Assembly (NCBI RefSeq): GCF_002067135.1
Contig: NZ_CP020105.1
Coordinates: 3,100,001-3,164,000, forward strand
Reading direction: 5' to 3'
Source: Spirosoma rigui
GTDB lineage: Bacteria > Bacteroidota > Bacteroidia > Cytophagales > Spirosomataceae
Length of the DNA stretch: 64,000 bases
The notes below the pieces were generated by a model, which did no database searches, was not told the origin of the DNA, and saw only the letters and a list, made by a program, of their open reading frames with translations. Of this stretch, positions 1 through 64,000 are shown one piece after another. Made by a program: the position numbers and the translations under genes. How positions within the stretch are numbered: the first letter of the stretch is position 1; every line of letters begins with the position of its first letter.

Positions 1-3000
1 CAGTTTTTACTGTGTTTGTTTGCTGTGCCTTTGTTTGCCCAGACCCAGGCAATCAGTGGCAAGGTCACTTCATCGGAAGATGGCTCCAGCTTACCCGGTG
101 TTACCGTCGTTGTGAAGGGGACCAACCAGGGAACCACGACCAACTCCGATGGTATGTTCCAGATCAATGCGTCGCGGGGAGCCACGCTGCAGATTAGCTT
201 CATCGGGTTTGCAACCCAGAGCGTACCCGTAGCCAGCCAATCGACGATTAACGTTGTCCTGAAGCCCGATGCCTCCCAACTCCAGGAGATCGTTGTAACA
301 GCGCAGGGCATTCGGAAAAGTCAGCGCGAAATTGGTTATGCCATTTCCAAGGTAGAAACCGAAGACGTAACGGTTGGCCGCTCGCCCCAGTTAGCCCAGG
401 CGCTGTCGGGTAAGGTTACCGGCCTGGCCGTGTATAACGTCAACAACAGTGTCGATCCAGCCGTTAAAGTCGTTCTTCGGGGATACCGCTCCCTGACGGG
501 TAATAACGAAGCACTGGTTGTTCTGGATGGTATGCAAACCACGTCGACGATTCTGGCAACCATCAACCCCAACGACATCGAGAGCGTATCGATTTTGAAA
601 GGTGGTCAGGCAGCTACTCTCTACGGATCAGCCGGTATCAACGGTGCCCTGATCATCACCACTAAAAAAGGGGTGCGGGGGAAACTGAAAGTATCGTATT
701 CCAACAGCACCAACTTTGAGCAGATCAGCTTCCTGCCCCAGACACAGGACAAATACGGCTCGGGTTCGCACTATTACCAGTCGTTCGGTACGGCGGGTTA
801 CAGCAGTGATTATCTGACCCGCATGAAAGCTAACTGGCGCTCGTATGAGAACCAGCAGTATGGCGATCAGTTCGATGGTTCACTGCGGATTCAGGGCCGG
901 ACCGCTGAAGATGGCAGCCAGCTCATTATCCCGTATTCGGCCATCCCGAACGCGCGCCGGAAAGCCTTCAACACGGGCGTGTCGATGAACAACCAGGTTA
1001 ACTTCCAGGGTGGCGACGAGACAAGTTCGTTCTACATGTCGTTCGAGAACCAGAAGATCGCCGGTATCGTCCCCAACGACAAAAGTGAGCGGACGGGTAC
1101 CCGCCTGTCGGCTACCAAAGAATACGGCAAACTGACGGCGAGCTTCAACGCGGCTTATACGCAGGCCGCCTATGACCGTACCTCGTCCGATTTTTACAAC
1201 AACGTCCTCAACCAGCCTGCTAACTTACCGTTGAGCGACCTGCGCGACTGGCGGAACAACCCGCTGGCTAACCCCAACGGTTTCTACAACGATTACTACA
1301 ACAACCCGTACTTCGAAGCAGATAACAACCGTCTGAAGTACAAGGATGCCAACCTGAACGGTAACCTGAACCTGAATTTCAAGCCTACGCCCTGGCTGAT
1401 GGTTACGGAGCGGATCGGGGTGATGAACAACTCGCGGACGGGTAAGAACACCACGGGCAAGTTCCTGTACTCGGACTGGGCCAAATCCAAGTCATTCATT
1501 CCGGCGCCTTTCTACAATGATGGCGATGGTACGGGTATTTACCGCGCCATCACCGACATTCTGGGTGGCGTACTCGATTACTCCGGCACGGAAAACGTAG
1601 TCAACAATGAATTTCAGGTGCACTTGAGCAAAGACTTCGGTCCGTTTGCCAACAAGCTGATCCTGGGTAACAGCGTATACCAACGCACGACGAAGAACAT
1701 CGCCGTTGGCTCGAGCTCCATTGTGGTGCCGGACGTATACAACGTATCGAACCGCCAGGGTGAGTTAACCGGCGGTGAAGCAACCACGCAGGAGCGCCGG
1801 TATGGCTACTACGCCGACTTCACGTCGAACTACAAAAACTGGCTGATCCTGAACGGTACATTCCGTTTCGACGCAACGTCCCGTTTCTACAAGTCATACC
1901 GTCCGGCTAATACGTGGTCGTATCCGTACTACGGGGCTGCTCTGTCGTTTGTGGCTACCGACGCGTTCCCGGCTATCCGGAGTTCGTTCCTGAACTACGC
2001 TAAACTACGGGTGAACGCCAACAAAAACGCGAACGACAATATCCCACTCTACGGACTGGACCTGGCCTATAACAACGGGGCGGGCTTTCCCTACGGAAAT
2101 ACGGTTGGTCTGACAGTAGGAAACACCTTGCCCGACGCGAACCTGCGGCCCGAAACGGTTTATTCGGCAGAAGTGGGTGGTGAATTCCAGCTGCTCAACA
2201 ACCGCATCAACATAGACGTATCGGCCTATACCCAGAACTCGAAAGGGCAGGTGATTACGGTTAAGGTACCGAACTCAACGGGTTTCAGCAACCTGCTGAT
2301 CAACGTGGGCGAAACCAAGAACTGGGGCTACGAAGCGGAGTTTAAGTACCTGATTGCCCGGGGCGGTAAGTTCTCCTGGGATGCCAGCCTGCGGTACTCC
2401 TACAACGACAACAAAGTGCTTGACCTGTACCCCGGCATCAACGAATTCCAGTACGGTGGCTTTGCCTATGCCAACACCAACGTCATCAAGGACTCCCGGT
2501 TCCCGATCCTGAAAACGGATGGTTACCAGTATGCACCCGACGGTTCCGGCCGTGTGCTGGTCAACGCGACGACCGGCTACCCCCTGCGCCAGACGACCCT
2601 GTCGCCCCGCGGTGGTGTTCTGCCCCGGCACATTGCCGGTCTGGGCTCGAAAGTAGAGTACGGCAACTTTGGCTTCACCTTCAACTTCGAATACCGCGGT
2701 GGCAACGTTATGTTCAGCGACCTGGGTCGTCAGATGACGTTCACCGGAACGGGTAAATGGACGGAAAACCGTGCTCCGCAGATCTACCCGAACTCGGCTT
2801 ACCTGGGTCCGGATGGAACGACGGTTATTCCAAACACCACGGTGAACGTGCGGGAAGCGGAATACGGTCTATGGGTGGACAACTACCGGCTTATCTCGGA
2901 GAACTTCGTCACGCCCGCCTGGTTCATCAAACTGCGGGATATCAACCTGGCGTACCGCCTTCCCCAGAGCCTGCTGACCAAAACGAAAATCTTCTCGGCG

Positions 3001-3216
3001 GCCAGCATCTCGTTCTACGGCCGTAACCTGATCACGATTGTCGACAAACTGAATTACTACACAGACCCTGAGTTCAGCTACCAGGGCAACCCGGCACCGG
3101 GTAGCCAGGCTACATCGACGCCAACAACGAACACGGCCATCGGTATCGGTATCAACACAACGGGTCAGACCCCTCCGGTGCGTCAGTACGGGGTGAACAT
3201 CAACCTTACATTCTAG
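1..3216 (+). CDS. SusC/RagA-family TonB-linked outer membrane receptor (5' partial)
   Basis: Outer membrane barrel that imports oligomers, probably glycans or peptides, with energy from TonB. The frame is open from base 1, so the true start lies left of the window; the first codons (QFLLCLFAVPLFAQ) look like the end of a signal peptide. A carboxypeptidase-regulatory-like beta domain follows (ISGKV, LPGVTVVVKGT, GTTTNSDG), then a plug domain (EIVVTAQGIRKSQREIGYAIS) and a long barrel. The last residues (NINLTF) end in Phe, as outer membrane barrels do. No STN domain is visible before the regulatory domain. The paired SusD gene starts 22 bases downstream. Substrate cannot be read from the sequence. 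Confidence 0.93.
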   Translation, partial: QFLLCLFAVPLFAQTQAISGKVTSSEDGSSLPGVTVVVKGTNQGTTTNSDGMFQINASRGATLQISFIGFATQSVPVASQSTINVVLKPDASQLQEIVVTAQGIRKSQREIGYAISKVETEDVTVGRSPQLAQALSGKVTGLAVYNVNNSVDPAVKVVLRGYRSLTGNNEALVVLDGMQTTSTILATINPNDIESVSILKGGQAATLYGSAGINGALIITTKKGVRGKLKVSYSNSTNFEQISFLPQTQDKYGSGSHYYQSFGTAGYSSDYLTRMKANWRSYENQQYGDQFDGSLRIQGRTAEDGSQLIIPYSAIPNARRKAFNTGVSMNNQVNFQGGDETSSFYMSFENQKIAGIVPNDKSERTGTRLSATKEYGKLTASFNAAYTQAAYDRTSSDFYNNVLNQPANLPLSDLRDWRNNPLANPNGFYNDYYNNPYFEADNNRLKYKDANLNGNLNLNFKPTPWLMVTERIGVMNNSRTGKNTTGKFLYSDWAKSKSFIPAPFYNDGDGTGIYRAITDILGGVLDYSGTENVVNNEFQVHLSKDFGPFANKLILGNSVYQRTTKNIAVGSSSIVVPDVYNVSNRQGELTGGEATTQERRYGYYADFTSNYKNWLILNGTFRFDATSRFYKSYRPANTWSYPYYGAALSFVATDAFPAIRSSFLNYAKLRVNANKNANDNIPLYGLDLAYNNGAGFPYGNTVGLTVGNTLPDANLRPETVYSAEVGGEFQLLNNRINIDVSAYTQNSKGQVITVKVPNSTGFSNLLINVGETKNWGYEAEFKYLIARGGKFSWDASLRYSYNDNKVLDLYPGINEFQYGGFAYANTNVIKDSRFPILKTDGYQYAPDGSGRVLVNATTGYPLRQTTLSPRGGVLPRHIAGLGSKVEYGNFGFTFNFEYRGGNVMFSDLGRQMTFTGTGKWTENRAPQIYPNSAYLGPDGTTVIPNTTVNVREAEYGLWVDNYRLISENFVTPAWFIKLRDINLAYRLPQSLLTKTKIFSAASISFYGRNLITIVDKLNYYTDPEFSYQGNPAPGSQATSTPTTNTAIGIGINTTGQTPPVRQYGVNINLTF

Positions 3217-3238
3217 TCATCACTGACATTGATTTGAC

Positions 3239-4783
3239 ATGAAACTAAAATCATTATTCATACTTGCTCTCTTTACGCTGGTTGGTACGTCCTGTAACAA
3301 GGAGTTCCTGGATATTAATACCAACCCGAACACCCTGCCAACCGCGTCGCCGAGTTTCCTGTTCACCAACGCGCTGAACACGACAGCCCGGAACATCGGC
3401 GGCAACAACGACGGACAGGGTGTAAACGAAGTAGGCTCTTACTGGTCAGGCCAGTGGTCGCAGGGAAATGGCTACATCATTAACACGACCATTTTTGCGT
3501 ACAACTTCACCAATGGTGATTTTAACTACTGGGATTCGTATTACGACAATCTGCAGGATTACCAGTTCGTAATCAATAATGCCGATGCCAACAGCCAGAA
3601 GTACCTGAAAGGGCCCGCCAAGGTGATGAAAGCGATGTTGTTTCAGCAACTGGTGGATATGTATGGCAACGTACCGTATTCGGATGCGCTGAAAGGCGGA
3701 GCTACCCTGGCGCCCAAGTTCGATGACCAGAAAGCCGTTTATGAATCGCTCATCACGCTGCTGGACGAGGCTATTGTCGATCTGAAAGCCAATCCGTTTG
3801 CCAGCGCTTTCACCGGGTCCGACATCGTTTTCCGGGGTAACACAACCAAGTGGACCCAGTTTGCCAACTCACTCAAGATGCGGATCCTGATTCGTCAGTC
3901 GAAGATTACCGGTCGCGATGCCTACATCAAAACCGAAATCAACAAGATCGTTACGGAAGGCTCGGGCTTTATTGCGGGCGAAGAGGTTGGCGTGGGTGGC
4001 CCTAACTTCTTCCTGGCTACGGCCGGTAAGCTCAACCCGGTCTATGACCGCTGGGGTTATGATGCCAACGGAGCCAAGCGGGCGTTGAACAACTTTCCCC
4101 GTCTGACCAAGTTCCTGATCGATGGGCTGAAAGCCGCCGGAGATACCCTGCGGATGAAACGGATTGCCTACGCCAACGGGGGCGAAAACGGTAGCACACC
4201 GGGAGTAAGCACCCAGAAAGAAGTGGCGGCCAACTACTCGGGTACGCCCTTCGGGGCCAGCTCGGGCTACCTGCCCGCCAACACAACCTCGCTGGGACCC
4301 AGCCTGCTGGTAAAAGGGGAATACAACCGCCCGTACATCCTCATGACGGCCTCGGAAGTTCAGTTCCTGCTGGCCGAAGCGAAGCAGCGTTATACGGATG
4401 TATCCCTGCCGGGTACGGCACAATCGTATTTTGAAACGGGTATTACTCAGTCATTCCGGGTGTTGGGGGCTAACGTAGCGGGTGCTACAGCGTTCAAGGG
4501 AAGTAAGGTCAACAACTACGACTGGGATGCGTCGACGGACAAATTAGCGGCCATTGCTATTCAGAAATGGATTGCCCTGACCAACTTCAACGGTCTGGAA
4601 GCCTGGGCCGAATACCGTCGGACAAACCTGCCGGCTATTCCGCAGAGCGTGCAGGTACCCGAAACGAAGCGTCCAGTACGTTTCTTCTATCCGAATACAG
4701 AAGCCGGGTCAAACGCGGCTAACGTAAGCGCTCAGGGTAATATCGACGCGTTTAGCACCCGGTTGTTCTGGGATGTCGACTAA
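3239..4783 (+). CDS. SusD/RagB-like outer membrane lipoprotein (SusD-like_2 type)
   Basis: Surface lipoprotein of 514 aa that should cap the SusC barrel encoded just upstream and bind its substrate. The N-terminus is a lipoprotein signal with the acylated cysteine at residue 19 (LVGTSC), followed by NKEFLDINTNPN, typical of the SusD-like_2 branch rather than classical SusD. SusD-type helical features include the KGPAKVMKAMLFQQLVDMYG segment and the late segment containing YILMTASEVQFLLAEA. It is the second gene of a susC-susD pair and is closed by a strong terminator. No enzymes follow, so the substrate is unknown. Confidence 0.92.
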   Translation: MKLKSLFILALFTLVGTSCNKEFLDINTNPNTLPTASPSFLFTNALNTTARNIGGNNDGQGVNEVGSYWSGQWSQGNGYIINTTIFAYNFTNGDFNYWDSYYDNLQDYQFVINNADANSQKYLKGPAKVMKAMLFQQLVDMYGNVPYSDALKGGATLAPKFDDQKAVYESLITLLDEAIVDLKANPFASAFTGSDIVFRGNTTKWTQFANSLKMRILIRQSKITGRDAYIKTEINKIVTEGSGFIAGEEVGVGGPNFFLATAGKLNPVYDRWGYDANGAKRALNNFPRLTKFLIDGLKAAGDTLRMKRIAYANGGENGSTPGVSTQKEVAANYSGTPFGASSGYLPANTTSLGPSLLVKGEYNRPYILMTASEVQFLLAEAKQRYTDVSLPGTAQSYFETGITQSFRVLGANVAGATAFKGSKVNNYDWDASTDKLAAIAIQKWIALTNFNGLEAWAEYRRTNLPAIPQSVQVPETKRPVRFFYPNTEAGSNAANVSAQGNIDAFSTRLFWDVD

Positions 4784-4822
4784 TTACAGCCTACTGTTCT
4801 TTATTGAGTTATAAGTGCTGAA

Positions 4823-4854
4823 AGGAGGTCATCGTATGGATGGCCTCCTTTTTT
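4823..4854 (+). terminator. Rho-independent terminator after the susC-susD pair
   Basis: An 11-bp stem (AGGAGGTCATC pairing with GATGGCCTCCT, one G-U pair) with a short loop is followed directly by a run of six T residues on the plus strand, 40 bases after the susD stop codon. Confidence 0.85.
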
Positions 4855-4935
4855 GTTGTTGAATGATACCCTTCCGGAATGGCCAGTGTTTGGCGCAGAA
4901 GCGGGGAGGAGTGATCAGTGACGTTTGGCAACGAT

Positions 4936-4968
4936 AAAAAAAGCGGGCCGACAGTGTCAGCCCGCTTT
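4936..4968 (-). terminator. Rho-independent terminator facing left, with no gene feeding it
   Basis: The arms AAAGCGGGC and GCCCGCTTT form a 9-bp stem. Read on the minus strand the stem runs into seven T residues, while on the plus strand only three T follow. It therefore best serves a minus-strand transcript coming from the right, where no minus-strand gene exists before 7930. The plus-strand operon already has its own terminator at 4823. Confidence 0.6.
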
Positions 4969-5137
4969 CGGCATTACGCTTTATCCAACTATTAAAGATC
5001 TATAGGAGTTTAGCGCTCAGGTTCAATAATGAGGCTAAATCGATGTAGTAACATGAGTAAAGATGGCCGCGCCAGTTACCGGCTGGAGCCGGATTGGGTC
5101 ATAAAGACCGCCTGAACGGAAGTCGTAAGGAACATGA
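4936..5137 (-). ncRNA. Candidate minus-strand small RNA of about 200 nt
   Basis: Proposed only from its ends. A GTACTTTG element on the minus strand (5144-5151), a variant of the Bacteroidota -7 box TAnnTTTG, would start transcription near 5137, and the left-facing terminator at 4936-4968 would end it. No open frame or known RNA fold was recognised, and no -33 TTTG box is evident. Confidence 0.2.
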
Positions 5138-5200
5138 CCGTGACAAAGTACAGCGAAAACAGGCTTCCGTTTAGCGTGGGGCGGTTATAAGTATATTATT

Positions 5201-5228
5201 CGGTAGGTAAATCGATTTTTCGGTAGGT
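5201..5228. repeat. Direct repeat CGGTAGGT, two copies 20 bases apart
   Basis: CGGTAGGT occurs at 5201-5208 and again at 5221-5228. A 20-base centre-to-centre spacing is close to two helical turns, which would suit a dimeric regulator upstream of the acidic-protein genes. This is suggestive only. Confidence 0.35.
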
Positions 5229-5368
5229 TCTGTTTAAACGCCAGTTGGCTTATGGGGAAGAAACCTAACCAGTGGTACCCTTAGCCGACCGGCAGCCCGC
5301 CAGCGGCAGACGACACAAACCTTTTAACCGAAATGAAGTTAATTCAGGTAGTGTAAAGACTCACGGAT

Positions 5369-5890
5369 ATGAAAGACGAAAAAGACGTTGAGCGCGACGA
5401 CGCGCAGATAATTGGTCGTACCGATGGCCCCTTCGGCTCTGATGATGCCGATGCCGACCTGGTGGTGCAGGACAACAAAAACCGGCCTGAAGTCGACGGG
5501 TCGGCCAACGGTCTCGACAGCGTTCAGGTACGCGGTGGACAGGATGGCCGCAACAACCGGGGTATTGGCAGCACCGATATGGACAGCCAGAACGGTCTGC
5601 TCCGGATGGGTGACACCGACGAAAGTACGATGGACGTAACTGAAGCCGGAGCCAGCACGGCAGCCGCCGGTGGCGATAAAACAAACACCGCTATGGTCGA
5701 CGTAACAACGAGTGGCCCCGATGATTATGCATCGGCCGAAAAGGTTGGCGTACCCAACGCGCAGAAGGCTGCCAAAGAGCAGGATAATGCCGACGAGGAG
5801 GAAACCAGCACTGACGATGACGAACAGGCTGAGCGGGAAGAAGACATCGCCGAAACCGGAACGGACCTGAACAACCAGCCTTCGTACTAA
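5369..5890 (+). CDS. Highly acidic, probably disordered protein
   Basis: No family recognised. The 173-aa product is dominated by Asp, Glu, Gly, Ser, Thr and Ala, has no cysteine, no signal peptide and no membrane segment, and its C-terminal third is almost a run of acidic residues (EEETSTDDDEQAEREEDIAE). It is expected to be soluble, cytoplasmic and intrinsically disordered. A second protein of the same character starts 33 bases after its stop, so the two probably form an operon. It could be a hydration or stress protein, or a cation or nucleic-acid-mimic protein. These are guesses; the frame itself looks real because it is long and its neighbour has the same style. Confidence 0.65.
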   Translation: MKDEKDVERDDAQIIGRTDGPFGSDDADADLVVQDNKNRPEVDGSANGLDSVQVRGGQDGRNNRGIGSTDMDSQNGLLRMGDTDESTMDVTEAGASTAAAGGDKTNTAMVDVTTSGPDDYASAEKVGVPNAQKAAKEQDNADEEETSTDDDEQAEREEDIAETGTDLNNQPSY

Positions 5891-5923
5891 GGACAATCTT
5901 TATATTCTTAAACAACCAACGTT

Positions 5924-6334
5924 ATGAGCGTAAGCAGCAATTCCCGTAAAGAAAGCACTGAGTCGAATGCAGCTCAGCAAATGCACAGCACCATGGGTAT
6001 TCACCCTGATCTGGCGCAATTGAATGACAAAAATCTGGACAACGAACTGCCATCGCGGGTTGCGGGCAGCAGTGATGTCGACGTACCGGGCGATATTGCG
6101 GACGCCGAACGGCTGGCCGCTGATTCGGATAGCGACGTAGCCAACCGCACGACGCTGCCCATCGACGCCGAGGATGCCTCGACCGATGAGGATAACCCGA
6201 TGACGGCCTACCAGCAGCCCGGTGACGAGACGACTGGGAAAGTGGCCGATGCCGACTGGAATCGCAGTACCGAAGAGGGGGCTATCCCCGCAACCCGGGC
6301 TAACGAACCCGATCGTACGCTGGGCAACTCCTAA
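5924..6334 (+). CDS. Second acidic, Ser/Asp-rich hypothetical protein
   Basis: A 136-aa product rich in Asp, Ala, Ser, Thr and Glu, without cysteine, signal peptide or membrane segment. It contains short near-repeats of acidic character (SSDVDVPGDIADAE, SDSDVANRT, DAEDASTDEDNP) and many Pro and Gly residues, so it is probably disordered. It lies 33 bases after the similar acidic protein at 5369 and is likely co-transcribed. The two are not obvious sequence duplicates but share composition. Function unknown; a stress-linked hydrophilin-like role is a guess from composition. Confidence 0.6.
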   Translation: MSVSSNSRKESTESNAAQQMHSTMGIHPDLAQLNDKNLDNELPSRVAGSSDVDVPGDIADAERLAADSDSDVANRTTLPIDAEDASTDEDNPMTAYQQPGDETTGKVADADWNRSTEEGAIPATRANEPDRTLGNS

Positions 6335-6428
6335 ATTGATAGGAACGATTCAGGACGCGTTCTTCTAGTAGGAAACAAATGTCTCTGCATCGTATCCCTG
6401 CGTGTGCTGTAGCGCCCAAAGGGCATTT

Positions 6429-6475
6429 AAACCGGCTGGTAACTCACCCTTTTAAGGTTGGGCGACCAGCCGGTT
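6429..6475 (-). terminator. Hairpin overlapping the end of the propeller gene
   Basis: Arms AAACCGGCTGG and CCAGCCGGTTT form an 11-bp perfect stem with a 25-base loop. The stop codon of the minus-strand propeller gene lies in the loop. The T-run after the stem is weak on either strand, so termination strength is uncertain. The acidic-protein operon converges on it from the left. Confidence 0.5.
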
Positions 6476-7930
6476 TAGTGTGTAACAGATCAACCTGTTC
6501 ATGAGCTTCTTCTGGCCACCAGCCGCCCGCAGATCACCCAGGTTGACCTGATAGATTCGTCCGGGTTTCAGGTCTGCCAGGCTCAGCGAAACCGTTTTGC
6601 GGTCGGCCGACAGGACCGCGCTTTGAACCGCTACGGGTTGCACATCCAGGCGTGGCGAACCATATGCCTTGTGGTACTCGTAGTAGTACCGCTCAATGGT
6701 GTAGTTGGCCAGTGATTGGGCTGTTGCCTCGTCCAGTGGCTGCGTAAACGTGAGATCGAAACCGGAGGCCGTAAGCTTCATCGCCATAATGTCCAGTGGC
6801 ACCCCTGTTTTAGGCGTGCCTACGTAGCGAAGTCGCTGGATGCCCCGGTCGCCCAGCCAGCCATGATCCGTTTGACCCAGCCACAGGCTTCCGTCGGGCG
6901 CAAACGCCATCCGGTTGTTTCCAATGCGCAGCCCCGCTTTGTCGAAGAAGGGCAGGCAGGCCCCCTGCAACTGGCCCTGTACCACGTCGGGCAGGATGCG
7001 AATCAGTCTTGAAAAGTCCATTTCGCCCACAAAAGTCTGCCCGGCAAAGGGCCCGAACTTGCCACCGGTATTATCGAAAAGAACCTGGGTAGGGGAGTGG
7101 GCAATGAGTTCGTGGGGGAAGTTGATCGACTCAATCGTGCGCAGGCTGTCGAGCGTACTGGTGGGCAGGCTGAGCGGATCGATGTCGGTATACCCATCTT
7201 TCCAGACCAGACTGGCCGGATGACCGTAGTGCTTGCCTTCTTCCACGTGATACAGTTTGCTCGTGCCCAGCCAGTCGCCCTGGTTATCGGTTACCAGCAG
7301 CCGTCCCTGAGCGTCGAAACCGATTCCGTTTGGCGATCTAAAGCCGCTGGCGTAGGGTTTCACCGTGCCGTCAGGCCGAATCTGCAGTACCCAGCCCCGA
7401 TACGGTACGCAGGCATACATGCGTCCCTGTCGGCTCAGAGGCTGGTACGTCCCCCGCACTTCGTCGCGGATACCGGCCCCGTTCGACGCGGTGTTCAGGC
7501 TGATGTAGAGATTGCCTCTGGCATCCCGAACGGGGCCGAAGGCGAACTCATGGTAGTTGCCCGACATACCGAACTGGTCGGTGATGGTTTCATACTGGTC
7601 AGCTTTACCATCGCCGTCGGTATCGGTCAGGCGCGTCAACTCAGGCCGCTGCATGACCAATACCTCCCGGTTGCTGATGGCCAGCACGCCCAGCGGGTCG
7701 TGCAGCCCCTCGGCAAAGAGCGTCCACTGTTTCGTTTTCGGGTTGTAAAGCATCACCTCACCCCGGTGAAAACAAGCGGCCAGCCGTCCGTCAGGCATGA
7801 ACGATAAACCGCCCGCTTCAGCAACCAGTCCCGGTGGCGTGGCAATCGTTTCTAGTTCGTAATAGTCCGTAATGGTATCGGCGGGAGTAGCCGCCAGCAG
7901 AAACGTGGAAAGCAGGAGAGAAGCGAGCAT
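6452..7930 (-). CDS. Secreted beta-propeller protein of the PQQ-dependent sugar dehydrogenase-like type
   Basis: A 492-aa exported protein: signal peptide (MLASLLLSTFLLAA), then a NHL/glucose-dehydrogenase-like propeller with repeated strands of the type GLSFMPDGRLAACF, GFRSPNGIGFDAQGRLLVTDN and NRMAFAPDGSLWLGQTD. A Ca-binding-like DTDGDGKADQYE loop also occurs. The last 120 residues (from about LDIMAMKLTASGFDLTF) look like a separate beta-sandwich. Such proteins are often annotated as PQQ-dependent dehydrogenases or PVC-type membrane-bound dehydrogenases; no PQQ-binding residues are proven here. The gene follows the cupredoxin gene with a 3-base gap, so the pair is probably one operon and may be an electron donor and acceptor. 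Confidence 0.78.
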   Translation of the reverse strand: MLASLLLSTFLLAATPADTITDYYELETIATPPGLVAEAGGLSFMPDGRLAACFHRGEVMLYNPKTKQWTLFAEGLHDPLGVLAISNREVLVMQRPELTRLTDTDGDGKADQYETITDQFGMSGNYHEFAFGPVRDARGNLYISLNTASNGAGIRDEVRGTYQPLSRQGRMYACVPYRGWVLQIRPDGTVKPYASGFRSPNGIGFDAQGRLLVTDNQGDWLGTSKLYHVEEGKHYGHPASLVWKDGYTDIDPLSLPTSTLDSLRTIESINFPHELIAHSPTQVLFDNTGGKFGPFAGQTFVGEMDFSRLIRILPDVVQGQLQGACLPFFDKAGLRIGNNRMAFAPDGSLWLGQTDHGWLGDRGIQRLRYVGTPKTGVPLDIMAMKLTASGFDLTFTQPLDEATAQSLANYTIERYYYEYHKAYGSPRLDVQPVAVQSAVLSADRKTVSLSLADLKPGRIYQVNLGDLRAAGGQKKLMNRLICYTLNRLVAQP

Positions 7931-7933
7931 GGC

Positions 7934-9010
7934 TTAGATAGTCGTTACGATAATGGAAAACTGACGGGTACCCGCCGGTAAACGGATCTCGCCGTTCCGG
8001 ACCTGCCCCACGGAGGGCTTCAGGCGAATACCGGGTTGCGTGGCCGCCAGAAACGTAATGGGCTGTTTGGTGGGACTGAGGGTAAACGTTCGAACAAATC
8101 CGCGTCCGGCGGGCAGCGACCGGATCAACTCCCGTACTTCAACACCGTTGACGACGTAGCGGAATTCGGGGTATCGATTGATGAGTCGGTAGCCTTTGAA
8201 TTGCGGAGCCGATGCTGCCGGAGCCGTCCCGATCCGCCACGGAAATGTACCCGAATCGCGGTAATAAATATCCCCAACTACCTTGGTGAACAACTGTCCT
8301 TTGCCATCCCACTGTTCGCTGTTGTCGACAAAACCACCTGACCAGGCGTAGCGCAGGCGGCACTGCCCCGCATCGAAAACGTAAGACTGGCCCCCCTCTG
8401 GGCCGGGTAAGCCAACCGCAATGGCCGCCGGGCCGCAGTCGGGCATGAACGTCCGGTAAACGGCCGGCAACTGAAGCGTATAGGGGTGACCGGATGCTGC
8501 GGTATGATGCGCGTGGGCCGCTTCGGCTACGCGTTCGGTGCTGGGCAGGTTACGGTCCTGCTCCGGAGGAGGCAGTTTTTTGGGGGCGCTGGTGGCGTAG
8601 ATGACGCCGTACATAATGGACCCGTGACCGGGATAGGTACAGACGAACGGGTAAGCTCCTTCAGTAAGCAGCACCGTTAGCGAGTCGGTATTACCGGGCT
8701 CCACGCTAACGGTATGCGCCAGTACATCGTCCATGACAGGAACGTGGTCCTGGGCCGGTCCTTTGGTACCCAGCGCCAGCGCGAACTCCACCACACGCAG
8801 ACGCGAGTTGGGCCGCGTGACCACCAGGTTATGGGCCATGTCGTCTTTGTTCTGGAATCGTAGCCGCAGGCGGGTGTTGGGCCTGACAACGAGCCGTTTC
8901 TGATCGAACTGTAGACCACCCGACGAGGTGATAGTAATGAGGGTATCGCGCTGGGCCGAAGCTGTCAGCGCGCTAAGACACAGAAGACTGATCAGGAAGG
9001 GTTTGCACAT
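7934..9010 (-). CDS. Azurin/auracyanin-like blue copper protein with C-terminal extension
   Basis: A 358-aa exported protein. After a signal peptide (cleavage near ASAQ, residue 20), residues 25-140 form a cupredoxin domain. The type 1 copper ligands are visible as His60 (MAHNLVV) and Cys124, His129, Met133 in VCTYPGHGSIM. The C-x4-H-x3-M spacing matches azurin rather than plastocyanin (C-x2-H-x4-M). Residues 150-358 are a second domain of unknown fold with an aromatic-rich centre (YAWSGGFVDNSEQWDGKG). It probably carries electrons in the periplasm, perhaps for the propeller protein encoded 3 bases downstream. No cytochrome CxxCH motif was found. Confidence 0.82.
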   Translation of the reverse strand: MCKPFLISLLCLSALTASAQRDTLITITSSGGLQFDQKRLVVRPNTRLRLRFQNKDDMAHNLVVTRPNSRLRVVEFALALGTKGPAQDHVPVMDDVLAHTVSVEPGNTDSLTVLLTEGAYPFVCTYPGHGSIMYGVIYATSAPKKLPPPEQDRNLPSTERVAEAAHAHHTAASGHPYTLQLPAVYRTFMPDCGPAAIAVGLPGPEGGQSYVFDAGQCRLRYAWSGGFVDNSEQWDGKGQLFTKVVGDIYYRDSGTFPWRIGTAPAASAPQFKGYRLINRYPEFRYVVNGVEVRELIRSLPAGRGFVRTFTLSPTKQPITFLAATQPGIRLKPSVGQVRNGEIRLPAGTRQFSIIVTTI

Positions 9011-9048
9011 GGGTAATAACGTAGCGTAAAACAGGTACTCTAACGAAG

Positions 9049-10041
9049 TTAATTCGGTTGGTTAAATAGCTTTTGCACGGCCAGGCCGGGCAAAAGGGTG
9101 CCGGCCCGTATCTGTGTTTCAACCAGGGCAAGCCGGTCGCGCATGCCAGGCTGGTCGTAGAACCGGCTTTCCAGTTGTTGCCGTACCAGCGACCGGAACC
9201 AGGTTAACTGCTGTTCCTGCCGCCGTTGGGCGCGGTAGCCGTTCTGACTAGTGAGTTGCTGGTGTTCCTGAATGGTCTGCCAGATTGTGTCAACGCCGTT
9301 GCCGGTCAGGGCCGAGCCGGTCAGTACGGGCGGGAACCAGCCCGTACCGGTGGGTGGAAAGAGATGCAGCGCATTCTGGTATTCAACGCGAGCCCGGTTA
9401 GCCGGTGCCACGTTTTCGCCGTCGGCTTTCGTGATGACCAGCGCATCGGCCAGTTCCATAATGCCCCGTTTCATGCCCTGCAACTCATCGCCCGCCCCCG
9501 CCAGCATCAGCAGCAGGAAGAAATCGACCATGCCATGCACAACGGTTTCGGACTGCCCAACGCCTACTGTTTCGACCAGTATAACATCAAACCCGGCGGC
9601 TTCACAAAGGAGTATTGTTTCGCGAGTCCGGTGCCCTACGCCACCCAGCGAGTCGCCCGCGGGTGTTGGACGGATGTAGGCGTGGGGGTTCATCGACAGG
9701 GTTTCCATCCGGGTTTTGTCCCCCAGCAAACTTCCGCCCGACCGTTGGCTGGTGGGGTCAATAGCCAGCACAGCCAGCCGATGACCCAGACCCGTGAGAT
9801 ACGTGCCAAAGGCTTCAATGAATGTACTTTTCCCCACGCCCGGCACGCCCGTAATCCCAATGCGAACGGACTGGGATGGTGCGTTATCCGGGTTTGGCAA
9901 CACGCTTTCCAGCACCTGCTGCGCCAGTGATTGATCGTCGGTACGCCGGCTCTCCACGAGCGTGATGGCCCGGCTAAGCACCAGTCGATCACCGGCGCGG
10001 ATACCATTGGTATAATGATCGGCAGAAAAACGTTGACGCAT
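9049..10041 (-). CDS. meaB: Methylmalonyl-CoA mutase-associated GTPase MeaB
   Basis: G3E-family P-loop GTPase of 330 aa that protects and reloads adenosylcobalamin-dependent methylmalonyl-CoA mutase. Visible motifs are the Walker A loop GVPGVGKST (65-73), the Mg/switch motifs DPTS (95-98) and ETVGVGQSE (157-165), and the guanine motif TKAD (204-207). All match the MeaB/ArgK family at its usual length. The start ATG is preceded by a TACCTTTG promoter element at 10088-10096. No mutase gene is in this window, so the partner must lie elsewhere. Older databases call this family the LAO/AO transport ATPase, which is misleading. Confidence 0.93.
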   Translation of the reverse strand: MRQRFSADHYTNGIRAGDRLVLSRAITLVESRRTDDQSLAQQVLESVLPNPDNAPSQSVRIGITGVPGVGKSTFIEAFGTYLTGLGHRLAVLAIDPTSQRSGGSLLGDKTRMETLSMNPHAYIRPTPAGDSLGGVGHRTRETILLCEAAGFDVILVETVGVGQSETVVHGMVDFFLLLMLAGAGDELQGMKRGIMELADALVITKADGENVAPANRARVEYQNALHLFPPTGTGWFPPVLTGSALTGNGVDTIWQTIQEHQQLTSQNGYRAQRRQEQQLTWFRSLVRQQLESRFYDQPGMRDRLALVETQIRAGTLLPGLAVQKLFNQPN

Positions 10042-10087
10042 AGAATGGATAAAAACGGGACCGGATCAGTGGCGGGTCATAACTGTT

Positions 10088-10096
10088 GCAAAGGTA
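10088..10096 (-). promoter_or_regulatory. Promoter -7 element of meaB
   Basis: On the minus strand the sequence TACCTTTGC matches the Bacteroidota -7 box TAnnTTTG. It sits 46 bases upstream of the meaB ATG. No clear TTTG is found at the -33 position. Confidence 0.6.
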
Positions 10097-10139
10097 CAAC
10101 CCAGCCACAGCGGTGCCAGTCCGTGACGTCCTAATTATA

Positions 10140-10164
10140 CCGGCATTGCCGTGCCGGATGCCGG
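10140..10164 (-). terminator. Possible weak terminator after ispD
   Basis: Arms CCGGCAT and ATGCCGG form a 7-bp stem just past the ispD stop on the minus strand. The following sequence (TATAATTAGG) is only moderately T-rich, so the call is weak. Confidence 0.3.
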
Positions 10165-10171
10165 GCCGGTC

Positions 10172-10846
10172 TTACCAGCCTCGCAGATCTTCCGGCGTAG
10201 TGATCTTGATGTTGTCATACGAGCCGTCGATCAGTGTTATCGGAAAACCGGCGTATTCCAGTACGCTGGCGCAGTCCGTAAAAAAGGGCTGTTCTGGTGT
10301 TGCAAATGCCTGTCTGAACTGACTGAGTGCAAACGTCTGGGGTGTTTGTACAAGTCGAAGCCCACCTCGGTCCAGGGCAACGCTGGCTCCAGCCGTCGTT
10401 ACCTGCCGCACGGAATCCTTGACCGGTACGCAGGTGACAGCCGACCCCGTCCGGGCCGCCGTTTCGTAGCTATGCTGAATGATGGTAGCCGTAACAAAAG
10501 GGCGAACGCCGTCGTGGACGGCTACCAGCCCCTCGGCCGACTCAATAGCGGACAACCCATTCGAAACGGATTGAAAACGGGTGGCACCGCCCGTTACCAG
10601 CTGAACAGCGGGGTGAAAATCGTGCTGGTCGCAGAGGGATGCCCAGCGGAGCTGATCGCGGGCGGGAAGTACCAGAATGATGTGCGGAGCGGGCGAGACA
10701 GCCAGAAAACGCTCAACGGTATGCTGAAGGATGGGTTTGCCGTTGAGCAACAGAAATTGCTTGGGCACGTCGGTATTCATGCGGCTGCCGCTACCCCCGG
10801 CCACGATAATGGCGAAGCGATTATGTGTAGAAGTCATTAAGGTCAT
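10172..10846 (-). CDS. ispD: 2-C-methyl-D-erythritol 4-phosphate cytidylyltransferase
   Basis: Enzyme of the MEP isoprenoid pathway: joins CTP and MEP to give CDP-methylerythritol. The 224-aa product has the nucleotidyltransferase signature near its N-terminus (IIVAGGSGSRMNTDVPKQF), the VHDGVRPFV motif, and near the end an AGFPITLIDGSYDNIKITTPEDL segment characteristic of IspD. The length matches the family. A second in-frame ATG lies three codons in (10837) and could be the true start. It follows queA on the minus strand, separated by a 14-bp hairpin, so shared transcription is possible but would have to read through. The product feeds carotenoid synthesis, for which a cyclase gene lies at 33638. 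Confidence 0.94.
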   Translation of the reverse strand: MTLMTSTHNRFAIIVAGGSGSRMNTDVPKQFLLLNGKPILQHTVERFLAVSPAPHIILVLPARDQLRWASLCDQHDFHPAVQLVTGGATRFQSVSNGLSAIESAEGLVAVHDGVRPFVTATIIQHSYETAARTGSAVTCVPVKDSVRQVTTAGASVALDRGGLRLVQTPQTFALSQFRQAFATPEQPFFTDCASVLEYAGFPITLIDGSYDNIKITTPEDLRGW

Positions 10847-10852
10847 AAATCG

Positions 10853-10911
10853 TAAAAGTCGTAAGTGGTCGACGCGGATACAACACCCGCGTCGATTACT
10901 TACGACTTTTA
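10853..10911. terminator. Long two-part hairpin between queA and ispD
   Basis: A 14-bp outer stem (TAAAAGTCGTAAGT with ACTTACGACTTTTA) encloses a 9-bp inner stem (TCGACGCGG with CCGCGTCGA). On the minus strand the outer arm ends in a short T-rich stretch. It can work as a terminator of queA. The word AAGTCGTAAGT also occurs at 43344. Confidence 0.55.
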
Positions 10912-10937
10912 TGATATAGGCTGGTTTCCTAACCCGC

Positions 10938-11981
10938 TTAGATAATCAGCATGGCATCGCCGTAGCTGAAGAAGCGGTATTTTTCTTTGATGGCTACCTG
11001 ATAGGCTTCCTTGATAAGTTCGTGTCCGCCAAAGGCGCTGGTCATCATAATCAGGATTGACTCGGGCAGGTGCAGGCTCGTCAGAAGCGTGTTGGCTATT
11101 TTGAAATCGTAGGGCGGGAAAATAAACCGGTCCGTCCAGCCTTCAACGGGCTTCAGGCGGCTGTTAGCCGATACCGACGATTCAATTGCTTTCAGCGAGG
11201 TTGTACCGACAGCACAAACGCGTTTACCCGCATCAAGGGCCGTGTTGACAATCTTGGCCGAATCCTCAGGGATACGGTAGTTTTCCGAATCTGTTTTGTG
11301 CTTGGTCAGGTCTTCAACGTCTACCTGGCGGAAGGTGCCGAGGCCCACGTGTAGCGTAACGGGTGCAAAGTGAATGCCTTTGATTTCCATTCTCTTCATC
11401 ATGGCGCGGGTAAAGTGCAACCCGGCCGTAGGAGCCGCTACGGCGCCCACGTGCTGCGCGAAAACCGTCTGGTAGTCGTCGCGGTCAGCCAGTTCGGCTT
11501 CGCGCTGTATTTCGCGGGGAATGGGGGTTTCGCCCAGTTCATCCACCGCTTTCATGAACTCTTCGTGATTACCGTCGAATAGGAACCGGATAGTACGGCC
11601 CCGCGAGGTGGTATTGTCGATAACTTCGGCAACGAGGTCGCTGTCTCCGAAATATAATTTGTTGCCAACGCGGATTTTACGGGCTGGATCGACCAGAACG
11701 TCCCACAATTTCATCTCGCGATTCAGTTCGCGCAGCAGGAACACTTCAATTTTAGCGCCGGTCTTTTCCTTATTGCCGTAGAGCCGCGCCGGGAAAACTT
11801 TCGTGTTGTTGATCACCATGACATCGCCATCGCCGAAGTAACTCAGCATATCCGAAAACTGCTTATGTTCAATGGTTTTGGCCTTCCGATCAACGACCAT
11901 TAACCGCGATTCACCCCGCTCCACTGGGTATTTGGCGATGAGACTTTCGGGTAAATCAAATTTGAATTCGGATAACTTCAT
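10938..11981 (-). CDS. queA: S-adenosylmethionine:tRNA ribosyltransferase-isomerase
   Basis: Enzyme of queuosine synthesis that transfers and isomerises the ribose of SAM onto preQ1 in tRNA to make epoxyqueuosine. The 347-aa protein begins [19 protein letters not shown] with the family's conserved N-terminus and holds the signatures [22 protein letters not shown] and [13 protein letters not shown]. The C-terminal DAMLII ending is usual. A clear TATCTTTGC promoter element lies 46 bases upstream of the ATG. No other queuosine genes are in the window. Confidence 0.96.
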
Positions 11982-12026
11982 GATGTATCAGTACGAAAAA
12001 GAACGACTCATTTCAATGTAAAGGCC

Positions 12027-12035
12027 GCAAAGATA
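12027..12035 (-). promoter_or_regulatory. Promoter -7 element of queA
   Basis: Minus-strand TATCTTTGC matches TAnnTTTG exactly. The surrounding string CACTATCTTTGCG is repeated in the rpsF promoter at 44088, which supports a real promoter. It lies directly downstream of the terminator hairpin at 12042. Confidence 0.7.
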
Positions 12036-12041
12036 GTGAAA

Positions 12042-12070
12042 AACCCGGAAAATTTTACATGTTCCGGGTT
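12042..12070 (-). terminator. Rho-independent terminator of the 12099-12461 gene
   Basis: Arms AACCCGGAA and TTCCGGGTT form a 9-bp stem with an 11-base loop. On the minus strand it is followed by TTTTTCAC, a T-rich tail. It closes the small gene on its right before the queA promoter begins. Confidence 0.7.
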
Positions 12071-12098
12071 CTTTTCTTGCAAATGTCGGCAAAATGGC

Positions 12099-12461
12099 CT
12101 ATTGGGTGTCCGGCAGCGAATTTATCGGCTGAACAGCCCCTTCGGTATTTACGTTGGGGTGCGATACGTTGAACTTCGACATCAGTTCGGACGATACCTC
12201 GGTGGAATAGGTGCCCTGGGGCGACACAAACACCCCTTTCATGCCATTCGACGCGCTGATCGCGTACAGGGTCATCTCATCGCCCGGATCGGAAGTACCC
12301 TCAAACCGGTGAAACTCGTCGACCTCGAAGTCGTCGCTTCTCAACTTGATATTATCGTCGGTGGTTGCTTTCAGGTAATCTTTGACCGGGGCGAAATCGA
12401 CCGTGTACCCACGTCCGCGCAGGTCTTCCATTGCTTCTGTCAGGGTTGTGAAATGTTTCAT
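12099..12461 (-). CDS. Small conserved Bacteroidota protein of unknown function
   Basis: A 120-aa soluble protein beginning MKHFTTLTEAMEDLRGRGYTVDF. The pattern of an N-terminal amphipathic helix followed by LRSDDFEVDEFHRFEGTSDPGDEMTLYAIS is common in small proteins across Bacteroidota, often listed in databases as phosphoribosylpyrophosphate synthetase. I believe that name is a mistake, since there is no PRPP-binding motif and the protein is far too short. It is a single-gene unit ended by a clear hairpin at 12042. No signal peptide or metal site is seen. Function unknown. Confidence 0.75.
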   Translation of the reverse strand: MKHFTTLTEAMEDLRGRGYTVDFAPVKDYLKATTDDNIKLRSDDFEVDEFHRFEGTSDPGDEMTLYAISASNGMKGVFVSPQGTYSTEVSSELMSKFNVSHPNVNTEGAVQPINSLPDTQ

Positions 12462-12639
12462 AGCGCTGTTTGGTAGTGTTAGAGCTTAGTCGTCTATTGA
12501 GTTACTACAGGAGAAACTACCCCTGCTGGAAATAGTTTGGTAGCCCATCTGTCCCAAAGGCTAAAAAACCTGAACAAATGAGTTTAAGTAACCATTGCTT
12601 ACGTTAGCATGAGACTATTTCCATGTATAACCAACGTAT

Positions 12640-13644
12640 ATGATAACGATTAACACCTACCCCCTCAAGAAGGCTTGGATTGCCGGTTCGTTACTGGCTG
12701 CTACCTGCGGGCTAACCGCTTGCGAAGATCACCGCGACAGCCCCAACGCGGCCTTTCCGGAACGTATCAATTTCACGGCCCAGCGCCAGTATCCGGAAGG
12801 TATTGCCTACTCGTCGCAACTGGGAAAATTCGTCATTACCTCCATCACGCAGGGGAAAATTGGAACGGTCGACACGGACGGTCGTTACGAAGATCTGCTT
12901 ACGGCACCTGAGTTGATCAGTGGCATTGGCGTAAAAGTCGCCGATGGACGTTTATTTGTCTGCGTCGGCGACCAGGGGGTATCGGTGAAAAGCACACCGG
13001 CATCGGCTTTCAAAACGGCCGAGCTGTTGGTATTTAACCTGACCACCCGCCAGTTGGAGCGCCGGACAGATCTCGATAATCTGCTGCCCAACGACCGGCA
13101 TTTTGCCAACGACCTGGCTATCCTGCCCGATGGGACTATCTACGTAACGGATTCATTTTCGCCGGTGATCTACAAAATCACTCCCGCCGGTCAGGCGAGT
13201 GTTCTGGTCAGTGACCCGCGGTTCGCCAGTGCCATGTTTGGCCTGAACGGTATTGTTTACCACCCCGATGGTTACCTGATCGTGGCGCAAACGGGTGCCG
13301 GCAAACTTTACAAAGTTGACCTGAGCAATGGCAATGCCATAACGGAAGTAGGTGGTCTGAGCAGCCTTCCCGGCGATGGTATGACGCTGGTCGACAAGAC
13401 AGACCTGTACGTAGTAACCGGGAACGGAAGCCGGGTGGCACAGGTGCGCAGCAGCGATAACTGGCAAACAGCCTCTGTCGTCAAAACCGATGAGAACGGC
13501 TATTATCAGGCAACGACTAATGTCTACGTCAACAAGCAGATCTACACCCTCAACGCCCGCATCGGCGAGGTTAGCGCAGCGGTTATGGCGATGAACCCCG
13601 GCCAGCTGCAATCCAACGAGTACAGCATTCAGCGGTTTCGGTAG
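12640..13644 (+). CDS. SMP-30/gluconolactonase-like beta-propeller lipoprotein
   Basis: A 334-aa lipoprotein with a signal peptide ending in the lipobox LTAC (Cys28). The mature part shows repeated six-bladed-propeller strands, such as PEGIAYSSQLGKFVITS, NDLAILPDGTIYVTDS, NGIVYHPDGYLIVAQ and GDGMTLVDKTDLYVV. These NDL/NGI/DGM motifs match metal-binding positions of SMP-30/gluconolactonase and strictosidine-synthase-like propellers. It may hydrolyse a sugar lactone or simply bind ligand at the membrane. It stands alone between a divergent small gene and a convergent DUF1080 gene, near a sugar locus. Confidence 0.78.
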   Translation: MITINTYPLKKAWIAGSLLAATCGLTACEDHRDSPNAAFPERINFTAQRQYPEGIAYSSQLGKFVITSITQGKIGTVDTDGRYEDLLTAPELISGIGVKVADGRLFVCVGDQGVSVKSTPASAFKTAELLVFNLTTRQLERRTDLDNLLPNDRHFANDLAILPDGTIYVTDSFSPVIYKITPAGQASVLVSDPRFASAMFGLNGIVYHPDGYLIVAQTGAGKLYKVDLSNGNAITEVGGLSSLPGDGMTLVDKTDLYVVTGNGSRVAQVRSSDNWQTASVVKTDENGYYQATTNVYVNKQIYTLNARIGEVSAAVMAMNPGQLQSNEYSIQRFR

Positions 13645-13666
13645 AAGGGCATAAGCGGAAAAAATA

Positions 13667-13741
13667 AAACGGGCAGAGGGAGTACAGGGACTGATGCAAT
13701 ATAGAAACATGCGTTAGCCCCTGTACTCCCTCTGCCCGTTT
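13667..13741. terminator. Long bidirectional hairpin between convergent genes
   Basis: Two 23-base arms (13667-13689 and 13719-13741) are perfectly complementary, purine-rich in the first arm (core GGGCAGAGGGAGTACAGGG) and pyrimidine-rich in the second, with a loop of about 29 bases. It separates the propeller lipoprotein gene and the DUF1080 gene, which converge here. Confidence 0.75.
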
Positions 13742-13757
13742 CGCTCCCCCTTTGGCA

Positions 13758-14399
13758 TTAATCGGGGAGGACCTTGATCATAATATCTTTGTAGAACACC
13801 TTGCTTTTGGGGTCGTGGCCCTGCAGCGCTACGGTGCCGCTGCTAAGCCGGCGGGCGTTGGGTTTGGTGGAGTTACTGACGCTGTCGGGTTCGGTGTATT
13901 TATTGATCACCTTATCGTTAACCTTGACCGTTACGGTCTTGCCCTGCACAATAATGTGCTCGGTATACCATTCTTCGTCTTTCACGAATGTTTCTTTCAC
14001 GTCCTGAAACGAGTAGACGCTACCCGTTTTGCGCCAGTCGGTGTGGGTCTGGTTAACCTGAATCTCGTAGCCAACTGAGGGCCAGTCAGTGGGTTGGTAG
14101 GTGGTATGAATAAACATACCGGAGTTAGCACCGGGCATGGTTTTTACCTGCGCTTTCCATTCGAAATTTTTGAAGTTGTGGTTGTTAACCGGTCCTTCGT
14201 AAAAAAGGTGCGCCCGTGGTCCGAACACAACGATAGCGCCATCCTGTACGCTGAATGTGCTGGCGTTATCGCCGACTTTCCAGCCGTTGAGGGTCTTGCC
14301 GTCGAAAATGCTCACCCATCCGTCGGCCAGCGGACGGGTCGTGAGGTTAAGGAAAAGGCCGCCGATGGCGATACCAGCCCACAAAAGGTACTTTCTCAT
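13758..14399 (-). CDS. DUF1080 (3-keto-glycoside hydrolase/lyase-like) secreted protein
   Basis: A 213-aa exported protein with an N-terminal hydrophobic signal (MRKYLLWAGIAIGGLFL) and one DUF1080 jelly-roll domain: SIFDGKTLNGWKVGD, FEWKAQVKTMPGANSGMFIHT and VGYEIQVNQT are the family hallmarks. DUF1080 members act on 3-keto-glycosides and 3-keto-disaccharides in known examples, or serve as laminin-G-like sugar-binding modules. A GTACTTTG element on the minus strand (near 14427) could be its promoter. It is separated from the other DUF1080 gene (17302) by two genes. Confidence 0.85.
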   Translation of the reverse strand: MRKYLLWAGIAIGGLFLNLTTRPLADGWVSIFDGKTLNGWKVGDNASTFSVQDGAIVVFGPRAHLFYEGPVNNHNFKNFEWKAQVKTMPGANSGMFIHTTYQPTDWPSVGYEIQVNQTHTDWRKTGSVYSFQDVKETFVKDEEWYTEHIIVQGKTVTVKVNDKVINKYTEPDSVSNSTKPNARRLSSGTVALQGHDPKSKVFYKDIMIKVLPD

Positions 14400-14536
14400 A
14401 GTTTCTGAGTCATGCGTTTACTGACAAAGTACGTAACCGGGAAAACCTAACGGTTTTGGAGAACTATGCCGAGTAACCAGTTGATATTAATCAGTTTATT
14501 TCGGAAACTTGAGGTCTGCTCCACCCACCGTTGACC

Positions 14537-15844
14537 ATGTCCGAAACCTTCCTGTACTTTCTCTGGCAATACCAGTATTTCACCAGACTTGCCCTGACCA
14601 CTACCGATGGTGATCCCGTTCAGGTGCTCCATCCGGGTTTCCGGAATTTTGATTCGGGGCCGGATTTTTTCAACGCCCGGCTGCTGATCCGGGACGTAGA
14701 GTGGGGGGGTACCGTTGAGATGCACATCAAAACCTCCGATTGGTTGTCGCACCGGCATCAGGACGACCGGGCTTACGACAACGTAATCCTGCACGTGGTC
14801 TGGACGGATGATCGGCTGGCAACCGGCCGCCGGGTTGACCGGGCCGATGGGACGCCGTTGCCCACCATCGAACTTGCTCCCTTAACGGATACGCTGCTGA
14901 TGGATCGGTACGCCCGGCTTACCGGCTCACCCGACGCCATTCCGTGTGCAGGGCAATTCCGGTCGGTGCAGCCCCTGCGGCTCACCGCCATGCTCGACAA
15001 AGCCATGCTGCAGCGGCTGGAACGAAAAGCGGCTGGGGTACGGGTCCTTTTTGAGTCGACCGGGGGTGATTGGGAAGAGACGGCCTATCAGTTACTGGCT
15101 ACCAACATGGGGTTTAAGATCAATGCCGATCCCATGGCGCAACTCAGCCGAACGGTACCGCTGAAGGCTATACTCAAACACCGCGACGTGCTGTTGCAGG
15201 TAGAAGCCCTGTTGTTTGGGACGGCGGGTATGCTGACTGAACCTGATGAACCCGATGAATACGTAACCAGCCTGTTGCGGGAGTACCGGTTCCTGGCGGT
15301 GAAATACCAATTGGCCGACAAACAGGTGATGGCGCACGCGTGGAAATGGGGACGGCTCCGACCGGCCAGCTTTCCGTCGTTGCGGCTGGCGCAGTTTGCA
15401 CGGCTGGTAACGAAAAACGCCAGTTTATTTTCACTGTTCGTCGGGACTATACAGGCCAGTACGTTGCTGCAGGCGCTGCAGGTGTCGCCCTCCGACTATT
15501 GGCAGGCGCATTACCGGTTCGGGAAAACAACCGCCAGGGTCGTATCAACGCTCGGCACCACGTCGGCCGAGAATATCCTGATCAATACGGTGGTGCCGCT
15601 GTTGGCCGCCTACGCGCACCACCGGGGCCAGCCGGCTTACATAGACCGGGCTATTTCACTGCTGGAGCAACTCCCTGCGGAGAAAAACCGCCTGACGGAA
15701 GCCTGGGATGAATTGGGGCTGGGTGTCCGTACCGCCTTTGACTCGCAGGCTGCTATTGAATTGTACAATGAATTCTGTACTGTCAAGAAATGCCTGAGTT
15801 GCCAGATCGGGGCGGGGTTGATAAAACAAACGGTCAGTGGCTGA
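14537..15844 (+). CDS. DUF2851 family protein
   Basis: A 435-aa cytoplasmic protein. It starts at ATG 14537 (MSETFLYFLWQYQYF), two codons inside a TTG-initiated frame. The N-terminal segments VLHPGFRNFDSGPDFFNARL and GTVEMHIKTSDWLSHRHQDD are distinctive of DUF2851, a conserved Bacteroidota family with no assigned function. The C-terminus carries a cysteine pair (CTVKKCLSC), a possible metal site. It is a lone plus-strand gene whose stop codon lies inside the 18-bp hairpin at 15831. Confidence 0.85.
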   Translation: MSETFLYFLWQYQYFTRLALTTTDGDPVQVLHPGFRNFDSGPDFFNARLLIRDVEWGGTVEMHIKTSDWLSHRHQDDRAYDNVILHVVWTDDRLATGRRVDRADGTPLPTIELAPLTDTLLMDRYARLTGSPDAIPCAGQFRSVQPLRLTAMLDKAMLQRLERKAAGVRVLFESTGGDWEETAYQLLATNMGFKINADPMAQLSRTVPLKAILKHRDVLLQVEALLFGTAGMLTEPDEPDEYVTSLLREYRFLAVKYQLADKQVMAHAWKWGRLRPASFPSLRLAQFARLVTKNASLFSLFVGTIQASTLLQALQVSPSDYWQAHYRFGKTTARVVSTLGTTSAENILINTVVPLLAAYAHHRGQPAYIDRAISLLEQLPAEKNRLTEAWDELGLGVRTAFDSQAAIELYNEFCTVKKCLSCQIGAGLIKQTVSG

Positions 15845-15879
15845 CGCGCGCGTTTTGCTTTCGCGTCAGCCACTGACCG
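15831..15879. terminator. 18-bp perfect hairpin overlapping the DUF2851 stop codon
   Basis: Arms 15831-15848 and 15862-15879 (core GTCAGTGGCTGACGCG and its complement) pair perfectly with a 13-base loop. It covers the stop codon of the gene on the left and lies 24 bases from the end of the convergent oxidoreductase gene, so it can end transcription in both directions. Confidence 0.7.
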
Positions 15880-15903
15880 ACTCATTTTCTGATTGACTGC
15901 CTA

Positions 15904-17229
15904 CTAGGTCACAATCATATCCTGCTTCACGGCATCCCAGGTGACGCGTTTGCCGGTATGGAGGGCAGTGGTTGCCATGATGTTAGCAACCGAGTGATTA
16001 AAACCAACCCGGGCGGGTGCGTTGGGCTCTTTGCGACTCCGCACACAGTCCATCCAGTTGCGCATGTGCAGCGATGTCATTGGGTCACCACCGGTGTTGG
16101 CCGATGTTTCCATTTTGGCAACCTCACCAAGCGACATAGAGGGCAGCAGATTGGCCTGCATGTTCATATCTTTGGCGTATTTCGCTTCCAGTCCGCCTTC
16201 GGGTGTGATCTTGTTCGTATCGAGGTTGATCATACCGCCGTTCGAATAGTAATACTCTTTGGTACCACCGGCTTCGTTATTCATGCGCGACGAGTACAGC
16301 ACCTGGAAACCCTTGGTTTTGTCATTGTCCGGGCCGTAGTCAAATACGGCTGTGAACGTATCGGCATTGGTTCGGCCATCCTTCCAGGTATATACACCAC
16401 CGTTGGCAACGACACTGCGTGGGTGATCGAGGCCGCTGAACCAGTGTACCGTATCGATCTGGTGCGACATCCACTGGCCGGGAATACCCGACGAGTAGGG
16501 ATAGAACAGCCGGAATTCAAGGTATTTCCGAGGGTCCCACTCCGTCTTGGGGCGGTTCAGCTGATAGCGCGTCCAGTCGGTATCTTCCTTCCGGATTTCC
16601 GACACCAGTTTGGCCCGACGCCAGCGTCCGGGCTGATTCACGTTCCAGGTCATCTCGACCATCGTGATATCGCCAAACTTACCAGACTTAATGAATTTGT
16701 CGGCTTCGTGGTAGTTGGGCGCCGACCGGCGCTGTGAACCCACCTGTACGATTTTCTTCGATTTATCGACGGCTTTTACCGCCTTGCGCGCGTCGTCGAG
16801 CGATTCAGCGAAAGGTTTTTCTACGTACACATCGCGACCCGATTCAACGGCGTCAACGCAGTGAAGCGCGTGCTGGAAGTCGGCAGTGCTGATGATCACC
16901 GCATCGACATCCTTACGATCCAGCAGTTCGTCGTTGTTGCGGGCCTTGAAAAACGAGCTGTCATTCCAGTTTTTACCCTTCAGGAACGCTTCAGCTTCGT
17001 CCCGCCGGCGGCTCCAGATATCGGATACGCCCACGAAGGCAAAGTTGGTATTTTTGGAGTGCTCCATAAATGCCGGTGCCAGCGACTGCCGGAAGCGGTC
17101 CGAGAAGCCGATGATACCGACCCGAACGCGCTCGTTCGATCCCAGAATACGGGCGTAGCTGCCCGCCGAAAAGCTCATGCCCAATCCGGCAAGGGCTGAT
17201 TTTTTTATAAACTCACGACGATTTTCCAT
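15904..17229 (-). CDS. Gfo/Idh/MocA-family oxidoreductase with Tat-type signal
   Basis: NAD(P)-dependent dehydrogenase of 441 aa. The N-terminus NRREFIKKSALAGLG is a twin-arginine export signal, so it probably acts outside the cytoplasm with tightly bound cofactor. The Rossmann start is VRVGIIGFSD (36-43) and the family catalytic EKP motif is at 137-139. Together with the DUF1080 protein and the epimerase upstream on the same strand it fits oxidation of sugars at C3 in 3-keto-glycoside metabolism. It is the last gene of the group and converges on the DUF2851 gene. The exact substrate cannot be read. Confidence 0.88.
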   Translation of the reverse strand: MENRREFIKKSALAGLGMSFSAGSYARILGSNERVRVGIIGFSDRFRQSLAPAFMEHSKNTNFAFVGVSDIWSRRRDEAEAFLKGKNWNDSSFFKARNNDELLDRKDVDAVIISTADFQHALHCVDAVESGRDVYVEKPFAESLDDARKAVKAVDKSKKIVQVGSQRRSAPNYHEADKFIKSGKFGDITMVEMTWNVNQPGRWRRAKLVSEIRKEDTDWTRYQLNRPKTEWDPRKYLEFRLFYPYSSGIPGQWMSHQIDTVHWFSGLDHPRSVVANGGVYTWKDGRTNADTFTAVFDYGPDNDKTKGFQVLYSSRMNNEAGGTKEYYYSNGGMINLDTNKITPEGGLEAKYAKDMNMQANLLPSMSLGEVAKMETSANTGGDPMTSLHMRNWMDCVRSRKEPNAPARVGFNHSVANIMATTALHTGKRVTWDAVKQDMIVT

Positions 17230-17301
17230 GAAATTAAGGCTTAAGAATCGACTAGATAGTACACAATTGGCAAGGGGCTGAAAAAGACGAAAGAGTCTTT
17301 G

Positions 17302-18045
17302 TTACAGCGTTTTTATTTTAATGTTCCGGTAGGATACCAGATCGCCGTGGTCCTGTAAGAGGATATGTCCTTTGGCGGCTTCCCCAAAACGTCCGTTCGC
17401 ATTGTAATCCGGTGCGCTGTATTTGCTCTTCGCAACGGCCTCGCGGAAGGCTTCGCTGCCCCGTTCGTACTCCACTACTTTTTTACCGTTCAGCCAATGC
17501 TCCACGTGATTGCCTTTCGACACGACCCGGCCGGTGTTCCATTCCCCAATGGGGTTGGCTTTTTTGCCGCTGGCCGGAATCAGGTCATACAGCGACCCTA
17601 CGGTACGGTTACCGTTGCGGCCCAGCTTGGCATCGGGGTGTTTGTCGTCGTCCAGTACCTGAAACTCCAGGCCAAAGGCTGAGCCTTTTGGTTTGGGACT
17701 TTGTTCGGCCACGAAATATTTAACCCCACTATTGGCACCATCCGTCAGTCTGAAATCGAACATCAGGTCGAAATCACTGTATTCACCATCCGTAACGATA
17801 TCGCCGAAGCTTTGCGATTCGGAACCGTCTGATTTCTGGATGCTGAGCATCCCGTTCTGTACGGTCCAGCCCTTTTCGGGAAATTTGTCTTTGTAGGCAC
17901 CCCGCCAGCCGTTGGTTGTCTTGCCGTCGAAAAGTAGTTTCCAGCCGTCTGTTTTCTCCTGGGGCGTGAGCGTATTAGGCGATTGTGGTTTTTCGGCGGC
18001 CATCAAACCAAGTGACAGGACACCAATAAGCAGTAAGTTTTTCAT
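17302..18045 (-). CDS. DUF1080 (3-keto-glycoside hydrolase/lyase-like) secreted protein
   Basis: A 247-aa secreted DUF1080 protein. I take ATG 18045 ([17 protein letters not shown]) as start because it begins the signal peptide; the frame extends five codons further. Hallmarks are [34 protein letters not shown] and [16 protein letters not shown], and the C-terminal [19 protein letters not shown]. In characterised relatives these domains cleave or process 3-keto-glycosides. It lies between the TIM-barrel epimerase (51 bases upstream) and the Gfo/Idh/MocA dehydrogenase (72 bases downstream), all on the minus strand. Confidence 0.88.
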
Positions 18046-18095
18046 AGGGTAACGTGGCAATTTGCTGCGTAAAACGTAAACGAACTAAACCAGGT

Positions 18096-19028
18096 TTACA
18101 ACGGCAGCTTGAGGGTTTTAGTAATGTAATCTTTATTGATCTGGGCGCACTGGGCCGCGGTTTTTCCTTCCTCGGGGATACCGTCAAGTTCAATAATACC
18201 CCAGCCTTTAAAGTTGATATCATTAATGGCGGCCAGCACGGCTGGCACATTGACGTTTCCCCGGCCCAGCTCCACAAATTTATAATCCCTGGCGTTGGGA
18301 TCTTTGGCTTTGTCGGGATTGGGTGACATGGTGTCTTTCAGGTGCAGGGCGTAGAGCAGGTCTTTGTACTGCTTCACGGCCTGTTCGGGCTGGCCTCCGC
18401 CCTGTTTGTAGTGTGCAATATCGAGCAGCAGCTTGCAATAGGCCGGGTTCATGGCCTGCACGATCACATCCACTTCTTCGGGGGTTTCACCGAGCTGGTG
18501 CATGTGGTTGTGGTAGGCTGCCTGAATACCCATGTCGGCAGTTTGTTTGCCGATTTCGTTCATGACCGTCGCCAAGCGCTTTAGTTCGTCGGTCGTCGGC
18601 AGCCGGTCTTTAGGCCGCGCGCTGTTGGTTAGCTGAATGGCTGAACCACCCAGTGCCTTCACGAAACTGGCGTGGGCCACGTGCTGGTCGATAGTACTCT
18701 GCTCCCTGGCCGGATCGATCTCGACATTACCACTGGAGAACATGGCCAGCGTGAGCTTGTGCTGATCGAGCAGCGCTTTCAGCTCTGACGGTTTGGTGCG
18801 ATATGGACCAAACGCCGTAGAACGTAACTGAATACCATGATAGCCCAGGTTAGCCAGGTCGGCGATGGCTTTGGCGTCGTTGCCGCCCCAGGTAATGGCC
18901 GAATAGGCAATTCTCAGCCCCGACTTCTTGCCCGATCCGGCAAACAAGCCACTGGCTCCGGCTGTCAGCGCCAGAGCCGACAGGCCGGCTGTGGTGAGAA
19001 ACTGTCGTCTGTTTACAGTCTCATGCAT
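18096..19028 (-). CDS. Xylose-isomerase-like TIM barrel sugar epimerase/isomerase, Tat-exported
   Basis: A 310-aa sugar phosphate isomerase/epimerase family protein. The signal NRRQFLTTAGLSALALTAGASG is of the twin-arginine type. The barrel shows the family metal-site stretches AAYHNHMHQ, YCKLLLDIAHYKQGG and YALHLKD, and a late IIELDG glutamate. Members act on keto and aldo sugars or as 3-dehydroshikimate dehydratases. In this neighbourhood a role in 3-keto sugar interconversion is likely. It is the first gene of a three-gene minus-strand group with a DUF1080 protein and a Gfo/Idh/MocA oxidoreductase, and is separated from susD by a 27-bp hairpin. Confidence 0.87.
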   Translation of the reverse strand: MHETVNRRQFLTTAGLSALALTAGASGLFAGSGKKSGLRIAYSAITWGGNDAKAIADLANLGYHGIQLRSTAFGPYRTKPSELKALLDQHKLTLAMFSSGNVEIDPAREQSTIDQHVAHASFVKALGGSAIQLTNSARPKDRLPTTDELKRLATVMNEIGKQTADMGIQAAYHNHMHQLGETPEEVDVIVQAMNPAYCKLLLDIAHYKQGGGQPEQAVKQYKDLLYALHLKDTMSPNPDKAKDPNARDYKFVELGRGNVNVPAVLAAINDINFKGWGIIELDGIPEEGKTAAQCAQINKDYITKTLKLPL

Positions 19029-19150
19029 AAGAGTGGGGGTAGGAATAATCAGTATGAGCGGCAGCTGCTGGTACTGATGATGGATGAATAATTTTTGGGC
19101 TTGAACTGCTGGTAATAAGATTCAACCAGCCTTATTCTACTACTCTAAAC

Positions 19151-19225
19151 GAGTGAAAGGGTGAACGGACAAACGAGTGCGGTAGAGTACACCTGCTGCT
19201 CGTTTGTCCGTTCACCCTTTCACTC
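19151..19225. terminator. 27-bp perfect hairpin after susD
   Basis: Arms 19151-19177 and 19199-19225 pair without a mismatch (core AAAGGGTGAACGGACAAACG) around a 21-base loop. This is the longest stem in the window. It starts 9 bases past the susD stop on the minus strand and splits the fecR-susC-susD operon from the downstream enzyme genes. Confidence 0.7.
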
Positions 19226-19233
19226 AGTTACCG

Positions 19234-20934
19234 TTAGAAACCGGGATTCTGGGCAAAACCCGGACTTCCGTCGGCGGCTTTCTCGGTCCGGTCGATCTGC
19301 GTTTGGGGAATAGGCCGGTAGTTGTGAATATCTTTCACGTTGGCAGCGCCATCCGGATTGTAGAGTTTAACCCGCTCTACGAGATTACCCCAGCGCTTCA
19401 GGTCGAACCAGCGCGTTTGCTCTCCGGCCAACTCACGGGCGCGTTCCTGATAGATCATCTCCATGTTCATATCAGCCGTTGTGATTTCCATCGCGGCCGT
19501 TTTACCCGGGAAAGCGGCCCGGCGACGTACTACGTTGATCGCTTCGGTTGCTTCGGGCAGTTTACCCTGCTTGAACTGAGCTTCTGCCAGAATGAGGTAG
19601 GTTTCTGCCAGACGAAACGCCAGGTAGTCGCGGCTGCCCTGCTCGTAGGTCAGATCGGGCCGGAGTGGATCGAGGAATTTCTGCAGGGTTGGAAACAGCG
19701 CGGCCGTATAAGCACTGGGCACGAGAACCTGATACGGTTTGGCGGCCCGTTGGGCTACCGTCCACTCAACGCCCGGAATGTAAATAGCCGTGTCGCCCGC
19801 TTTCAGCGTCATTTTCGCCTTGCTGTTGTCGAACGAAGTATTCAGGTTCGTGCCAGGGTTGTTGCTGAGCCACGTATCCTTGAATGTCTTCTTGTAGCGC
19901 GAATCATTGACGCGGTCGCTGAAGGCCGTTTCCAGCAGGTACTTTGTTGGACGGAGCCGTTTGAACGGACGGTCGTTGGCAATGTCACGCTTCATACCGG
20001 GCTGCACGTCATACTGCATACCAAAATACAGGTGCAGTTTGTTACCGTCGCCGTTGTTGGTATTGGCCGTATTGATGTTCGTGAGCGGGTCCGATGTGTA
20101 CTGTACGGCAAAGATGACTTCGTCGTTGATTTCACCGGCTCCCTGCGCGAATACGCTCGCAAAGTCGGGCAACAGCTTGAAACCGTAGTTGGCAATGACG
20201 CTCTGGGCGTAGGTGGCCGCTTTGGCGTAGTCGTCGGCTGCTTTGGCCGACGAGGTTGCTTTGGTCAGGTAAACCCGCGCCAGCAGATGCTCGGCTGCCG
20301 CCTTGGTGGCCCGGCCGTAGTCAGACGACCTCATCTTGACGTCCAGATCGGGGAGGGCAGCTTCCAGGTCAGAAATGATCGCCTTGTATACCTCAGCTTC
20401 CGTCGCCCGCTTGGTTACTTTCGTTGGCCCCAGCGTTTCCGTGAGCCGGAGATCGACACCGCCCCATTGCTGAACCAGAATGAAATAGTAATGAGCCCGT
20501 AGGAATTTCATTTCAGCAACGCGCAGCTTTTTGATCGCGTCCGAAACCGTAGCCGCGGGTGCCCGCTCAATAACGGCGTTGCAGGTGTTGATCCCTTTGT
20601 ACAACTCCTCCCAAACCTGCTGGATGATATCGACGAAGCTGTTCATCTGGGTGTCATAGAAGTGAAACCCTTTATAACTGCCGTCGGCTCCGGTGGTGTA
20701 AATATCGGTTCCGTACTCGGTCATCGTCAGGCCCCGTTCCGACCCGTAGAAATTTCGCAGCGACGAGTAAGCCGCTTTACTGGCATCCTCAAAGCCCTTG
20801 GGTGTATTGATGTAGTTGTTGCCGATGGCAGACACTACCGTTTCATCCAGTACATTCTTGCAGGCCTGCCCGCTCAGAATGAGCGCCGTCAAGGCCAGAA
20901 TGCGAACTGATTTATGAGAGAATCCTGATTTCAT
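19234..20934 (-). CDS. RagB/SusD-family nutrient-binding outer membrane lipoprotein
   Basis: A 566-aa lipoprotein partner of the adjacent SusC. I use ATG 20934 because it opens a lipoprotein signal with lipobox SGQAC (Cys25); a longer frame begins at 21000 inside the susC end. Classical SusD features: an early FRNFYGSERGLTMTEYGTD-like segment, a TPR-like helical core (KFLRAHYYFILVQQWGGVDL), and a late YLAFRLAETYLILAEAQFKQG plus QERARELAGEQTRWFDLKRWG. It follows susC by about 50 bases on the minus strand. Substrate is probably a glycoside, given the sugar genes downstream. Confidence 0.94.
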   Translation of the reverse strand: MKSGFSHKSVRILALTALILSGQACKNVLDETVVSAIGNNYINTPKGFEDASKAAYSSLRNFYGSERGLTMTEYGTDIYTTGADGSYKGFHFYDTQMNSFVDIIQQVWEELYKGINTCNAVIERAPAATVSDAIKKLRVAEMKFLRAHYYFILVQQWGGVDLRLTETLGPTKVTKRATEAEVYKAIISDLEAALPDLDVKMRSSDYGRATKAAAEHLLARVYLTKATSSAKAADDYAKAATYAQSVIANYGFKLLPDFASVFAQGAGEINDEVIFAVQYTSDPLTNINTANTNNGDGNKLHLYFGMQYDVQPGMKRDIANDRPFKRLRPTKYLLETAFSDRVNDSRYKKTFKDTWLSNNPGTNLNTSFDNSKAKMTLKAGDTAIYIPGVEWTVAQRAAKPYQVLVPSAYTAALFPTLQKFLDPLRPDLTYEQGSRDYLAFRLAETYLILAEAQFKQGKLPEATEAINVVRRRAAFPGKTAAMEITTADMNMEMIYQERARELAGEQTRWFDLKRWGNLVERVKLYNPDGAANVKDIHNYRPIPQTQIDRTEKAADGSPGFAQNPGF

Positions 20935-20986
20935 TGGAATAGAATCTATGAATGTGTATAAACGCAGCGTAGTAAAACGGTCACGT

Positions 20987-23900
20987 TTAGAATTTAACAT
21001 TTAAACCAAAGGTCACAACCCGGGTAGCGGGCGTAACGCCGTTGCTAACCGTTCCGTCGCTCGTTTCAGGATCGACACCGTTGTACTTCGACCGGTAGGA
21101 CGAGAAGATGAACGGTTGCTGAATGCTGGTGAACACCCGAAGCGACTGCATCCGGATCCTCGACGTGATGCTAGCCGGGAAGGTGTAGCCAAAGTTGATG
21201 TTACGCACCTTCACAAACGAACCGTCGAAGTAGATGATCGCCGAGTTGTAGACCGGGAATTCCTGGCTTGAGTTTGGCCGGGGGAATTCGTTGGTTGGGT
21301 TGTTGGGTGTCCAGTAATCGACTTTGATCTGCTGGTAACGACCGGCTAGCTGGTTATTATCCCGGTGGAAACCGCTCAGGATGGTCTGGCCAATACGGGC
21401 GTAAATGAAGAAGTTCAGGTCAAATCCTTTATAGCTGAACCGGTTCGTAATACCGCCACTCCAGGTTGGAATATCGGAGCCCAGGAAAACCCGGTCATCG
21501 GCGGTGATTTTACCATCGTTGTTTGTGTCCTGCACTTTAATCTGACCAACAGCGCTCTGGTACGACTTGGCAGCATCAGCTTCGCTGGTCTGCCAGATAC
21601 CTGCTTTCTTGTAATCGAAGAATTCGGTCAGGGGCTTACCAATAAAACGTTTGTTGCCTACGTCATCAACAGGACCGTTGAACAGGGAAATGATTTCTTC
21701 CGAATTTTTCGAGAACACGATATCTGAGGTCCATTTGAAGCCGTTTTTCGTGTTTACGTTCACCGTCGACAGGCTGACCTCGACCCCTTTGTTCTGCGTC
21801 TCGCCAATATTGCGGGTTACGGCGTTAAAGCCAATCGATGTGGGCAGCTGATCGGACAGGAGCAGGTCGGTCGTGCGGGTCTTGTACAGTTCGATCGCAC
21901 CCGTTAACCGACCACGCCACAGGCTGAAATCGACACCAATGTTGGTAGTCGTTGAGGTTTCCCAACGCAGGTCGGGGTTGCCAATCGTGTTGGGGCGGTA
22001 TCCATAGGCGGGGTTGTTGCCAAAGGCGTAGACGGTACGGTCCAGCAGACCCTGCGTCTGGTAAGGCGCTACCCCCTGGTTACCGACCGAGCCGCGGCTG
22101 GCCCGCAATTTCAGCAGATCAATCCAGGACGATCCCTTCAGGAAGTCTTCATTGCTGATGTTCCAGCCCAAGGCGATACCGGGGAAGTTACCGTATTTGG
22201 TGTTTACACCAAACCGGCTCGACCCATCCCGGCGTAACGTAGCCGTTACCAGATATTTGTCCTTGTAGTCATAGTTGATACGACCCATGTAGGAGTTGAT
22301 GGTCCACTGAATCAGGCCACTGCTAACGCCCAATACGGAACTGGCGTTGCCCACATTGTAGAACTGCTGGGTTTCGGCCGGCACACCCTGCACGTTGATG
22401 TTGTTAAATTCGGAGTTGTCGCGCTGAATGGATTGCAGCGCCGTGATACCGAAGTTATGTTCACCAATTTTTTTGTTGTAGGTGACAACGTTCTCCAGCG
22501 TGTAATTGAAGCCGAAAGCGGCCCCGTTCGACGCTTGTGGATCACCTCCCTTCCGGGCGTTGGTTTGCGCCCCAATGAAGCGGCCATACCGGTTGATGGT
22601 AACGTCCGGACCAAAGTTGACCCGGTACTTGAGTCCCTCAAGAATATTGACTTCGGCGTAAATACTGTTGAAGATCCGGTATTTCTTCCGTTGTTCTACC
22701 TGAGCACCCGGCACCACTTCGGCGAGGGGGTTGGTAAGCAGGGCGTCATTCGTGGGCGAGAAAATCAGGTTTCCGTTGTCGTCGTAGGGTCTTCCCAGCG
22801 GATTTTGCTGAAGCGTAAAGTTGTACGGATTCAAACCCTCGCCATTGCGCAGGCTATACATCATGTACGACGAAATTCCCACCTTGAGCGCCCTGTTGAT
22901 AGTATGGTCAATGTTGGCCCGCAGTGAATAGCGCGTAAAATCCAGTCCCGGCATGATTCCTTTATCCTGGAAGTAACCGGCTGAAATGTAGAACTGCGTT
23001 TTTTCGCTGCCACCCTGAATACCGATGGAGTGGTTCTGCTGGATACCCTGTTTCAGAATCAGTGACTGCCAGTCGGTGTTCCGGTTGGCGGCAAGACCAG
23101 CCGCTACGTTCGGGTCGCCCCCCAGCACGGCAACTTTCGAGTCGGCATAAGCGTCGGCCACACCCGTTGGTACCGGATTACCACTCGCATCTTTGTAGTT
23201 ACCCGTTGTCCGGTACGCTTCCCGCACAAACTCGGCAAATTCGGAGCCGCTGAACAGGTGTACTTTGTCAAGCGCGTCGGTAAAGCCTACGTAGTTATCA
23301 TAGCTGATGGTTGTTTTGCCGTTCGGATTCCCCCGTTTGGTTGTCACCAGCACGACACCATTGGCACCCCTGGCACCATAAATGGCCGTCGCCGTAGCAT
23401 CTTTCAGGATTTCCATTGAGCCAACGTCGTTGGGGTTGATGTCTTCATACCCCGCCGACAGAGGAATCCCATCCACTACGTAGAGGGGATCGTTACCGGC
23501 ATTGAACGAACGGCGACCCCGAATCCGGATGGTGGGTACGGAACCCGGCCGGCTACCCGACTGCGCTACGTCTACCCCCGCCACCCGGCCCTGCATGGCC
23601 TGGCCAATGTTCGTGATCGGCTGCTCGGTAATTTGTTTCGGCGTAACCGAGGAGATGGCTCCTGTTGTCTGGCTCTTCTTCAACGAACCGTATCCAACAA
23701 CTACAACCTCGTTCAGCGCCCGGGTGTCGGTCGCCAGGGTGAGGTTCATGACGGTTTTGTTGCCTACGGTTACCTCCTGCGAGGTGAAACCAACAGCGGA
23801 GAAAACCAGTACAGCCCGGTTGTTGGGTACGCCGATGCGATACTCACCGTTGGCGTCGGTGGTGGTGCCGCGGGTTGTGCCTTTCACGGCAACACTAACG

Positions 23901-24112
23901 CCCGGTAACCCGGTATTATCGTCTCCGGACAGGACTTTACCGCTGATGGTCAGCTCCTGGGCTGGGTTTTCGGTGGCCAACCGGTGGGTTGGCGGAGCAG
24001 GGTTACTGAACGCAGGCTGCGCCAGCAGGGACAAAGCCGTCAGACCCAGCATCGGAATCCAGGGTCGTTGCATGACTGGCCGCCGGAGCGGCTGGCAAAT
24101 AGATTTAGGCAT
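20987..24112 (-). CDS. SusC/RagA-family TonB-linked outer membrane receptor
   Basis: A 1041-aa TonB-dependent transporter. It has a signal peptide (cleavage near QPAFS), then a carboxypeptidase-regulatory-like domain (ISGKVLSGDDNTGLPGVSV), the plug (EVVVVGYGSLKKSQTTGAIS, then IRGRRSFNAGNDPLYVVDG) and the barrel ending GLNVKF. No N-terminal STN signalling domain is visible, although a fecR gene lies 34 bases upstream on the same strand. It pairs with the SusD gene downstream. It should import the substrate of the 3-keto sugar genes, an inference from position. Confidence 0.95.
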   Translation of the reverse strand: MPKSICQPLRRPVMQRPWIPMLGLTALSLLAQPAFSNPAPPTHRLATENPAQELTISGKVLSGDDNTGLPGVSVAVKGTTRGTTTDANGEYRIGVPNNRAVLVFSAVGFTSQEVTVGNKTVMNLTLATDTRALNEVVVVGYGSLKKSQTTGAISSVTPKQITEQPITNIGQAMQGRVAGVDVAQSGSRPGSVPTIRIRGRRSFNAGNDPLYVVDGIPLSAGYEDINPNDVGSMEILKDATATAIYGARGANGVVLVTTKRGNPNGKTTISYDNYVGFTDALDKVHLFSGSEFAEFVREAYRTTGNYKDASGNPVPTGVADAYADSKVAVLGGDPNVAAGLAANRNTDWQSLILKQGIQQNHSIGIQGGSEKTQFYISAGYFQDKGIMPGLDFTRYSLRANIDHTINRALKVGISSYMMYSLRNGEGLNPYNFTLQQNPLGRPYDDNGNLIFSPTNDALLTNPLAEVVPGAQVEQRKKYRIFNSIYAEVNILEGLKYRVNFGPDVTINRYGRFIGAQTNARKGGDPQASNGAAFGFNYTLENVVTYNKKIGEHNFGITALQSIQRDNSEFNNINVQGVPAETQQFYNVGNASSVLGVSSGLIQWTINSYMGRINYDYKDKYLVTATLRRDGSSRFGVNTKYGNFPGIALGWNISNEDFLKGSSWIDLLKLRASRGSVGNQGVAPYQTQGLLDRTVYAFGNNPAYGYRPNTIGNPDLRWETSTTTNIGVDFSLWRGRLTGAIELYKTRTTDLLLSDQLPTSIGFNAVTRNIGETQNKGVEVSLSTVNVNTKNGFKWTSDIVFSKNSEEIISLFNGPVDDVGNKRFIGKPLTEFFDYKKAGIWQTSEADAAKSYQSAVGQIKVQDTNNDGKITADDRVFLGSDIPTWSGGITNRFSYKGFDLNFFIYARIGQTILSGFHRDNNQLAGRYQQIKVDYWTPNNPTNEFPRPNSSQEFPVYNSAIIYFDGSFVKVRNINFGYTFPASITSRIRMQSLRVFTSIQQPFIFSSYRSKYNGVDPETSDGTVSNGVTPATRVVTFGLNVKF

Positions 24113-24146
24113 AATAGGTACAGGTTTGGAATACGATTAGGAACTG

Positions 24147-24956
24147 TTAGGGTAAGGCTTGTACAGATCCAGCCGTTACATCGACCGATTGGCCTGGCTT
24201 GAGACGAATGGATTGTTGTTGGTTGACGAGCAGGTTGATCATCCCTGACGTGAGCGCCACGTGGGTACATTCCGGGTGCTGCCGAACCCGGAAAATTGTG
24301 CCGATGGCCTCAACGGTAATGTCGGAGGTATGGACCCGGAAAAGCCGGGCCGAAGACGTATCACTCCGGTGAATGACGGAGAAGTCGGCTTCTCCCTGTA
24401 ACCAGACGGCTCGGGGCGATTCATCGGACCAACGGCGTGCGTAACGTAATGAACTGTTCGGGTAAAGGGTAACGGTTGAATTATCGGGTAAACGAATCGA
24501 TTTGGTTTGATGATTTTCCGTTTGTATCGTCCAGACCGACTGGTTGGGACCGTACTGCATCCAAACCGCCCAGCCAACGAGCAGGATCAGACCCAGCGTA
24601 GCGGCCAGCGTGCGCGAGAAATACCACCAGCCTACCATGGTCCGAACATCGGGCTGGAGGGGCCGCACATCTTCCATGGTTTGCAGCGACTCCCGGATGC
24701 GACCCCAGACGGTTGATACTTCATCCATCGACAGTGGCAGGCTGGCGGGCAGGGAAGCAATCCGAATCAGTTCACGAGCGGTGTCGACGGTATCTGCTTT
24801 ATGAGGGTTTTTACTGAGCCATCCCTGCCAATACGCCACCACCTCTTCATCATCGGGGTGCTTCACCCAACGAAGGAAGAGGTCGTCGAGAGCAAGCTCT
24901 TCGGCAGAGTAGGCAGAGTACGGTTTTTGATTCAAGGTTCCGTGATATAACGTCAA
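24147..24956 (-). CDS. FecR-family anti-sigma/sigma regulator
   Basis: Inner membrane regulator of 269 aa. The cytoplasmic N-terminus holds the short helical domain (LALDDLFLRWVKHPDDEEVVAYWQGW), a membrane helix lies near residues 112-132 (TLAATLGLILLVGWAVW), and the periplasmic part has the FecR domain (SIRLPDNSTVTLYPNSSLRYA, then FRVHTSDITVEAIGTIFRV). No ATG is available in frame; TTG at 24956 or the TTG seven codons later is the likely start. It heads a fecR-susC-susD operon but no ECF sigma factor gene is adjacent, and the SusC lacks the STN domain that normally signals to FecR. Confidence 0.9.
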   Translation of the reverse strand: MTLYHGTLNQKPYSAYSAEELALDDLFLRWVKHPDDEEVVAYWQGWLSKNPHKADTVDTARELIRIASLPASLPLSMDEVSTVWGRIRESLQTMEDVRPLQPDVRTMVGWWYFSRTLAATLGLILLVGWAVWMQYGPNQSVWTIQTENHQTKSIRLPDNSTVTLYPNSSLRYARRWSDESPRAVWLQGEADFSVIHRSDTSSARLFRVHTSDITVEAIGTIFRVRQHPECTHVALTSGMINLLVNQQQSIRLKPGQSVDVTAGSVQALP

Positions 24957-25065
24957 GGTTCAGTCATACATCTATGCCGGGCAAAGCAATGATCCGTCCT
25001 TGTTCTACTGATGTAACTTTGAGTAAAATTGAGCAGCAGGCGCCTAGAAAAGCCATTGTGCGGAT

Positions 25066-25737
25066 TCAGCAGGCATCTGGAAGCGGAAAAGTCATTCGAA
25101 AATTTTCGACGGACAAGACGGCCAGCGGCTTTATCCGGCCCAGGTCCGGGAACCGGTCCGCATCTACACTGACTTGGGAAAGCGTTGCCAGCCGGGCCGA
25201 TCCCGTTGCCGATGGCCGGGTCTGCAGCAGGCCCGCCACCGACTGGATCGGAGCGGGCGGGTCGGTCAGTTGTTGTTGCGTAACCCGGAAACCCGGCACC
25301 AGGGCAGTCGTGATGGGAAACCGAAAACTCCACGGCTTAATGTGCATCGACAGAAGGAGACGGTCCTGGGAACGAACACGAACCAACTGACTGCCATCAG
25401 CCTGACGGTCAAAGGAAAAACAGGCTAGCTCTTTAGGGATTCCCCAGTTCCGGCGACCGTTCCAGACACTCTCCGGTGTCGACACGACTATTTTTGAAAT
25501 GGAGAAGCTGATGGTTTTGCCGAAGCGAAACAGACCCGGGATGAACAGTAATTCCTGATAAGGACCAACCGGCGACGCCGTATAATCCACGGCCATTACT
25601 GTGCCAACCCAGCCGCGGTAAGCGCGTTGCTGGTAAGGGGCAAGAAACCCGTTCGATTGCACAAATGCCTTCGAGAAGTGCGCAACCAGGATGACACCGC
25701 TGCCTGTCAGCGTCCAGGGGGGAGGGGCCGTTAGCAT
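25066..25737 (-). CDS. Acetoacetate decarboxylase-like protein
   Basis: A 223-aa protein of the acetoacetate decarboxylase (ADC) fold. I start at ATG 25737 (MLTAPPPWTLTGSGVIL); the frame upstream is AT-rich and non-coding in character. The segment RRNWGIPKELACF aligns with the GEYPKKLA region of ADC, so its lysine could be the Schiff-base residue. Other ADC-like strands are GPYQELLFIPG and SISKIVVSTPESVWNG. Family members include decarboxylases, cyclases and proteins without known activity, so the reaction is not assigned. The leader carries an ATGAGT...ACTCAT inverted repeat. Confidence 0.72.
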   Translation of the reverse strand: MLTAPPPWTLTGSGVILVAHFSKAFVQSNGFLAPYQQRAYRGWVGTVMAVDYTASPVGPYQELLFIPGLFRFGKTISFSISKIVVSTPESVWNGRRNWGIPKELACFSFDRQADGSQLVRVRSQDRLLLSMHIKPWSFRFPITTALVPGFRVTQQQLTDPPAPIQSVAGLLQTRPSATGSARLATLSQVSVDADRFPDLGRIKPLAVLSVENFRMTFPLPDAC

Positions 25738-25802
25738 GGTGATGAAGTTGTGTGAGTACTGTAGATAGCTGGTATTATAGATTTTATTGACTAAGTATAT
25801 AT

Positions 25803-25820
25803 ATGAGTGTTTATACTCAT
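25803..25820. repeat. Inverted repeat ATGAGT-N6-ACTCAT
   Basis: A 6-bp inverted repeat with a six-base spacer in AT-rich DNA upstream of the acetoacetate-decarboxylase-like gene. It could be an operator for a dimeric regulator; no regulator gene is adjacent. Confidence 0.35.
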
Positions 25821-25881
25821 GCATCGACGCAGATTGCGCCCATGACCTGTCTTCGATAGGTCGAAAAACTGCTTATGATAA

Positions 25882-25893
25882 CCGGCGCGCCGG
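25882..25893. repeat. Perfect 12-bp palindrome CCGGCGCGCCGG
   Basis: A fully self-complementary GC-only 12-mer in the otherwise AT-leaning divergent spacer between the decarboxylase-like gene and the barrel gene at 25943. A protein-binding or cruciform role is possible; no T-run follows. Confidence 0.35.
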
Positions 25894-25942
25894 CTGATAA
25901 TTAACCATTGGTTGACTTCGCGGTTATACTCTCACTAACGTT

Positions 25943-26755
25943 ATGAAATCTATGAGTCGTTTTTGGCATGTACTGCTACTCGGTTGTTTGTGGGCCGGCA
26001 GTTCATTTGTCGCGCTGGCGCAAACCAAAGTATCGGTGGAGAAGCCGACCGAACTGACCACTCCGGCAAAGGCACGACCCGATTCGGTACGTGGCCGCAG
26101 CAGTGCCCCGCGGTCACTCACGTTCACCGCGTCTACCGATCAGCGTTTTTTCTTCTTCAATGACACCCGAAACGACAATGGTCGCCGGGTGCCCGTCAGC
26201 GTTTACGGCGTGCGTGCGGGCTTTCTGTTCCCGGCGCACCGACAGACCAGCGGGGATGCCGGCGGGATGCGGGCAGCTTTCAAAGCCGGACTCGGGTTTT
26301 ACTTTCTTAATCAGTCGCTAAACCGCCCGGGCTTGCTGCCCACTACGTCCGAAGCAGTTACGCGCCGGCTACGCATTGCAACCGCCTTTTTTGAGCCGTA
26401 CTTATACCGAAAAAACTCAATTGAGGTGAGTTTACCCATTGAGTTGGGATATGGTCATTCCCGCTACGAACGAACCAATGACCAGTCGGACGAAAGTGAG
26501 GTAGCCCGGGGCGTGTTCATTCCGGCGGGCGTGGGAGTGCTGGCGTCGTATCAGTTTCCGGCCATACGCTGGTTTCGGCCACTGCATTGGTTTGGCTTCA
26601 ACATATTGACTGGCTACCGATTCATTCTGAAAAAGGATGTGCCGTCGAGCCAGATCAATTACACTGGTCTGTACATATCGGTTGGGCCATCGTTCTTCCT
26701 CGAAAACTTTACCGGCGATATCAAACGCTGGCGAAACCGCCGGAACAAAAAATAA
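25943..26755 (+). CDS. Exported protein, probably an outer membrane beta-barrel
   Basis: A 270-aa protein with a signal peptide ending VALAQ (about residue 27) and alternating amphipathic strands rich in aromatic residues (GVRAGFLFP, AAFKAGLGFYFLN, FEPYLYRKNSIEVSLPIELGYGHS, GFNILTGYRFILKK, YTGLYISVGPSFFL), typical of a small outer membrane barrel. A start at the second ATG (25952) is also possible. No named family recognised. The last residues are strongly basic (KRWRNRRNKK), which is odd for a barrel's end. Single gene divergent from the decarboxylase-like gene. Confidence 0.75.
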   Translation: MKSMSRFWHVLLLGCLWAGSSFVALAQTKVSVEKPTELTTPAKARPDSVRGRSSAPRSLTFTASTDQRFFFFNDTRNDNGRRVPVSVYGVRAGFLFPAHRQTSGDAGGMRAAFKAGLGFYFLNQSLNRPGLLPTTSEAVTRRLRIATAFFEPYLYRKNSIEVSLPIELGYGHSRYERTNDQSDESEVARGVFIPAGVGVLASYQFPAIRWFRPLHWFGFNILTGYRFILKKDVPSSQINYTGLYISVGPSFFLENFTGDIKRWRNRRNKK

Positions 26756-26886
26756 CCTGATCGTACACGGAGCGAACGGTGGGGTGTAAACTGGTTTATG
26801 AACAAATAAACGGATGAGAGTCAGTTAGTAGGGATTGTAAATGTTGGAGACGGTAGTGATCGTTTGCCGGAAGAGTGCGTATATTT

Positions 26887-26898
26887 CGATATATATCG
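26887..26898. repeat. Perfect 12-bp palindrome CGATATATATCG
   Basis: A self-complementary AT-rich 12-mer about 50 bases upstream of the acyl-CoA ligase start, next to TATATTTC, a near match to the -7 box. Its place suggests an operator overlapping the ligase promoter. Confidence 0.4.
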
Positions 26899-26948
26899 TA
26901 TAATTTTTTCACGGTAAAATCTAACAGAAACGCTACCCTCTAACCACT

Positions 26949-28640
26949 ATGGATACCCTCATCCGTGATGATCAGCAATTGGAGACCCTTGTCGGGCATT
27001 TCTACGCGTGGGAAAAGGCCAAACCCGGAGCCGTTTTCCTGCGTCAGCCTTCTGGCGACGCGTTTCTGGATTTTACCTGGGCTGACGTTGGCCAGCAGGC
27101 GCGCCGGATGGCCACCTATCTGAATTCGCTGGGTCTGCCCCCGCACAGTACGATCGGGTTAGTGTCCAAAAACTGCGCACACTGGCTCATTGCCGATATT
27201 GCCATTATGATGAGTGGACACGTATCGGTTCCCTTTTATCCGACTCTTACCGCACCTCAGTTACAGCAGGTGCTTGAGCACAGCGAATGCCGGGTCCTGT
27301 TTGTTGGAAAGCTGGATGGCTGGGAAACGGTCAAAGCGGGTGTTCCAGCCAGCATCCACAAAATCGCTTTTCCCACTTACGACCCGTCCGGTGCTTCAGT
27401 CGACGCTGAGGCCGCCCAGTGGAATACGATACTCGCCAGCCATGACCCCCTGATGGGCAATCCGCTGCCCGCCGGCCAGGATATATCCACAATCATTTAT
27501 ACTTCGGGCACTACGGGTAACCCAAAAGGTGTCATGCTCACCTATCACGCGCTTCATGCGGTGATGAGCAAAACCAAAGAGCAAATGCGGCACGACGTTG
27601 CGGAGCCCCGCTTTTTCTCGTACCTGCCACTCTGCCACATTGCCGAACGTAATGTGGTTGAAGCAACCAGCCTGGTCACGGGAGGAACCGTTTACTTCGC
27701 GGAGTCACTGGAAACGTTTGCCAAAAATCTGGCCGTGGCCCGTCCTACGCACTTTCTGGCCGTACCCCGTATCTGGACGAAGTTTCAGATGGGCATACTG
27801 GCGAAACTGCCCCAGGCGAAGCTGGACCGGCTGCTGCGTATTCCAATCATATCCAGCCTGGTCAAGCGAAAGATCCGGCAGGGGCTGGGCCTTAATGACG
27901 CTAAATTGATCATTACCGGAGCCGCCCCCATGCCCCTGGCGCTTATTCAGTGGTTCCGGCGGATCGGTATTGTCATTCAGGAAGCGTATGGCATGACCGA
28001 GAATATGGGGGCGGTGTCGATGATGCCCGCCGACAACATCAAGGATGGAACCGTTGGCCGGGTAAACGAAGGCATGCATATTCGGGTAGACCCTCAAACG
28101 GGTGAGATACAGACCCGCGCCGACTGGAATATGCTTGGCTACTACCGCGAACCGGCCCTGACTGCTGCTACCATCAAAGACGGCTGGCTCTACACGGGCG
28201 ACGTGGGTGAGGTGGACAGCGAGGGGTTTCTGCACATTACCGGCCGGGTGAAGGAAATGTACAAGAGTCCCAAAGGCGAGTACATTGCCCCCGCCCAGAT
28301 CGAGTTTGGCTTTGCCGACAACAATCACATTGAGCAGGTGTGCGTAACGGGCCAGCAATTACCACAACCCATTGCTCTGATCGTACTATCAGACATGGCC
28401 CGCCAGGCCGACCGGCACATTGTGGCTCAGGGACTTCAGCAAACCCTCGATGTGCTGAACGAGCGCGTGCACTCCTACGAGCGCGTCCGGAAACTGATTG
28501 TGGTGAAAGAACCATGGACCGTTGAAAACAACATCATGACCCCAACGATGAAAATGAAACGGAACATCATCGACGCCCGGTACGGCCCGCAGTACGAGCC
28601 TTGGTTTGGCCGGGAGGAAGTAATTGTTTGGGAAGATTAA
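26949..28640 (+). CDS. AMP-forming acyl-CoA synthetase (long-chain fatty acid CoA ligase type)
   Basis: A 563-aa adenylate-forming enzyme that activates a carboxylic acid, most likely a fatty acid, to its CoA thioester through an acyl-AMP. The P-loop-like A3 motif YTSGTTGNPKG is at 184-194. The A5-type motif QEAYGMTENMG and the hinge region GWLYTGDVGEVDSEGFLHITGRVKEMYKSPKGEYIAP follow in the right order. The sequence PLCHIAERNV is typical of the long-chain branch. It ends with a TPTMKMKRN segment bearing the family's C-terminal Lys. Transcribed alone. Confidence 0.93.
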   Translation: MDTLIRDDQQLETLVGHFYAWEKAKPGAVFLRQPSGDAFLDFTWADVGQQARRMATYLNSLGLPPHSTIGLVSKNCAHWLIADIAIMMSGHVSVPFYPTLTAPQLQQVLEHSECRVLFVGKLDGWETVKAGVPASIHKIAFPTYDPSGASVDAEAAQWNTILASHDPLMGNPLPAGQDISTIIYTSGTTGNPKGVMLTYHALHAVMSKTKEQMRHDVAEPRFFSYLPLCHIAERNVVEATSLVTGGTVYFAESLETFAKNLAVARPTHFLAVPRIWTKFQMGILAKLPQAKLDRLLRIPIISSLVKRKIRQGLGLNDAKLIITGAAPMPLALIQWFRRIGIVIQEAYGMTENMGAVSMMPADNIKDGTVGRVNEGMHIRVDPQTGEIQTRADWNMLGYYREPALTAATIKDGWLYTGDVGEVDSEGFLHITGRVKEMYKSPKGEYIAPAQIEFGFADNNHIEQVCVTGQQLPQPIALIVLSDMARQADRHIVAQGLQQTLDVLNERVHSYERVRKLIVVKEPWTVENNIMTPTMKMKRNIIDARYGPQYEPWFGREEVIVWED

Positions 28641-28738
28641 TGACTGATTGTCAGTGATTTATATTGAGCATAAGGTGGCCTAGTCAAGCACTTTTTACGG
28701 CGCATCGGTGTTTTTAAGGTAAGCAACAACGCAACGGT

Positions 28739-28981
28739 ATGTACTGTATAAAATGTGGTAATCTTATTCCTGAAGCTCGTTTAAAAGCACTGCCAACGGC
28801 CAAAACCTGCGTTCAGTGTTCGTCGGCCCAGCGCGTAGCCGGATTCCCGCTCATTACCGGCAAGACCGAGTATTCGGCTCTCCAGCTCGTATCTCAGCAG
28901 GATGCGGCCCGGCTGCAACAACTGCAGGCCCGGCGGGGAACGGGCGCGTCGATGTCTATGACCCGTGAGAAACGAAACTAG
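28739..28981 (+). CDS. Small C4 zinc-finger protein (TraR/DksA-like)
   Basis: An 80-aa protein with a single four-cysteine zinc ribbon near its start: Cys3, Cys6, Cys24 and Cys27 (MYCIKCGN ... KTCVQCSS). The helix-turn-finger order and the short length resemble stand-alone TraR/DksA-type fingers, but the DksA coiled coil and its acidic tip are missing. The C-terminal part is a short Gln/Arg-rich helix. It is followed by a strong terminator and lies 98 bases after the acyl-CoA ligase. A role in binding RNA polymerase or nucleic acid is possible but unproven. Confidence 0.7.
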   Translation: MYCIKCGNLIPEARLKALPTAKTCVQCSSAQRVAGFPLITGKTEYSALQLVSQQDAARLQQLQARRGTGASMSMTREKRN

Positions 28982-29003
28982 GTAATCCCTCGATCAAGAG
29001 ATG

Positions 29004-29034
29004 AGGCTGTTCTTTAGAAGGACAGCCTTTTTTT
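29004..29034 (+). terminator. Rho-independent terminator of the zinc-finger gene
   Basis: Arms AGGCTGT and ACAGCCT form the stem base, and the stem runs into seven or more T residues (29027-29034) on the plus strand. Confidence 0.85.
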
Positions 29035-29076
29035 GTTTTTGTCGAACGGGCAACGGATGACTTGCCGTCAATTGCC

Positions 29077-29084
29077 GTACTTTG
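29077..29084 (+). promoter_or_regulatory. Probable promoter of the FAD oxidoreductase gene
   Basis: GTACTTTG, a variant of the -7 box, sits about 60 bases before the ATG at 29143. It also lies inside a longer open frame beginning with TTG at 29062, which is a reason not to use that upstream start. Confidence 0.4.
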
Positions 29085-29142
29085 GCAATCCGGCCGATTG
29101 GTTTGGCAGTATGTATGCCACTGGTCCGGTTATTACGTTCCC

Positions 29143-30495
29143 ATGCACCTATCTATGCGCCATATCGTCATTCTCGGTAACGGCATTGCCGGTATAACGG
29201 CAGCCCGCGAACTTCGCAAACAGGGTGATGACCGGATCACGGTTATATCGGCCGAAACCGATCATTTCTTCTCCCGCACCGCCTTGATGTACGTGTACAT
29301 GGGGCACCTGGAGTTTGAACATACCAAACCTTATGAGGACTGGTTCTGGGCTAAAAACCGGATCGACCTGCTCCGGGCGCAGGTGACCAATATTGATTTT
29401 GAGCGCCAGATGCTCCATTGCGAGGGAAATCAACCCATCCAGTATGACGTGCTGATTCTGGCGGTTGGGTCCAAACCTAACTTTTTTGGCTGGCCCGGTC
29501 AGGAACTACAGGGCGTGCAGGGCCTTTACGGTAAACCGGACCTCGATCAGATGGAGTCTGTTACCAAAGGCATCAAACAGGCGGTCGTTGTAGGGGGAGG
29601 GTTAATTGGCATTGAGCTTTGCGAAATGCTGCTCACGCGGGGCATCCAGGTGACGTTTCTGGTGCGGGAAAATAGCTTCTGGAGCAGTGTATTACCCACC
29701 GAAGAGTCGGTGCTGGTGACGCGTCACATTCGGGAACACCACGTGGACCTGCGAACGGGTACTGAACTGGCCGAAATTGTGGACGACGGAAGCAGTCGGG
29801 TGGGTGGCGTGGTACTCAAATCAGGAGAGACATTGCCCGCTCAGTTTGTGGGGGTAGCCGTGGGCGTTAGCCCCAATATCGACTTTCTCAAAAACTCCCC
29901 TCTCGACACTGACCGGGGTATACTGGTCAACGAACGTCTGGAAACGAACCTGCCCAATGTGTACGCTATTGGCGACTGTGTGCAGCACCGAATACCACCC
30001 GATGGTCGGAAGCCGCTTGAACAAATCTGGTACACGGGTCGGATCATGGGCGAAACGGTGGCGGACATCATCAACAATAAATCCGTTACCTACCAGCCCG
30101 GCGTCTTTTTCAACTCTGCCAAGTTCTTCGACGTCGAGTACCAGACTTACGGCACCGTAGCTAACTTTTTGCCGAAAGACGGCTCGGAGCAGACATTTTA
30201 CTGGGAGCACCCGGCGGGGAAATTAGCCCTGCGCATCAACTACCGCAAACAGGATCAGGCCGTAACCGGCATGAATACACTGGGTATCCGGCAACGGCAG
30301 GAAGTCTGGCAGCAATGGATTGGGGAGAAGCGATCCATCCGGTACGTGCTGGAACACTTGCCACTGGCTAACTTCGACCCGGAATTTTTCCGGCAATACG
30401 AACCAGACATCGTCGGGAAATTCAACGCCCAACATCCAGACCAGCCGGTGGTGCTAAAGGCGAAGAAAGGCTTGTTCAGCCGTATCTTTTCGTGA
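29143..30495 (+). CDS. FAD-dependent NAD(P)H oxidoreductase (pyridine nucleotide-disulphide reductase fold)
   Basis: A 450-aa flavoprotein. I take ATG 29143 (MHLSMRHIVILGNG), with 29155 as an alternative, because the longer frame overlaps the likely promoter. FAD-binding GNGIAG (12-17) opens the first Rossmann fold, VVVGGGLIGIELCEML opens the NAD(P) fold, and VYAIGDCVQ closes the FAD site. There is no redox-active CxxxxC pair, so it belongs with ferredoxin/rubredoxin reductase or NirB-like enzymes rather than disulphide reductases. The extra C-terminal 120 residues (from about PGVFFNSAKFFDVEYQTYG) are a separate small domain. Electron partner unknown. Confidence 0.85.
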   Translation: MHLSMRHIVILGNGIAGITAARELRKQGDDRITVISAETDHFFSRTALMYVYMGHLEFEHTKPYEDWFWAKNRIDLLRAQVTNIDFERQMLHCEGNQPIQYDVLILAVGSKPNFFGWPGQELQGVQGLYGKPDLDQMESVTKGIKQAVVVGGGLIGIELCEMLLTRGIQVTFLVRENSFWSSVLPTEESVLVTRHIREHHVDLRTGTELAEIVDDGSSRVGGVVLKSGETLPAQFVGVAVGVSPNIDFLKNSPLDTDRGILVNERLETNLPNVYAIGDCVQHRIPPDGRKPLEQIWYTGRIMGETVADIINNKSVTYQPGVFFNSAKFFDVEYQTYGTVANFLPKDGSEQTFYWEHPAGKLALRINYRKQDQAVTGMNTLGIRQRQEVWQQWIGEKRSIRYVLEHLPLANFDPEFFRQYEPDIVGKFNAQHPDQPVVLKAKKGLFSRIFS

Positions 30496-30513
30496 GTCCG
30501 GAGTAATCAATAA

Positions 30514-31047
30514 TCAGTCAGTGTCAACGGCCGAAAAAGCAAATGTCTGATCGACCTGCCACTGCTGACCAGTGTGAACCAGCAACGTAATGCCCCGCGC
30601 TGTAAATGTTCGTTCGTACGATTGCGCTGAGAAGTAAGCCCAGGCGTCCGGGAAGATAGCCTGCCGGAGATCCTTAAACGCCACGGTCATATGCGGGTGG
30701 AACGGCCTCGAATCCGGTGTTATCGCGAACTGGCTGGCGCAGAAATCGGCCAGCCTCGTTTGACAGGCCAGGAGGGCTGATGCAGGCACGACGTCCACAA
30801 AAATTACCCGATTATCGAAGCGGTCAAAGTGCCGTAGCTGAACCATAAAGGGGTTTTGCGCCATAGCCACTGTCTGCAGTGCGGCAAAATCGGTCCGGTC
30901 AGTGCGGAAAGGTGGAATCAGCGTGATATGGGCAGGCGACTTGAGTGCCTGGCTGCTGCCAAAGTGCTCCTGAGCCGCCTGCTTAAACCGTGTCACCTCC
31001 GCCTGAATACCCGGATCGGGCAGCAGGGCCATGAAATATAACTTCAT
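30514..31047 (-). CDS. 2'-5' RNA ligase/cyclic phosphodiesterase family protein (LigT/ThpR-like)
   Basis: A 177-aa 2H phosphoesterase. The two catalytic HxT motifs are at His40-Ile-Thr42 (AHITLIPPF) and His119-Met-Thr121 (HPHMTVAF), spaced as in LigT/ThpR. Family enzymes hydrolyse 2',3'-cyclic phosphates or join RNA ends with 2'-5' linkages. It converges on the oxidoreductase gene, with 18 bases between the stops. The OsmC gene lies 18 bases upstream on the same strand, so both may form one transcript. Confidence 0.9.
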   Translation of the reverse strand: MKLYFMALLPDPGIQAEVTRFKQAAQEHFGSSQALKSPAHITLIPPFRTDRTDFAALQTVAMAQNPFMVQLRHFDRFDNRVIFVDVVPASALLACQTRLADFCASQFAITPDSRPFHPHMTVAFKDLRQAIFPDAWAYFSAQSYERTFTARGITLLVHTGQQWQVDQTFAFSAVDTD

Positions 31048-31065
31048 GTCGGGGAAACGGTTGAC

Positions 31066-31494
31066 CTAGACCGTTTCGACTGCGGCCCACCGCAACTGAA
31101 CCGCCTGAACAACATCGGGGTGCAGACTGATGGCAACGGGGCAGGTATGGGCTATCTTCTCCAGTCTGGCGCGGATTTCCGGATCGGGCAGTGGCGTTGC
31201 GCGCAGGGTTAGATCAATGTCAATCCGGGCAATGCGTCGGGGCGGCTGGCTAGTCATTACTTTCGTTACATCCAGTTCGCTGCCCGTTAGATCAATACCA
31301 TCACGCTGAGCAAAGATGGCCATGGTCGTAATGATGCAGGTGCCAAGCGCATTCGCGACTAAATCGGTGGGGGAGAAGGCCTCACCCCGGCCCTGGTTAT
31401 CGGTTGGGGCATCGGTGTTGATGTGGGTACCCGATTGTAAGTGAGCACAGTCAGTGCGTAAGCCGCCGAGGTAATCGATATGAATTGTAGCCAT
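31066..31494 (-). CDS. OsmC-family peroxide-reducing protein
   Basis: A 142-aa OsmC/Ohr-fold protein. The two catalytic cysteines are Cys53 (ANALGTCIIT) and Cys118 (AHTCPVAIS), placed as in thiol-dependent peroxidases of this family; the surrounding FSPTDLVANALGTC is the family hallmark. It probably removes organic peroxides or other electrophiles in the cytoplasm. It is the upstream gene of a probable two-gene minus-strand unit with the LigT-like gene. Confidence 0.9.
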   Translation of the reverse strand: MATIHIDYLGGLRTDCAHLQSGTHINTDAPTDNQGRGEAFSPTDLVANALGTCIITTMAIFAQRDGIDLTGSELDVTKVMTSQPPRRIARIDIDLTLRATPLPDPEIRARLEKIAHTCPVAISLHPDVVQAVQLRWAAVETV

Positions 31495-31662
31495 AAAGTC
31501 AGTTAATCAGTTGAGAAGTCAATGAGTTGGTTATTTGGTGAGTGAGTCAGGTATCAGCTACTGACCGACTACCAATTGACTGGTTCACCAGCGGACTAAC
31601 TCACCGACTGTACTGTCAAACATATAAATTATACGCTGGTTACCCTAATACAAGGGCTTGAT
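31495..31662. repeat. Imperfect inverted repeat rich in GTCAGT/GAGTCA words
   Basis: The divergent spacer upstream of osmC is built of short reiterated words (AGTCAGT, GAGTCAG, GACCGACT, GACTGG). Its halves 31500-31550 and 31557-31612 are partly complementary but with many mismatches. No gene is seen. It may be a decayed long hairpin of the kind found at other gene borders. Confidence 0.35.
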
Positions 31663-31693
31663 TTTGTGAAGACTGCCAAAATGATTAGTTTTA
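31663..31693 (+). promoter_or_regulatory. Promoter of the 31712 gene (TTTG-N19-TAGTTTTA)
   Basis: A -33 TTTG at 31663-31666 and a -7 TAGTTTTA at 31686-31693 are separated by exactly 19 bases, as in the metK promoter at 34826. The last base of the -7 box differs from TAnnTTTG. Confidence 0.55.
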
Positions 31694-31711
31694 ATTCAGG
31701 ATTTTATAAAA

Positions 31712-32497
31712 ATGAAAACACTATACATACTAATCGGGATGATGCTGGGTGGTTTGCTTCCACTGGGGCAGGCTTCGTACGCGCAATCTACTGATTCAGA
31801 AGACGAGGAGTATCGTACCATTACGACCTTCGGTGTTACATCCAATACTAATTCCAGTTTAATCGGTGGGTTTTCATTCCGGCAATCAAAGCTGTTGTCG
31901 GGTACCATCGGCGGCCTGACCAAATACCGGTATTTGAGCATTGAACTGGTCAACGTAAAGCACCCTAAGGAGATTGCGTCGTCAATCAGTTCGTTTGGCT
32001 CCCGCTACATTGACGGCAAAGAGAACTACCTGTTCGTTTTGCGCCCACAATACGGCCGGGAAGTAAAGTTGTTCCAGCGCACGGGCGACGAAGGAATTTC
32101 GGTCAGCGGTATTCTGGCGGGCGGCCCTTCGCTGGGCATCATTAAGCCCTATTATCTTGAAGTCGCTTTCGGCAATACGTCGCGGCAAGTGCCAGCGTCG
32201 CAGGTAAACGGATTTACCACGTCGACCGGAGAAGCAGTTACCGGTAAGGGTGACTTTTTTCAGGGAATCGGTGAGTCGAAACTGACGGTAGGTTTAAACA
32301 TAAAAGCTGCGCTGAGTTTTGAACTGAGTGCTTTCCGGGCCAACACGACGGGTATTGAAGTGGGATTCCTGGCCGAAGCGTTCCCGTCCAAGATTGTCAT
32401 TATCCCCAACACCACCCCCGGCGCGCTGCGGAGTGACGGAAATCGCAGTTTTTTCACCTCGGGCTATATTACCCTGTTTTTCGGCAGCAAGAAATAA
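31712..32497 (+). CDS. Exported protein, probable outer membrane beta-barrel
   Basis: A 261-aa protein with a signal peptide (cleavage near ASYAQ, residue 25), a short acidic stretch (STDSEDEEYRT), then amphipathic strands such as TFGVTSNTNSSLIGGFSF, YRYLSIELVNVKHP, KENYLFVLRPQYGREVKLF and GYITLFFGSKK. The pattern fits an outer membrane barrel. No named family recognised. A single-gene unit with its own promoter, ending 161 bases before lipA. Confidence 0.72.
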   Translation: MKTLYILIGMMLGGLLPLGQASYAQSTDSEDEEYRTITTFGVTSNTNSSLIGGFSFRQSKLLSGTIGGLTKYRYLSIELVNVKHPKEIASSISSFGSRYIDGKENYLFVLRPQYGREVKLFQRTGDEGISVSGILAGGPSLGIIKPYYLEVAFGNTSRQVPASQVNGFTTSTGEAVTGKGDFFQGIGESKLTVGLNIKAALSFELSAFRANTTGIEVGFLAEAFPSKIVIIPNTTPGALRSDGNRSFFTSGYITLFFGSKK

Positions 32498-32515
32498 CGG
32501 GCGTATCAACAACGT

Positions 32516-32582
32516 AAGCGGGACGAGCAGGAGGCAGAAGCCAGGTGAAGGCTTTTACCGTTTCCCGCCCGTCCCGCTCTTT
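32516..32582 (+). terminator. Hairpin after the 31712 gene
   Basis: AGCGGGACG (32517-32525) pairs with CGTCCCGCT (32570-32578) over a long loop that contains a smaller AAGCC/GGCTT hairpin. The tail CTTTCGTTT is only moderately T-rich. Confidence 0.4.
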
Positions 32583-32658
32583 CGTTTATACCGCTAATCC
32601 CTTTTTTGCTGAACTTTACGTCCGGAAAACGAATTTTGATGGAAAGGAATGAGGTGCC

Positions 32659-33552
32659 ATGATCGAACTACCCGTAATACCCTCCGAACAACAACGTAAC
32701 CGGGCGGGCGTCCCGAAACGTCCTGACTGGCTGCGCGTAAAACTGCCAATTGGCCCTGAATACGCCAAAGTACGTAAATTGGTCGACGAGCATAAGCTCC
32801 ACACGATTTGCGAAAGTGGAAATTGCCCGAATATGGGTGAGTGCTGGGGTGCTGGTACCGCAACATTCATGATTCTGGGAAATATATGTACCCGGAGTTG
32901 CACATTCTGCGCCGTAGCCACCGGTCGCCCCAATGAATATGATACCGATGAGCCCCGTCGTGTAGCCGAAGCCATCGTGCTCATGAAGGTTAAGCACGCT
33001 GTTCTTACGTCGGTAAACCGCGATGAACTGAAGGACAGAGGAGCCGAGATCTGGTACCAGACGGTACGCCTGATCAAAGAAGCATCGCCCGCAACGACCA
33101 TCGAGACACTGATACCCGATACCAAAGGGAACTGGGACGCACTGGAGCGTATGATCTCGGCGGGTCAGGAAGTAGTATCGCATAATATGGAAACCGTGGA
33201 GCGGCTGTACCGGCGCGTTCGTCCCCAGGCGCGCTATGAGCGGAGTCTGGAGCAGATTCTGCGGACCAAGCGCTACGGCCAGCGGACCAAGTCCGGTATT
33301 ATGCTGGGCCTGGGCGAAACGCAGGATGAAGTGTTCAAGGCTATGGACGATCTGGCTGCCAACGGCCTCGATATCCTGACGCTGGGTCAGTATCTGCAGC
33401 CAACGAAAATGCACCACGAAGTCATCGAGTGGATTCATCCGGAAACGTTCGCTATGTACAAAGAGGAAGGCGTGAAGCGTGGTCTTAAATACGTTGAGTC
33501 GGGTCCGCTGGTCCGGTCGAGCTACCACGCTGAAAAACATGTACATGTGTAA
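32659..33552 (+). CDS. lipA: Lipoyl synthase
   Basis: Radical SAM enzyme of 297 aa that inserts two sulphur atoms into protein-bound octanoyl groups to make lipoate. The auxiliary cluster cysteines are Cys51, Cys56 and Cys62 ([12 protein letters not shown]), and the radical SAM cluster cysteines are Cys77, Cys81 and Cys84 (CTRSCTFC). The C-terminal RSSYHAEKH contains the conserved Ser that ligates the auxiliary cluster. Length and order fit LipA. It ends with its own terminator just before the crtY-like gene. No lipB or lipoate-dependent enzyme is nearby. Confidence 0.97.
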
Positions 33553-33600
33553 TTGATAACCAATTATAAACAATTCGCTGGTCCTGTAATTTATAGAGTT

Positions 33601-33630
33601 AAGTCCGAACCATCGGTTCGGACTTTTATT
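33601..33630 (+). terminator. Rho-independent terminator of lipA
   Basis: Arms AAGTCCGAAC and GTTCGGACTT form a perfect 10-bp stem with a 5-base loop, followed by TTTATTTTG. The next start codon (33638) is only 13 bases past the stem, so the cyclase gene has a very short leader if it has its own promoter here. Confidence 0.85.
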
Positions 33631-33637
33631 TTGCCGC

Positions 33638-34792
33638 ATGAAGAAATACGACTTTATTATCGCTGGGGGCGGCATGGCGGGATTGAGTCTGGCGTATTAC
33701 CTTACGCAGTCGCCCCTGCGCGACCGGTCAATCCTGATCTTAGACCGCGACCAGAAAAACCGCAACGATCGCACCTGGTGTTTTTGGGAGAATGGAGCAG
33801 GTCCGTTTGAGTCGATCATGTTTCGCCGGTGGAACAAAGTGAGCTTCCACGGTACCACCCATGCCGGTCCGCTCGATCTGGGCAGCTATCAGTATAAGAT
33901 GCTGCGCGGGATCGACTTTTATGCGTTCGTGCAGAAGGAACTCGATAAATTTCCCAACATCGAACGGAGCCAGGCCACCATCAACCGCATTAAAGACACG
34001 CCACAGGGTGGGTTCGTCATTGCCAATGACGAGCCCTACATTGCCGATTATGTGTTCGACAGCACCTTCATGCTCCGTACTAATGACCCCGACCGGCATA
34101 ACCTCATGCAACACTTTAAAGGCTGGGTCATTAAAACCGAAAAACCCTGCTTTGATCCCAAACAACCCGAGATCATGGATTTTCGGGTGGAGCAGCATGG
34201 CGACTGCCGGTTTGTGTATATCATGCCCTTCGACACGAATACGGCGCTGGTGGAGTTCACGCTGTTTAACGACAAGTTGCTGACCGACAGTGAGTATGAT
34301 GCCGATATTCAGCAGTATATAACGACTTACCTGAATACGGGGGCTTTTCAAATCGCCGAGACCGAGTACGGCGTTATTCCCATGAGCGATACGCCGACCG
34401 AAGAAAATCCATCGGACCATATTGTCCGGATTGGAACCTCGGGCGGGCACACGAAAGCCTCGACGGGCTACACCTTCCAGCGGACCCAGCGGTACCTGCG
34501 CGATATTGTCGCGAATCTGGCCACAACAGGAAAGCCCAACCGGAAGTCGCCCTGGTTTAGCAACCGGTTCAAGTTGTACGACAGCGTTTTACTGAACGTA
34601 CTGGAGAAGAATCGGCACCCCGCTGCCGATGTCTTCACGCGGTTCTACGCCGAAAATAAACCCGTTAACGCCTTTCGATTTCTGGACGAAGATACCCGCT
34701 TTCTGGACGAAATACGCCTGTTCACCACGATGCCGTGGTGGCCGTTTACGGCAGCCTTTTTCGACGTACTACGTCGGAAGTTCGTTGGGTAG
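33638..34792 (+). CDS. crtY: Lycopene cyclase (CrtY family)
   Basis: A 384-aa flavin-fold enzyme that closes the ends of lycopene to make beta-carotene type pigments. The N-terminal dinucleotide-binding motif is IIAGGGMAGLSLAYYL; the family motifs DRTWCFWENG and GTSGGHTKASTGYTF follow. The product fits pigmented Cytophagales. No other carotenoid genes adjoin it; a cytochrome P450 gene lies 3.5 kb away. A short TATTTTG element overlaps the lipA terminator tail and might be its promoter, giving an almost leaderless mRNA. Confidence 0.9.
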   Translation: MKKYDFIIAGGGMAGLSLAYYLTQSPLRDRSILILDRDQKNRNDRTWCFWENGAGPFESIMFRRWNKVSFHGTTHAGPLDLGSYQYKMLRGIDFYAFVQKELDKFPNIERSQATINRIKDTPQGGFVIANDEPYIADYVFDSTFMLRTNDPDRHNLMQHFKGWVIKTEKPCFDPKQPEIMDFRVEQHGDCRFVYIMPFDTNTALVEFTLFNDKLLTDSEYDADIQQYITTYLNTGAFQIAETEYGVIPMSDTPTEENPSDHIVRIGTSGGHTKASTGYTFQRTQRYLRDIVANLATTGKPNRKSPWFSNRFKLYDSVLLNVLEKNRHPAADVFTRFYAENKPVNAFRFLDEDTRFLDEIRLFTTMPWWPFTAAFFDVLRRKFVG

Positions 34793-34825
34793 CGGATAGA
34801 CCACACAATAGGTACTAGACATAAG

Positions 34826-34856
34826 TTTGCCCCCTGTTGGGAAACCGTTAGCTTTG
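34826..34856 (+). promoter_or_regulatory. Promoter of metK (TTTG-N19-TAGCTTTG)
   Basis: TTTG at 34826-34829 and TAGCTTTG at 34849-34856 are both perfect and 19 bases apart. This is the best promoter in the window. The predicted transcript begins near 34863 with a leader of about 24 bases, too short for a SAM riboswitch. Confidence 0.8.
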
Positions 34857-34886
34857 CATATTCAAACTAAGTCATCTGGAGCACTA

Positions 34887-36164
34887 ATGCCTTATCTATT
34901 CACGTCCGAGTCCGTTTCTGAAGGACATCCTGACAAAGTCGCCGATCAAATCTCCGACGCCCTGATCGATAACTTCCTGGCTTTCGACCCATCCAGCAAG
35001 GTAGCCTGCGAAACTCTCGTGACGACCGGGCAGGTTGTATTGGCTGGTGAGATCAAGACAGATACCTACTTAGACGTTCAAAAGATTACTCGCGACGTTA
35101 TCCGTAAAATCGGTTATACCAAGAGTGAGTACATGTTCGAAGCGAATTCGTGTGGGATCTTCTCGGCCCTGCACGATCAGTCTGCCGACATCAATCAGGG
35201 CGTTGACCGGAAGGCCGACAGCCAGGATTTTGAGAGCCTTGCCAACGCCCAGGGCGCTGGTGACCAGGGTATGATGTTCGGCTACGCGACCAACGAAACG
35301 GATAATTACATGCCGTTGCCGCTGGATCTGGCCCACGCTATCCTGCGGGAGATGTCCACCATCCGGAACAACGAAACGGACTTGATGCCGTACCTGCGTC
35401 CCGATGCCAAGTCGCAGGTGACGATTGAATATTCTGACGACGACCAGCCTATCCGTATCGATACAATTGTTGTGTCAACTCAGCACGACGATTTTGCCGA
35501 TGATGCTACCATGCTGGCCAAGATCCGCGAAGACATCATCAACATTGTCATTCCGCGGGTAAAGGCGGCTCAGAAGTTGGAGCTACAGGGCTTGTTTGAC
35601 GGTGATATAACGTATTACATCAATCCAACCGGCAAATTCGTTATTGGTGGTCCCCACGGTGATACGGGTCTGACGGGTCGTAAGATCATCGTCGATACCT
35701 ATGGTGGTAAAGGCGCCCACGGCGGAGGGGCTTTCTCGGGTAAAGACCCGTCAAAAGTAGACCGGTCGGCGGCTTATGCTACCCGTCACATTGCCAAGAA
35801 TCTGGTGGCCGCTGGGCTGTGCGACCAGGTATTGGTACAGGTTTCTTACGCTATTGGGGTAGCCAAGCCCTGTGGTCTGTACGTGAATACCTACGGCACG
35901 GCCAAAGTAGCTATGCATGACGGTGCCATTGCCGAGAAGATCGCTCAACTGTTCGATATGCGTCCCTACGCTATTGAGCAGCGACTGAAGCTCCGTAATC
36001 CAATCTACTCAGAGACGGCAGCTTATGGACACATGGGCCGCAAGAATGAAGTCGTTACCAAAACGTTCGGCTCTAACGGTCAGACGAAGTCGATCGAAGT
36101 TGAACTGTTCACTTGGGAAAAACTCGACTTCGTGGATAAAGTGAAGGAAACATTCGGGCTGTAA
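34887..36164 (+). CDS. metK: S-adenosylmethionine synthetase
   Basis: Makes SAM from methionine and ATP, in the cytoplasm. I choose ATG 34887 ([21 protein letters not shown]), because the upstream extension overlaps the promoter; the product is 425 aa. The catalytic HPD loop is at 14-16, and the signatures [33 protein letters not shown] and [20 protein letters not shown] are all intact. The length is slightly above that of E. coli MetK, as is usual in Bacteroidota. Single-gene unit converging on hpf. Confidence 0.97.
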
Positions 36165-36215
36165 TAAACCGCTCTCTACGGTGAGACTCCCAGGGAAGTA
36201 GTTGCCCCGGATACG

Positions 36216-36263
36216 CCAAAACGACGAAAGCCACTCCAATAGGAGCGGCTTTCGTCGTTTTGG
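36216..36263. terminator. 22-bp bidirectional hairpin between metK and hpf
   Basis: Arms 36216-36237 and 36242-36263 pair over 22 bp with one G-U pair (core CCAAAACGACGAAAGCC) around a 4-base loop. It can terminate both converging genes. Confidence 0.8.
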
Positions 36264-36274
36264 AGCAGCGTGCT

Positions 36275-36649
36275 CTATAACTCATCAGGTTCGAAGACTT
36301 CGTCTTCCTGAACTCTGGATTTTGCCTCAGTAATGGCCGGACTCGAGAAATCGCTTCGTTTCTCTTTACAGCGGACAAGTTTATCTTTCAATACGTCGAG
36401 CACCCGATCGGTTGCGCTCTCGAAACTTTTGTCGTGTTCTTTCACGAACAACTCTTTGCCCGGAATGGTCAGGCGAACCTCAACGATTTTCTCCTTCACC
36501 TTGTTGGAGTCGGCTCCGTCTAATCGAAGAAACACCTCTCCACCAATAATACGGTCATGGAATGTGTCTAACTTATTCAATTTAGCCTGAATGAAATCGA
36601 GCAGGCTTTGATCGGCCGTAAACTTAACGGCATGCATTTGTAGTCTCAT
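36275..36649 (-). CDS. hpf: Ribosome hibernation-promoting factor, short HPF/YfiA family
   Basis: A 124-aa protein that binds the small ribosomal subunit during slow growth and stores ribosomes in an inactive form. It starts MRLQMHAVKFTADQSLLDFIQAKLNKLDTF, then GGEVFLRLDG and EVRLTIPGKELFVKE, which are the beta-alpha-beta strands of the S30AE domain. The basic helix FESATDRVLDVLKDKLVRCKEK follows. The tail is acidic. It lacks the long C-terminal dimerisation domain, so it is the short form. Single gene. Confidence 0.9.
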   Translation of the reverse strand: MRLQMHAVKFTADQSLLDFIQAKLNKLDTFHDRIIGGEVFLRLDGADSNKVKEKIVEVRLTIPGKELFVKEHDKSFESATDRVLDVLKDKLVRCKEKRSDFSSPAITEAKSRVQEDEVFEPDEL

Positions 36650-36860
36650 TGTGTCGCTTTTAAAGGTGAATTGAAACAGAACATCAATGGACTATCTAAG
36701 TTTGGGTATAGGAGCCACAAAGTCAAGGGGGGCTACGAAAGATGCAATTGTGTTTCACGACAGGCCACCCAGCCGAACCGTTAAGGGCTCACTATGTACA
36801 TTTTGAGGTTTGCTGTGGAACGTTTACCGGAACATATTCTTCGTAAAGTATAATTTGCGT

Positions 36861-38249
36861 CTATTTCAGGTAAACGCTGATTGACTTTTTCGGCCGAAGG
36901 GTGATTAGCGGATGGGTATCTACCCGCTGATTCGGGACGGATTCGATCGTAAAAGAGCGGACCAACAGGGCCAGCAGAATCTGCATTTCCATTAGGGCAA
37001 ACTGATTGCCAATGCACAGGCGTGGGCCACCACCGAAGGGAAGGTAAGCGTAGGAATGACGTACGTCGCCCCCGCCAGCCGGCCCGAAGCGGTCGGGATC
37101 GAACCGTTCCGGATCGGGCCAGCTGGCAGGGTCACGGTGCAGCAGATACGGACTAACCAGCGCCGTAGAGCCAGCGGGAATTGTATAGGGACCAATAGGG
37201 TCATCGGCGAGGGCCAGGCGACTCATTATCCACGCGGGAGGGTAAAGCCGCAGCGATTCCTGCACAACCTGCAGGGTATAGGGCAAGGACCGAAAGGCGT
37301 CGGGTGGGGGTGTCCGGGTGTCGCCCAGTACAGTCTTTACTTCGGTTTGTAACCGGGTCAATACGTCTGGGTGCCCGGTTAGCAGATGCAGGGTCCAGGC
37401 CATAGAAACAGCCGTTGTTTCATGACCGGCGGCAAACAGGGTTACGCATTCGTCGCGCAGTTGCTGGTCCGACATTCGTTCGCCCGTGTCGTCATCTTCG
37501 GCGCTCTGGAGCATAGCCAGCAGGTCATGCTGCTGGTCGCTGCCATCCCGCCGGCGCTGGTTGATGAGACCGTAGATGAACGAGTCGACAAGCTCGCCCG
37601 CTTTCCGGAATCGAACGTGGGCGGGGGTAGGCCACTGCATGGGAAACCGAATGGGCGAAAGCATTCGCTGGTTAGCCTGGTACTGTAATGTATCCAAAGC
37701 CGCCGACAAGCCGTCGAGCTTGCCGATGGTGTCGGATCCAAACAGTGTTTTGCAGACAATCCGCATCGTTACGTCCATAAAAGCCTGCGAAACGTTAACG
37801 GGATGCCTGCGGTTAAGGCGCTGCAACTCGTCGATCCAGTCGGTCGTTTCGTTCACCATCGTCTGCGCCAGTGCCGCCAGCCGCTGCCGGTGAAAAGCCG
37901 GCTGGGCCAGCCGCCGTTGCCGACGCCAGAAGTCACCATCACTGGTGAGGAGGCCATTGCCGAGAAAGATCTTGAGTACGTTGAAGGCTGGCGACCGGCC
38001 ATAATTCCGGTGGTTCTCCTGCATGACGTGCTTGGCATCGTCGGGTTGCAATACCAGGTACTGATGTCGACCGCCAATACGCAGGTGAACCATACGGTCA
38101 TAGCGCTGCTGCAGGGTAGTCAGAATACCCAGTGGGTTCTGGAGAAACGACAGCGTATTCCCCAGCAGGGGAATGCCGGGGTGAATGGGTACTGGTCTTG
38201 ACGCGGGCAGGGTTATCGGCTCCATGAAAAAGCGCTGGATGAAAGTCAT
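36861..38249 (-). CDS. Cytochrome P450
   Basis: Soluble P450 monooxygenase of 462 aa. Start at ATG 38249; ATG 38225 (MEPITLPASRPV) is an alternative. The oxygen-binding I-helix motif AAGHETTA, the ExxR motif (ESLRLYPPAW) and the heme loop FGGGPRLCIG (Cys at about residue 412) are all present. The N-terminal part (GNGLLTSDGDFWRRQRRLAQPAFH) resembles the fatty acid and carotenoid hydroxylase branches, so carotenoid modification is possible. It follows the SDR gene by 51 bases on the minus strand. No ferredoxin partner is nearby. Confidence 0.93.
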   Translation of the reverse strand: MTFIQRFFMEPITLPASRPVPIHPGIPLLGNTLSFLQNPLGILTTLQQRYDRMVHLRIGGRHQYLVLQPDDAKHVMQENHRNYGRSPAFNVLKIFLGNGLLTSDGDFWRRQRRLAQPAFHRQRLAALAQTMVNETTDWIDELQRLNRRHPVNVSQAFMDVTMRIVCKTLFGSDTIGKLDGLSAALDTLQYQANQRMLSPIRFPMQWPTPAHVRFRKAGELVDSFIYGLINQRRRDGSDQQHDLLAMLQSAEDDDTGERMSDQQLRDECVTLFAAGHETTAVSMAWTLHLLTGHPDVLTRLQTEVKTVLGDTRTPPPDAFRSLPYTLQVVQESLRLYPPAWIMSRLALADDPIGPYTIPAGSTALVSPYLLHRDPASWPDPERFDPDRFGPAGGGDVRHSYAYLPFGGGPRLCIGNQFALMEMQILLALLVRSFTIESVPNQRVDTHPLITLRPKKSISVYLK

Positions 38250-38300
38250 CCGCAATTTGCAGACTAATCTAACATCCAGCGCCTGATCCTCAACGTCCGA

Positions 38301-39167
38301 TTAGGAATTTATTAACTCGCCCCCGTTCACATGAATAACCTGTCCTGTGAAGTAAGAGGCATCTTCCGAGGCCAGAAATACGTAGGCCGGCGCCAGTTCG
38401 GCGGGCTGACCGGGCCGTTCCATGGGTGTATCCTTCCCAAATTTTGCCACTTCTTCGGGCGTCTTTGTCGCCACAATAAGGGGTGTCCAGATCGGACCGG
38501 GGGCTACGGCGTTGACGCGAATCTGCCGGTCGACTAGGTTCTGCGACAGCGAACGGGTAAAGGCTGTCACGGCCCCTTTGGTGGCGGCATAATCGATCAG
38601 CGATTCACTGCCGCGGTACGAAACCACCGAGGTTGTGTTAATGATGCAATCGTAGGCACCCATGTGGGGCAGCAGATTCTTCGTCAGGCGGAACATGGCC
38701 AGAATATTTAGCTCAAACGTCTGCCGCATCTGCTCGTCCGATATATCCACAAATTCATTCTGCTCAACGTGGTTGGCCGCGTTATTAACCAGTATGTTGA
38801 CGTGGTGATACGTACTGATAATCTTACCGACACAGTCCCGGATAAAGGAAATATTCTTAAGGTCACCCGCCAGCAACAGACACCGACGCCCTTCAGCCTC
38901 GATCAGTGATTTTGTTTTCTGCGCATCCTGCTCTTCCCGGGGATGGTAAATGAGGGCCAGGTCGGCTCCTTCGCGGGCAAAATGAACGGCTACGGCCCGG
39001 CCAATACCCGAGTCGCCCCCGGTAATGACGGCAATCTTATCCTGTAGTTTATCGGCCCCTTCGTAATTATCCCGAATGTAAATCGGCTGAGGGTCCATTT
39101 CAAATTCCAGCCCCGGCTGGGCATCTTGGTGCTGGGGCTTTGCTTCTATGTTGAATTCGGTTGTCAT
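38301..39167 (-). CDS. SDR-family oxidoreductase (paralogue of the next gene)
   Basis: A 288-aa short-chain dehydrogenase. ATG 39167 (MTTEFNIEAKPQHQD) fits best because it aligns with the neighbour's N-terminus. The NAD(P) loop is TGGDSGIGRA and the catalytic tetrad is visible as NNAAN, the Ser of TTSVVSYRG and YAATKGA (Tyr-x3-Lys). The N-terminal extension before the fold marks the YghA/general-stress-protein-39 branch. Parts of its DNA are nearly identical to the SDR gene at 39275, so the two arose by tandem duplication. It sits between that SDR gene and the P450 gene. Confidence 0.9.
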   Translation of the reverse strand: MTTEFNIEAKPQHQDAQPGLEFEMDPQPIYIRDNYEGADKLQDKIAVITGGDSGIGRAVAVHFAREGADLALIYHPREEQDAQKTKSLIEAEGRRCLLLAGDLKNISFIRDCVGKIISTYHHVNILVNNAANHVEQNEFVDISDEQMRQTFELNILAMFRLTKNLLPHMGAYDCIINTTSVVSYRGSESLIDYAATKGAVTAFTRSLSQNLVDRQIRVNAVAPGPIWTPLIVATKTPEEVAKFGKDTPMERPGQPAELAPAYVFLASEDASYFTGQVIHVNGGELINS

Positions 39168-39274
39168 GATGAATTTCGTTGGTTGGTGAATCACTCGGTT
39201 GCCGGTCAGATGGCGCAGTACGCAGATTTATGATGCTGATAGCCAGCTCATCGACTCACTGTATGAGTGACTGT

Positions 39275-40129
39275 TCAGGCATTGACGATAGTGCCGCCGT
39301 TAGGGTGCATGATCTGCCCCGTTACGTAAGACGAGTCTTCCGAGGCCAGAAATACGTAGGCCGGGGCCACTTCACTGGGCTGGCCGGGCCGTTTCATGGG
39401 TACATCTTTACCAAACTGCGGTATTTGCTTGGCTTCCACCGACGAGGGGTTGAGCGGAGTCCAGATCGGACCGGGGGCTACACCATTGACGCGGATACCT
39501 TTGGGGGCCAGGTTACTCGACAGCGCCCGGGTAAAGGTCATGATCGCACCTTTTGTGGACGAGTATTCGAGTAGATCGGCGCGACCCTGATAGGCCGTAA
39601 CGGAGGTGGTATTGATAATGCAATCCCCCGCCTGCATGTGTGGAACGGCAGCTTTCGTCACCCGGAAGAACGAATAAATATTCGTTTCGTAGGTATCCAG
39701 CAAGTCTTCGTCGCGCGCTTCTTCCAGAGTCTTGTGTGCCAGTTGAAGCCCGGCGTTGTTCACGAGAATATTGAGTTTACCCAGCTGCTGAATGGTATCT
39801 GCTACGATCTGCTGGCAATAGGTTTCTTGCCGGATGTCGCCTGGCAGCAGTAGGCAGCGTTTGCCTTCGGCTTCAACCAGTTCCTTGGTTTTCTGCGCGT
39901 CGACCTCTTCGCGGGCCATGTAAGAAATAGCTACGTCGGCTCCTTCGCGGGCGAAATGAACGGCTACGGCCCGGCCAATACCCGAGTCGCCCCCGGTGAT
40001 GAGTGCGACTTTATCCTTAAGTTTGTTCGCTCCCTTGTACAGGTGCCGTATTACCTTGGGCTGAGGGGTCAGTTCCGCTTCGATGCCCGGCTGGATATCC
40101 TGATGTTGAGGGGGTATTTTGGCTTCCAT
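39275..40129 (-). CDS. SDR-family oxidoreductase (paralogue of the previous gene)
   Basis: A 284-aa short-chain dehydrogenase with the same N-terminal extension (PPQHQDIQPGIEAELTPQP) as its neighbour. The NAD(P) loop is TGGDSGIGRA, and NNAGLQ, the Ser of TTSVTAYQG and YSSTKGA complete the active site. It is the first gene of a probable three-gene unit (SDR, SDR, P450). Family members such as YghA and general stress protein 39 reduce small aldehydes or ketones; the substrate here is unknown. The divergent GMC gene shares its upstream spacer. Confidence 0.9.
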   Translation of the reverse strand: MEAKIPPQHQDIQPGIEAELTPQPKVIRHLYKGANKLKDKVALITGGDSGIGRAVAVHFAREGADVAISYMAREEVDAQKTKELVEAEGKRCLLLPGDIRQETYCQQIVADTIQQLGKLNILVNNAGLQLAHKTLEEARDEDLLDTYETNIYSFFRVTKAAVPHMQAGDCIINTTSVTAYQGRADLLEYSSTKGAIMTFTRALSSNLAPKGIRVNGVAPGPIWTPLNPSSVEAKQIPQFGKDVPMKRPGQPSEVAPAYVFLASEDSSYVTGQIMHPNGGTIVNA

Positions 40130-40182
40130 AACGTTGCTTTGTTGTTTTATCTACGTTGATAAGCCTAAAGCCCCGCCGGTTG

Positions 40183-40213
40183 TTTGCATAAATCTATTAA
40201 AATGGTAGATTTT
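40183..40213 (+). promoter_or_regulatory. Promoter of the GMC oxidoreductase gene (TTTG-N19-TAGATTTT)
   Basis: TTTG at 40183-40186 and TAGATTTT at 40206-40213 are 19 bases apart. The spacer and -7 box hold an inverted repeat AAATCTA...TAGATTT (40190-40212), so a repressor could bind here. Confidence 0.6.
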
Positions 40214-40261
40214 AAATGCCGGTGTTTACAACCTACTATCGTACTCTAGACACTACTACGT

Positions 40262-41974
40262 ATGACAATTAATGGCGACGTCCGGAAGCAAAATACGTAT
40301 GACGCTATCGTGATCGGCTCCGGCATCAGCGGGGGATGGGCGGCTAAAGAACTCTGCGAAAAAGGGGTAAAAACGCTCGTGCTCGAACGCGGGCGTGATG
40401 TTAAACACATTGTCGATTATCCCACTGCTACACTGAATCCCTGGGAGTTTCCGCACCGCAACCGGATGCCCGATGCCTTTGATAAGGCTAATCCTATTGC
40501 CACAAAATGTTACGCGCTGGATGAGGCAACGGAGCAGTTTTTCGTTAAAGATGCTGATCATCCGTACGTGCAGGAGAAACCTTTCGACTGGATCAAAGGC
40601 TATCAGGTAGGCGGAAAATCATTGATCTGGGCGCGGCAGACGCAGCGCTGGAGCCGGTTCGATTTTGAAGCCAACGCCCGCGATGGGGCCGCCGTAGACT
40701 GGCCCATTCGCTACGAAGAAATAGCCCCCTGGTATAGTCGGGTGGAAAAGTTCGTGGGTATCAGCGGCAATAAAGACGGGCTGGAAACACTACCCGACGG
40801 GGAGTTCCTGAAGCCCTGGGAGCTTAACTGCGTAGAAAAGCATATTCAGAAACGCGTAGCCGACCAGTACAAAGACCGCCATGTCATCATCGGCCGGTGT
40901 GCACACCTGACCGACCCGCAGCAAATCCACTACGACCAGGGCCGTGCGCAGTGCCAGGCGCGGCATTTATGCTACCGGGGCTGTCCGTATGGGGGCTACT
41001 TCAGCAGTAACTCATCGACGTTGCCGTGGGCGGCCAAAACGGGGAACCTCACTCTACGGCCTGATTCGGTCGTTCACTCGATCATCTACGACGAGAGCAA
41101 ACAAAAGGCAACTGGCGTTCGGGTGATCGACACGCATACTAAACAGATGACGGAGTACTACGCCCGCATCATCTTTGTCAATGCGGCCTGTCTCAACACA
41201 AACCTGCTGTTACTTAATTCAACGTCACACCGGTTTCCGAATGGACTCGGTAACGATAGCGGGCTGCTGGGCCGGTACGTAGCGTTCCACAATTATCGGG
41301 GCAATATTACAGCCGATTATGAAGGGTTTGCCGATGGGTATTATTATGGCCGCCGTCCAACCACTGCATTCATGCCAAACTTTCGGAATGTTGACCGGCA
41401 GGAAACGAATTTTCAACGGGGGTACATGGTTGCCTTTAGTGCAGCCCGGTCGGGCTGGCAGCGCGGTAACGGCGTAGATGGGTTTGGGGCAGACTTCAAA
41501 AATAAGCTGACTGACCCCGGCGCGTGGCACGTGTTTATGATGATGCAGGGAGAAACCGTGCCGCGCTACGAAAACCACGTGCGACTCAGCACCGACAAAA
41601 AAGATCCCTGGGGGATCCCGCAACTCATTACGTCTGTTGACTACACCGATAATGACCTGCGGATGATGAAAGACTTTTTGGAGCAGGGGGCCGACATGCT
41701 GAGTAAGGCAGGCTGCAAAAACATTAACCCCTACGATGACCACCGTAATCCCGGGCTCGATATTCACGAAATGGGTGGGGTGCGGATGGGACGTGACCCC
41801 AAAACCTCGTTGCTCAATGCCCACAACCAGCTCCACCTGGTTAAGAATGTGTTTGTGACCGACGGGGCCGCCATGACATCAACGGGCTCCCAGAATCCAT
41901 CCATCACCTTTATGGCCCTGACTGCCCGGGCCGTTGACCATGCCGTATCGGAGATGAAAAGAAAGAACTTATGA
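40262..41974 (+). CDS. GMC-family FAD oxidoreductase
   Basis: A 570-aa flavoenzyme of the glucose-methanol-choline family. The FAD-binding motif GSGISGG is at 19-25 and the C-terminal GMC motif NPSITFMALTARAVDHAV is intact, with the conserved MGGVRMG loop before it. The segment ARHLCYRGCPYGGYFSSN is characteristic of the Bacteroidota subgroup linked with gluconate 2-dehydrogenase or glucoside 3-dehydrogenase activity. It has no signal peptide. In such enzymes the electron acceptor is usually a small subunit or cytochrome; none is adjacent. It might oxidise sugars at C3 and feed the DUF1080 locus; this is a guess. Confidence 0.9.
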   Translation: MTINGDVRKQNTYDAIVIGSGISGGWAAKELCEKGVKTLVLERGRDVKHIVDYPTATLNPWEFPHRNRMPDAFDKANPIATKCYALDEATEQFFVKDADHPYVQEKPFDWIKGYQVGGKSLIWARQTQRWSRFDFEANARDGAAVDWPIRYEEIAPWYSRVEKFVGISGNKDGLETLPDGEFLKPWELNCVEKHIQKRVADQYKDRHVIIGRCAHLTDPQQIHYDQGRAQCQARHLCYRGCPYGGYFSSNSSTLPWAAKTGNLTLRPDSVVHSIIYDESKQKATGVRVIDTHTKQMTEYYARIIFVNAACLNTNLLLLNSTSHRFPNGLGNDSGLLGRYVAFHNYRGNITADYEGFADGYYYGRRPTTAFMPNFRNVDRQETNFQRGYMVAFSAARSGWQRGNGVDGFGADFKNKLTDPGAWHVFMMMQGETVPRYENHVRLSTDKKDPWGIPQLITSVDYTDNDLRMMKDFLEQGADMLSKAGCKNINPYDDHRNPGLDIHEMGGVRMGRDPKTSLLNAHNQLHLVKNVFVTDGAAMTSTGSQNPSITFMALTARAVDHAVSEMKRKNL

Positions 41975-41983
41975 TCGTATCGA

Positions 41984-42328
41984 ATGAATAAGCCCAAACT
42001 GACTCCTGAGGCCCAGCTGGCGCGCCTGACGTTTTACCGAAACCACGAGAAGTTTCCTAACCCCGACTGGGAAAATAGGGAGTTGCCCGTACCGGATGAA
42101 CCGCAACGGGAAAAAATGAATAAAGCGGTCAATGATTTTATCGACTTTCTGATTGTGCTGATTGAGCGGGGCGATACCGAGCCCGAAGAGTTCAAAGAGA
42201 ATATCCAGGCATATGTCGATAACTGGGATGTACTGCACTACGATACCGACGAAATCGACTTCATTATCGACGTCGAATGCGCTGTTATGCGGGTTGTCGG
42301 CGTCGATTGTAGTGAACTGGCATTATAA
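41984..42328 (+). CDS. Small acidic hypothetical protein
   Basis: A 114-aa cytoplasmic protein that begins 9 bases after the GMC stop codon. It starts MNKPKLTPEAQLARLTFYRNHE and carries NKAVNDFIDFLIVLIERGDTEPEEFKENIQAYV, likely helical, with many Asp and Glu residues. No family recognised. It is followed after 16 bases by the GreA-like gene, so all three genes may be co-transcribed. One cysteine pair near the end (VECAVMRVVGVDC). Function unknown. Confidence 0.7.
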   Translation: MNKPKLTPEAQLARLTFYRNHEKFPNPDWENRELPVPDEPQREKMNKAVNDFIDFLIVLIERGDTEPEEFKENIQAYVDNWDVLHYDTDEIDFIIDVECAVMRVVGVDCSELAL

Positions 42329-42344
42329 ACCGAACGGCAACGAG

Positions 42345-42803
42345 ATGACCAGCGAATCGATCAAACAGCATTTATACGCTCAATGCGAACACTACGTTCA
42401 GCAGCGGATTGAAACCGCGAAGCTGGCGATGGAAGCCGCCCAGGAGTCGGCTAATTCCGAGTCGAAAAGCAGTGCGGGCGACAAATACGAAACCGGCCGG
42501 GCCATGGCCCAACTGGAACGTGATCGCCACGCGCAACTGCTGGCCCAGGCCCGAAAGATGGAGCAGGAACTCGTTAGGGTTAACGTAACGAAAGTGTATG
42601 AGACGGTGCAGGCGGGGAGTCTGGTCAGTACGAACCGGGGAGCTTTCTTCATCAGTATCAGCGCGGGTAAGCTACGCGTTGCCGAAGCGGACTACTTCGC
42701 CGTGTCGCCCGCTTCGCCCGTAGCAGCGGCCCTGTCGGGTCATAAAGCGGGTGATGTTGTCATAGTCAACAACGCTACGTATCAGATCGTCGCTGTTTCG
42801 TAG
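42345..42803 (+). CDS. GreA/GreB-like protein
   Basis: A 152-aa protein. I take ATG 42345 (MTSESIKQHLYAQC); the frame extends upstream into the previous gene without coding character. An N-terminal coiled coil (YVQQRIETAKLAMEAAQESANSESKSSAGDKYETGRAMAQ) is followed by a compact beta domain ending YFAVSPASPVAAALSGHKAGDVV, with the same layout as the C-terminal domain of transcript cleavage factor GreA. Homologues are often misnamed 3-oxoacyl-ACP synthase. The acidic residues at the coiled-coil tip needed for cleavage are not obvious, so it may only bind RNA polymerase. The strong hairpin at 42829 ends the unit. Confidence 0.75.
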   Translation: MTSESIKQHLYAQCEHYVQQRIETAKLAMEAAQESANSESKSSAGDKYETGRAMAQLERDRHAQLLAQARKMEQELVRVNVTKVYETVQAGSLVSTNRGAFFISISAGKLRVAEADYFAVSPASPVAAALSGHKAGDVVIVNNATYQIVAVS

Positions 42804-42828
42804 ACTGCTCAGGGCTACACCTAAACCA

Positions 42829-42866
42829 GAACGGGCTCCTCTAAATTGTCAGAGGAGCCCGTTCTA
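42829..42866. terminator. 15-bp bidirectional terminator
   Basis: Arms AGAACGGGCTCCTCT and AGAGGAGCCCGTTCT pair perfectly around an 8-base loop, followed by AATTATTAT. It separates the GreA-like gene from the convergent rplI. Confidence 0.8.
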
Positions 42867-42893
42867 ATTATTATAAAGTGAAGGAAGGCGCGA

Positions 42894-43337
42894 CTAGTCG
42901 GCGGCTACAACTTCAAATTTCACTTTGTGCTTAACGTCCTTGTGCAGGTCGAGCGATGCTTCGTAGGTACCGAGGGTTTTTACGTCATCAACCGTGATCT
43001 TCTTCCGGTCGATATCAAAACCTTTCTCACGCAGCGCATCGGCTACCTGGGTGTTCGTTACACGTCCGAAGATTTTGCCGCTGTCACCTGCTTTCGCGGG
43101 GATGGTCAGCGTCATGTCGCCAATGCCGTCTGCAATGGTCTGGGCTTCGGTTTTAATTTTTTCAGCTTTGTGAGCTGCCTGGCGAATGTTCTCGGCAACA
43201 ATTTTCTTGTTGGAGTCGGTCGCCATCATGGCAAATCCCTGGGGTATCAGGTAGTTGCGACCGTAACCGGGCTTCACCGTAACGGTGTCGTTCTTATAGC
43301 CCAGGCCGGCAATATCGGTTTTTAAAATGATATCCAT
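42894..43337 (-). CDS. rplI: 50S ribosomal protein L9
   Basis: Large-subunit protein of 147 aa that binds 23S rRNA and projects toward neighbouring ribosomes. The start at ATG 43337 gives the standard N-terminus MDIILKTDIAGLGYKNDTVTVKPGYGRNYLIP. The connecting helix and the C-terminal domain (IFGRVTNTQVADALREKGFDIDRKKI) are complete. It is the last gene of the rpsF-rpsR-rplI operon on the minus strand; the 94-base spacer after rpsR holds the AAGTCGTAAGT word and a partial hairpin. Confidence 0.97.
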   Translation of the reverse strand: MDIILKTDIAGLGYKNDTVTVKPGYGRNYLIPQGFAMMATDSNKKIVAENIRQAAHKAEKIKTEAQTIADGIGDMTLTIPAKAGDSGKIFGRVTNTQVADALREKGFDIDRKKITVDDVKTLGTYEASLDLHKDVKHKVKFEVVAAD

Positions 43338-43431
43338 TTGTGGAAGTCGTAAGTCTGTGGAAGTCATACGTCATCAGTCGTTGTCACAAGAGCACTTGCG
43401 ACCCATACGACTTTCGACCTGTGACTAAACT

Positions 43432-43683
43432 TTATTTCAGTGAATCGCCGACGTACGGCAGGATGGCTAAATGACGGGCGCGTTTTACGGCCTGGGCTAC
43501 TTTGCGCTGGTTCTTCAGGCTGGTGCCGGTCAAACGACGGGGCAGAATTTTGCCCTGCTCGTTGAGCAGTTTCAGCAGGAAGTTGCCGTCTTTGTAGTCA
43601 ATGTATTTAATACCGGCTTTTTTGAAGCGGTCGTATTTTTTGCGGTTCTCGGTTTTCGAGACAGATTCGTTTTGCAGACTCAT
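43432..43683 (-). CDS. rpsR: 30S ribosomal protein S18
   Basis: An 83-aa small-subunit protein that pairs with S6 on 16S rRNA. The stretch [53 protein letters not shown] is typical S18. There are no cysteines, so it is a zinc-free form. It follows rpsF after 2 bases. As is usual in Bacteroidota, there is no ssb gene between rpsF and rpsR. Confidence 0.97.
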
Positions 43684-43685
43684 GA

Positions 43686-44060
43686 TTACTTGGCCTCCCC
43701 GGCGTTTTCGGTTTGTTTTTTCTTACCCACTAAGCCATTGCGCTTCCGGTCGTTGTACGACACGGCGTGCTTGTCGAGCGAAATCGTCAGGTGACGGATG
43801 ATACGCTCATCACGGAGATACTCGGTGTTGAGTTTCTCGATGGTCGTGCCGGGGGCCTTAAACTCGAAGAGTTGGTAGTAACCCGTGTTCTTATGCTGAA
43901 TTGGATAGGCCAGCTTGCGCAGACCCATATTCTCTTCGTGAACGAGCTCCGCCCCGTTATCGGTCAGCACTTTGCGGAACTTGTCAACGGCGTCCTTCAT
44001 CTGAAGATCAGATAAAACGGGAGTTAAAATGAACACCGTTTCGTAGTTATTGGGAAACAT
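43686..44060 (-). CDS. rpsF: 30S ribosomal protein S6
   Basis: A 124-aa small-subunit protein. ATG 44060 ([18 protein letters not shown]) is chosen because it opens the ferredoxin-like S6 fold; the frame upstream has no coding character and crosses the promoter at 44088. The signatures [28 protein letters not shown] and [17 protein letters not shown] are intact, and the basic C-terminal tail ([13 protein letters not shown]) is present. First gene of the rpsF-rpsR-rplI operon. Confidence 0.96.
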
Positions 44061-44087
44061 GTACGTAATTGGTTTGAAATGAGGGCG

Positions 44088-44095
44088 CAAAGATA
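44088..44095 (-). promoter_or_regulatory. Promoter -7 element of the rpsF operon
   Basis: Minus-strand TATCTTTG is a perfect -7 box, 28 bases from the rpsF ATG. The surrounding CACTATCTTTGCG is the same as at the queA promoter. Confidence 0.72.
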
Positions 44096-44134
44096 GTGAA
44101 AAAAGTAGAAGAAGGAAATAAAATCTTCGGAGGA

Positions 44135-44226
44135 GAGCGTAAGCGAAGAGAGGGAGCATGCATAAAAGGAATTGGGCCTCGTAGCCTTTCTCCCCTTATC
44201 CATACTCCCTCTCTTCGCTTACGCTC
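44135..44226. terminator. 22-bp hairpin upstream of the rpsF promoter
   Basis: Arms 44135-44156 and 44205-44226 pair perfectly (core GAGCGTAAGCGAAGAGAGGG) with a 48-base loop. It begins 7 bases past the stop of the coiled-coil gene on the minus strand and insulates the rpsF promoter from it. Confidence 0.65.
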
Positions 44227-44232
44227 GCTTCG

Positions 44233-45183
44233 CTACTTCACCGTAAACTCGCCTTCGCCAATGCGGAAGCCTTCGCAGTAGACTTCAATGGTGTGACGTC
44301 CCTCGTTGAAACGCTTGCCGCCCCGTCCATATATGAAGTTGATCTCCTGCCGACTGTTGTCGAATGTAAACCGCTGCATGGTTGTATAAATCATGCCTTC
44401 GCCGTTGTAGGTAAACTCGCCCGAGCCGGTTGCCATGTCGGAGATGACGGCTCCGCTGGGATCGAGCACGCGCAGGTACAGATCTTTATCATCCTGCTTA
44501 GCGAGCCCGTTTGGCGATAGTTTGACGGCTATTTTTATTTTATCGAGCTGGCGAGCTTTAAAACTGTCGCCATCGCGCTCTTTACCCCGGCTGTTGATAG
44601 CGCTGACCGTAACCCGTTCGGCACGGAGGGCTGCCGCGATGCTTACCTTCTCACTGAGCTCCTGATTTTTGGTATTGACGGCCATCACCGAGTCGCTGAG
44701 CGATTGCCGTTCGGCTTTGAGGCCCGTGTTTTCCTGAGCCAGACTCTCATTACGCTGAACGAGCACACCGTTCTCTTCTTTCAGGCGGGCAATTTCCTGA
44801 TCTTTCTGGGTAAGTAATGCCTGGTAGTTTCGAATCTTCTGGTCGTACTTACGATTGTCGAAGGTGTTGACGTTACGTAGTTCCCGTTTGTCTACTTCCA
44901 GCTGTTGCTTTACCTTCATCAACGAATCCACACTCCCCCCCAGTTGCTGTATTTCGGCGATCTTGGCGTCGAGCTGGGCAGAAATGGAATCGAGCTTTGT
45001 CTTGGCACTTAATACTTCTTCTGTTTTAGCGGCAATCGTGGCATCCTTGGTTTTGTTATCCTGCCGCTCCTGGTACCAGAAGTACAGGAGCATTACATTC
45101 AAAGCCGCCAGAATCAGCAGGGCGGCCAGCAAATAACTTCGACTCTTGTTTTTGGTTTGAGGGCGTGGTTCCATTGGGGTCAT
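44233..45183 (-). CDS. Membrane-anchored coiled-coil protein
   Basis: A 316-aa protein from ATG 45183 (MTPMEPRPQTKNK); a start at 45174 is also possible. A single membrane helix (YLLAALLILAALNVMLLYFWY, about residues 17-37) is followed by a long coiled coil to near residue 195 (KTEEVLSAKTKLDSISAQLDAK ... LKEENGVLVQRNESLAQENT). The C-terminal 110 residues are a beta domain (VTVSAINSRGKERDGDSFKA, RFTFDNSRQEINFIYGRG, HTIEVYCEGFRIGEGEF). It probably reaches into the periplasm. Similar proteins are sometimes called chromosome segregation proteins on coiled-coil grounds only. Function unknown. Confidence 0.72.
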   Translation of the reverse strand: MTPMEPRPQTKNKSRSYLLAALLILAALNVMLLYFWYQERQDNKTKDATIAAKTEEVLSAKTKLDSISAQLDAKIAEIQQLGGSVDSLMKVKQQLEVDKRELRNVNTFDNRKYDQKIRNYQALLTQKDQEIARLKEENGVLVQRNESLAQENTGLKAERQSLSDSVMAVNTKNQELSEKVSIAAALRAERVTVSAINSRGKERDGDSFKARQLDKIKIAVKLSPNGLAKQDDKDLYLRVLDPSGAVISDMATGSGEFTYNGEGMIYTTMQRFTFDNSRQEINFIYGRGGKRFNEGRHTIEVYCEGFRIGEGEFTVK

Positions 45184-45219
45184 ATAAAAAGGCAGAGGGT
45201 TAGTGGCGAAATACGTCAC

Positions 45220-45227
45220 CAAAACTA
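45220..45227 (-). promoter_or_regulatory. Promoter -7 element of the coiled-coil gene
   Basis: Minus-strand TAGTTTTG matches TAnnTTTG and lies 37 bases before the ATG at 45183. A TTTG occurs 23 bases further upstream, a wider spacing than in metK. Confidence 0.5.
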
Positions 45228-45312
45228 ACGCAATTAACGGTTTATTGCGCCAAATGCCCGCTTTTGCTGTTTTTCGGTCAAAAACTACGGGTTTATACCT
45301 TCCTGTCAAGCC

Positions 45313-45320
45313 TATCTTTG
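45313..45320 (+). promoter_or_regulatory. Promoter -7 element of the PLP-homeostasis gene
   Basis: TATCTTTG, a perfect -7 box, followed by C, 46 bases upstream of the ATG at 45366. It shows that the longer frame from 45264 is not the real start. Confidence 0.65.
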
Positions 45321-45365
45321 CACATTATTCACGAACGGGGGATCAGAGACTCCTGTTATAGAAGT

Positions 45366-46025
45366 ATGATTGCAGATTCGATTCATCAGATAGAGCAGAA
45401 GTTGCAGGGGCGGGCCCGGCTCATCGCGGTTACCAAGACAAAACCCGTACCCATGTTGCAGGAGGCCTACGACGCGGGCTGCCGCTTGTTTGGTGAGAAC
45501 AAGGTGCAGGAAATGGCCGACAAACAGCCTCAACTGCCCGCCGACGTGCAGTGGCACCTGATTGGTCATCTCCAGACCAACAAAGTAAAATACATTGCCC
45601 CGTTTGTAGCCCTGATCCACTCGGTCGATAGCCTGAAGTTGTTGCAGGAGATCAATAAACAGGCGGCTAAGCACAACCGGGTCATCGACTGCCTGCTCCA
45701 GATCTACATTGCCGATGAAGAAACCAAGTTTGGTCTCTCGCCCGACGAAGCCGATACTCTGTTGACGTCACCCGAGCTTGATCCGCTGACAAACGTACGG
45801 ATTGTAGGGCTGATGGGGCTGGCAACCAACACCGGTGATACCGAACAGGTTCGCCGGGAGTTTCGCGGACTTAAACATCTGTATGATAGACTAGCCTCTA
45901 TCGACCGGCCCCTGATCCAGTTCAGCGAACTGTCGATGGGCATGAGTGGCGACTACCGTATTGCCGTCGAGGAGGGCAGTACGCTGGTTCGGGTGGGTAG
46001 TGCCATTTTTGGAAGCCGTAACTAG
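45366..46025 (+). CDS. PLP homeostasis protein (YggS/PLPBP family)
   Basis: A 219-aa pyridoxal 5'-phosphate-binding protein of the YggS/PROSC family that keeps free PLP and amino-acid pools balanced; it has no known catalysis. ATG 45366 (MIADSIHQIEQKLQG) is used because the promoter at 45313 lies inside the longer frame. The PLP lysine is Lys24 (LIAVTKTKP). The family hallmarks RLFGENKVQEMADK, WHLIGHLQTNKVKYI, and FSELSMGMSGDYRIAVEEGSTLVRVGSAIFG are present. The DUF423 gene follows 24 bases later. Confidence 0.95.
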   Translation: MIADSIHQIEQKLQGRARLIAVTKTKPVPMLQEAYDAGCRLFGENKVQEMADKQPQLPADVQWHLIGHLQTNKVKYIAPFVALIHSVDSLKLLQEINKQAAKHNRVIDCLLQIYIADEETKFGLSPDEADTLLTSPELDPLTNVRIVGLMGLATNTGDTEQVRREFRGLKHLYDRLASIDRPLIQFSELSMGMSGDYRIAVEEGSTLVRVGSAIFGSRN

Positions 46026-46049
46026 AACCACAGCAAAACGAACGTAATT

Positions 46050-46427
46050 ATGAAGTTTTTTATTCAGGCAGGGGCCATACTTGGTCTCATTGGGGTAGGA
46101 TTGGGTGCCTTCGGTGCACACGCGTTAAAAAATATGCTGGAGGCCACGGGCCGCTCTGCTACGTTTGAGACGGCAGTCAAATACCAGTTTTATCATGCAC
46201 TGGCACTGGTGCTGGTGGGCGTACTGATGCAGCAGTTTGGCAGCAATCCAACCACTGTCAAGCTGCTCGGCTGGGCGGGAAATTCGTTTCTAGTTGGCAC
46301 GCTCATTTTCTCGGGATCGCTCTACATCCTATGCTTCTCGGGCATAACCTGGCTGGGGGCCATTACGCCCATCGGGGGCGTAGCCATGATTGCGGGCTGG
46401 GCTCTGCTGTTCTGGGCATTTTTATAG
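46050..46427 (+). CDS. DUF423 family membrane protein
   Basis: A 125-aa inner membrane protein with about four transmembrane helices, almost entirely hydrophobic. The start MKFFIQAGAILGLIGVGLGAFGAHALKNML is the DUF423/YwdK hallmark, as is TAVKYQFYHALALVLVGVL. Function unknown in the family; roles as small transporters have been suggested. It lies 24 bases downstream of the PLP gene and is probably co-transcribed with it. Confidence 0.9.
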   Translation: MKFFIQAGAILGLIGVGLGAFGAHALKNMLEATGRSATFETAVKYQFYHALALVLVGVLMQQFGSNPTTVKLLGWAGNSFLVGTLIFSGSLYILCFSGITWLGAITPIGGVAMIAGWALLFWAFL

Positions 46428-46437
46428 GCGAGGAAGG

Positions 46438-46514
46438 AGGAGCGGCACGAGGGGGAGGAAGGCGGATATAACAATAAAACGTTGATTCCCTTTCCTCCCC
46501 CTCGTGCCGCTCCT
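46438..46514. terminator. 23-bp hairpin between the DUF423 gene and prfC
   Basis: Arms 46438-46460 and 46492-46514 pair perfectly (core GGAGCGGCACGAGGGGGAGG) with a 31-base loop; pairing continues imperfectly outside. It follows the DUF423 stop by 10 bases and precedes the prfC promoter at 46542. Confidence 0.65.
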
Positions 46515-46541
46515 TCTTCCCTCCGATATCCTCTTTTTTCG

Positions 46542-46549
46542 TATCTTTG
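46542..46549 (+). promoter_or_regulatory. Promoter -7 element of prfC
   Basis: TATCTTTG, a perfect -7 box, 27 bases before the ATG at 46569. It lies inside a longer open frame that starts at 46482, so that longer start is unlikely. Confidence 0.65.
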
Positions 46550-46568
46550 TGTATTGATTCTGAGAATA

Positions 46569-48170
46569 ATGCAAACAAACATACAGGCTGAAACCGCCCG
46601 TCGGCGGACGTTCGCCATTATCAGTCACCCGGATGCCGGCAAGACCACGCTCACCGAAAAGCTGTTGCTCTTTGGCGGAGCTATCCAAACGGCCGGGGCT
46701 GTTAAATCCAACAAAATCAAGAAGTCAGCTACGTCCGACTTTATGGAGATTGAAAAGCAGCGGGGTATCTCCGTTGCTACGTCGGTCATGACCTTTGAGT
46801 ATGATGATCTGAAGATCAATATCCTCGATACACCGGGGCACAAAGATTTTGCTGAAGATACGTACCGGACATTAACGGCCGTCGACAGTGTTATTCTGGT
46901 GATCGACTGCGTAAAAGGTGTTGAGGAGCAGACCGAACGGCTGATGGAAGTTTGCCGGATGCGGGATACGCCGGTGATTATTTTCATCAACAAGATGGAC
47001 CGCGAGGGCCGTAATCCCTTCGACCTGCTCGACGAACTGGAAGAGAAGCTCAACATTCGGGTCCGGCCAATGACGTGGCCGGTTAACATGGGGTCTGACT
47101 TTAAAGGAGTCTACAGCCTGATCGAGAAAAAGTTATATTTCTTCAAAGCCAACAAAACCAAAGTAGAAGCCGATGTGCTGCCCATTGACCTGGCCGACGA
47201 TATGCTCGACAGGAAGGTTGGTATACGCGATGCGGGTCAACTGCGCGAAGACGTGGAGCTGATTGATGGCGTCTATGATAGCTTCGATCGGCAGGCGTAT
47301 CTGGATGGTAAACTGGCTCCCGTATTTTTTGGCTCGGCGGTCAATAACTTCGGCGTTAAAGAGTTGCTTGAAGGCTTCTGCGATATCTCGCCCGAACCCA
47401 TTGCCCGCCCCACCGACAAACGGGAGGTGCTGCCCGGTGAGAAAAATTTCAGCGGCTTTATTTTTAAAATTCACGCCAACCTCGACCCCCGCCACCGCGA
47501 CCGGATTGCGTTTCTACGCATCTGCTCGGGCGTGTTTGAGCGAGGTAAGTTTTACCACCATACCCGGCTAGATAAGAATGTGCGGTTTGCGTCGCCGTTC
47601 AGCTTCATGGCCGATAGCAAGAGCGTAGTCGAAGAAGGGTTCCCCGGCGACGTGGTCGGTTTGTACGACACGGGTACGTTCAAAATTGGCGATACGCTGA
47701 CGGAAGGAGAGGAACTCCAGTTTCAGGGTATCCCCAGCTTCTCGCCTGAGATATTCAAGGAACTCGTCAACCTTGACCCCATGAAGTCGAAGCAACTGGA
47801 TAAAGGTATTCAGCAGTTGACCGATGAGGGTGTGGCACAGTTGTTTACCCTTGAACTGGGAAACCGGAAGTTTGTGGGAACGGTGGGTGAACTCCAGTTT
47901 GAAGTTATTCAGTACCGCCTGGAAAATGAATACGGAGCCAAGTGTCGGTGGGTACCGCTCAACTACACCAAGGCGTGCTGGATTACGGCCGAGAACCCCG
48001 CCAAGCTGGCTGAGTTTATCCGGCTCAAAGGCAACCAGATTGCCTATGATAAGGATAACAATCCCGTATTCCTGGCCGAGTCGGACTGGATGCTCCGTAT
48101 GAACCAGCAGAATAACCCCGATGTGCAGTTCCACCTGACATCAGAATTCAAACTAGAGGCTGTCCGCTAA
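46569..48170 (+). CDS. prfC: Peptide chain release factor 3
   Basis: Translational GTPase of 533 aa that removes RF1 and RF2 from the ribosome after termination. ATG 46569 ([22 protein letters not shown]) is used. The G1 loop [23 protein letters not shown]2/G3 region [20 protein letters not shown] and [16 protein letters not shown], and the G4 NKMD motif are intact. The G1 sequence with FGGAIQ is specific to RF3 and not EF-G. It converges on lepA, another translational GTPase. Confidence 0.97.
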
Positions 48171-48183
48171 GGCTGACAACCCG

Positions 48184-48247
48184 CTGCAATAGTAAAACCT
48201 TCCCGTCTTAATCCTGCGATTATGACGGGAAGGTTTTACTATTGCAG
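48184..48247. terminator. 24-bp bidirectional hairpin between prfC and lepA
   Basis: Arms 48184-48207 and 48224-48247 pair without a mismatch (core GCAATAGTAAAACCTTCCCG) with a 16-base loop. It separates the two convergent translational GTPase genes. Confidence 0.75.
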
Positions 48248-48279
48248 GACAGCCGGTTCAGCGCCGGACCGGCTGTCGT

Positions 48280-50067
48280 TTAGTTGATCTTTAATACGGC
48301 CATGAATGCTTCCTGCGGGATTTCGACGTTACCCACCTGACGCATACGTTTCTTCCCCTTTTTCTGTTTTTCGAGCAGCTTACGCTTCCGGGATATATCA
48401 CCACCGTAACATTTGGCCAGTACGTCTTTACGAAGGGCACTCAGCGTTTCGCGGGCAATAATTTTCTGGCCAATAGCCGCCTGGATTGCAATTTCGAACT
48501 GCTGACGGGGAATCAGCTCACGCAATTTTTCGCACAGTTTCTTGCCCCATTCGTACGATTTCGACCGGTGAACAATGGCCGACAATGCATCGACTTTATC
48601 ACCGTTGAGCATCACGTCGAGCTTCACCATGTCTGACTCCCGGTTATCCATGAACTCATAGTCAAGCGAAGCATAGCCGCGCGAGATCGTTTTGAGCTTA
48701 TCAAAAAAATCGAATACGACCTCGGCTAACGGCATCTCAAACTGCAGTTCAACACGGTCGGCGGTCAGGTAAACCTGGTTTTTTAGGATACTCCGCTTAT
48801 CCATGCAAAGCCCCATGATTCCGCCTACATATTCCGCTTTGGTAATGATCTGCGCCCGGATAAACGGTTCTTCAATATAATCGATCAGGTTGGGCTCGGG
48901 CATTTCGGCCGGGGCGGATACCTGTAGCTCTTCTCCTTTGGTGGTCATCACTTCGAAGCGCACCGACGGTACCGTAGTAATTACGGTCATATCAAACTCG
49001 CGTTCCAGCCGTTCCTGCACAATCTCCATGTGGAGCATGCCCAGGAAGCCACACCGGAAGCCAAAGCCCAGAGCCGCCGAAGTTTCCGGCTCCCACACGA
49101 GCGCAGCATCATTGAGCTGCAGCTTCTCCATGGCGTCGCGCAAGTCTTCAAACTCACTCGTCTCAACCGGATAGATACCGGCAAATACCATTGGTTTCAC
49201 CTCGGAAAATCCCTGAATAGCCACGCTGGCCGGGTTGTCGAGGGTTGTGACGGTATCGCCAACCTTAACCTCCTTGGCCACTTTAATCCCCGAAATCAAG
49301 TATCCTACGTCGCCACACTCGATAACGTCTTTGGGTTCCTGGGTTAGCCGCAGTGTACCAATCTCATCGGCGGTATATTCTTTGCCGGTGTTCATGAATT
49401 TCACCTTGTCGCCCTTGCGAATACGGCCGTTCTTAACCCGGAAGATAACTTCGATACCACGATAGGAGTTAAAATGCGAGTCGAAGATAAGGGCCTGTAA
49501 TGGACCGGCTGGCTCTCCGGTTGGTGCCGGGATACGCTCAACAATGGCGGCCAGAATCTCGGGAACGCCAATGCCTTCCTTACCCGATGCCGGAATAATA
49601 TCGTCCCGTTCGCAGCCGAGCAGATCCACCATCTCGTCCTTGATTTCCTCAGGCATAGCACCCGGCAGATCAATCTTATTCAGAACGGGAATGATCACCA
49701 GATCGTTGTTAAGCGCCAGGTACAGGTTGGAAATCGTTTGTGCTTCCGTTCCCTGCGATGCATCGACGAGCAACAGCGCTCCTTCGCAAGCCGCAATCGA
49801 GCGGGATACTTCGTAACTAAAATCGACGTGGCCCGGTGTGTCGATCAGGTTGAGGGTATACAACTCTCCCTTATACATATAATCCATCTGGATCGCGTGG
49901 CTCTTGATGGTGATGCCACGTTCGCGCTCCAGATCCATATCGTCGAGCAGTTGGGCCTGCATGTCGCGGGAACCAACAGTTTTGGTGAACTCCAGCAGGC
50001 GGTCAGCGAGGGTACTTTTGCCGTGGTCAATGTGGGCGATAATGCAAAAATTACGGATATGTTTCAC
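48280..50067 (-). CDS. lepA: Elongation factor 4 (LepA)
   Basis: Translational GTPase of 595 aa linked to ribosome assembly and back-translocation. G1 is [19 protein letters not shown]3 [16 protein letters not shown]4 NKID. The C-terminal [21 protein letters not shown]-like end is the conserved LepA-specific domain, with the basic KKQKGKKRM stretch before it. The ATG is preceded by a TATTTTTG promoter element 36 bases away. Between that and the tRNA-like RNA on the same strand lie two terminators. Confidence 0.97.
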
Positions 50068-50102
50068 GTTGGAATAACGGGGGAGTCTTTACAGATAAAC
50101 CG

Positions 50103-50110
50103 CAAAAATA
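50103..50110 (-). promoter_or_regulatory. Promoter -7 element of lepA
   Basis: Minus-strand TATTTTTG matches TAnnTTTG, 36 bases before the lepA ATG. It starts just past the T-run of the terminator at 50114-50148. Confidence 0.6.
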
Positions 50111-50113
50111 GGC

Positions 50114-50148
50114 AAAAAAGTCCGTTAGCGGGTGGTCTCTCCCGGACT
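50114..50148 (-). terminator. Rho-independent terminator upstream of lepA
   Basis: On the minus strand AGTCCG pairs with CGGACT around a loop that contains a smaller CGGG/CCCG stem, then six T residues follow. It can end the transcript of the tRNA-like RNA before the lepA promoter. Confidence 0.7.
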
Positions 50149-50230
50149 ATGGTTTTCCGGCTATTCCGGGCAGGATCAGGGGGAGGCAGGAGATCGTTTT
50201 TTGGGGGTGGTGGTGCCGGATGGGGTGGGG

Positions 50231-50268
50231 CACAAAAACAAACGCCGGACTCATCGCGGAGCCGGCGT
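50231..50268 (-). terminator. Rho-independent terminator of the tRNA-like RNA
   Basis: On the minus strand ACGCCGG pairs with CCGGCGT around a 13-base loop, followed by TTGTTTTTGTG. It lies 60 bases past the 3' end of the tRNA-like fold. Confidence 0.75.
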
Positions 50269-50327
50269 GTTCGATTACACTTCATCAACAAACTAAAATC
50301 GGTTACCGGCCGGAGCCGATAAATTGC

Positions 50328-50484
50328 TGTAGGAGGGGGACTCGAACCGCCCACGGTGCAGTTAGCCATAGCACAACTCTGGTGGTCAACCCCAGTCGCC
50401 TTTGCAGGCGGCATTATGCTGCGTTTATCCCTTATCACCACCCCCGAGACAGGAGGGCACGTCTGCCAATTTCGACATCCTACA
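50328..50484 (-). tRNA. tRNA-like RNA with Leu-type D arm and an oversized variable region
   Basis: Read on the minus strand, TGTAGGA (5') pairs with TCCTACA (3') as a 7-bp acceptor stem. TG at positions 8-9 and TCGAAATTGGCAGACGT form a D arm very like Bacteroidota tRNA-Leu, with a T-T mismatch at 10-25. CCCTC/GGGGG is the anticodon stem with a 7-base loop CTGTCTC, which puts GTC (Asp-type) at the anticodon (50448-50450) and an unusual T at 37. The 3' side has the T loop TTCGAGT with stem GGCGG/CCCCC (one C-C mismatch). Between anticodon arm and T arm lie about 89 nt instead of 10-24, with possible hairpins CGCC/GGCG and GTGC/GCAC. No CCA is encoded. It could be an unusual tRNA, a tRNA with an insert, or a tRNA mimic. 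Confidence 0.6.
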
Positions 50485-50543
50485 GTGTGAGAAAAAGAAT
50501 CAAGAAGACCGGCGTGTGACCCCGCTCGATCAACTTGACAATA

Positions 50544-50576
50544 CAAAGATACTAGACTGTTGTCTTATGTTGCAAA
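50544..50576 (-). promoter_or_regulatory. Promoter of the tRNA-like RNA (TTTG-N21-TATCTTTG)
   Basis: Minus strand: TTTG at 50573-50576 and TATCTTTG at 50544-50551, 21 bases apart. Transcription would start near 50537, about 53 bases before the mature 5' end. Confidence 0.65.
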
Positions 50577-50623
50577 TTTTGCATCAAAATTCCTAAAAAT
50601 TTACAAAACATCTAAATTATTGA

Positions 50624-50631
50624 TAATTTTG
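50624..50631 (+). promoter_or_regulatory. Promoter -7 element of the Lrp-type gene
   Basis: TAATTTTG matches TAnnTTTG, 28 bases before the ATG at 50659, in AT-rich DNA suitable for Lrp self-regulation. Confidence 0.5.
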
Positions 50632-50658
50632 TTGACACTCATCAAAAATTGAGGAACG

Positions 50659-51141
50659 ATGACCGAGAAAAATTTAGAAATTGATAATACTGACCTTAAA
50701 ATCCTGAGTTTACTCATGCAGGATGCCAACATGGCTTATACCGAAATTGGCAAGCGAATTTTCGTTTCGGGGGGTACGGTACACGTCCGGATGAACAAAT
50801 TGAAGCAGATGGGAATTGTGCGGGGCTCGCAGCTGGTGATCGACCACGCCAAACTCGGATGGGACATTAGCGCGTTTCTGGGCATCTACCTCGACAAAAG
50901 CTCGCTTTACGAAGAGGTTTCCCGCCAGTTGGAGCGTATTCCGGAGGTGGTGAACGTGCACTATACAACCGGCATTTACAGCATCTTTGCAAAAATCGTT
51001 TGCCGCGATACGCAGCACTTGCGGGAAGTCTTGCACGATAAAATTCAGAAAGTGAGCGGTATTCAGCGAACAGAAACGTTTATCTCGCTCGAAGAAAGCG
51101 TTAACCGGCCAATTCCCTTCGGCGAAACGAAAGAAAATTGA
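50659..51141 (+). CDS. Lrp/AsnC-family transcriptional regulator
   Basis: A 160-aa regulator. The winged helix-turn-helix domain (LEIDNTDLKILSLLMQDANMAYTEIGKRIFVSGGTVHVRMNKLKQMGIV) is at residues 6-55, and the RAM ligand-binding domain follows (SAFLGIYLDKSSLYEEVSRQLERIPEVVNVHYTTGIYSIFAKIVCRD). Such proteins form octamers and respond to amino acids; the ligand is unknown here. It is divergent from the tRNA-like RNA and shares its AT-rich control region, so it may regulate it. Confidence 0.93.
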   Translation: MTEKNLEIDNTDLKILSLLMQDANMAYTEIGKRIFVSGGTVHVRMNKLKQMGIVRGSQLVIDHAKLGWDISAFLGIYLDKSSLYEEVSRQLERIPEVVNVHYTTGIYSIFAKIVCRDTQHLREVLHDKIQKVSGIQRTETFISLEESVNRPIPFGETKEN

Positions 51142-51232
51142 GATCTGATCATAGGTTCTGGTTGCCGGGTTTGAGAAGATCTACGAACTACAACCCGGCC
51201 CGTTCACGTTAGTAGGGTATAAACACCAATTC

Positions 51233-51772
51233 ATGCAACAAGTAATTCATGCCACGACCGTTGTTGGGATTCGCCACAACGGCCATGTCGCACTCGGGGC
51301 CGATGGCCAGGCAACGATGGGAAACACCGTCGCTAAAAGTAATGTCCGCAAAGTTCGGGTATTGATGGGGGGAAAAGTTCTTGCGGGATTTGCCGGCTCC
51401 ACCGCCGACGCGTTTACCCTGATTGAGCGCTTCGAAGAAAAATTGAATGCCTACGGAGGCAACCTGAAACGGGCCGCCATTGAATTGGCCAAAGACTGGC
51501 GCACCGACCGCTACCTGCGCAAACTGGAAGCTATGCTCATTGTGGCAACGAAAGAGGATCTGCTGCTCGTATCAGGTACGGGCGATGTTATCGAACCCGA
51601 CTTCGACGTAGCCGCCATTGGTTCGGGTGGTATGTATGCACAATCGGCTGCCGTAGCGCTGAAGAAGCACGCGCCCAATCTCACCGCTGAAGAAATGGTC
51701 CGGGAGAGCTTACACATTGCTGCCGATGTGTGTATCTACACGAACCACAATCTAATGGTTGAAACGCTGTAG
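51233..51772 (+). CDS. hslV: ATP-dependent protease subunit HslV
   Basis: Threonine protease of 179 aa that forms the peptidase core of the HslUV protease. The mature N-terminal nucleophile is Thr8 after a seven-residue propeptide ([17 protein letters not shown]); the following [23 protein letters not shown] and [20 protein letters not shown] are HslV hallmarks. The ATPase partner hslU is not adjacent, so it must be encoded elsewhere or replaced. The gene follows the Lrp gene by 91 bases. Confidence 0.95.
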
Positions 51773-51812
51773 GAAACGAACGGTAACCACTCGATTACTT
51801 AGCGACTGAGCC

Positions 51813-51837
51813 GCTTTCCAAAGCCGCCTTTTTTTTT
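51813..51837 (+). terminator. Probable terminator of hslV
   Basis: GCTTT and AAAGC form a short stem (GCTTTCCAAAGC), followed after CCGCC by a run of nine T residues. The stem is short, so it is weaker than the other terminators. Confidence 0.45.
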
Positions 51838-51844
51838 ATCTTTG
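51837..51844 (+). promoter_or_regulatory. Promoter -7 element of the CHASE3 kinase gene
   Basis: TATCTTTG, a perfect -7 box, 25 bases before the ATG at 51869. It overlaps the end of the hslV terminator T-run. Confidence 0.6.
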
Positions 51845-51868
51845 CGCTATACGCAGTGCGTCAACGTT

Positions 51869-53350
51869 ATGTTTCTTCTCGATCAACTTCGTGCCCGAAC
51901 AACGAGCCAACGCATTGCGCTGGGCTTTTCGGTCGCGTTTGTGTTGATCGTCTGCGGATTTGCCATATCGTTCTACAGCTACTACCAGTACGGCAAAGAC
52001 ACCGAACGCGTGCGGCACACCTATCAGGTAATTGGTGCGCTGGAAAATACCCTATCGTTGGTTAAAGACGTTGAAACGGGGGCCCGGGGCTTTGTCATTA
52101 CCCGGGATTCGACTTATCTGGAACCTTACTACGCAGCCCTGCAGGAATTGCCCGCCAGACTGGACGAAGTGCGCGGCCTGACCACGGATAGTCCGTTGCA
52201 GGTGCAACGGATGGTTGTGCTCGACCAGCTCGTGCGGGGTAAAGTCGATCTGGTGCAGTACCGGCTAAAAACGTTGCAGACCGATATCCGGAAGAGTCGG
52301 ACTTACGCCAACGAAGGGAACCGGCGCATGAACGAACTGCGCCGGCACGTAGCGGTTATGGTCGATACGGAAAAGACGCTCATGGCAACGCGCAACTGGA
52401 AAGCAAACCGCTCGTTTCGGAACACGCTCATTCTTATTTTTGCGTTGTCGCTGCTTACCTTTCTGGCCCTGGCCCTGTCGTACTGGCAACTGGAACGGGA
52501 ACTGGTGCGCCGGCGACAAACGGAGGAGCAGTTGCGCGACTATGAATCCCGGCTGAAAGAGCAGATCAGGCAACTTGAAGCCTCCAATCAGGAGCTGGAA
52601 CGGTTTGCGTTTGTTGCCAGCCACGATTTGCAGGAACCACTACGCAAGATGCAATCGTTTGCTACGTTGGTGACCGAACGGTATGCCAACCTGCTCAACG
52701 ACGAAAGCAAAACGTTTATGGGTAAGATCATAAGCTCGGCCGAGCGCATGTCGAAGCTCATAAAAGACCTGCTGGACTTCTCGCGGATGTCCAGCAACCG
52801 GGAGAATTTCAAACCGGTTCGGTTGGATACGCTGGTTCAGCGCATACTCGACGACCAGGAATTACGGATAAAAGGGCTGAATGTCCAGGTAGAGGTTGGC
52901 GCGCTGCCCATGGTTCACGCGGTGGGAAGCCAGCTCGAACACCTGTTCAGTAACCTGATATCGAACGCGCTTAAATTTATACGGCCCGGTGTGCAGCCTG
53001 TTATCCGCATCCGGGCCAAAGCCATTGACGGACGGACGTATCCAGAATTAATTGCCGGCCGTCGTTATTTTGAGATCACGGTCGAAGACAATGGCATTGG
53101 CTTTGACGAAAAGTACCTGGATCACATTTTTAAAGTATTTCAGCGGTTGCATGGCAAGAATGAATTCGAAGGTACGGGCATTGGACTGGCTATCTGCAAG
53201 CGGGTCGTGGTCTATCATCATGGTTTTATAACGGCCCACAGCCAACTCAATCAGGGAACAACCTTTGTGGTTGTGCTACCCGAAAGTCAATTACTTCAAG
53301 ATTATGACCGATCAAACTCAACCGAAACCTATTCATATTCTGCTGGTTGA
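51869..53350 (+). CDS. CHASE3 sensor histidine kinase
   Basis: A 493-aa membrane kinase. A first membrane helix (about 18-36) is followed by a CHASE3-type periplasmic helical domain (TLSLVKDVETGARGFVITRDSTYLEPYY), a second helix (185-205), a coiled coil and the HisKA domain with the phosphorylated His252 (FAFVASHDLQEPLRK). The ATPase domain shows LEHLFSNLISNALKF (N box), DNGIGFD (G1) and GTGIGLAI (G2). The ATG 51869 fits the signal anchor and the promoter at 51837. Its 3' end overlaps the receiver gene by 47 bases, so the two are surely co-expressed. The signal is unknown. Confidence 0.93.
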   Translation: MFLLDQLRARTTSQRIALGFSVAFVLIVCGFAISFYSYYQYGKDTERVRHTYQVIGALENTLSLVKDVETGARGFVITRDSTYLEPYYAALQELPARLDEVRGLTTDSPLQVQRMVVLDQLVRGKVDLVQYRLKTLQTDIRKSRTYANEGNRRMNELRRHVAVMVDTEKTLMATRNWKANRSFRNTLILIFALSLLTFLALALSYWQLERELVRRRQTEEQLRDYESRLKEQIRQLEASNQELERFAFVASHDLQEPLRKMQSFATLVTERYANLLNDESKTFMGKIISSAERMSKLIKDLLDFSRMSSNRENFKPVRLDTLVQRILDDQELRIKGLNVQVEVGALPMVHAVGSQLEHLFSNLISNALKFIRPGVQPVIRIRAKAIDGRTYPELIAGRRYFEITVEDNGIGFDEKYLDHIFKVFQRLHGKNEFEGTGIGLAICKRVVVYHHGFITAHSQLNQGTTFVVVLPESQLLQDYDRSNSTETYSYSAG

Positions 53351-53768
53351 TGATGACGAGGACGATCGCTACCTCACCCGGGAAGCCTTTCATCAGCACT
53401 ACCCTAAAAGCCGTATTTCGTTCGCCGAGGATGGCGAAGATCTGCTGGATTTTCTCAACTACCGGGGCCGGTACGTTGGAGCAGTTCATACGTTGCCTGA
53501 GTTGATCCTGCTCGACCTGAACATGCCCCGCAAGGACGGCCGTGAGGTGCTGCGCGAGATCAAGGCCGACGATCAGTTTCGCCACATTCCCATTGTGGTG
53601 CTAACGACATCCGATGCCAAGGACGACATCGAAACGTCGTACTACAACGGCGCCAACAGCTTTATCACCAAACCGCCTACCTTTCAGCGGCTCAGCGAGG
53701 TGACCAAAGCAATTGGCCAGTACTGGTTCAGCGTCGTCACCGTGTGTGAACACGAAGGCGAAGAATAA
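53304..53768 (+). CDS. Single-domain response regulator (CheY-like)
   Basis: A 154-aa receiver protein, with no output domain. The active-site residues are visible: acidic pocket Asp16-Asp18, phospho-acceptor Asp71 (LILLDLNMPRK), Thr101/Thr102 and Lys123 (SFITKPP). The loop EDGEDLLDFLNYRGRYVG after the second strand is typical of receivers paired with phytochrome-like or CHASE3 kinases. It begins inside the kinase gene (47-base overlap, different frame), so it is the direct phosphate acceptor of that kinase. Downstream partner not seen. Confidence 0.93.
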   Translation: MTDQTQPKPIHILLVDDDEDDRYLTREAFHQHYPKSRISFAEDGEDLLDFLNYRGRYVGAVHTLPELILLDLNMPRKDGREVLREIKADDQFRHIPIVVLTTSDAKDDIETSYYNGANSFITKPPTFQRLSEVTKAIGQYWFSVVTVCEHEGEE

Positions 53769-53781
53769 CGAATCTATAGTC

Positions 53782-53825
53782 CGGTAAACAGCCACCGCAC
53801 CGGCAGGTACGGGCTGTTTACCGGG
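53782..53825. terminator. 13-bp bidirectional hairpin
   Basis: CCGGTAAACAGCC pairs perfectly with GGCTGTTTACCGG around an 18-base loop. It lies between the converging receiver and dacB genes, and the dacB stop codon (53818) is inside the second arm. Confidence 0.7.
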
Positions 53826-55344
53826 CGGTGAGGCCAACCAGTCTGACAAACACCTTCTCCAGTTCGGCGGTTACGTCGCGATTACGGCCCGGGGTGAATT
53901 TGTTGACAAGCAGGCAAAAGCTCATCTGTTCGCCATCGGCCGATGTGAAATAACCCGCGTATGCCCGCACCCCTTCTATCGAGCCGCTCTTAGCCCGAAT
54001 TTTGCCCGCAGCCGCGGTTCCCCGGGCCAGGCTTCGAACCGTTCCCGACTGACCCACCACCGGAATTGTTCCGTAAAAAGCCGTGAACGCCTGTTCGCGG
54101 GTCATCGCCGTCAGAACACCCGTCATGTTATCGGCCGTCAGGGCACCGGTGGTTGAAAGGCCACTGCCGTCCCGAATACGAAACCCGTCCAGATTTACTC
54201 CTTTGCTTTTCCAGTACGTTGCCAGAACGCTGATGCTGCTATCGGTGGAGGGTACACTTTTGCGCAGGGCCAGGGCCGTTGTCCGCAGCAGGGCTTCGGC
54301 ATACAGGTTTATACTCTGAAAATTTGTTTCCCGGACCAGATCCGCCAGCGCGGGCGACTGATACTGCGCCAGCCGTGTGCGGGAAGCCGACAGGTCGACC
54401 GTTGCCGGCAGGCCGCCACCAACCGAGAGGGGTGGATTGGCAACGGTGATATTTGAGGCCACAAGTTGCTGCTGAAGCGCATAGGCGGCATGGTAGGCCG
54501 GATCGGGGAGGGCTCCTTTCACGGTAAATTCGCTGGTAAGCGGCACTTTTCCCGTTAGCCACTGCTGAGTCTGAAACGGCGCCCCGAAGATATTAACCTG
54601 ATCACCTGTGTTGGGAGCATCGGTCGTTACTGTATTGCGAAAATTCAAGTAGGGAACGGCTGGTTCAAACCGCGCTACGGTAGTGGCCGCACCAACCGAA
54701 CGGCCGGGTTTGAACGTAACCCGGTATAAATTCTCGTTGATGTTCAGCGCGCTCAGGCTGGCACCGTAGTAATTCCCCAAATCCCCGAACGGCCAGGTCG
54801 TCGGTGTGGTCAGGTCGGCATACAGGCTGGCGTCGCCCACAACTGTCCCCTGAATGCGTTTAATGCCCGCATTACGGATCGCTGTTGCCCAGCTTTTGAT
54901 CAGCGTTGACTGGTCCGGGTAGCCCGTAAACCGGCCGCTACCCAATGAGGGATCGCCCGTACCGCGGATGTAGATATTACCCGTCAGGATGCTGTCCTGG
55001 ATAACACCGTCGTATTCGAGGGTGGTCGTATAGGTATACCCTGGGCTCAGTACCGCCAGTGCTGTAGCGGTCGTTATGAGCTTGAGCGTCGAAGCCGATG
55101 GCAGGCTCTGCCGGGCGTTGTACCCAATGAGTTCCTGTCCGTCACGCACGCGCCGAACCGACAGGGCTACCGTACCGTAGCGGACAGCCGGGCTGCTCTG
55201 GAATGCGTCGAGCTGGTTCACCAATTGCTGTACAGCTGCCGAATCGGCAGTGGGCGGGCCCGACGCACCCGCGCCGGGGGAGAAGGCATAGCTGGTTGAT
55301 AAACAGGAGAGGGAATAAAATAGAAGGCGGGCAAAAGCAAGCAT
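53818..55344 (-). CDS. dacB: D-alanyl-D-alanine carboxypeptidase/endopeptidase (PBP4, S13 family)
   Basis: Periplasmic peptidoglycan hydrolase of 508 aa that trims stem peptides and cuts cross-links. The signal peptide (MLAFARLLFYSLSCLSTSYAF) is followed by the three penicillin-binding motifs in order: SxxK at 85-88 (PSASTLK), SxN in NFQSINLYAEALLR and KSG in RAKSGSIEGVRAYAGY. A large insert between the first two motifs, rich in Gly/Thr (TGNIYIRGTGDPSLGSG), is usual for S13. A T-tailed terminator lies 73 bases upstream of the ATG in the same direction, so the leader may be attenuated. Confidence 0.95.
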   Translation of the reverse strand: MLAFARLLFYSLSCLSTSYAFSPGAGASGPPTADSAAVQQLVNQLDAFQSSPAVRYGTVALSVRRVRDGQELIGYNARQSLPSASTLKLITTATALAVLSPGYTYTTTLEYDGVIQDSILTGNIYIRGTGDPSLGSGRFTGYPDQSTLIKSWATAIRNAGIKRIQGTVVGDASLYADLTTPTTWPFGDLGNYYGASLSALNINENLYRVTFKPGRSVGAATTVARFEPAVPYLNFRNTVTTDAPNTGDQVNIFGAPFQTQQWLTGKVPLTSEFTVKGALPDPAYHAAYALQQQLVASNITVANPPLSVGGGLPATVDLSASRTRLAQYQSPALADLVRETNFQSINLYAEALLRTTALALRKSVPSTDSSISVLATYWKSKGVNLDGFRIRDGSGLSTTGALTADNMTGVLTAMTREQAFTAFYGTIPVVGQSGTVRSLARGTAAAGKIRAKSGSIEGVRAYAGYFTSADGEQMSFCLLVNKFTPGRNRDVTAELEKVFVRLVGLTAR

Positions 55345-55417
55345 AAAAGAGACGATGGAATCAGGTCGGCTAGTTCGTATTCCTGACTACGGTGCAAAAC
55401 TGCAAAAACCAACCCAC

Positions 55418-55444
55418 AAAAAAACCCGGTCACTAGAACCGGGT
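55418..55444 (-). terminator. Terminator in the dacB leader
   Basis: On the minus strand ACCCGGT pairs with ACCGGGT around a 7-base loop, then seven T residues follow. It lies between the TATATTTG promoter element and dacB, so it either ends a small RNA or attenuates dacB. Confidence 0.7.
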
Positions 55445-55501
55445 CCTGGTAGTTTGCGTGAAAGCGGTGGACCGGTCTGGCGTGGACAGGCGGAAACCGC
55501 A
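55418..55501 (-). ncRNA. Candidate 85-nt small RNA or attenuated dacB leader
   Basis: Bounded by the minus-strand -7 box at 55508-55515 and the terminator at 55418-55444. The predicted RNA contains a short GCGG-TTT-CCGC hairpin near its 5' end. No known RNA family was recognised, and it does not fold as a tRNA by eye. Confidence 0.3.
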
Positions 55502-55507
55502 CGAAGA

Positions 55508-55515
55508 CAAATATA
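55508..55515 (-). promoter_or_regulatory. Promoter -7 element in the dacB leader
   Basis: Minus-strand TATATTTG matches TAnnTTTG. No TTTG is visible at -33. Confidence 0.45.
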
Positions 55516-55849
55516 CGTCGGACAGGTCCGTTCGGATTTATTTGGTCACCGGATACCCAACGAGGGCGAGATTCCGGCGGTAGCCAGGCGAACGAGTGTC
55601 GATCAGCAGGGTGCCCGGTATTGTAGTTGGCTTAAGGGCAGATACTTACGCAATTGCCGGCGCGTATTTATGCACAGTAGTTCAGTTGGGTGGTCCGTAT
55701 CGGAACGGGAGGAGGTTTACCCGTGTTTTACCGAAAATAGCAGTCAATGTTGTAATATTGCAGACCTACGTAATTCGCACCACCTCTTTTGTGTGGTTAC
55801 CATCAATATTGACGAACAAAAAAACGACTTCAGAACTTAAGCTGTACGC

Positions 55850-57280
55850 ATGAAATTATCGTTTCTGGGGGCGGCCCGGCAGGTGACAGGTAGTATGTAC
55901 CTGCTGGAACTGGATGATTACCGCATCCTGATAGACTGTGGGTCTGATATGGAACGCTCGAGTTCCAACGGTCAGACAACCGCTCCAACCACTCCTCAAC
56001 CGGGTTTTTTCCCATTTGAGGCTTCAAGCATAAACCTGGTACTGCTCACCCATGCCCACATGGATCACTCGGGCAACCTGCCGCACCTGTTCCGCGAGGG
56101 ATATGAAGGGCAGATCCTGTGCACCGAGCCAACGTTTGCACTCACCAATGTACTGCTTCGCGATTCAGCCTCGCTCAATCAAAAGCGGATCAATGAACTC
56201 AACGCCAGTAAAAAGCAACGGGTAAAGGATCGTCAGTTGCAGATGCAGAAAGATCTGTTCCTCGACAAGCAGGTTCGGGAAACCATGGAAAACGTGGTGC
56301 CCATTGCCTTTAACCGAAAGTTCAGAGTGGCCGATGGGGTGGACGTTACGTTTATCCCGGCAGGGCACCTGCTGGGGGCGGCCCACATCGTGATCAACGT
56401 CGAAGAGAATGGTGAGCGCAAAAGTATTTGTTTCTCAGGCGATATCGGCCGGAAAAACTACCCGCTGCTGGTTGATCCGGCTCCCGTACCCAACGTCGAT
56501 TACCTGATCTGCGAAAGTACATACGGTAATCGGCTACACGAAAACATGATGTCCCCCGAAGACGCACTGGCCGATATTATCCAGCGAACGTGTATCGATA
56601 TTCCGGGACGGCTCATTATTCCTTCTTTCAGCGTTGGCCGTACGCAGGCCCTGTTGTACACCCTTAACCGGTTGTACACCGAGCGTGGCTTCCCGCCCAT
56701 CAAAGTATTCTCCGATAGTCCAATGGGATTCGAGAGTACCAAGATCTACCTGCAGCACGTGAAAATGCTGAATGGAGAAGCGCGGGAGTTTTACAAAGAA
56801 AATGAAGCCCTGTTCGACTTCCAGAACTTCGAGTTCCTCGAGTCGGCCAAGGCCAGCAAAGCCGTTTCCAACTACGGTGAGCCCTGCATTATCATCTCTT
56901 CATCGGGCATGGTTCAGGGAGGGCGCGTTGAATACCACGTTGCTGAAAACATCAGCAATCCTTATTCAACCATTCTGATCATTGGCTACTGCGCCGAGGG
57001 AACGCTTGGCTGGCGGTTGCTCAACGGGCAATCAACGCTGACAATCAAAGGCAAAGACCATACGGTACTGGCCAATATTGAAAAAATTGACGTGTTTAGT
57101 GGCCACGGCGATCGCAATGACCTGATGAATTTTGTGGAGATGCAGTCGCCCGAAACGCTAAAAAACATTTTTCTCGTTCACGGCGAATACGAGAGCATGG
57201 AGTCGTTTAAAGCAACCCTTGCCGAAGCCGGGTACCCACAGGTAATCATTCCGAAAAAAGGCGAAAGCTTTGACCTATAA
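55850..57280 (+). CDS. Beta-CASP metallo-beta-lactamase-fold RNA nuclease
   Basis: A 476-aa CPSF73/YSH1-like nuclease. The metallo-beta-lactamase motif HxHxDH is His68-Ala-His70-Met-Asp72-His73 (LLTHAHMDHSG); further metal ligands are in PAGHLLGAAHIV and CFSGDIGRK. The beta-CASP insertion begins near IICESTYGN-type ICESTYGNRLH, and its conserved SSSGMVQGGR and the final VHGE histidine (NIFLVHGEYESM) are present. The family cuts or trims RNA in the cytoplasm. Its only close neighbour on the strand is accA, 75 bases after its stop. Confidence 0.93.
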   Translation: MKLSFLGAARQVTGSMYLLELDDYRILIDCGSDMERSSSNGQTTAPTTPQPGFFPFEASSINLVLLTHAHMDHSGNLPHLFREGYEGQILCTEPTFALTNVLLRDSASLNQKRINELNASKKQRVKDRQLQMQKDLFLDKQVRETMENVVPIAFNRKFRVADGVDVTFIPAGHLLGAAHIVINVEENGERKSICFSGDIGRKNYPLLVDPAPVPNVDYLICESTYGNRLHENMMSPEDALADIIQRTCIDIPGRLIIPSFSVGRTQALLYTLNRLYTERGFPPIKVFSDSPMGFESTKIYLQHVKMLNGEAREFYKENEALFDFQNFEFLESAKASKAVSNYGEPCIIISSSGMVQGGRVEYHVAENISNPYSTILIIGYCAEGTLGWRLLNGQSTLTIKGKDHTVLANIEKIDVFSGHGDRNDLMNFVEMQSPETLKNIFLVHGEYESMESFKATLAEAGYPQVIIPKKGESFDL

Positions 57281-57350
57281 AGGAGAAAAGGGAGGAAGGG
57301 AAAAGAAGTAGCGGTTTTGCGTGCTTTCTCCCTTTGCTCCCTTCTCCCTC
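57281..57350. repeat. Imperfect purine/pyrimidine hairpin between the nuclease gene and accA
   Basis: A purine-rich arm (GGGAGGAAGGGAAAAG core) and a pyrimidine-rich arm (CTCCCTTTGCTCCCTTCTCC) can pair with several mismatches and bulges. It resembles the other purine-first hairpins in the window but is less perfect. The second arm ends in CTCTTTTT just before the accA ATG. Confidence 0.5.
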
Positions 57351-57355
57351 TTTTT

Positions 57356-58324
57356 ATGAGAACATACCTCGACTTTGAAAAACCAATTGCCGACCTCGAA
57401 TCGCGGCTGGAAGAAACCAAGCGATTGGCGCAAACCAGCAACGTCGACGTTAGCGAAGCGGTTACTGTACTGGAGCAGAGTATCGATAAGCTGCGCCAGG
57501 AAATATTCAGAAACCTGACCCGCTGGCAGCGCGTTCAGCTGTCACGCCACCCCGACCGGCCGTATTCCCTCGATTACATATCGCTCATGTGCGATCAGTT
57601 TATCGAACTGCACGGCGACCGTACGGTGCGGGACGATCCGGCCATGGTTGGTGGCTTCTGCGAGATAGGGCGCACCGGCGAACCGGGCCAGACCGTGATG
57701 ATCATCGGCCAGCAGAAAGGGCGTAACACGAAGCAGCGCCAGCAGCGTAACTTCGGGATGCCCAACCCCGAAGGGTACCGCAAAGCGCTGCGCCTGATGA
57801 AACTGGCCGAGAAATTCAACAAGCCTATCATCACGCTGATCGATACGCCGGGGGCGTTCCCGGGGCTGGAAGCTGAAGAGCGCGGACAGGGCGAGGCCAT
57901 TGCCCGTAACCTGAAGGAAATGTTCATGCTGACGGTACCCGTTATCTGTATCGTTATCGGAGAAGGCGCTTCGGGTGGGGCACTGGGTATCGCCATTGGC
58001 GACCGGGTGCTGATGCTGGAAAACACCTGGTATTCGGTTATATCGCCCGAAAACTGCTCCACGATCCTGTGGCGTAGCTGGGACTTCAAAGAGCAGGCTG
58101 CCGAGGCTATGAAGCTCACCGCCCGCGATATGGAAGCGGCCAAACTCGTCGATGGCATCGTCGATGAACCCCTCGGTGGTGCGCACAATGACCACCTGCA
58201 GATGGCCAATCACCTTAAATCGGTTATTCTGGACACGTTGTCTGAGCTTAGTGCCATTGATCCGCAGGTACGAATTGACCAGCGGATCGAGAAGTTCTGC
58301 TCAATGGGCGTTGTGCTGGAGTAA
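57356..58324 (+). CDS. accA: Acetyl-CoA carboxylase carboxyltransferase subunit alpha
   Basis: Subunit of 322 aa that, with AccD, moves carboxyl from biotin to acetyl-CoA to make malonyl-CoA. ATG 57356 ([20 protein letters not shown]) is used; the upstream extension overlaps the hairpin. The signatures DFIELHGDR-type ([23 protein letters not shown]), [47 protein letters not shown] and [11 protein letters not shown] are complete. No accD or accBC gene is nearby. Confidence 0.97.
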
Positions 58325-58348
58325 TTTACCCGGAAACACCGTTTAGGC

Positions 58349-58380
58349 AGAAGCCGCTGGGAAACCCTCAGCGGCTTTCT
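58349..58380 (+). terminator. Terminator of accA
   Basis: AAGCCGCTG pairs with CAGCGGCTT around a 9-base loop, followed by TCTTATG. The T-run is short. Confidence 0.6.
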
Positions 58381-58417
58381 TATGCGACCCCATGGCCGTT
58401 AGTCAGCAAATCTGCGT

Positions 58418-58425
58418 TAACTTTG
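58418..58425 (+). promoter_or_regulatory. Promoter -7 element of the HAD phosphatase gene
   Basis: TAACTTTG matches TAnnTTTG, 38 bases before the ATG at 58464. It lies inside the upstream frame extension beginning at 58392, against that start. Confidence 0.5.
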
Positions 58426-58463
58426 GTCGTCGGTTCACCAACCCGGCACGCTTTGGTTTTTAC

Positions 58464-59102
58464 ATGGATTCTACGCTCGACCCCTCGACCCTCAAAAATC
58501 TCATCTTCGATCTTGGCGATGTCATCATCCCAATCGACCTCACCGCTCCCGTTCGTAATTTTGCGATGTTGGCAAATCTGCCCGAAGCGGATGTCTGGGC
58601 AATCTGGAAGGAGCACGACTTTATCAATCACTACGAAACCGGCCTGATCGACGACGAAGCGTTTCGCCTGCAGCTGCGGCAACTGCTGAAAAACGACGCC
58701 TGGGCCGATGAAGTGATTGATACGGCCTGGAATACGGTGCTGCTCGATCTGCCCGTTGAGCGCGTTGAGCGGATCAAAGAACTGGCCGGTACGTATCGGC
58801 TGTTCCTGTTGAGCAATACCAGCCCCATTCATATTCGTCGGGTAAACAGTGTTCTGACCCAACTGAACCAGCCAACGCTTGAGGAGCTCTTTGAGCGCGT
58901 ATTTTATTCCTACGAGGTCCGGATGGCAAAACCGACGCCCGGTATCTATGAATACGTGTTGTCAGAAGCGGGAATTGACGCAGCCAGCACGGCCTTTTTC
59001 GACGATAATGCCGCGAACATCCGGGCCGCTGCTGAGTTAGGTATTCAGGCTGTGCAGGTTCAGCCCCCCATGACAATCGTAGACTACTTAAAGGATGTGT
59101 AG
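58464..59102 (+). CDS. HAD-superfamily hydrolase (sugar or nucleotide phosphatase type)
   Basis: A 212-aa HAD phosphatase. The nucleophile motif is IFDLGDVII with Asp16, and the second catalytic position Asp19 is Gly-Asp rather than the usual DxD, as in the YihX glucose-1-phosphatase branch. The later motifs FLLSNTSPIHI (motif II Ser/Asn), RMAKPTPGIYEYV (motif III Lys) and FFDDNAANIRAA (motif IV Asp-Asp) are in order. Cap domain is the small helical type. Start ATG 58464 is inside an upstream frame extension. It follows accA and is ended by a 10-bp hairpin at 59123. Confidence 0.88.
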   Translation: MDSTLDPSTLKNLIFDLGDVIIPIDLTAPVRNFAMLANLPEADVWAIWKEHDFINHYETGLIDDEAFRLQLRQLLKNDAWADEVIDTAWNTVLLDLPVERVERIKELAGTYRLFLLSNTSPIHIRRVNSVLTQLNQPTLEELFERVFYSYEVRMAKPTPGIYEYVLSEAGIDAASTAFFDDNAANIRAAAELGIQAVQVQPPMTIVDYLKDV

Positions 59103-59122
59103 TACTGTATAACGTACATGAC

Positions 59123-59153
59123 AGGCTGCATGCGTTGATAGTTCATGCAGCCT
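59123..59153 (+). terminator. Hairpin after the HAD gene
   Basis: AGGCTGCATG pairs perfectly with CATGCAGCCT around an 11-base loop. The following sequence (ATATCAT) has no T-run, so termination is uncertain. Confidence 0.5.
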
Positions 59154-59189
59154 ATATCATACCGCATACAATACTACCCACCGCTTCCT

Positions 59190-60341
59190 ATGAATAAAAG
59201 TACGCGCACCTACCTCCTCCACGGAGGTCTTTTTTTGCTTACCCTGATTACGACCACCCTCTCGGGAGCTGAGTGGATGTTTGGCCGGTTATTCATCCCG
59301 ATGGAGAAAATGGTGACGCTGGGCTGGACCGAGTTTGTGGCGGGGTTCCAGTTCTCGATCCCTTTTCTGGCTATTCTGACGGTGCATGAATTTGGTCACT
59401 ACGTTGTGGCCCGCGCCAACCACGTCCGGGTGACGCTGCCGTACTACATTCCACTGTGGTTTGGTATCGGCGAAAGCATTGGCACGCTGGGGGCATTTAT
59501 TCGGATCAAAGACTATATCAGCAGCCGCCAGAAATACTTCGATATTGGCATTGCTGGTCCACTGGCGGGATTTGTACTGGCGCTGTTCGTGCTTTGGTAC
59601 GCCTTTGCTCAACTACCCCCCGCCGAGTATATTTTTACCATTCACCCGGAGTATCAGAAGTGGGGACTCGACTATGGGCAGTTTGCCTACAAAAACATAC
59701 CGGCGGGCGGGTCACTGGCGCTGGGCGATAACCTGCTTTTTAGCTTTTTCAAGACGTATGTAGCCGATCCAACCCGGTTGCCGCACCCTAATGAGATGAT
59801 CCACTACCCATTTGTGCTGGCGGGTTATCTGGCCTTGTTTTTTACGTCGCTCAACCTGATTCCCATCGGTCAACTCGATGGGGGGCATATTTTATATGCT
59901 CTTATCGGCCGGGAGCGCTTTCGGTGGGTAGCACCCGCCCTCTTCATTGTGTTTGCGTTCTATGCCGGGCTGGGGGTGTTCAAGCCGGCCGACTTTGCCG
60001 TACCCACCAATGAAGCTTTTTTCACCCAGCTTGGATATTTCGCGTTGTACGTCTTTTTCCTGTTTACGGCCTTTGCCCGCATCAGCGACAACAGGACAAC
60101 GGGCTGGTTAATTACACTGAGCGTAGTGGCGACGCAGCTGTTCTTCTCCTGGTTACGGCCCGACTGGGAAGGCTACTCAGGCTTTCTGGTGTTTGTCTTT
60201 GTGCTGGGCCGTTTCCTTGGTGTTTACCACCCCGACACGGAACAGGATGAGCCCCTGAACGCAACCCGGAAAATCCTGGGCTGGTTGGCCCTGATCATCT
60301 TTATACTGTGTTTTAGTCCCCGTCCATTTATTATTTCCTGA
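59190..60341 (+). CDS. Site-2 protease (intramembrane metalloprotease)
   Basis: A 383-aa integral membrane zinc protease of the M50 family that cuts transmembrane substrates such as anti-sigma factors. The zinc site HEFGH is at 66-70 inside a membrane helix, and the conserved NLIPIGQLDGGH (N-x2-P-x3-LDG) is near residue 225. No PDZ domain is seen between them. Eight or more helices are likely. ATG 59190 (MNKSTRTYLLHGG) is used, as the upstream frame is weak. It could act in regulated proteolysis; an ECF sigma factor gene lies 1.6 kb downstream, but a link is not shown. Confidence 0.92.
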   Translation: MNKSTRTYLLHGGLFLLTLITTTLSGAEWMFGRLFIPMEKMVTLGWTEFVAGFQFSIPFLAILTVHEFGHYVVARANHVRVTLPYYIPLWFGIGESIGTLGAFIRIKDYISSRQKYFDIGIAGPLAGFVLALFVLWYAFAQLPPAEYIFTIHPEYQKWGLDYGQFAYKNIPAGGSLALGDNLLFSFFKTYVADPTRLPHPNEMIHYPFVLAGYLALFFTSLNLIPIGQLDGGHILYALIGRERFRWVAPALFIVFAFYAGLGVFKPADFAVPTNEAFFTQLGYFALYVFFLFTAFARISDNRTTGWLITLSVVATQLFFSWLRPDWEGYSGFLVFVFVLGRFLGVYHPDTEQDEPLNATRKILGWLALIIFILCFSPRPFIIS

Positions 60342-60537
60342 TTTTTCAGCCACTGGAACGAGAGAAGCCAGACGCCGTACACCCAGGATGAACGCCGGTA
60401 GAGTAAGCAGCAGGAGTACGTATTTATACGTGAGCCAATGCGGGATTTTACGCAGTAGAAAACACCGTATAACTGCTTAAGTTTGTCAGCTTGCTGGTTT
60501 GTGCCGGCATGCATCACCTGTATAGTCAGTTGACAGT

Positions 60538-61917
60538 ATGACTCTGGCCCCATCCTATACGGCTGTTCGATTATTTCTGGATGGCATGCTAAGCATGATG
60601 GCTCTGTTTGCGCTGCTTAGCTATTTTCAGCATAGGAAGCCACTCTACTGGCAGTATTCGCTCTACATTGCCTGCATGATTCTCGACCTTCGGTTGAGTG
60701 ATCTCGGGTATGCCCAGCCCGATTACCAGCCCGGCGCCTTCTATCCTGAAACGTTGCTGGAGTCGCTGGGCTACATGGTGTACATTCGATTTGCTATCCT
60801 GCTCGTCGACCCCATCCGGCAGGACCCGACCAGCTATCGACTGATGCGATTGCTGTTGATTGGTTTCGCAGCCGCCCTGTTCTTCGATACGATCTTGTGG
60901 CTGGCCAACGTATCGGCTATCATGCGCAGTACGGTATACATGACCAACCGGCTACTGATTTCGACTGGCGTGGTATATCTGGTACCCCGCCTTTTTCGCC
61001 TGCGCAGCCCCGCGCTCGCTTACTTTATTGCTGGTACACTTCTGCTGCTGGTCGGATCGCTGCTGGCCTTATTACTGAACTACTTGCCCGTCGGCAGTCT
61101 GCTCCCGTCGCACAGCGCGTTCACGTTTCCCATCACTATCCTGCAAATAAGCATTGTGGGCGAGGTACTGTTTTTTGCGATGGGTATGTCGCTGCGAAAC
61201 CGGCAGAATGAGCGACAAAAGATTCTGTATCAGGCCCAACTGATTGAGCAACTGCGCGAAAATGAACGCAAGCAGGATAAATTACAGCGGATTCGGGAAG
61301 ATATTGCGCACGATCTCCATGACGACGTTGGCTCCGACCTGAGCAGTATCGGCGTGCTGAGTCAGGTAGCCGCCCGCCAGGTTGACCAGGACCCCGAAGC
61401 TGCCCGGGCCACTATCCAGCGCATCGGGCAGACGGCCCGACGCGTTGTGACGACCATGCGCGAAATAATCTGGAGTATGAACTCGGCCCAGACCTCGCTG
61501 GCGAGCTTCAGTCAGCGCCTTCAGGAGATGGCTACGTTACTTTTCGAATACCAGACCGCAACACTCAGTATTCGCCTGCCCGACGACGATCTTACCCGTC
61601 TGTTGCCCGTTGAGAGTCGGCGCGATCTATTCTTGATGGTCAAGGAAATGCTCTACAACGCCATTCGCCATGCCGATGCCCGGCATGTGTACCTTACGAT
61701 GTGGGTAGCCGACGATGCGCTTCACTTAACCGTTCGCGACGATGGTCGCGGTTTTCCATCGGAAATCTACGAGTCGCAGACGGGAAACGGGTTGAAGAGC
61801 ATGCGCAAACGGACCGATGCGCTTAATGGATGCCTGACCATCGATTCCCAGCCAGGTACAGGTACGACGCTTACTTTTCAGTGCCCGCTCGCTACCGAAG
61901 AGTTGGTAGTTGGTTGA
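60538..61917 (+). CDS. 7TM sensor histidine kinase (HisKA_3, LiaS/NarX type)
   Basis: A 459-aa membrane kinase. Six or seven transmembrane helices occupy residues 8-215 (7TMR-DISM-like region), followed by a coiled-coil linker (QILYQAQLIEQLRENERKQDKLQRI-like). The HisKA_3 motif IAHDLHDDVGSDLSSIG carries the phospho-His261, and the ATPase domain shows VKEMLYNAIRHADARHV and RDDGRGFPSEI, ending with GNGLKSMRKRTDALNG. Such kinases usually pair with LuxR-type response regulators, but none lies next to it. A sigma factor gene follows after 47 bases. Confidence 0.9.
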   Translation: MTLAPSYTAVRLFLDGMLSMMALFALLSYFQHRKPLYWQYSLYIACMILDLRLSDLGYAQPDYQPGAFYPETLLESLGYMVYIRFAILLVDPIRQDPTSYRLMRLLLIGFAAALFFDTILWLANVSAIMRSTVYMTNRLLISTGVVYLVPRLFRLRSPALAYFIAGTLLLLVGSLLALLLNYLPVGSLLPSHSAFTFPITILQISIVGEVLFFAMGMSLRNRQNERQKILYQAQLIEQLRENERKQDKLQRIREDIAHDLHDDVGSDLSSIGVLSQVAARQVDQDPEAARATIQRIGQTARRVVTTMREIIWSMNSAQTSLASFSQRLQEMATLLFEYQTATLSIRLPDDDLTRLLPVESRRDLFLMVKEMLYNAIRHADARHVYLTMWVADDALHLTVRDDGRGFPSEIYESQTGNGLKSMRKRTDALNGCLTIDSQPGTGTTLTFQCPLATEELVVG

Positions 61918-61964
61918 TTTTGCCTTTTTATCTACCTTACCGCCACGTAATTACCCTGTATCCT

Positions 61965-62543
61965 ATGCAACACTATTCAGATGCCGACCTGATGGCAGGG
62001 ATTCGTGCGGGTGGTCCACAGCGTCGGCTTTACGAAAATAAGCTGTACGAACGCTATGATTATCTGGTGGCTGATGGCGTTCGCAAACACCGCCTGGCCG
62101 AGGACGACTGCGCCAGTGCCTACTCCGACGCGGTTTTAACCGTTTTCGATCATATCAGCAGTGGCCGTTTCGAAGGACGTTCGGAACTTAAAACGTACCT
62201 GTATCAAATATTTGCAAACAAATGTGTTGACGCAATTCGAAAAAAGACGACTAATCGAAGTAGTGTCCATGATGCCTTTTCGCTCGACGACTCGCTGATG
62301 CAGTTACCCGATGCGGCCCGCCTGGCCGTGCAGCATCTCATCGCCAAAAGTGATGTAGAAATCCTGCACCAGCATCTGAAAAACCTCGGCGACAAGTGCC
62401 GCTCCATGATTCTGTTGTGGGGCGAAGGGTATTCGGACGACGAAATAGCGCAGTCGATGGACTATAATTCGGCGGCTGTGGCTAAAACCAGCCGTCTGCG
62501 CTGCTTAGACAAACTTCGCGAACGCTATCGTAACGCGCCATGA
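61965..62543 (+). CDS. RNA polymerase sigma factor, sigma-70/ECF family
   Basis: A 192-aa ECF-type sigma factor. ATG 61965 (MQHYSDADLMAGIRAGG) is used; the frame extends back into the kinase gene. Region 2 is seen in YERYDYLVADGVRKHRLAEDDCASAYSDAVLTVFDHI and LKTYLYQIFANKCVDAIRKK; region 4 in CRSMILLWGEGYSDDEIAQSMDYNSAAVAKTSRLRCLDKLRE. Its stop overlaps the start of the next gene by 4 bases (ATGA), so the downstream membrane TPR protein probably regulates it. It may switch on a stress or envelope regulon. Confidence 0.9.
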   Translation: MQHYSDADLMAGIRAGGPQRRLYENKLYERYDYLVADGVRKHRLAEDDCASAYSDAVLTVFDHISSGRFEGRSELKTYLYQIFANKCVDAIRKKTTNRSSVHDAFSLDDSLMQLPDAARLAVQHLIAKSDVEILHQHLKNLGDKCRSMILLWGEGYSDDEIAQSMDYNSAAVAKTSRLRCLDKLRERYRNAP

Positions 62544-63325
62544 ACAACGATCTGGAAACGATTGAAAATTACCTGACGGGTCAGCTCTCCGACGAGGCCC
62601 GCGCTCAGTTTGAAACTACCCTCCGCACCGATCCGGCGGTGGCCGACGCACTGGCTTTCTACGTGCTGGCTCAGCATACCGCTAAAGTGGATGCCCTGAG
62701 CCAGCGCCGTGATGAACTGGATGCCTTGTATAAACGCTCCCGGCCAGTGTCGGATACGACCACAAATCACGTACCGGTACTGGCCCCCGCATCAAATCGC
62801 CGGCTGTGGAGCGTGCCCATGCGCTGGGTAGCTGCGGCTAGTGTGCTGTTACTGCTTGGACTGGGCTGGTACTTCTTCCGGATTAGCAACGCGCAGGATG
62901 CTACCCAACTGGCCGATGCCTACGTTACCCGTACCTATGGGCAGCTGAGTACAACCATGGGCGGTACTGCTGCCGATAAACTGACCCAGGGAATTGGACT
63001 GTATAACGAGGGGAAATTTGCCGAAGCCGAAACCGCCTTTGCCGCCGTACTAACCGAGCAGCCAGATAACGACCGGGCCTTGAAATTTGCGGGTCTTGTT
63101 GCCCTGCGCCAGAAAAAGTACGACTCTGCTATTGACCGGTTTCACCAACTCAGTCAGCGTACAGACCTGGTCAGCAACGCTGGTACGTTTCTGGAAGCGA
63201 TTGCGCTCCTGCAACGGAACCGACCGATGGATAAAGGGCAGGCTAAAAAATTGCTTGAGGAGGTGATTAACAAGAACTTGGACGGCAAGAACGAGGCAAT
63301 GAAAATCATACCTCATGTAGATTAA
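62540..63325 (+). CDS. Membrane-anchored TPR protein, probable anti-sigma factor
   Basis: A 261-aa single-pass protein. The cytoplasmic N-terminus (MNNDLETIENYLTGQLSDEARAQFE) has the anti-sigma-like short helical bundle seen in FecR and zinc-less anti-sigma proteins. A membrane helix is near residues 95-113 (VAAASVLLLLGLGWYFF). The periplasmic part holds at least two TPR units (QGIGLYNEGKFAEAETAFAAVLTEQPDNDRALKFAGLVALRQKKYDSAI). Its start overlaps the sigma stop (ATGA), typical of translationally coupled sigma/anti-sigma pairs. The subtilase-like gene starts 21 bases after its stop. Confidence 0.82.
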   Translation: MNNDLETIENYLTGQLSDEARAQFETTLRTDPAVADALAFYVLAQHTAKVDALSQRRDELDALYKRSRPVSDTTTNHVPVLAPASNRRLWSVPMRWVAAASVLLLLGLGWYFFRISNAQDATQLADAYVTRTYGQLSTTMGGTAADKLTQGIGLYNEGKFAEAETAFAAVLTEQPDNDRALKFAGLVALRQKKYDSAIDRFHQLSQRTDLVSNAGTFLEAIALLQRNRPMDKGQAKKLLEEVINKNLDGKNEAMKIIPHVD

Positions 63326-63346
63326 TGTATACCACACTCACTCTAT

Positions 63347-64000
63347 ATGGAACTCAGGAATTTTAAAATAGTTAAGCCCGTCTCAAACGTAGCTGACGAA
63401 AGGAAAGGTGATCTGGAACCGCTTCGGTGGACAATCACGCCAATACGAAATCCTGAACTAGATTGTGAGCGACTGGATCTGGAAAGACTCGAGAAGCGGG
63501 GTGTCATTCCTCCGGTCATAAAGATTGGCGGGAGACTCGTTGTCAAAAGACAGAAAATAGCTATCCTCAGCGAAGAGGAAATAAAGACGATAGGCAACAA
63601 CAGCGGGTCGAGAATAGGAAAGCGTCCGGTGAATGTACAGGTGGTTCGGGTTAGCGACTGCCCAAATCCGGCCGACGAATATGGTCGGCCAACCTTTACC
63701 GTTCTACTATCATTTGACGAGAACGCCGAAGTAGTAGCCCGGAATACGTTTACGCAAACCAATCTCGCGCCGATTACGCAGTCCAATAATTTTCTCTTGA
63801 GTGGAACATTGCCGGGCTCCAAGCCGTCGCCCCCTATTCAGGAAGACCTGATTAGTGCTACAGTGGCGGATAGCGATTTTCAATCGTCCGACCGTGTGGA
63901 TAGAGCGCAGTATCCAGAGGATGCTCAGGCTGTAGTGGCTGTCGTTGATTCTGGGGTTAAATTCGACTTAGCCAATGAGCCTAGTCAGCATCTATACGCA
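63347..64000 (+). CDS. Subtilase-like (S8) protein, 3' partial
   Basis: The frame from ATG 63347 (MELRNFKIVKPVSNVADERKG) stays open to the right edge, so only 218 codons are visible. Near its end AVVAVVDSGVKF matches the catalytic Asp box of subtilisin-type S8 proteases (VAVIDTGV), giving Asp201. The first 190 residues show no signal peptide and no recognised domain; they hold beta-rich stretches (RPVNVQVVRVSDCPNPAD, RPTFTVLLSFDENAEVV). It follows the TPR gene closely, suggesting a three-gene sigma, anti-sigma and protease operon. The His and Ser motifs must lie beyond the window. Confidence 0.7.
   Translation, partial: MELRNFKIVKPVSNVADERKGDLEPLRWTITPIRNPELDCERLDLERLEKRGVIPPVIKIGGRLVVKRQKIAILSEEEIKTIGNNSGSRIGKRPVNVQVVRVSDCPNPADEYGRPTFTVLLSFDENAEVVARNTFTQTNLAPITQSNNFLLSGTLPGSKPSPPIQEDLISATVADSDFQSSDRVDRAQYPEDAQAVVAVVDSGVKFDLANEPSQHLYA

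Follow-up and report, generated by a model that had tools for sequence, protein, structure and literature searches.

A family of tRNA-like RNAs with a giant variable arm in Bacteroidota and phages, probably a carrier for asparagine synthesis

Staphylococcal tRNA-Gly species serve cell-wall synthesis as tRNA duplicates withdrawn from decoding. In another described system, tRNA-dependent asparagine synthesis, aspartate is attached to a tRNA with a U1-A72 first pair and is amidated there by GatCAB, in bacteria that have AsnRS and GlnRS as well (Deinococcus, Thermus and Bdellovibrio, according to parts of PMC4206432). The carrier in that system is the decoding tRNA-Asn, and its AspRS is relaxed or is a second enzyme. 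Parts of the same paper propose this route for genera, some Bacteroidetes among them, that have AsnRS, GlnRS and GatCAB and no asparagine synthetase (PMC4206432). Passages of PMC9976931 name G73, G34, U35, C36 and C38 as the strong determinants for aspartylation, call G1-C72 and G2-C71 crucial as well, describe G1-C72 as strictly conserved in bacterial tRNA-Asp, and state that U1-A72 permits amidation of Asp-tRNA while G1-C72 with U20a blocks it. For E. coli, G2:C71 and G10 are included among the determinants in part of PMC6523644.

The window analyzed here, a 64,000-nt stretch of the Spirosoma rigui genome, encodes a tRNA-like RNA that can be set beside these systems. In common with tRNA-Asp (GUC) it has the loop CTGTC-C, G73 and, as for E. 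coli, G2-C71; unlike tRNA-Asp, it has a different base 37, U1-A72 in place of G1-C72, no U20a, a variable region of 88 nt and a Leu-like D arm. Like the class II tRNAs for Leu, Ser and Tyr, it carries a long variable arm on a covarying stem and a Leu-like D arm, with 7/5 stems as in Leu and Ser; unlike them, it has an Asp-type triplet and belongs to a family whose variable region reaches 123 nt. The two tRNA-Ser features, a long variable arm and G73, are both present, a 76-nt form described below being the exception. A longer acceptor or anticodon stem, given as a feature of allo-tRNA and tRNA-Sec in part of PMC7609411, is absent (acceptor and T stems 7/5, anticodon stem 5 bp), a finding that supports neither identification, the allo-tRNA suggested in the initial annotation included. 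Like tmRNA, the RNA is large and tRNA-like, and it shares a phage stretch with tmRNA in 7 of 79 loci; unlike tmRNA, it has a full anticodon arm. The host tmRNA sits elsewhere as a separate gene, and a tmRNA or tmRNA fragment was dropped as an identification. The role proposed below would resemble tRNA-dependent asparagine synthesis in placing Asp on a U1-A72 tRNA for amidation by GatCAB, and would differ from it in using a separate, non-decoding RNA and an ordinary AspRS. It would resemble the staphylococcal case in being metabolic, with a different amino acid, different enzymes and a different structure.

Gene, fold and covariation

Coordinates of the RNA gene, its parts and its surroundings are given in Table 1. 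The RNA has a full cloverleaf, with 88 nt separating the anticodon stem from the T stem. The initial annotation had described 157 nt with a variable region of about 89 nt; the giant arm stands, with a variable region of 88 nt, and inclusion of G73 corrects the gene to 50327-50484, 158 nt. The 7-bp acceptor, Leu-like D arm, 5-bp anticodon stem, loop CTGTCTC and TTCGAGT T loop that it had listed are all present on the minus strand, and the Asp-type triplet in a Leu-like body, with T at position 37, is likewise there in the sequence. Of the single mismatches it had placed in the D and T stems, only the former holds, as a U-U at 10-25 in the window where many relatives have a pair: among 12 sequences from diverse copies, U-U occurs in 7 and a true pair (A-U, G-C or U-A) in the other 5, and 19 of 19 short-armed sequences are paired. 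The T stem is readable as GGG-C-GG/CCCCC, five pairs with a bulged C, and relatives agree (GAAGG/CCTTC, GGAGG/CCTCC).

Table 1. Coordinates of the RNA gene, its neighborhood and related features. Numbers without a locus prefix are positions in the window.
Feature	Coordinates	Strand	Remarks
tRNA-like RNA with giant variable arm	50327..50484	minus	158 nt, tRNA positions 1-73, CCA not encoded; 168 bits with model R1
Acceptor stem, 5' strand TGTAGGA	50478..50484	minus	U1 pairs with A72
Acceptor stem, 3' strand TCCTACA	50328..50334	minus	
Discriminator base G73	50327	minus	G in 241/242 distinct copies, the remaining copy cut short
D arm, Leu-like	50459..50475	minus	G18G19 present, no U20a
Anticodon arm CCCTC-CTGTCTC-GGGGG	50441..50457	minus	
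Anticodon triplet GUC (Asp)	50448..50450	minus	base 37 = U at 50447; base 38 = C at 50446
Giant variable arm	50355..50439	minus	4-bp covarying base helix, internal motif GATAAA...CTAA, further hairpins
T arm	50335..50352	minus	5 pairs and one bulged C, loop TTCGAGT
-7 promoter element, Bacteroidota type, TATCTTTG	50544..50551	minus	predicted
-33 promoter element TTTG	50573..50576	minus	predicted
5' leader	50485..50537	minus	predicted from a putative transcription start; similar sequence across the genus
Terminator-like hairpin, then T-rich stretch	50243..50267	minus	by eye; terminator scan reported none
AsnC-type Lrp-family regulator	50659..51141	plus	divergent from the RNA
Second-kind phage RNAs	L344:5065-5185, 5270-5412; L348:7479-7599; L288 (3); L293 (2); L349:9536-9674; L343:3170-3298; L335:39-153; L333:716-818		
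GatB-AspRS fusions	L463:957-4259 (G307), L464:1253-4567 (G290), L465:1026-4373 (G500), L466:1286-4621 (G091)		

ARAGORN called no tRNA over the window. Rfam returned nothing at gathering thresholds for the window, with no tRNA match in 50200-50660 even at E<=5, and the single-sequence fold energy of the window RNA is ordinary (z = 0.10). The case for the RNA therefore rests on comparison. A DNA search matched it in 31 of 39 genomes, comprising 25 of 25 from the genus (the window's own included) and 6 of 14 from other families; the match in G011 is a part only, at a contig end. In the 12-sequence set, 97.6% of cells are paired, 7 of 24 pairs show changes in both partners, and covariation scores 0.275, compared with 0.134 for shuffled and at most 0.107 for slid alignments, while further pair types do not exceed shuffles (481 of 500). 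In the set of 19 short-armed sequences, which has one sequence (L030) in common with the first, 99.3% are paired, both sides have changed in 13 of 24 pairs, and the score reaches 0.413, where shuffled alignments give 0.196 and slid ones no more than 0.168. The 7-bp acceptor, D, 5-bp anticodon and 5-bp T stems are all backed by covariation, which is far beyond chance. The initial annotation had called the RNA tRNA-like yet unlike a normal tRNA, a description that holds, and had named a lack of covariation as grounds against its own reading, a test that left the reading standing.

The base of the variable arm is a 4-bp helix that covaries as GGUG/CACC, GGAG/CUCC, GGGG/CCCC, GAAG/CUUC and GAGG/CCUC. 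Above it, 160 of 183 host copies and 35 of 59 phage copies combine A[U/C/A]A[A/G]A on the 5' side with YYAA on the 3' side. The variable region measures 7-123 nt in hosts (median 77) and 49-102 nt in phages (median 79). Conservation of the arm over many families and covariation of its base helix tell against the earlier suggestion of a tRNA with an inserted element, and a group I intron or insertion in the variable loop was dropped on the same grounds. In phages, the part of the arm 3' of GACCAC contains a perfect palindrome, 10 nt or longer, in 23 of 44 distinct segments (2.2% of shuffles) versus 0 of 62 in hosts, a count that leaves out the copies without GACCAC (4 of 59 phage, 108 of 183 host); the palindrome, found at loci such as L306, L310, L274 and L276, is a possible kissing-loop dimerization site. 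A palindromic repeat of the TCCCGATAGCTATCGGGA type lies in the variable arms at L128:2691-2822 and 2871-3002, L366:1496-1632 and 2052-2200, and L162:5004-5152, and takes over part of the D and anticodon arms in two tandem copies. By eye, CCTCCTGTCT resembles the 3' tail of 16S rRNA.

The predicted promoter elements follow what we take to be the Bacteroidota -7/-33 consensus. Within 150 nt upstream of the RNA, TAnnTTTG occurs in 91 of 123 distinct regions, against 14.9 in shuffled sequence and 28 on the reverse strand, and a correctly spaced -33 TTG occurs in 62 of 123, against 1.4 shuffled and 5 on the reverse strand. A sigma-70 scan of the window gave one weak site on the strand of the RNA. 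Downstream, the segment TTTTAGTTTGTTGATGAAGTGTAAT (window 50274-50298, minus) lies 3' of the RNA, and recurs in those genus loci whose reading extended that far and also in L025, from a different family.

Distribution in Bacteroidota and phages

A covariance model, R1, was built from the 12 diverse copies. Complete copies score at least about 72 bits, the 76-nt short form 68.5, and ordinary class II tRNAs below about 60. A strong match was found in 211 of 291 genomes of the order, by a count made by eye; ordinary tRNAs contribute to the automatic tally of 276. Multiple copies are present in many genomes, often arranged in tandem at a spacing of about 200 nt. A pattern scan of named genomes found at least 119 stretches; among the 80 matches listed, 79 titles name Bacteroidota and one only 'bacterium', and the genera there include Spirosoma, Dyadobacter, Hymenobacter, Pontibacter, Cyclobacterium, Algoriphagus, Fulvivirga, Flammeovirga and Emticicia, along with Saprospiraceae and others. 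Ordinary tRNA-Leu or tRNA-Gln made up 13 of 23 matches in one search with a second model, R2, and scores below about 65 bits were therefore not counted as the RNA. With R2, copies interrupted by a contig end turned up in G164, G184 and G216, as did the short form in G242 and G300; G288 has a decayed copy. Three genomes that were read, all from a single genus (G035, G242 and G300; L354:1539-1614, L376:1501-1576 and L377:1501-1576), carry the 76-nt form, in which the variable arm is all but missing. ARAGORN calls it tRNA-Asp(atc), and the genomes with it that were tested, G035 and G300, lack GlnRS and have AsnA.

A search of plasmids gave no match. Among annotated phages, one query matched a 636-kb record that carries no annotation and a second query matched none. 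The exact pattern matches 80 IMG/VR contigs, with a complete copy in 78 and two copies cut by contig ends. Across 79 viral stretches, 31 have no other tRNA and 26 have five or more, some copies lying inside large tRNA clusters; tmRNA is present in 7 and tRNA-Asp in 10. Another tRNA or tmRNA lies within 10 nt of the viral copy in 25 of 79 cases and within 200 nt in 35, always on the same strand, and the nearest in these 35 is tRNA-Ser in 24. Phages may need the RNA for asparagine supply.

Two further features were seen in the phage material. Phage tRNA arrays hold a second kind of tRNA-like RNA, with 12 matches of 103-148 nt and no obvious anticodon arm (Table 1); its members agree in the acceptor and D arm, both Leu-like (AGTCAGGTGGCG...), and in the T arm (ACAGGTTCGAATCCTGTCCTGACTA), their middles differ widely, and ARAGORN called none of those in L344, L349 and L333. 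A hairpin-like insertion in the D loop was noted by eye in L352, L280, L347, L324, L317, L312, L310, L311, L314, L279, L283, L301 and L335.

In the open-access literature searched, no description of the RNA was recognized; one review of non-canonical tRNAs contains no word starting Bacteroid- or Cytophag-, and Cytophaga does not appear in the main text of a survey covering 104 structured RNAs. Judged by its conservation, this is a real and widespread RNA family, apparently unannotated save for ARAGORN's tRNA-Asp call on the short form.

Identity elements, GatCAB and asparagine supply

An alignment of 281 rows was reduced to 242 distinct copies (183 host, 59 phage). U35, C36 and C38 are present in 240 of these, the exceptions being two L128 copies misparsed where a foreign hairpin replaces part of the arm, which were left out of the loop counts. 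Of the 240 readable loops, 226 have G at position 34, 13 have A and 1 has C; at position 33, 219 have U, 15 have G and 6 have A; and at position 37, 228 have U, 10 have C and 2 have G, which makes a pyrimidine in 238. One copy outside the 242, at a contig end in G184, has A37. G34, U35, C36, C38 and G73 occur jointly in 225 of 242 copies, G2-C71 is found in every complete copy, and the first pair is U1-A72 in 238 of 242, one of the 242 being cut short; all of these elements together are found in 222 of 242. The antideterminant U20a is absent: at the D-loop G pair all 242 copies have GGCA, where the host tRNA-Asp reads GGTTA. The window genome's tRNA-Asp has loop CTGTCAC, A37, G1-C72 and U20a, its tRNA-Asn has U1-A72 and G73, and its tRNA-Gln has A1-U72. 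The initial annotation had offered 'tRNA mimic'; the RNA is tRNA-like, but the term is too vague for a conserved set close to that of an AspRS substrate, combined with the U1-A72 pair that GatCAB reads.

Two AspRS determinants are missing. Position 10 is U in the window and A, G or U in relatives, and G1-C72 is replaced by U1-A72, so that AspRS may charge the RNA poorly. The loss of G1-C72 is what a substrate for amidation would need, since U1-A72 allows amidation and G1-C72 blocks it. A decoding elongator tRNA has a purine at 37 and U at 33. The RNA departs from this at 37 in 238 of 240 readable loops and at 33, with G or A, in 21; decoding looks disabled, because base 37 is a pyrimidine, unlike the A37 of the host tRNA-Asp.

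The presence of GatCAB was scored by gatB alone. In a phylum sample searched for both gatB and the RNA, members of the class and order comprised 30 genomes with both, none with the RNA only, 3 with gatB only and at least 35 with neither (Fisher 3e-16, kinship ignored); the RNA-positive genomes were counted by eye, and the class members with neither were taken from absence among the matches listed. Outside the class, gatB without the RNA is common, and the RNA occurs there in one family, f66. Of 80 genomes of the order picked mostly for weak or absent RNA matches, 57 have gatB, and most of those 57 stayed RNA-negative under R2. At first this seems contrary, but it is explained by GlnRS, which most of the RNA-negative ones lack.

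GlnRS was sought in 75 genomes of the class, selected by their RNA and gatB status. It was found in 22 of the 26 genomes whose RNA is intact (all gatB-positive), in 0 of 1 with a decayed copy (G288), in 1 of 25 with gatB and no RNA (G082, of the window's genus, where no RNA was found), in 3 of 3 with a divergent gatB, and in 20 of 20 with neither; outside the class, it is absent in 4 of 4 tested gatB-positive genomes without the RNA. AsnRS was matched in 80 of 80 genomes (76 above cut-off), including every one of the 75. Among the chosen class genomes with both GlnRS and AsnRS, all 22 that have the RNA also have gatB, versus 4 of 24 without the RNA, the other 20 of 24 being gatB-negative. Ordinary gatB without the RNA is thus nearly confined to genomes without GlnRS, and gatB tracks the RNA where GatCAB is not needed for Gln-tRNA or Asn-tRNA, since GlnRS and AsnRS are present there. 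Some genomes that lack GlnRS contain the RNA as well; there, GatCAB serves a different purpose. These tallies ignore kinship, although both states occur inside families f1, f14, f23 and f24, and some RNA-negative genomes are fragmented and have congeners with the RNA.

Three of the four exceptions with GlnRS and gatB and without the RNA encode a fusion of GatB with AspRS. The divergent gatB of G290, G307 and G500, and the second gatB of G091, prove to be the N-terminal part of a protein of 1101-1116 aa that carries a complete bacterial AspRS in its C-terminal part (by Pfam for four, by NCBIfam for two). The neighbor is gatA in both cases checked, G307 and G091, the latter genome being without GlnRS. 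Reference position 31 is His in 4 of 4 fused AspRS domains and K, L, F, I or A in 40 stand-alone enzymes; we take His31 as a mark of relaxed AspRS. The fusion looks like a one-chain asparagine transamidosome. Stand-alone AspRS from 19 RNA-positive and 15 gatB-negative genomes showed no RNA-specific residues (at least 80% agreement per group) save one C-terminal I/L position. Fusion lineages may make Asn on tRNA-Asn via the fused, relaxed AspRS, and others on the RNA via an ordinary one.

For asparagine synthetases, asnA was matched in 12 of 80 genomes (11 above cut-off), and asnB-type proteins scored above cut-off in 69. Among the 26 class genomes whose RNA is intact, 21 have AsnA or AsnB above cut-off; the RNA thus does not simply stand in for asparagine synthetase. 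The remaining five are G010, G039, G452, G566 and the window's own genome (G000), in which asnA has no match and the sole asnB match is below cut-off; by these two models, the window's genome appears to lack asparagine synthetase. Its AsnB-like protein scores 403 bits with a lasso-peptide cyclase model versus 189 with asnB, each under its cut-off; this cyclase-like gene lies outside the window, at G000:C1:417940-419607 (L419:2941-4608).

The initial annotation had placed the RNA upstream of lepA, as is the case in the window. The neighbor varies with clade, a tie to lepA was dropped, and in other clades the recurring neighbor is a divergent gene for an AsnC-type regulator, found within 1.2 kb at 75 of 118 non-redundant loci (78 of 128 before removal of duplicates). 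The regulator in the window scores 162 bits with the AsnC model, below its cut-off of 227, and 47.5 bits with the Lrp model. The sufB and sufC families lie near the RNA in 39 and 16 of 128 loci, and the link to AsnC may be an old synteny with suf genes. In E. coli, AsnC activates asnA, and asparagine abolishes the activation (parts of PMC4482635 and PMC8707732); in the asnA regions inspected here (n=10), no AsnC gene adjoins asnA.

Proposed role and alternatives

We consider it probable that the RNA is a non-decoding carrier, charged with Asp by AspRS and converted to the Asn form by GatCAB. An ordinary AspRS would recognize the Asp-type anticodon loop and G73, and GatCAB would recognize U1-A72 and amidate the bound Asp. 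Base 37 (33 or 34 in some lineages) and the giant arm would keep the RNA off the codon, since Asn on an Asp anticodon would poison translation. Asn would then be released or passed on, giving the cell asparagine for AsnRS to load onto the normal tRNA-Asn. The adjacent AsnC-type regulator would probably set transcription according to how much asparagine is present, as AsnC controls asnA in E. coli. The fusion-bearing exceptions support this carrier reading.

GatCAB could instead amidate Asp on the ordinary tRNA-Asn, supplied by a relaxed AspRS, and leave the RNA as a regulator or decoy that, for example, titrates AspRS or GatCAB under AsnC control. The U1-A72 and G73 of the host tRNA-Asn would suit this, as would the AsnC-type neighbor and the proposal, in parts of PMC4206432, for genera without asparagine synthetase, some Bacteroidetes included. 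We nevertheless hold it unlikely: the AspRS of RNA-positive genomes does not appear consistently different in sequence from that of gatB-negative relatives, which should not afford a relaxed enzyme; the GatB-fused AspRS does differ, by a His31 seen in none of 40 stand-alone enzymes; and the joint absence of gatB and the RNA goes unexplained. A nearly negligible chance attaches to a decayed tRNA or chance cloverleaf. The ordinary fold energy and the decayed copy in G288 might be cited for it, yet it is refuted in practice by the covariation of the arms, and family-wide conservation, the promoter motif and the 80 viral contigs speak against it too.

Charging by SerRS for a non-translational use would fit the long variable arm with G73, and tRNA-Ser as the nearest tRNA in 24 of 35 phage cases within 200 nt. 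SerRS does not read the anticodon, however, so the invariant U35, C36 and C38 would go unexplained, as would the link to gatB, and the 76-nt form of G035, G242 and G300 almost lacks the arm; we judge this reading highly improbable. Just as improbable is an unusual Asp isoacceptor active in translation, carried for that reason in phage tRNA clusters. Its appeal lies in the 25 of 79 viral copies within 10 nt of a tRNA or tmRNA and in ARAGORN's call of the short form as tRNA-Asp(atc). A normal tRNA-Asp, however, is present in the host and in 10 of 79 viral stretches, the loops have a pyrimidine at 37 in 238 of 240, G or A at 33 in 21 and A or C at 34 in 14, and co-variation with gatB would be left aside.

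The carrier reading can be extended to a fuller picture, on which we are evenly divided. The tRNA family of Bacteroidota and huge phages would be purely metabolic, a decoding-disabled RNA cofactor for conversion of Asp to Asn. It would be the sole route to Asn in some hosts, perhaps including the window's genome, phages would use it to keep Asn flowing during infection, and other lineages would have GatB fused to a relaxed AspRS instead. The work brings to light an RNA family missed by Rfam and, the short form excepted, by ARAGORN. If the proposal is true, it answers, at least in Bacteroidota, why some bacteria with AsnRS and GlnRS keep GatCAB, and it describes a tRNA that has left the genetic code to serve amino-acid synthesis as an RNA cofactor, a case that bears on ideas about how the code arose. 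The proposal puts asparagine metabolism in a large group of bacteria on a testable footing, and may account for one of the passengers that phages carry in their tRNA clusters.
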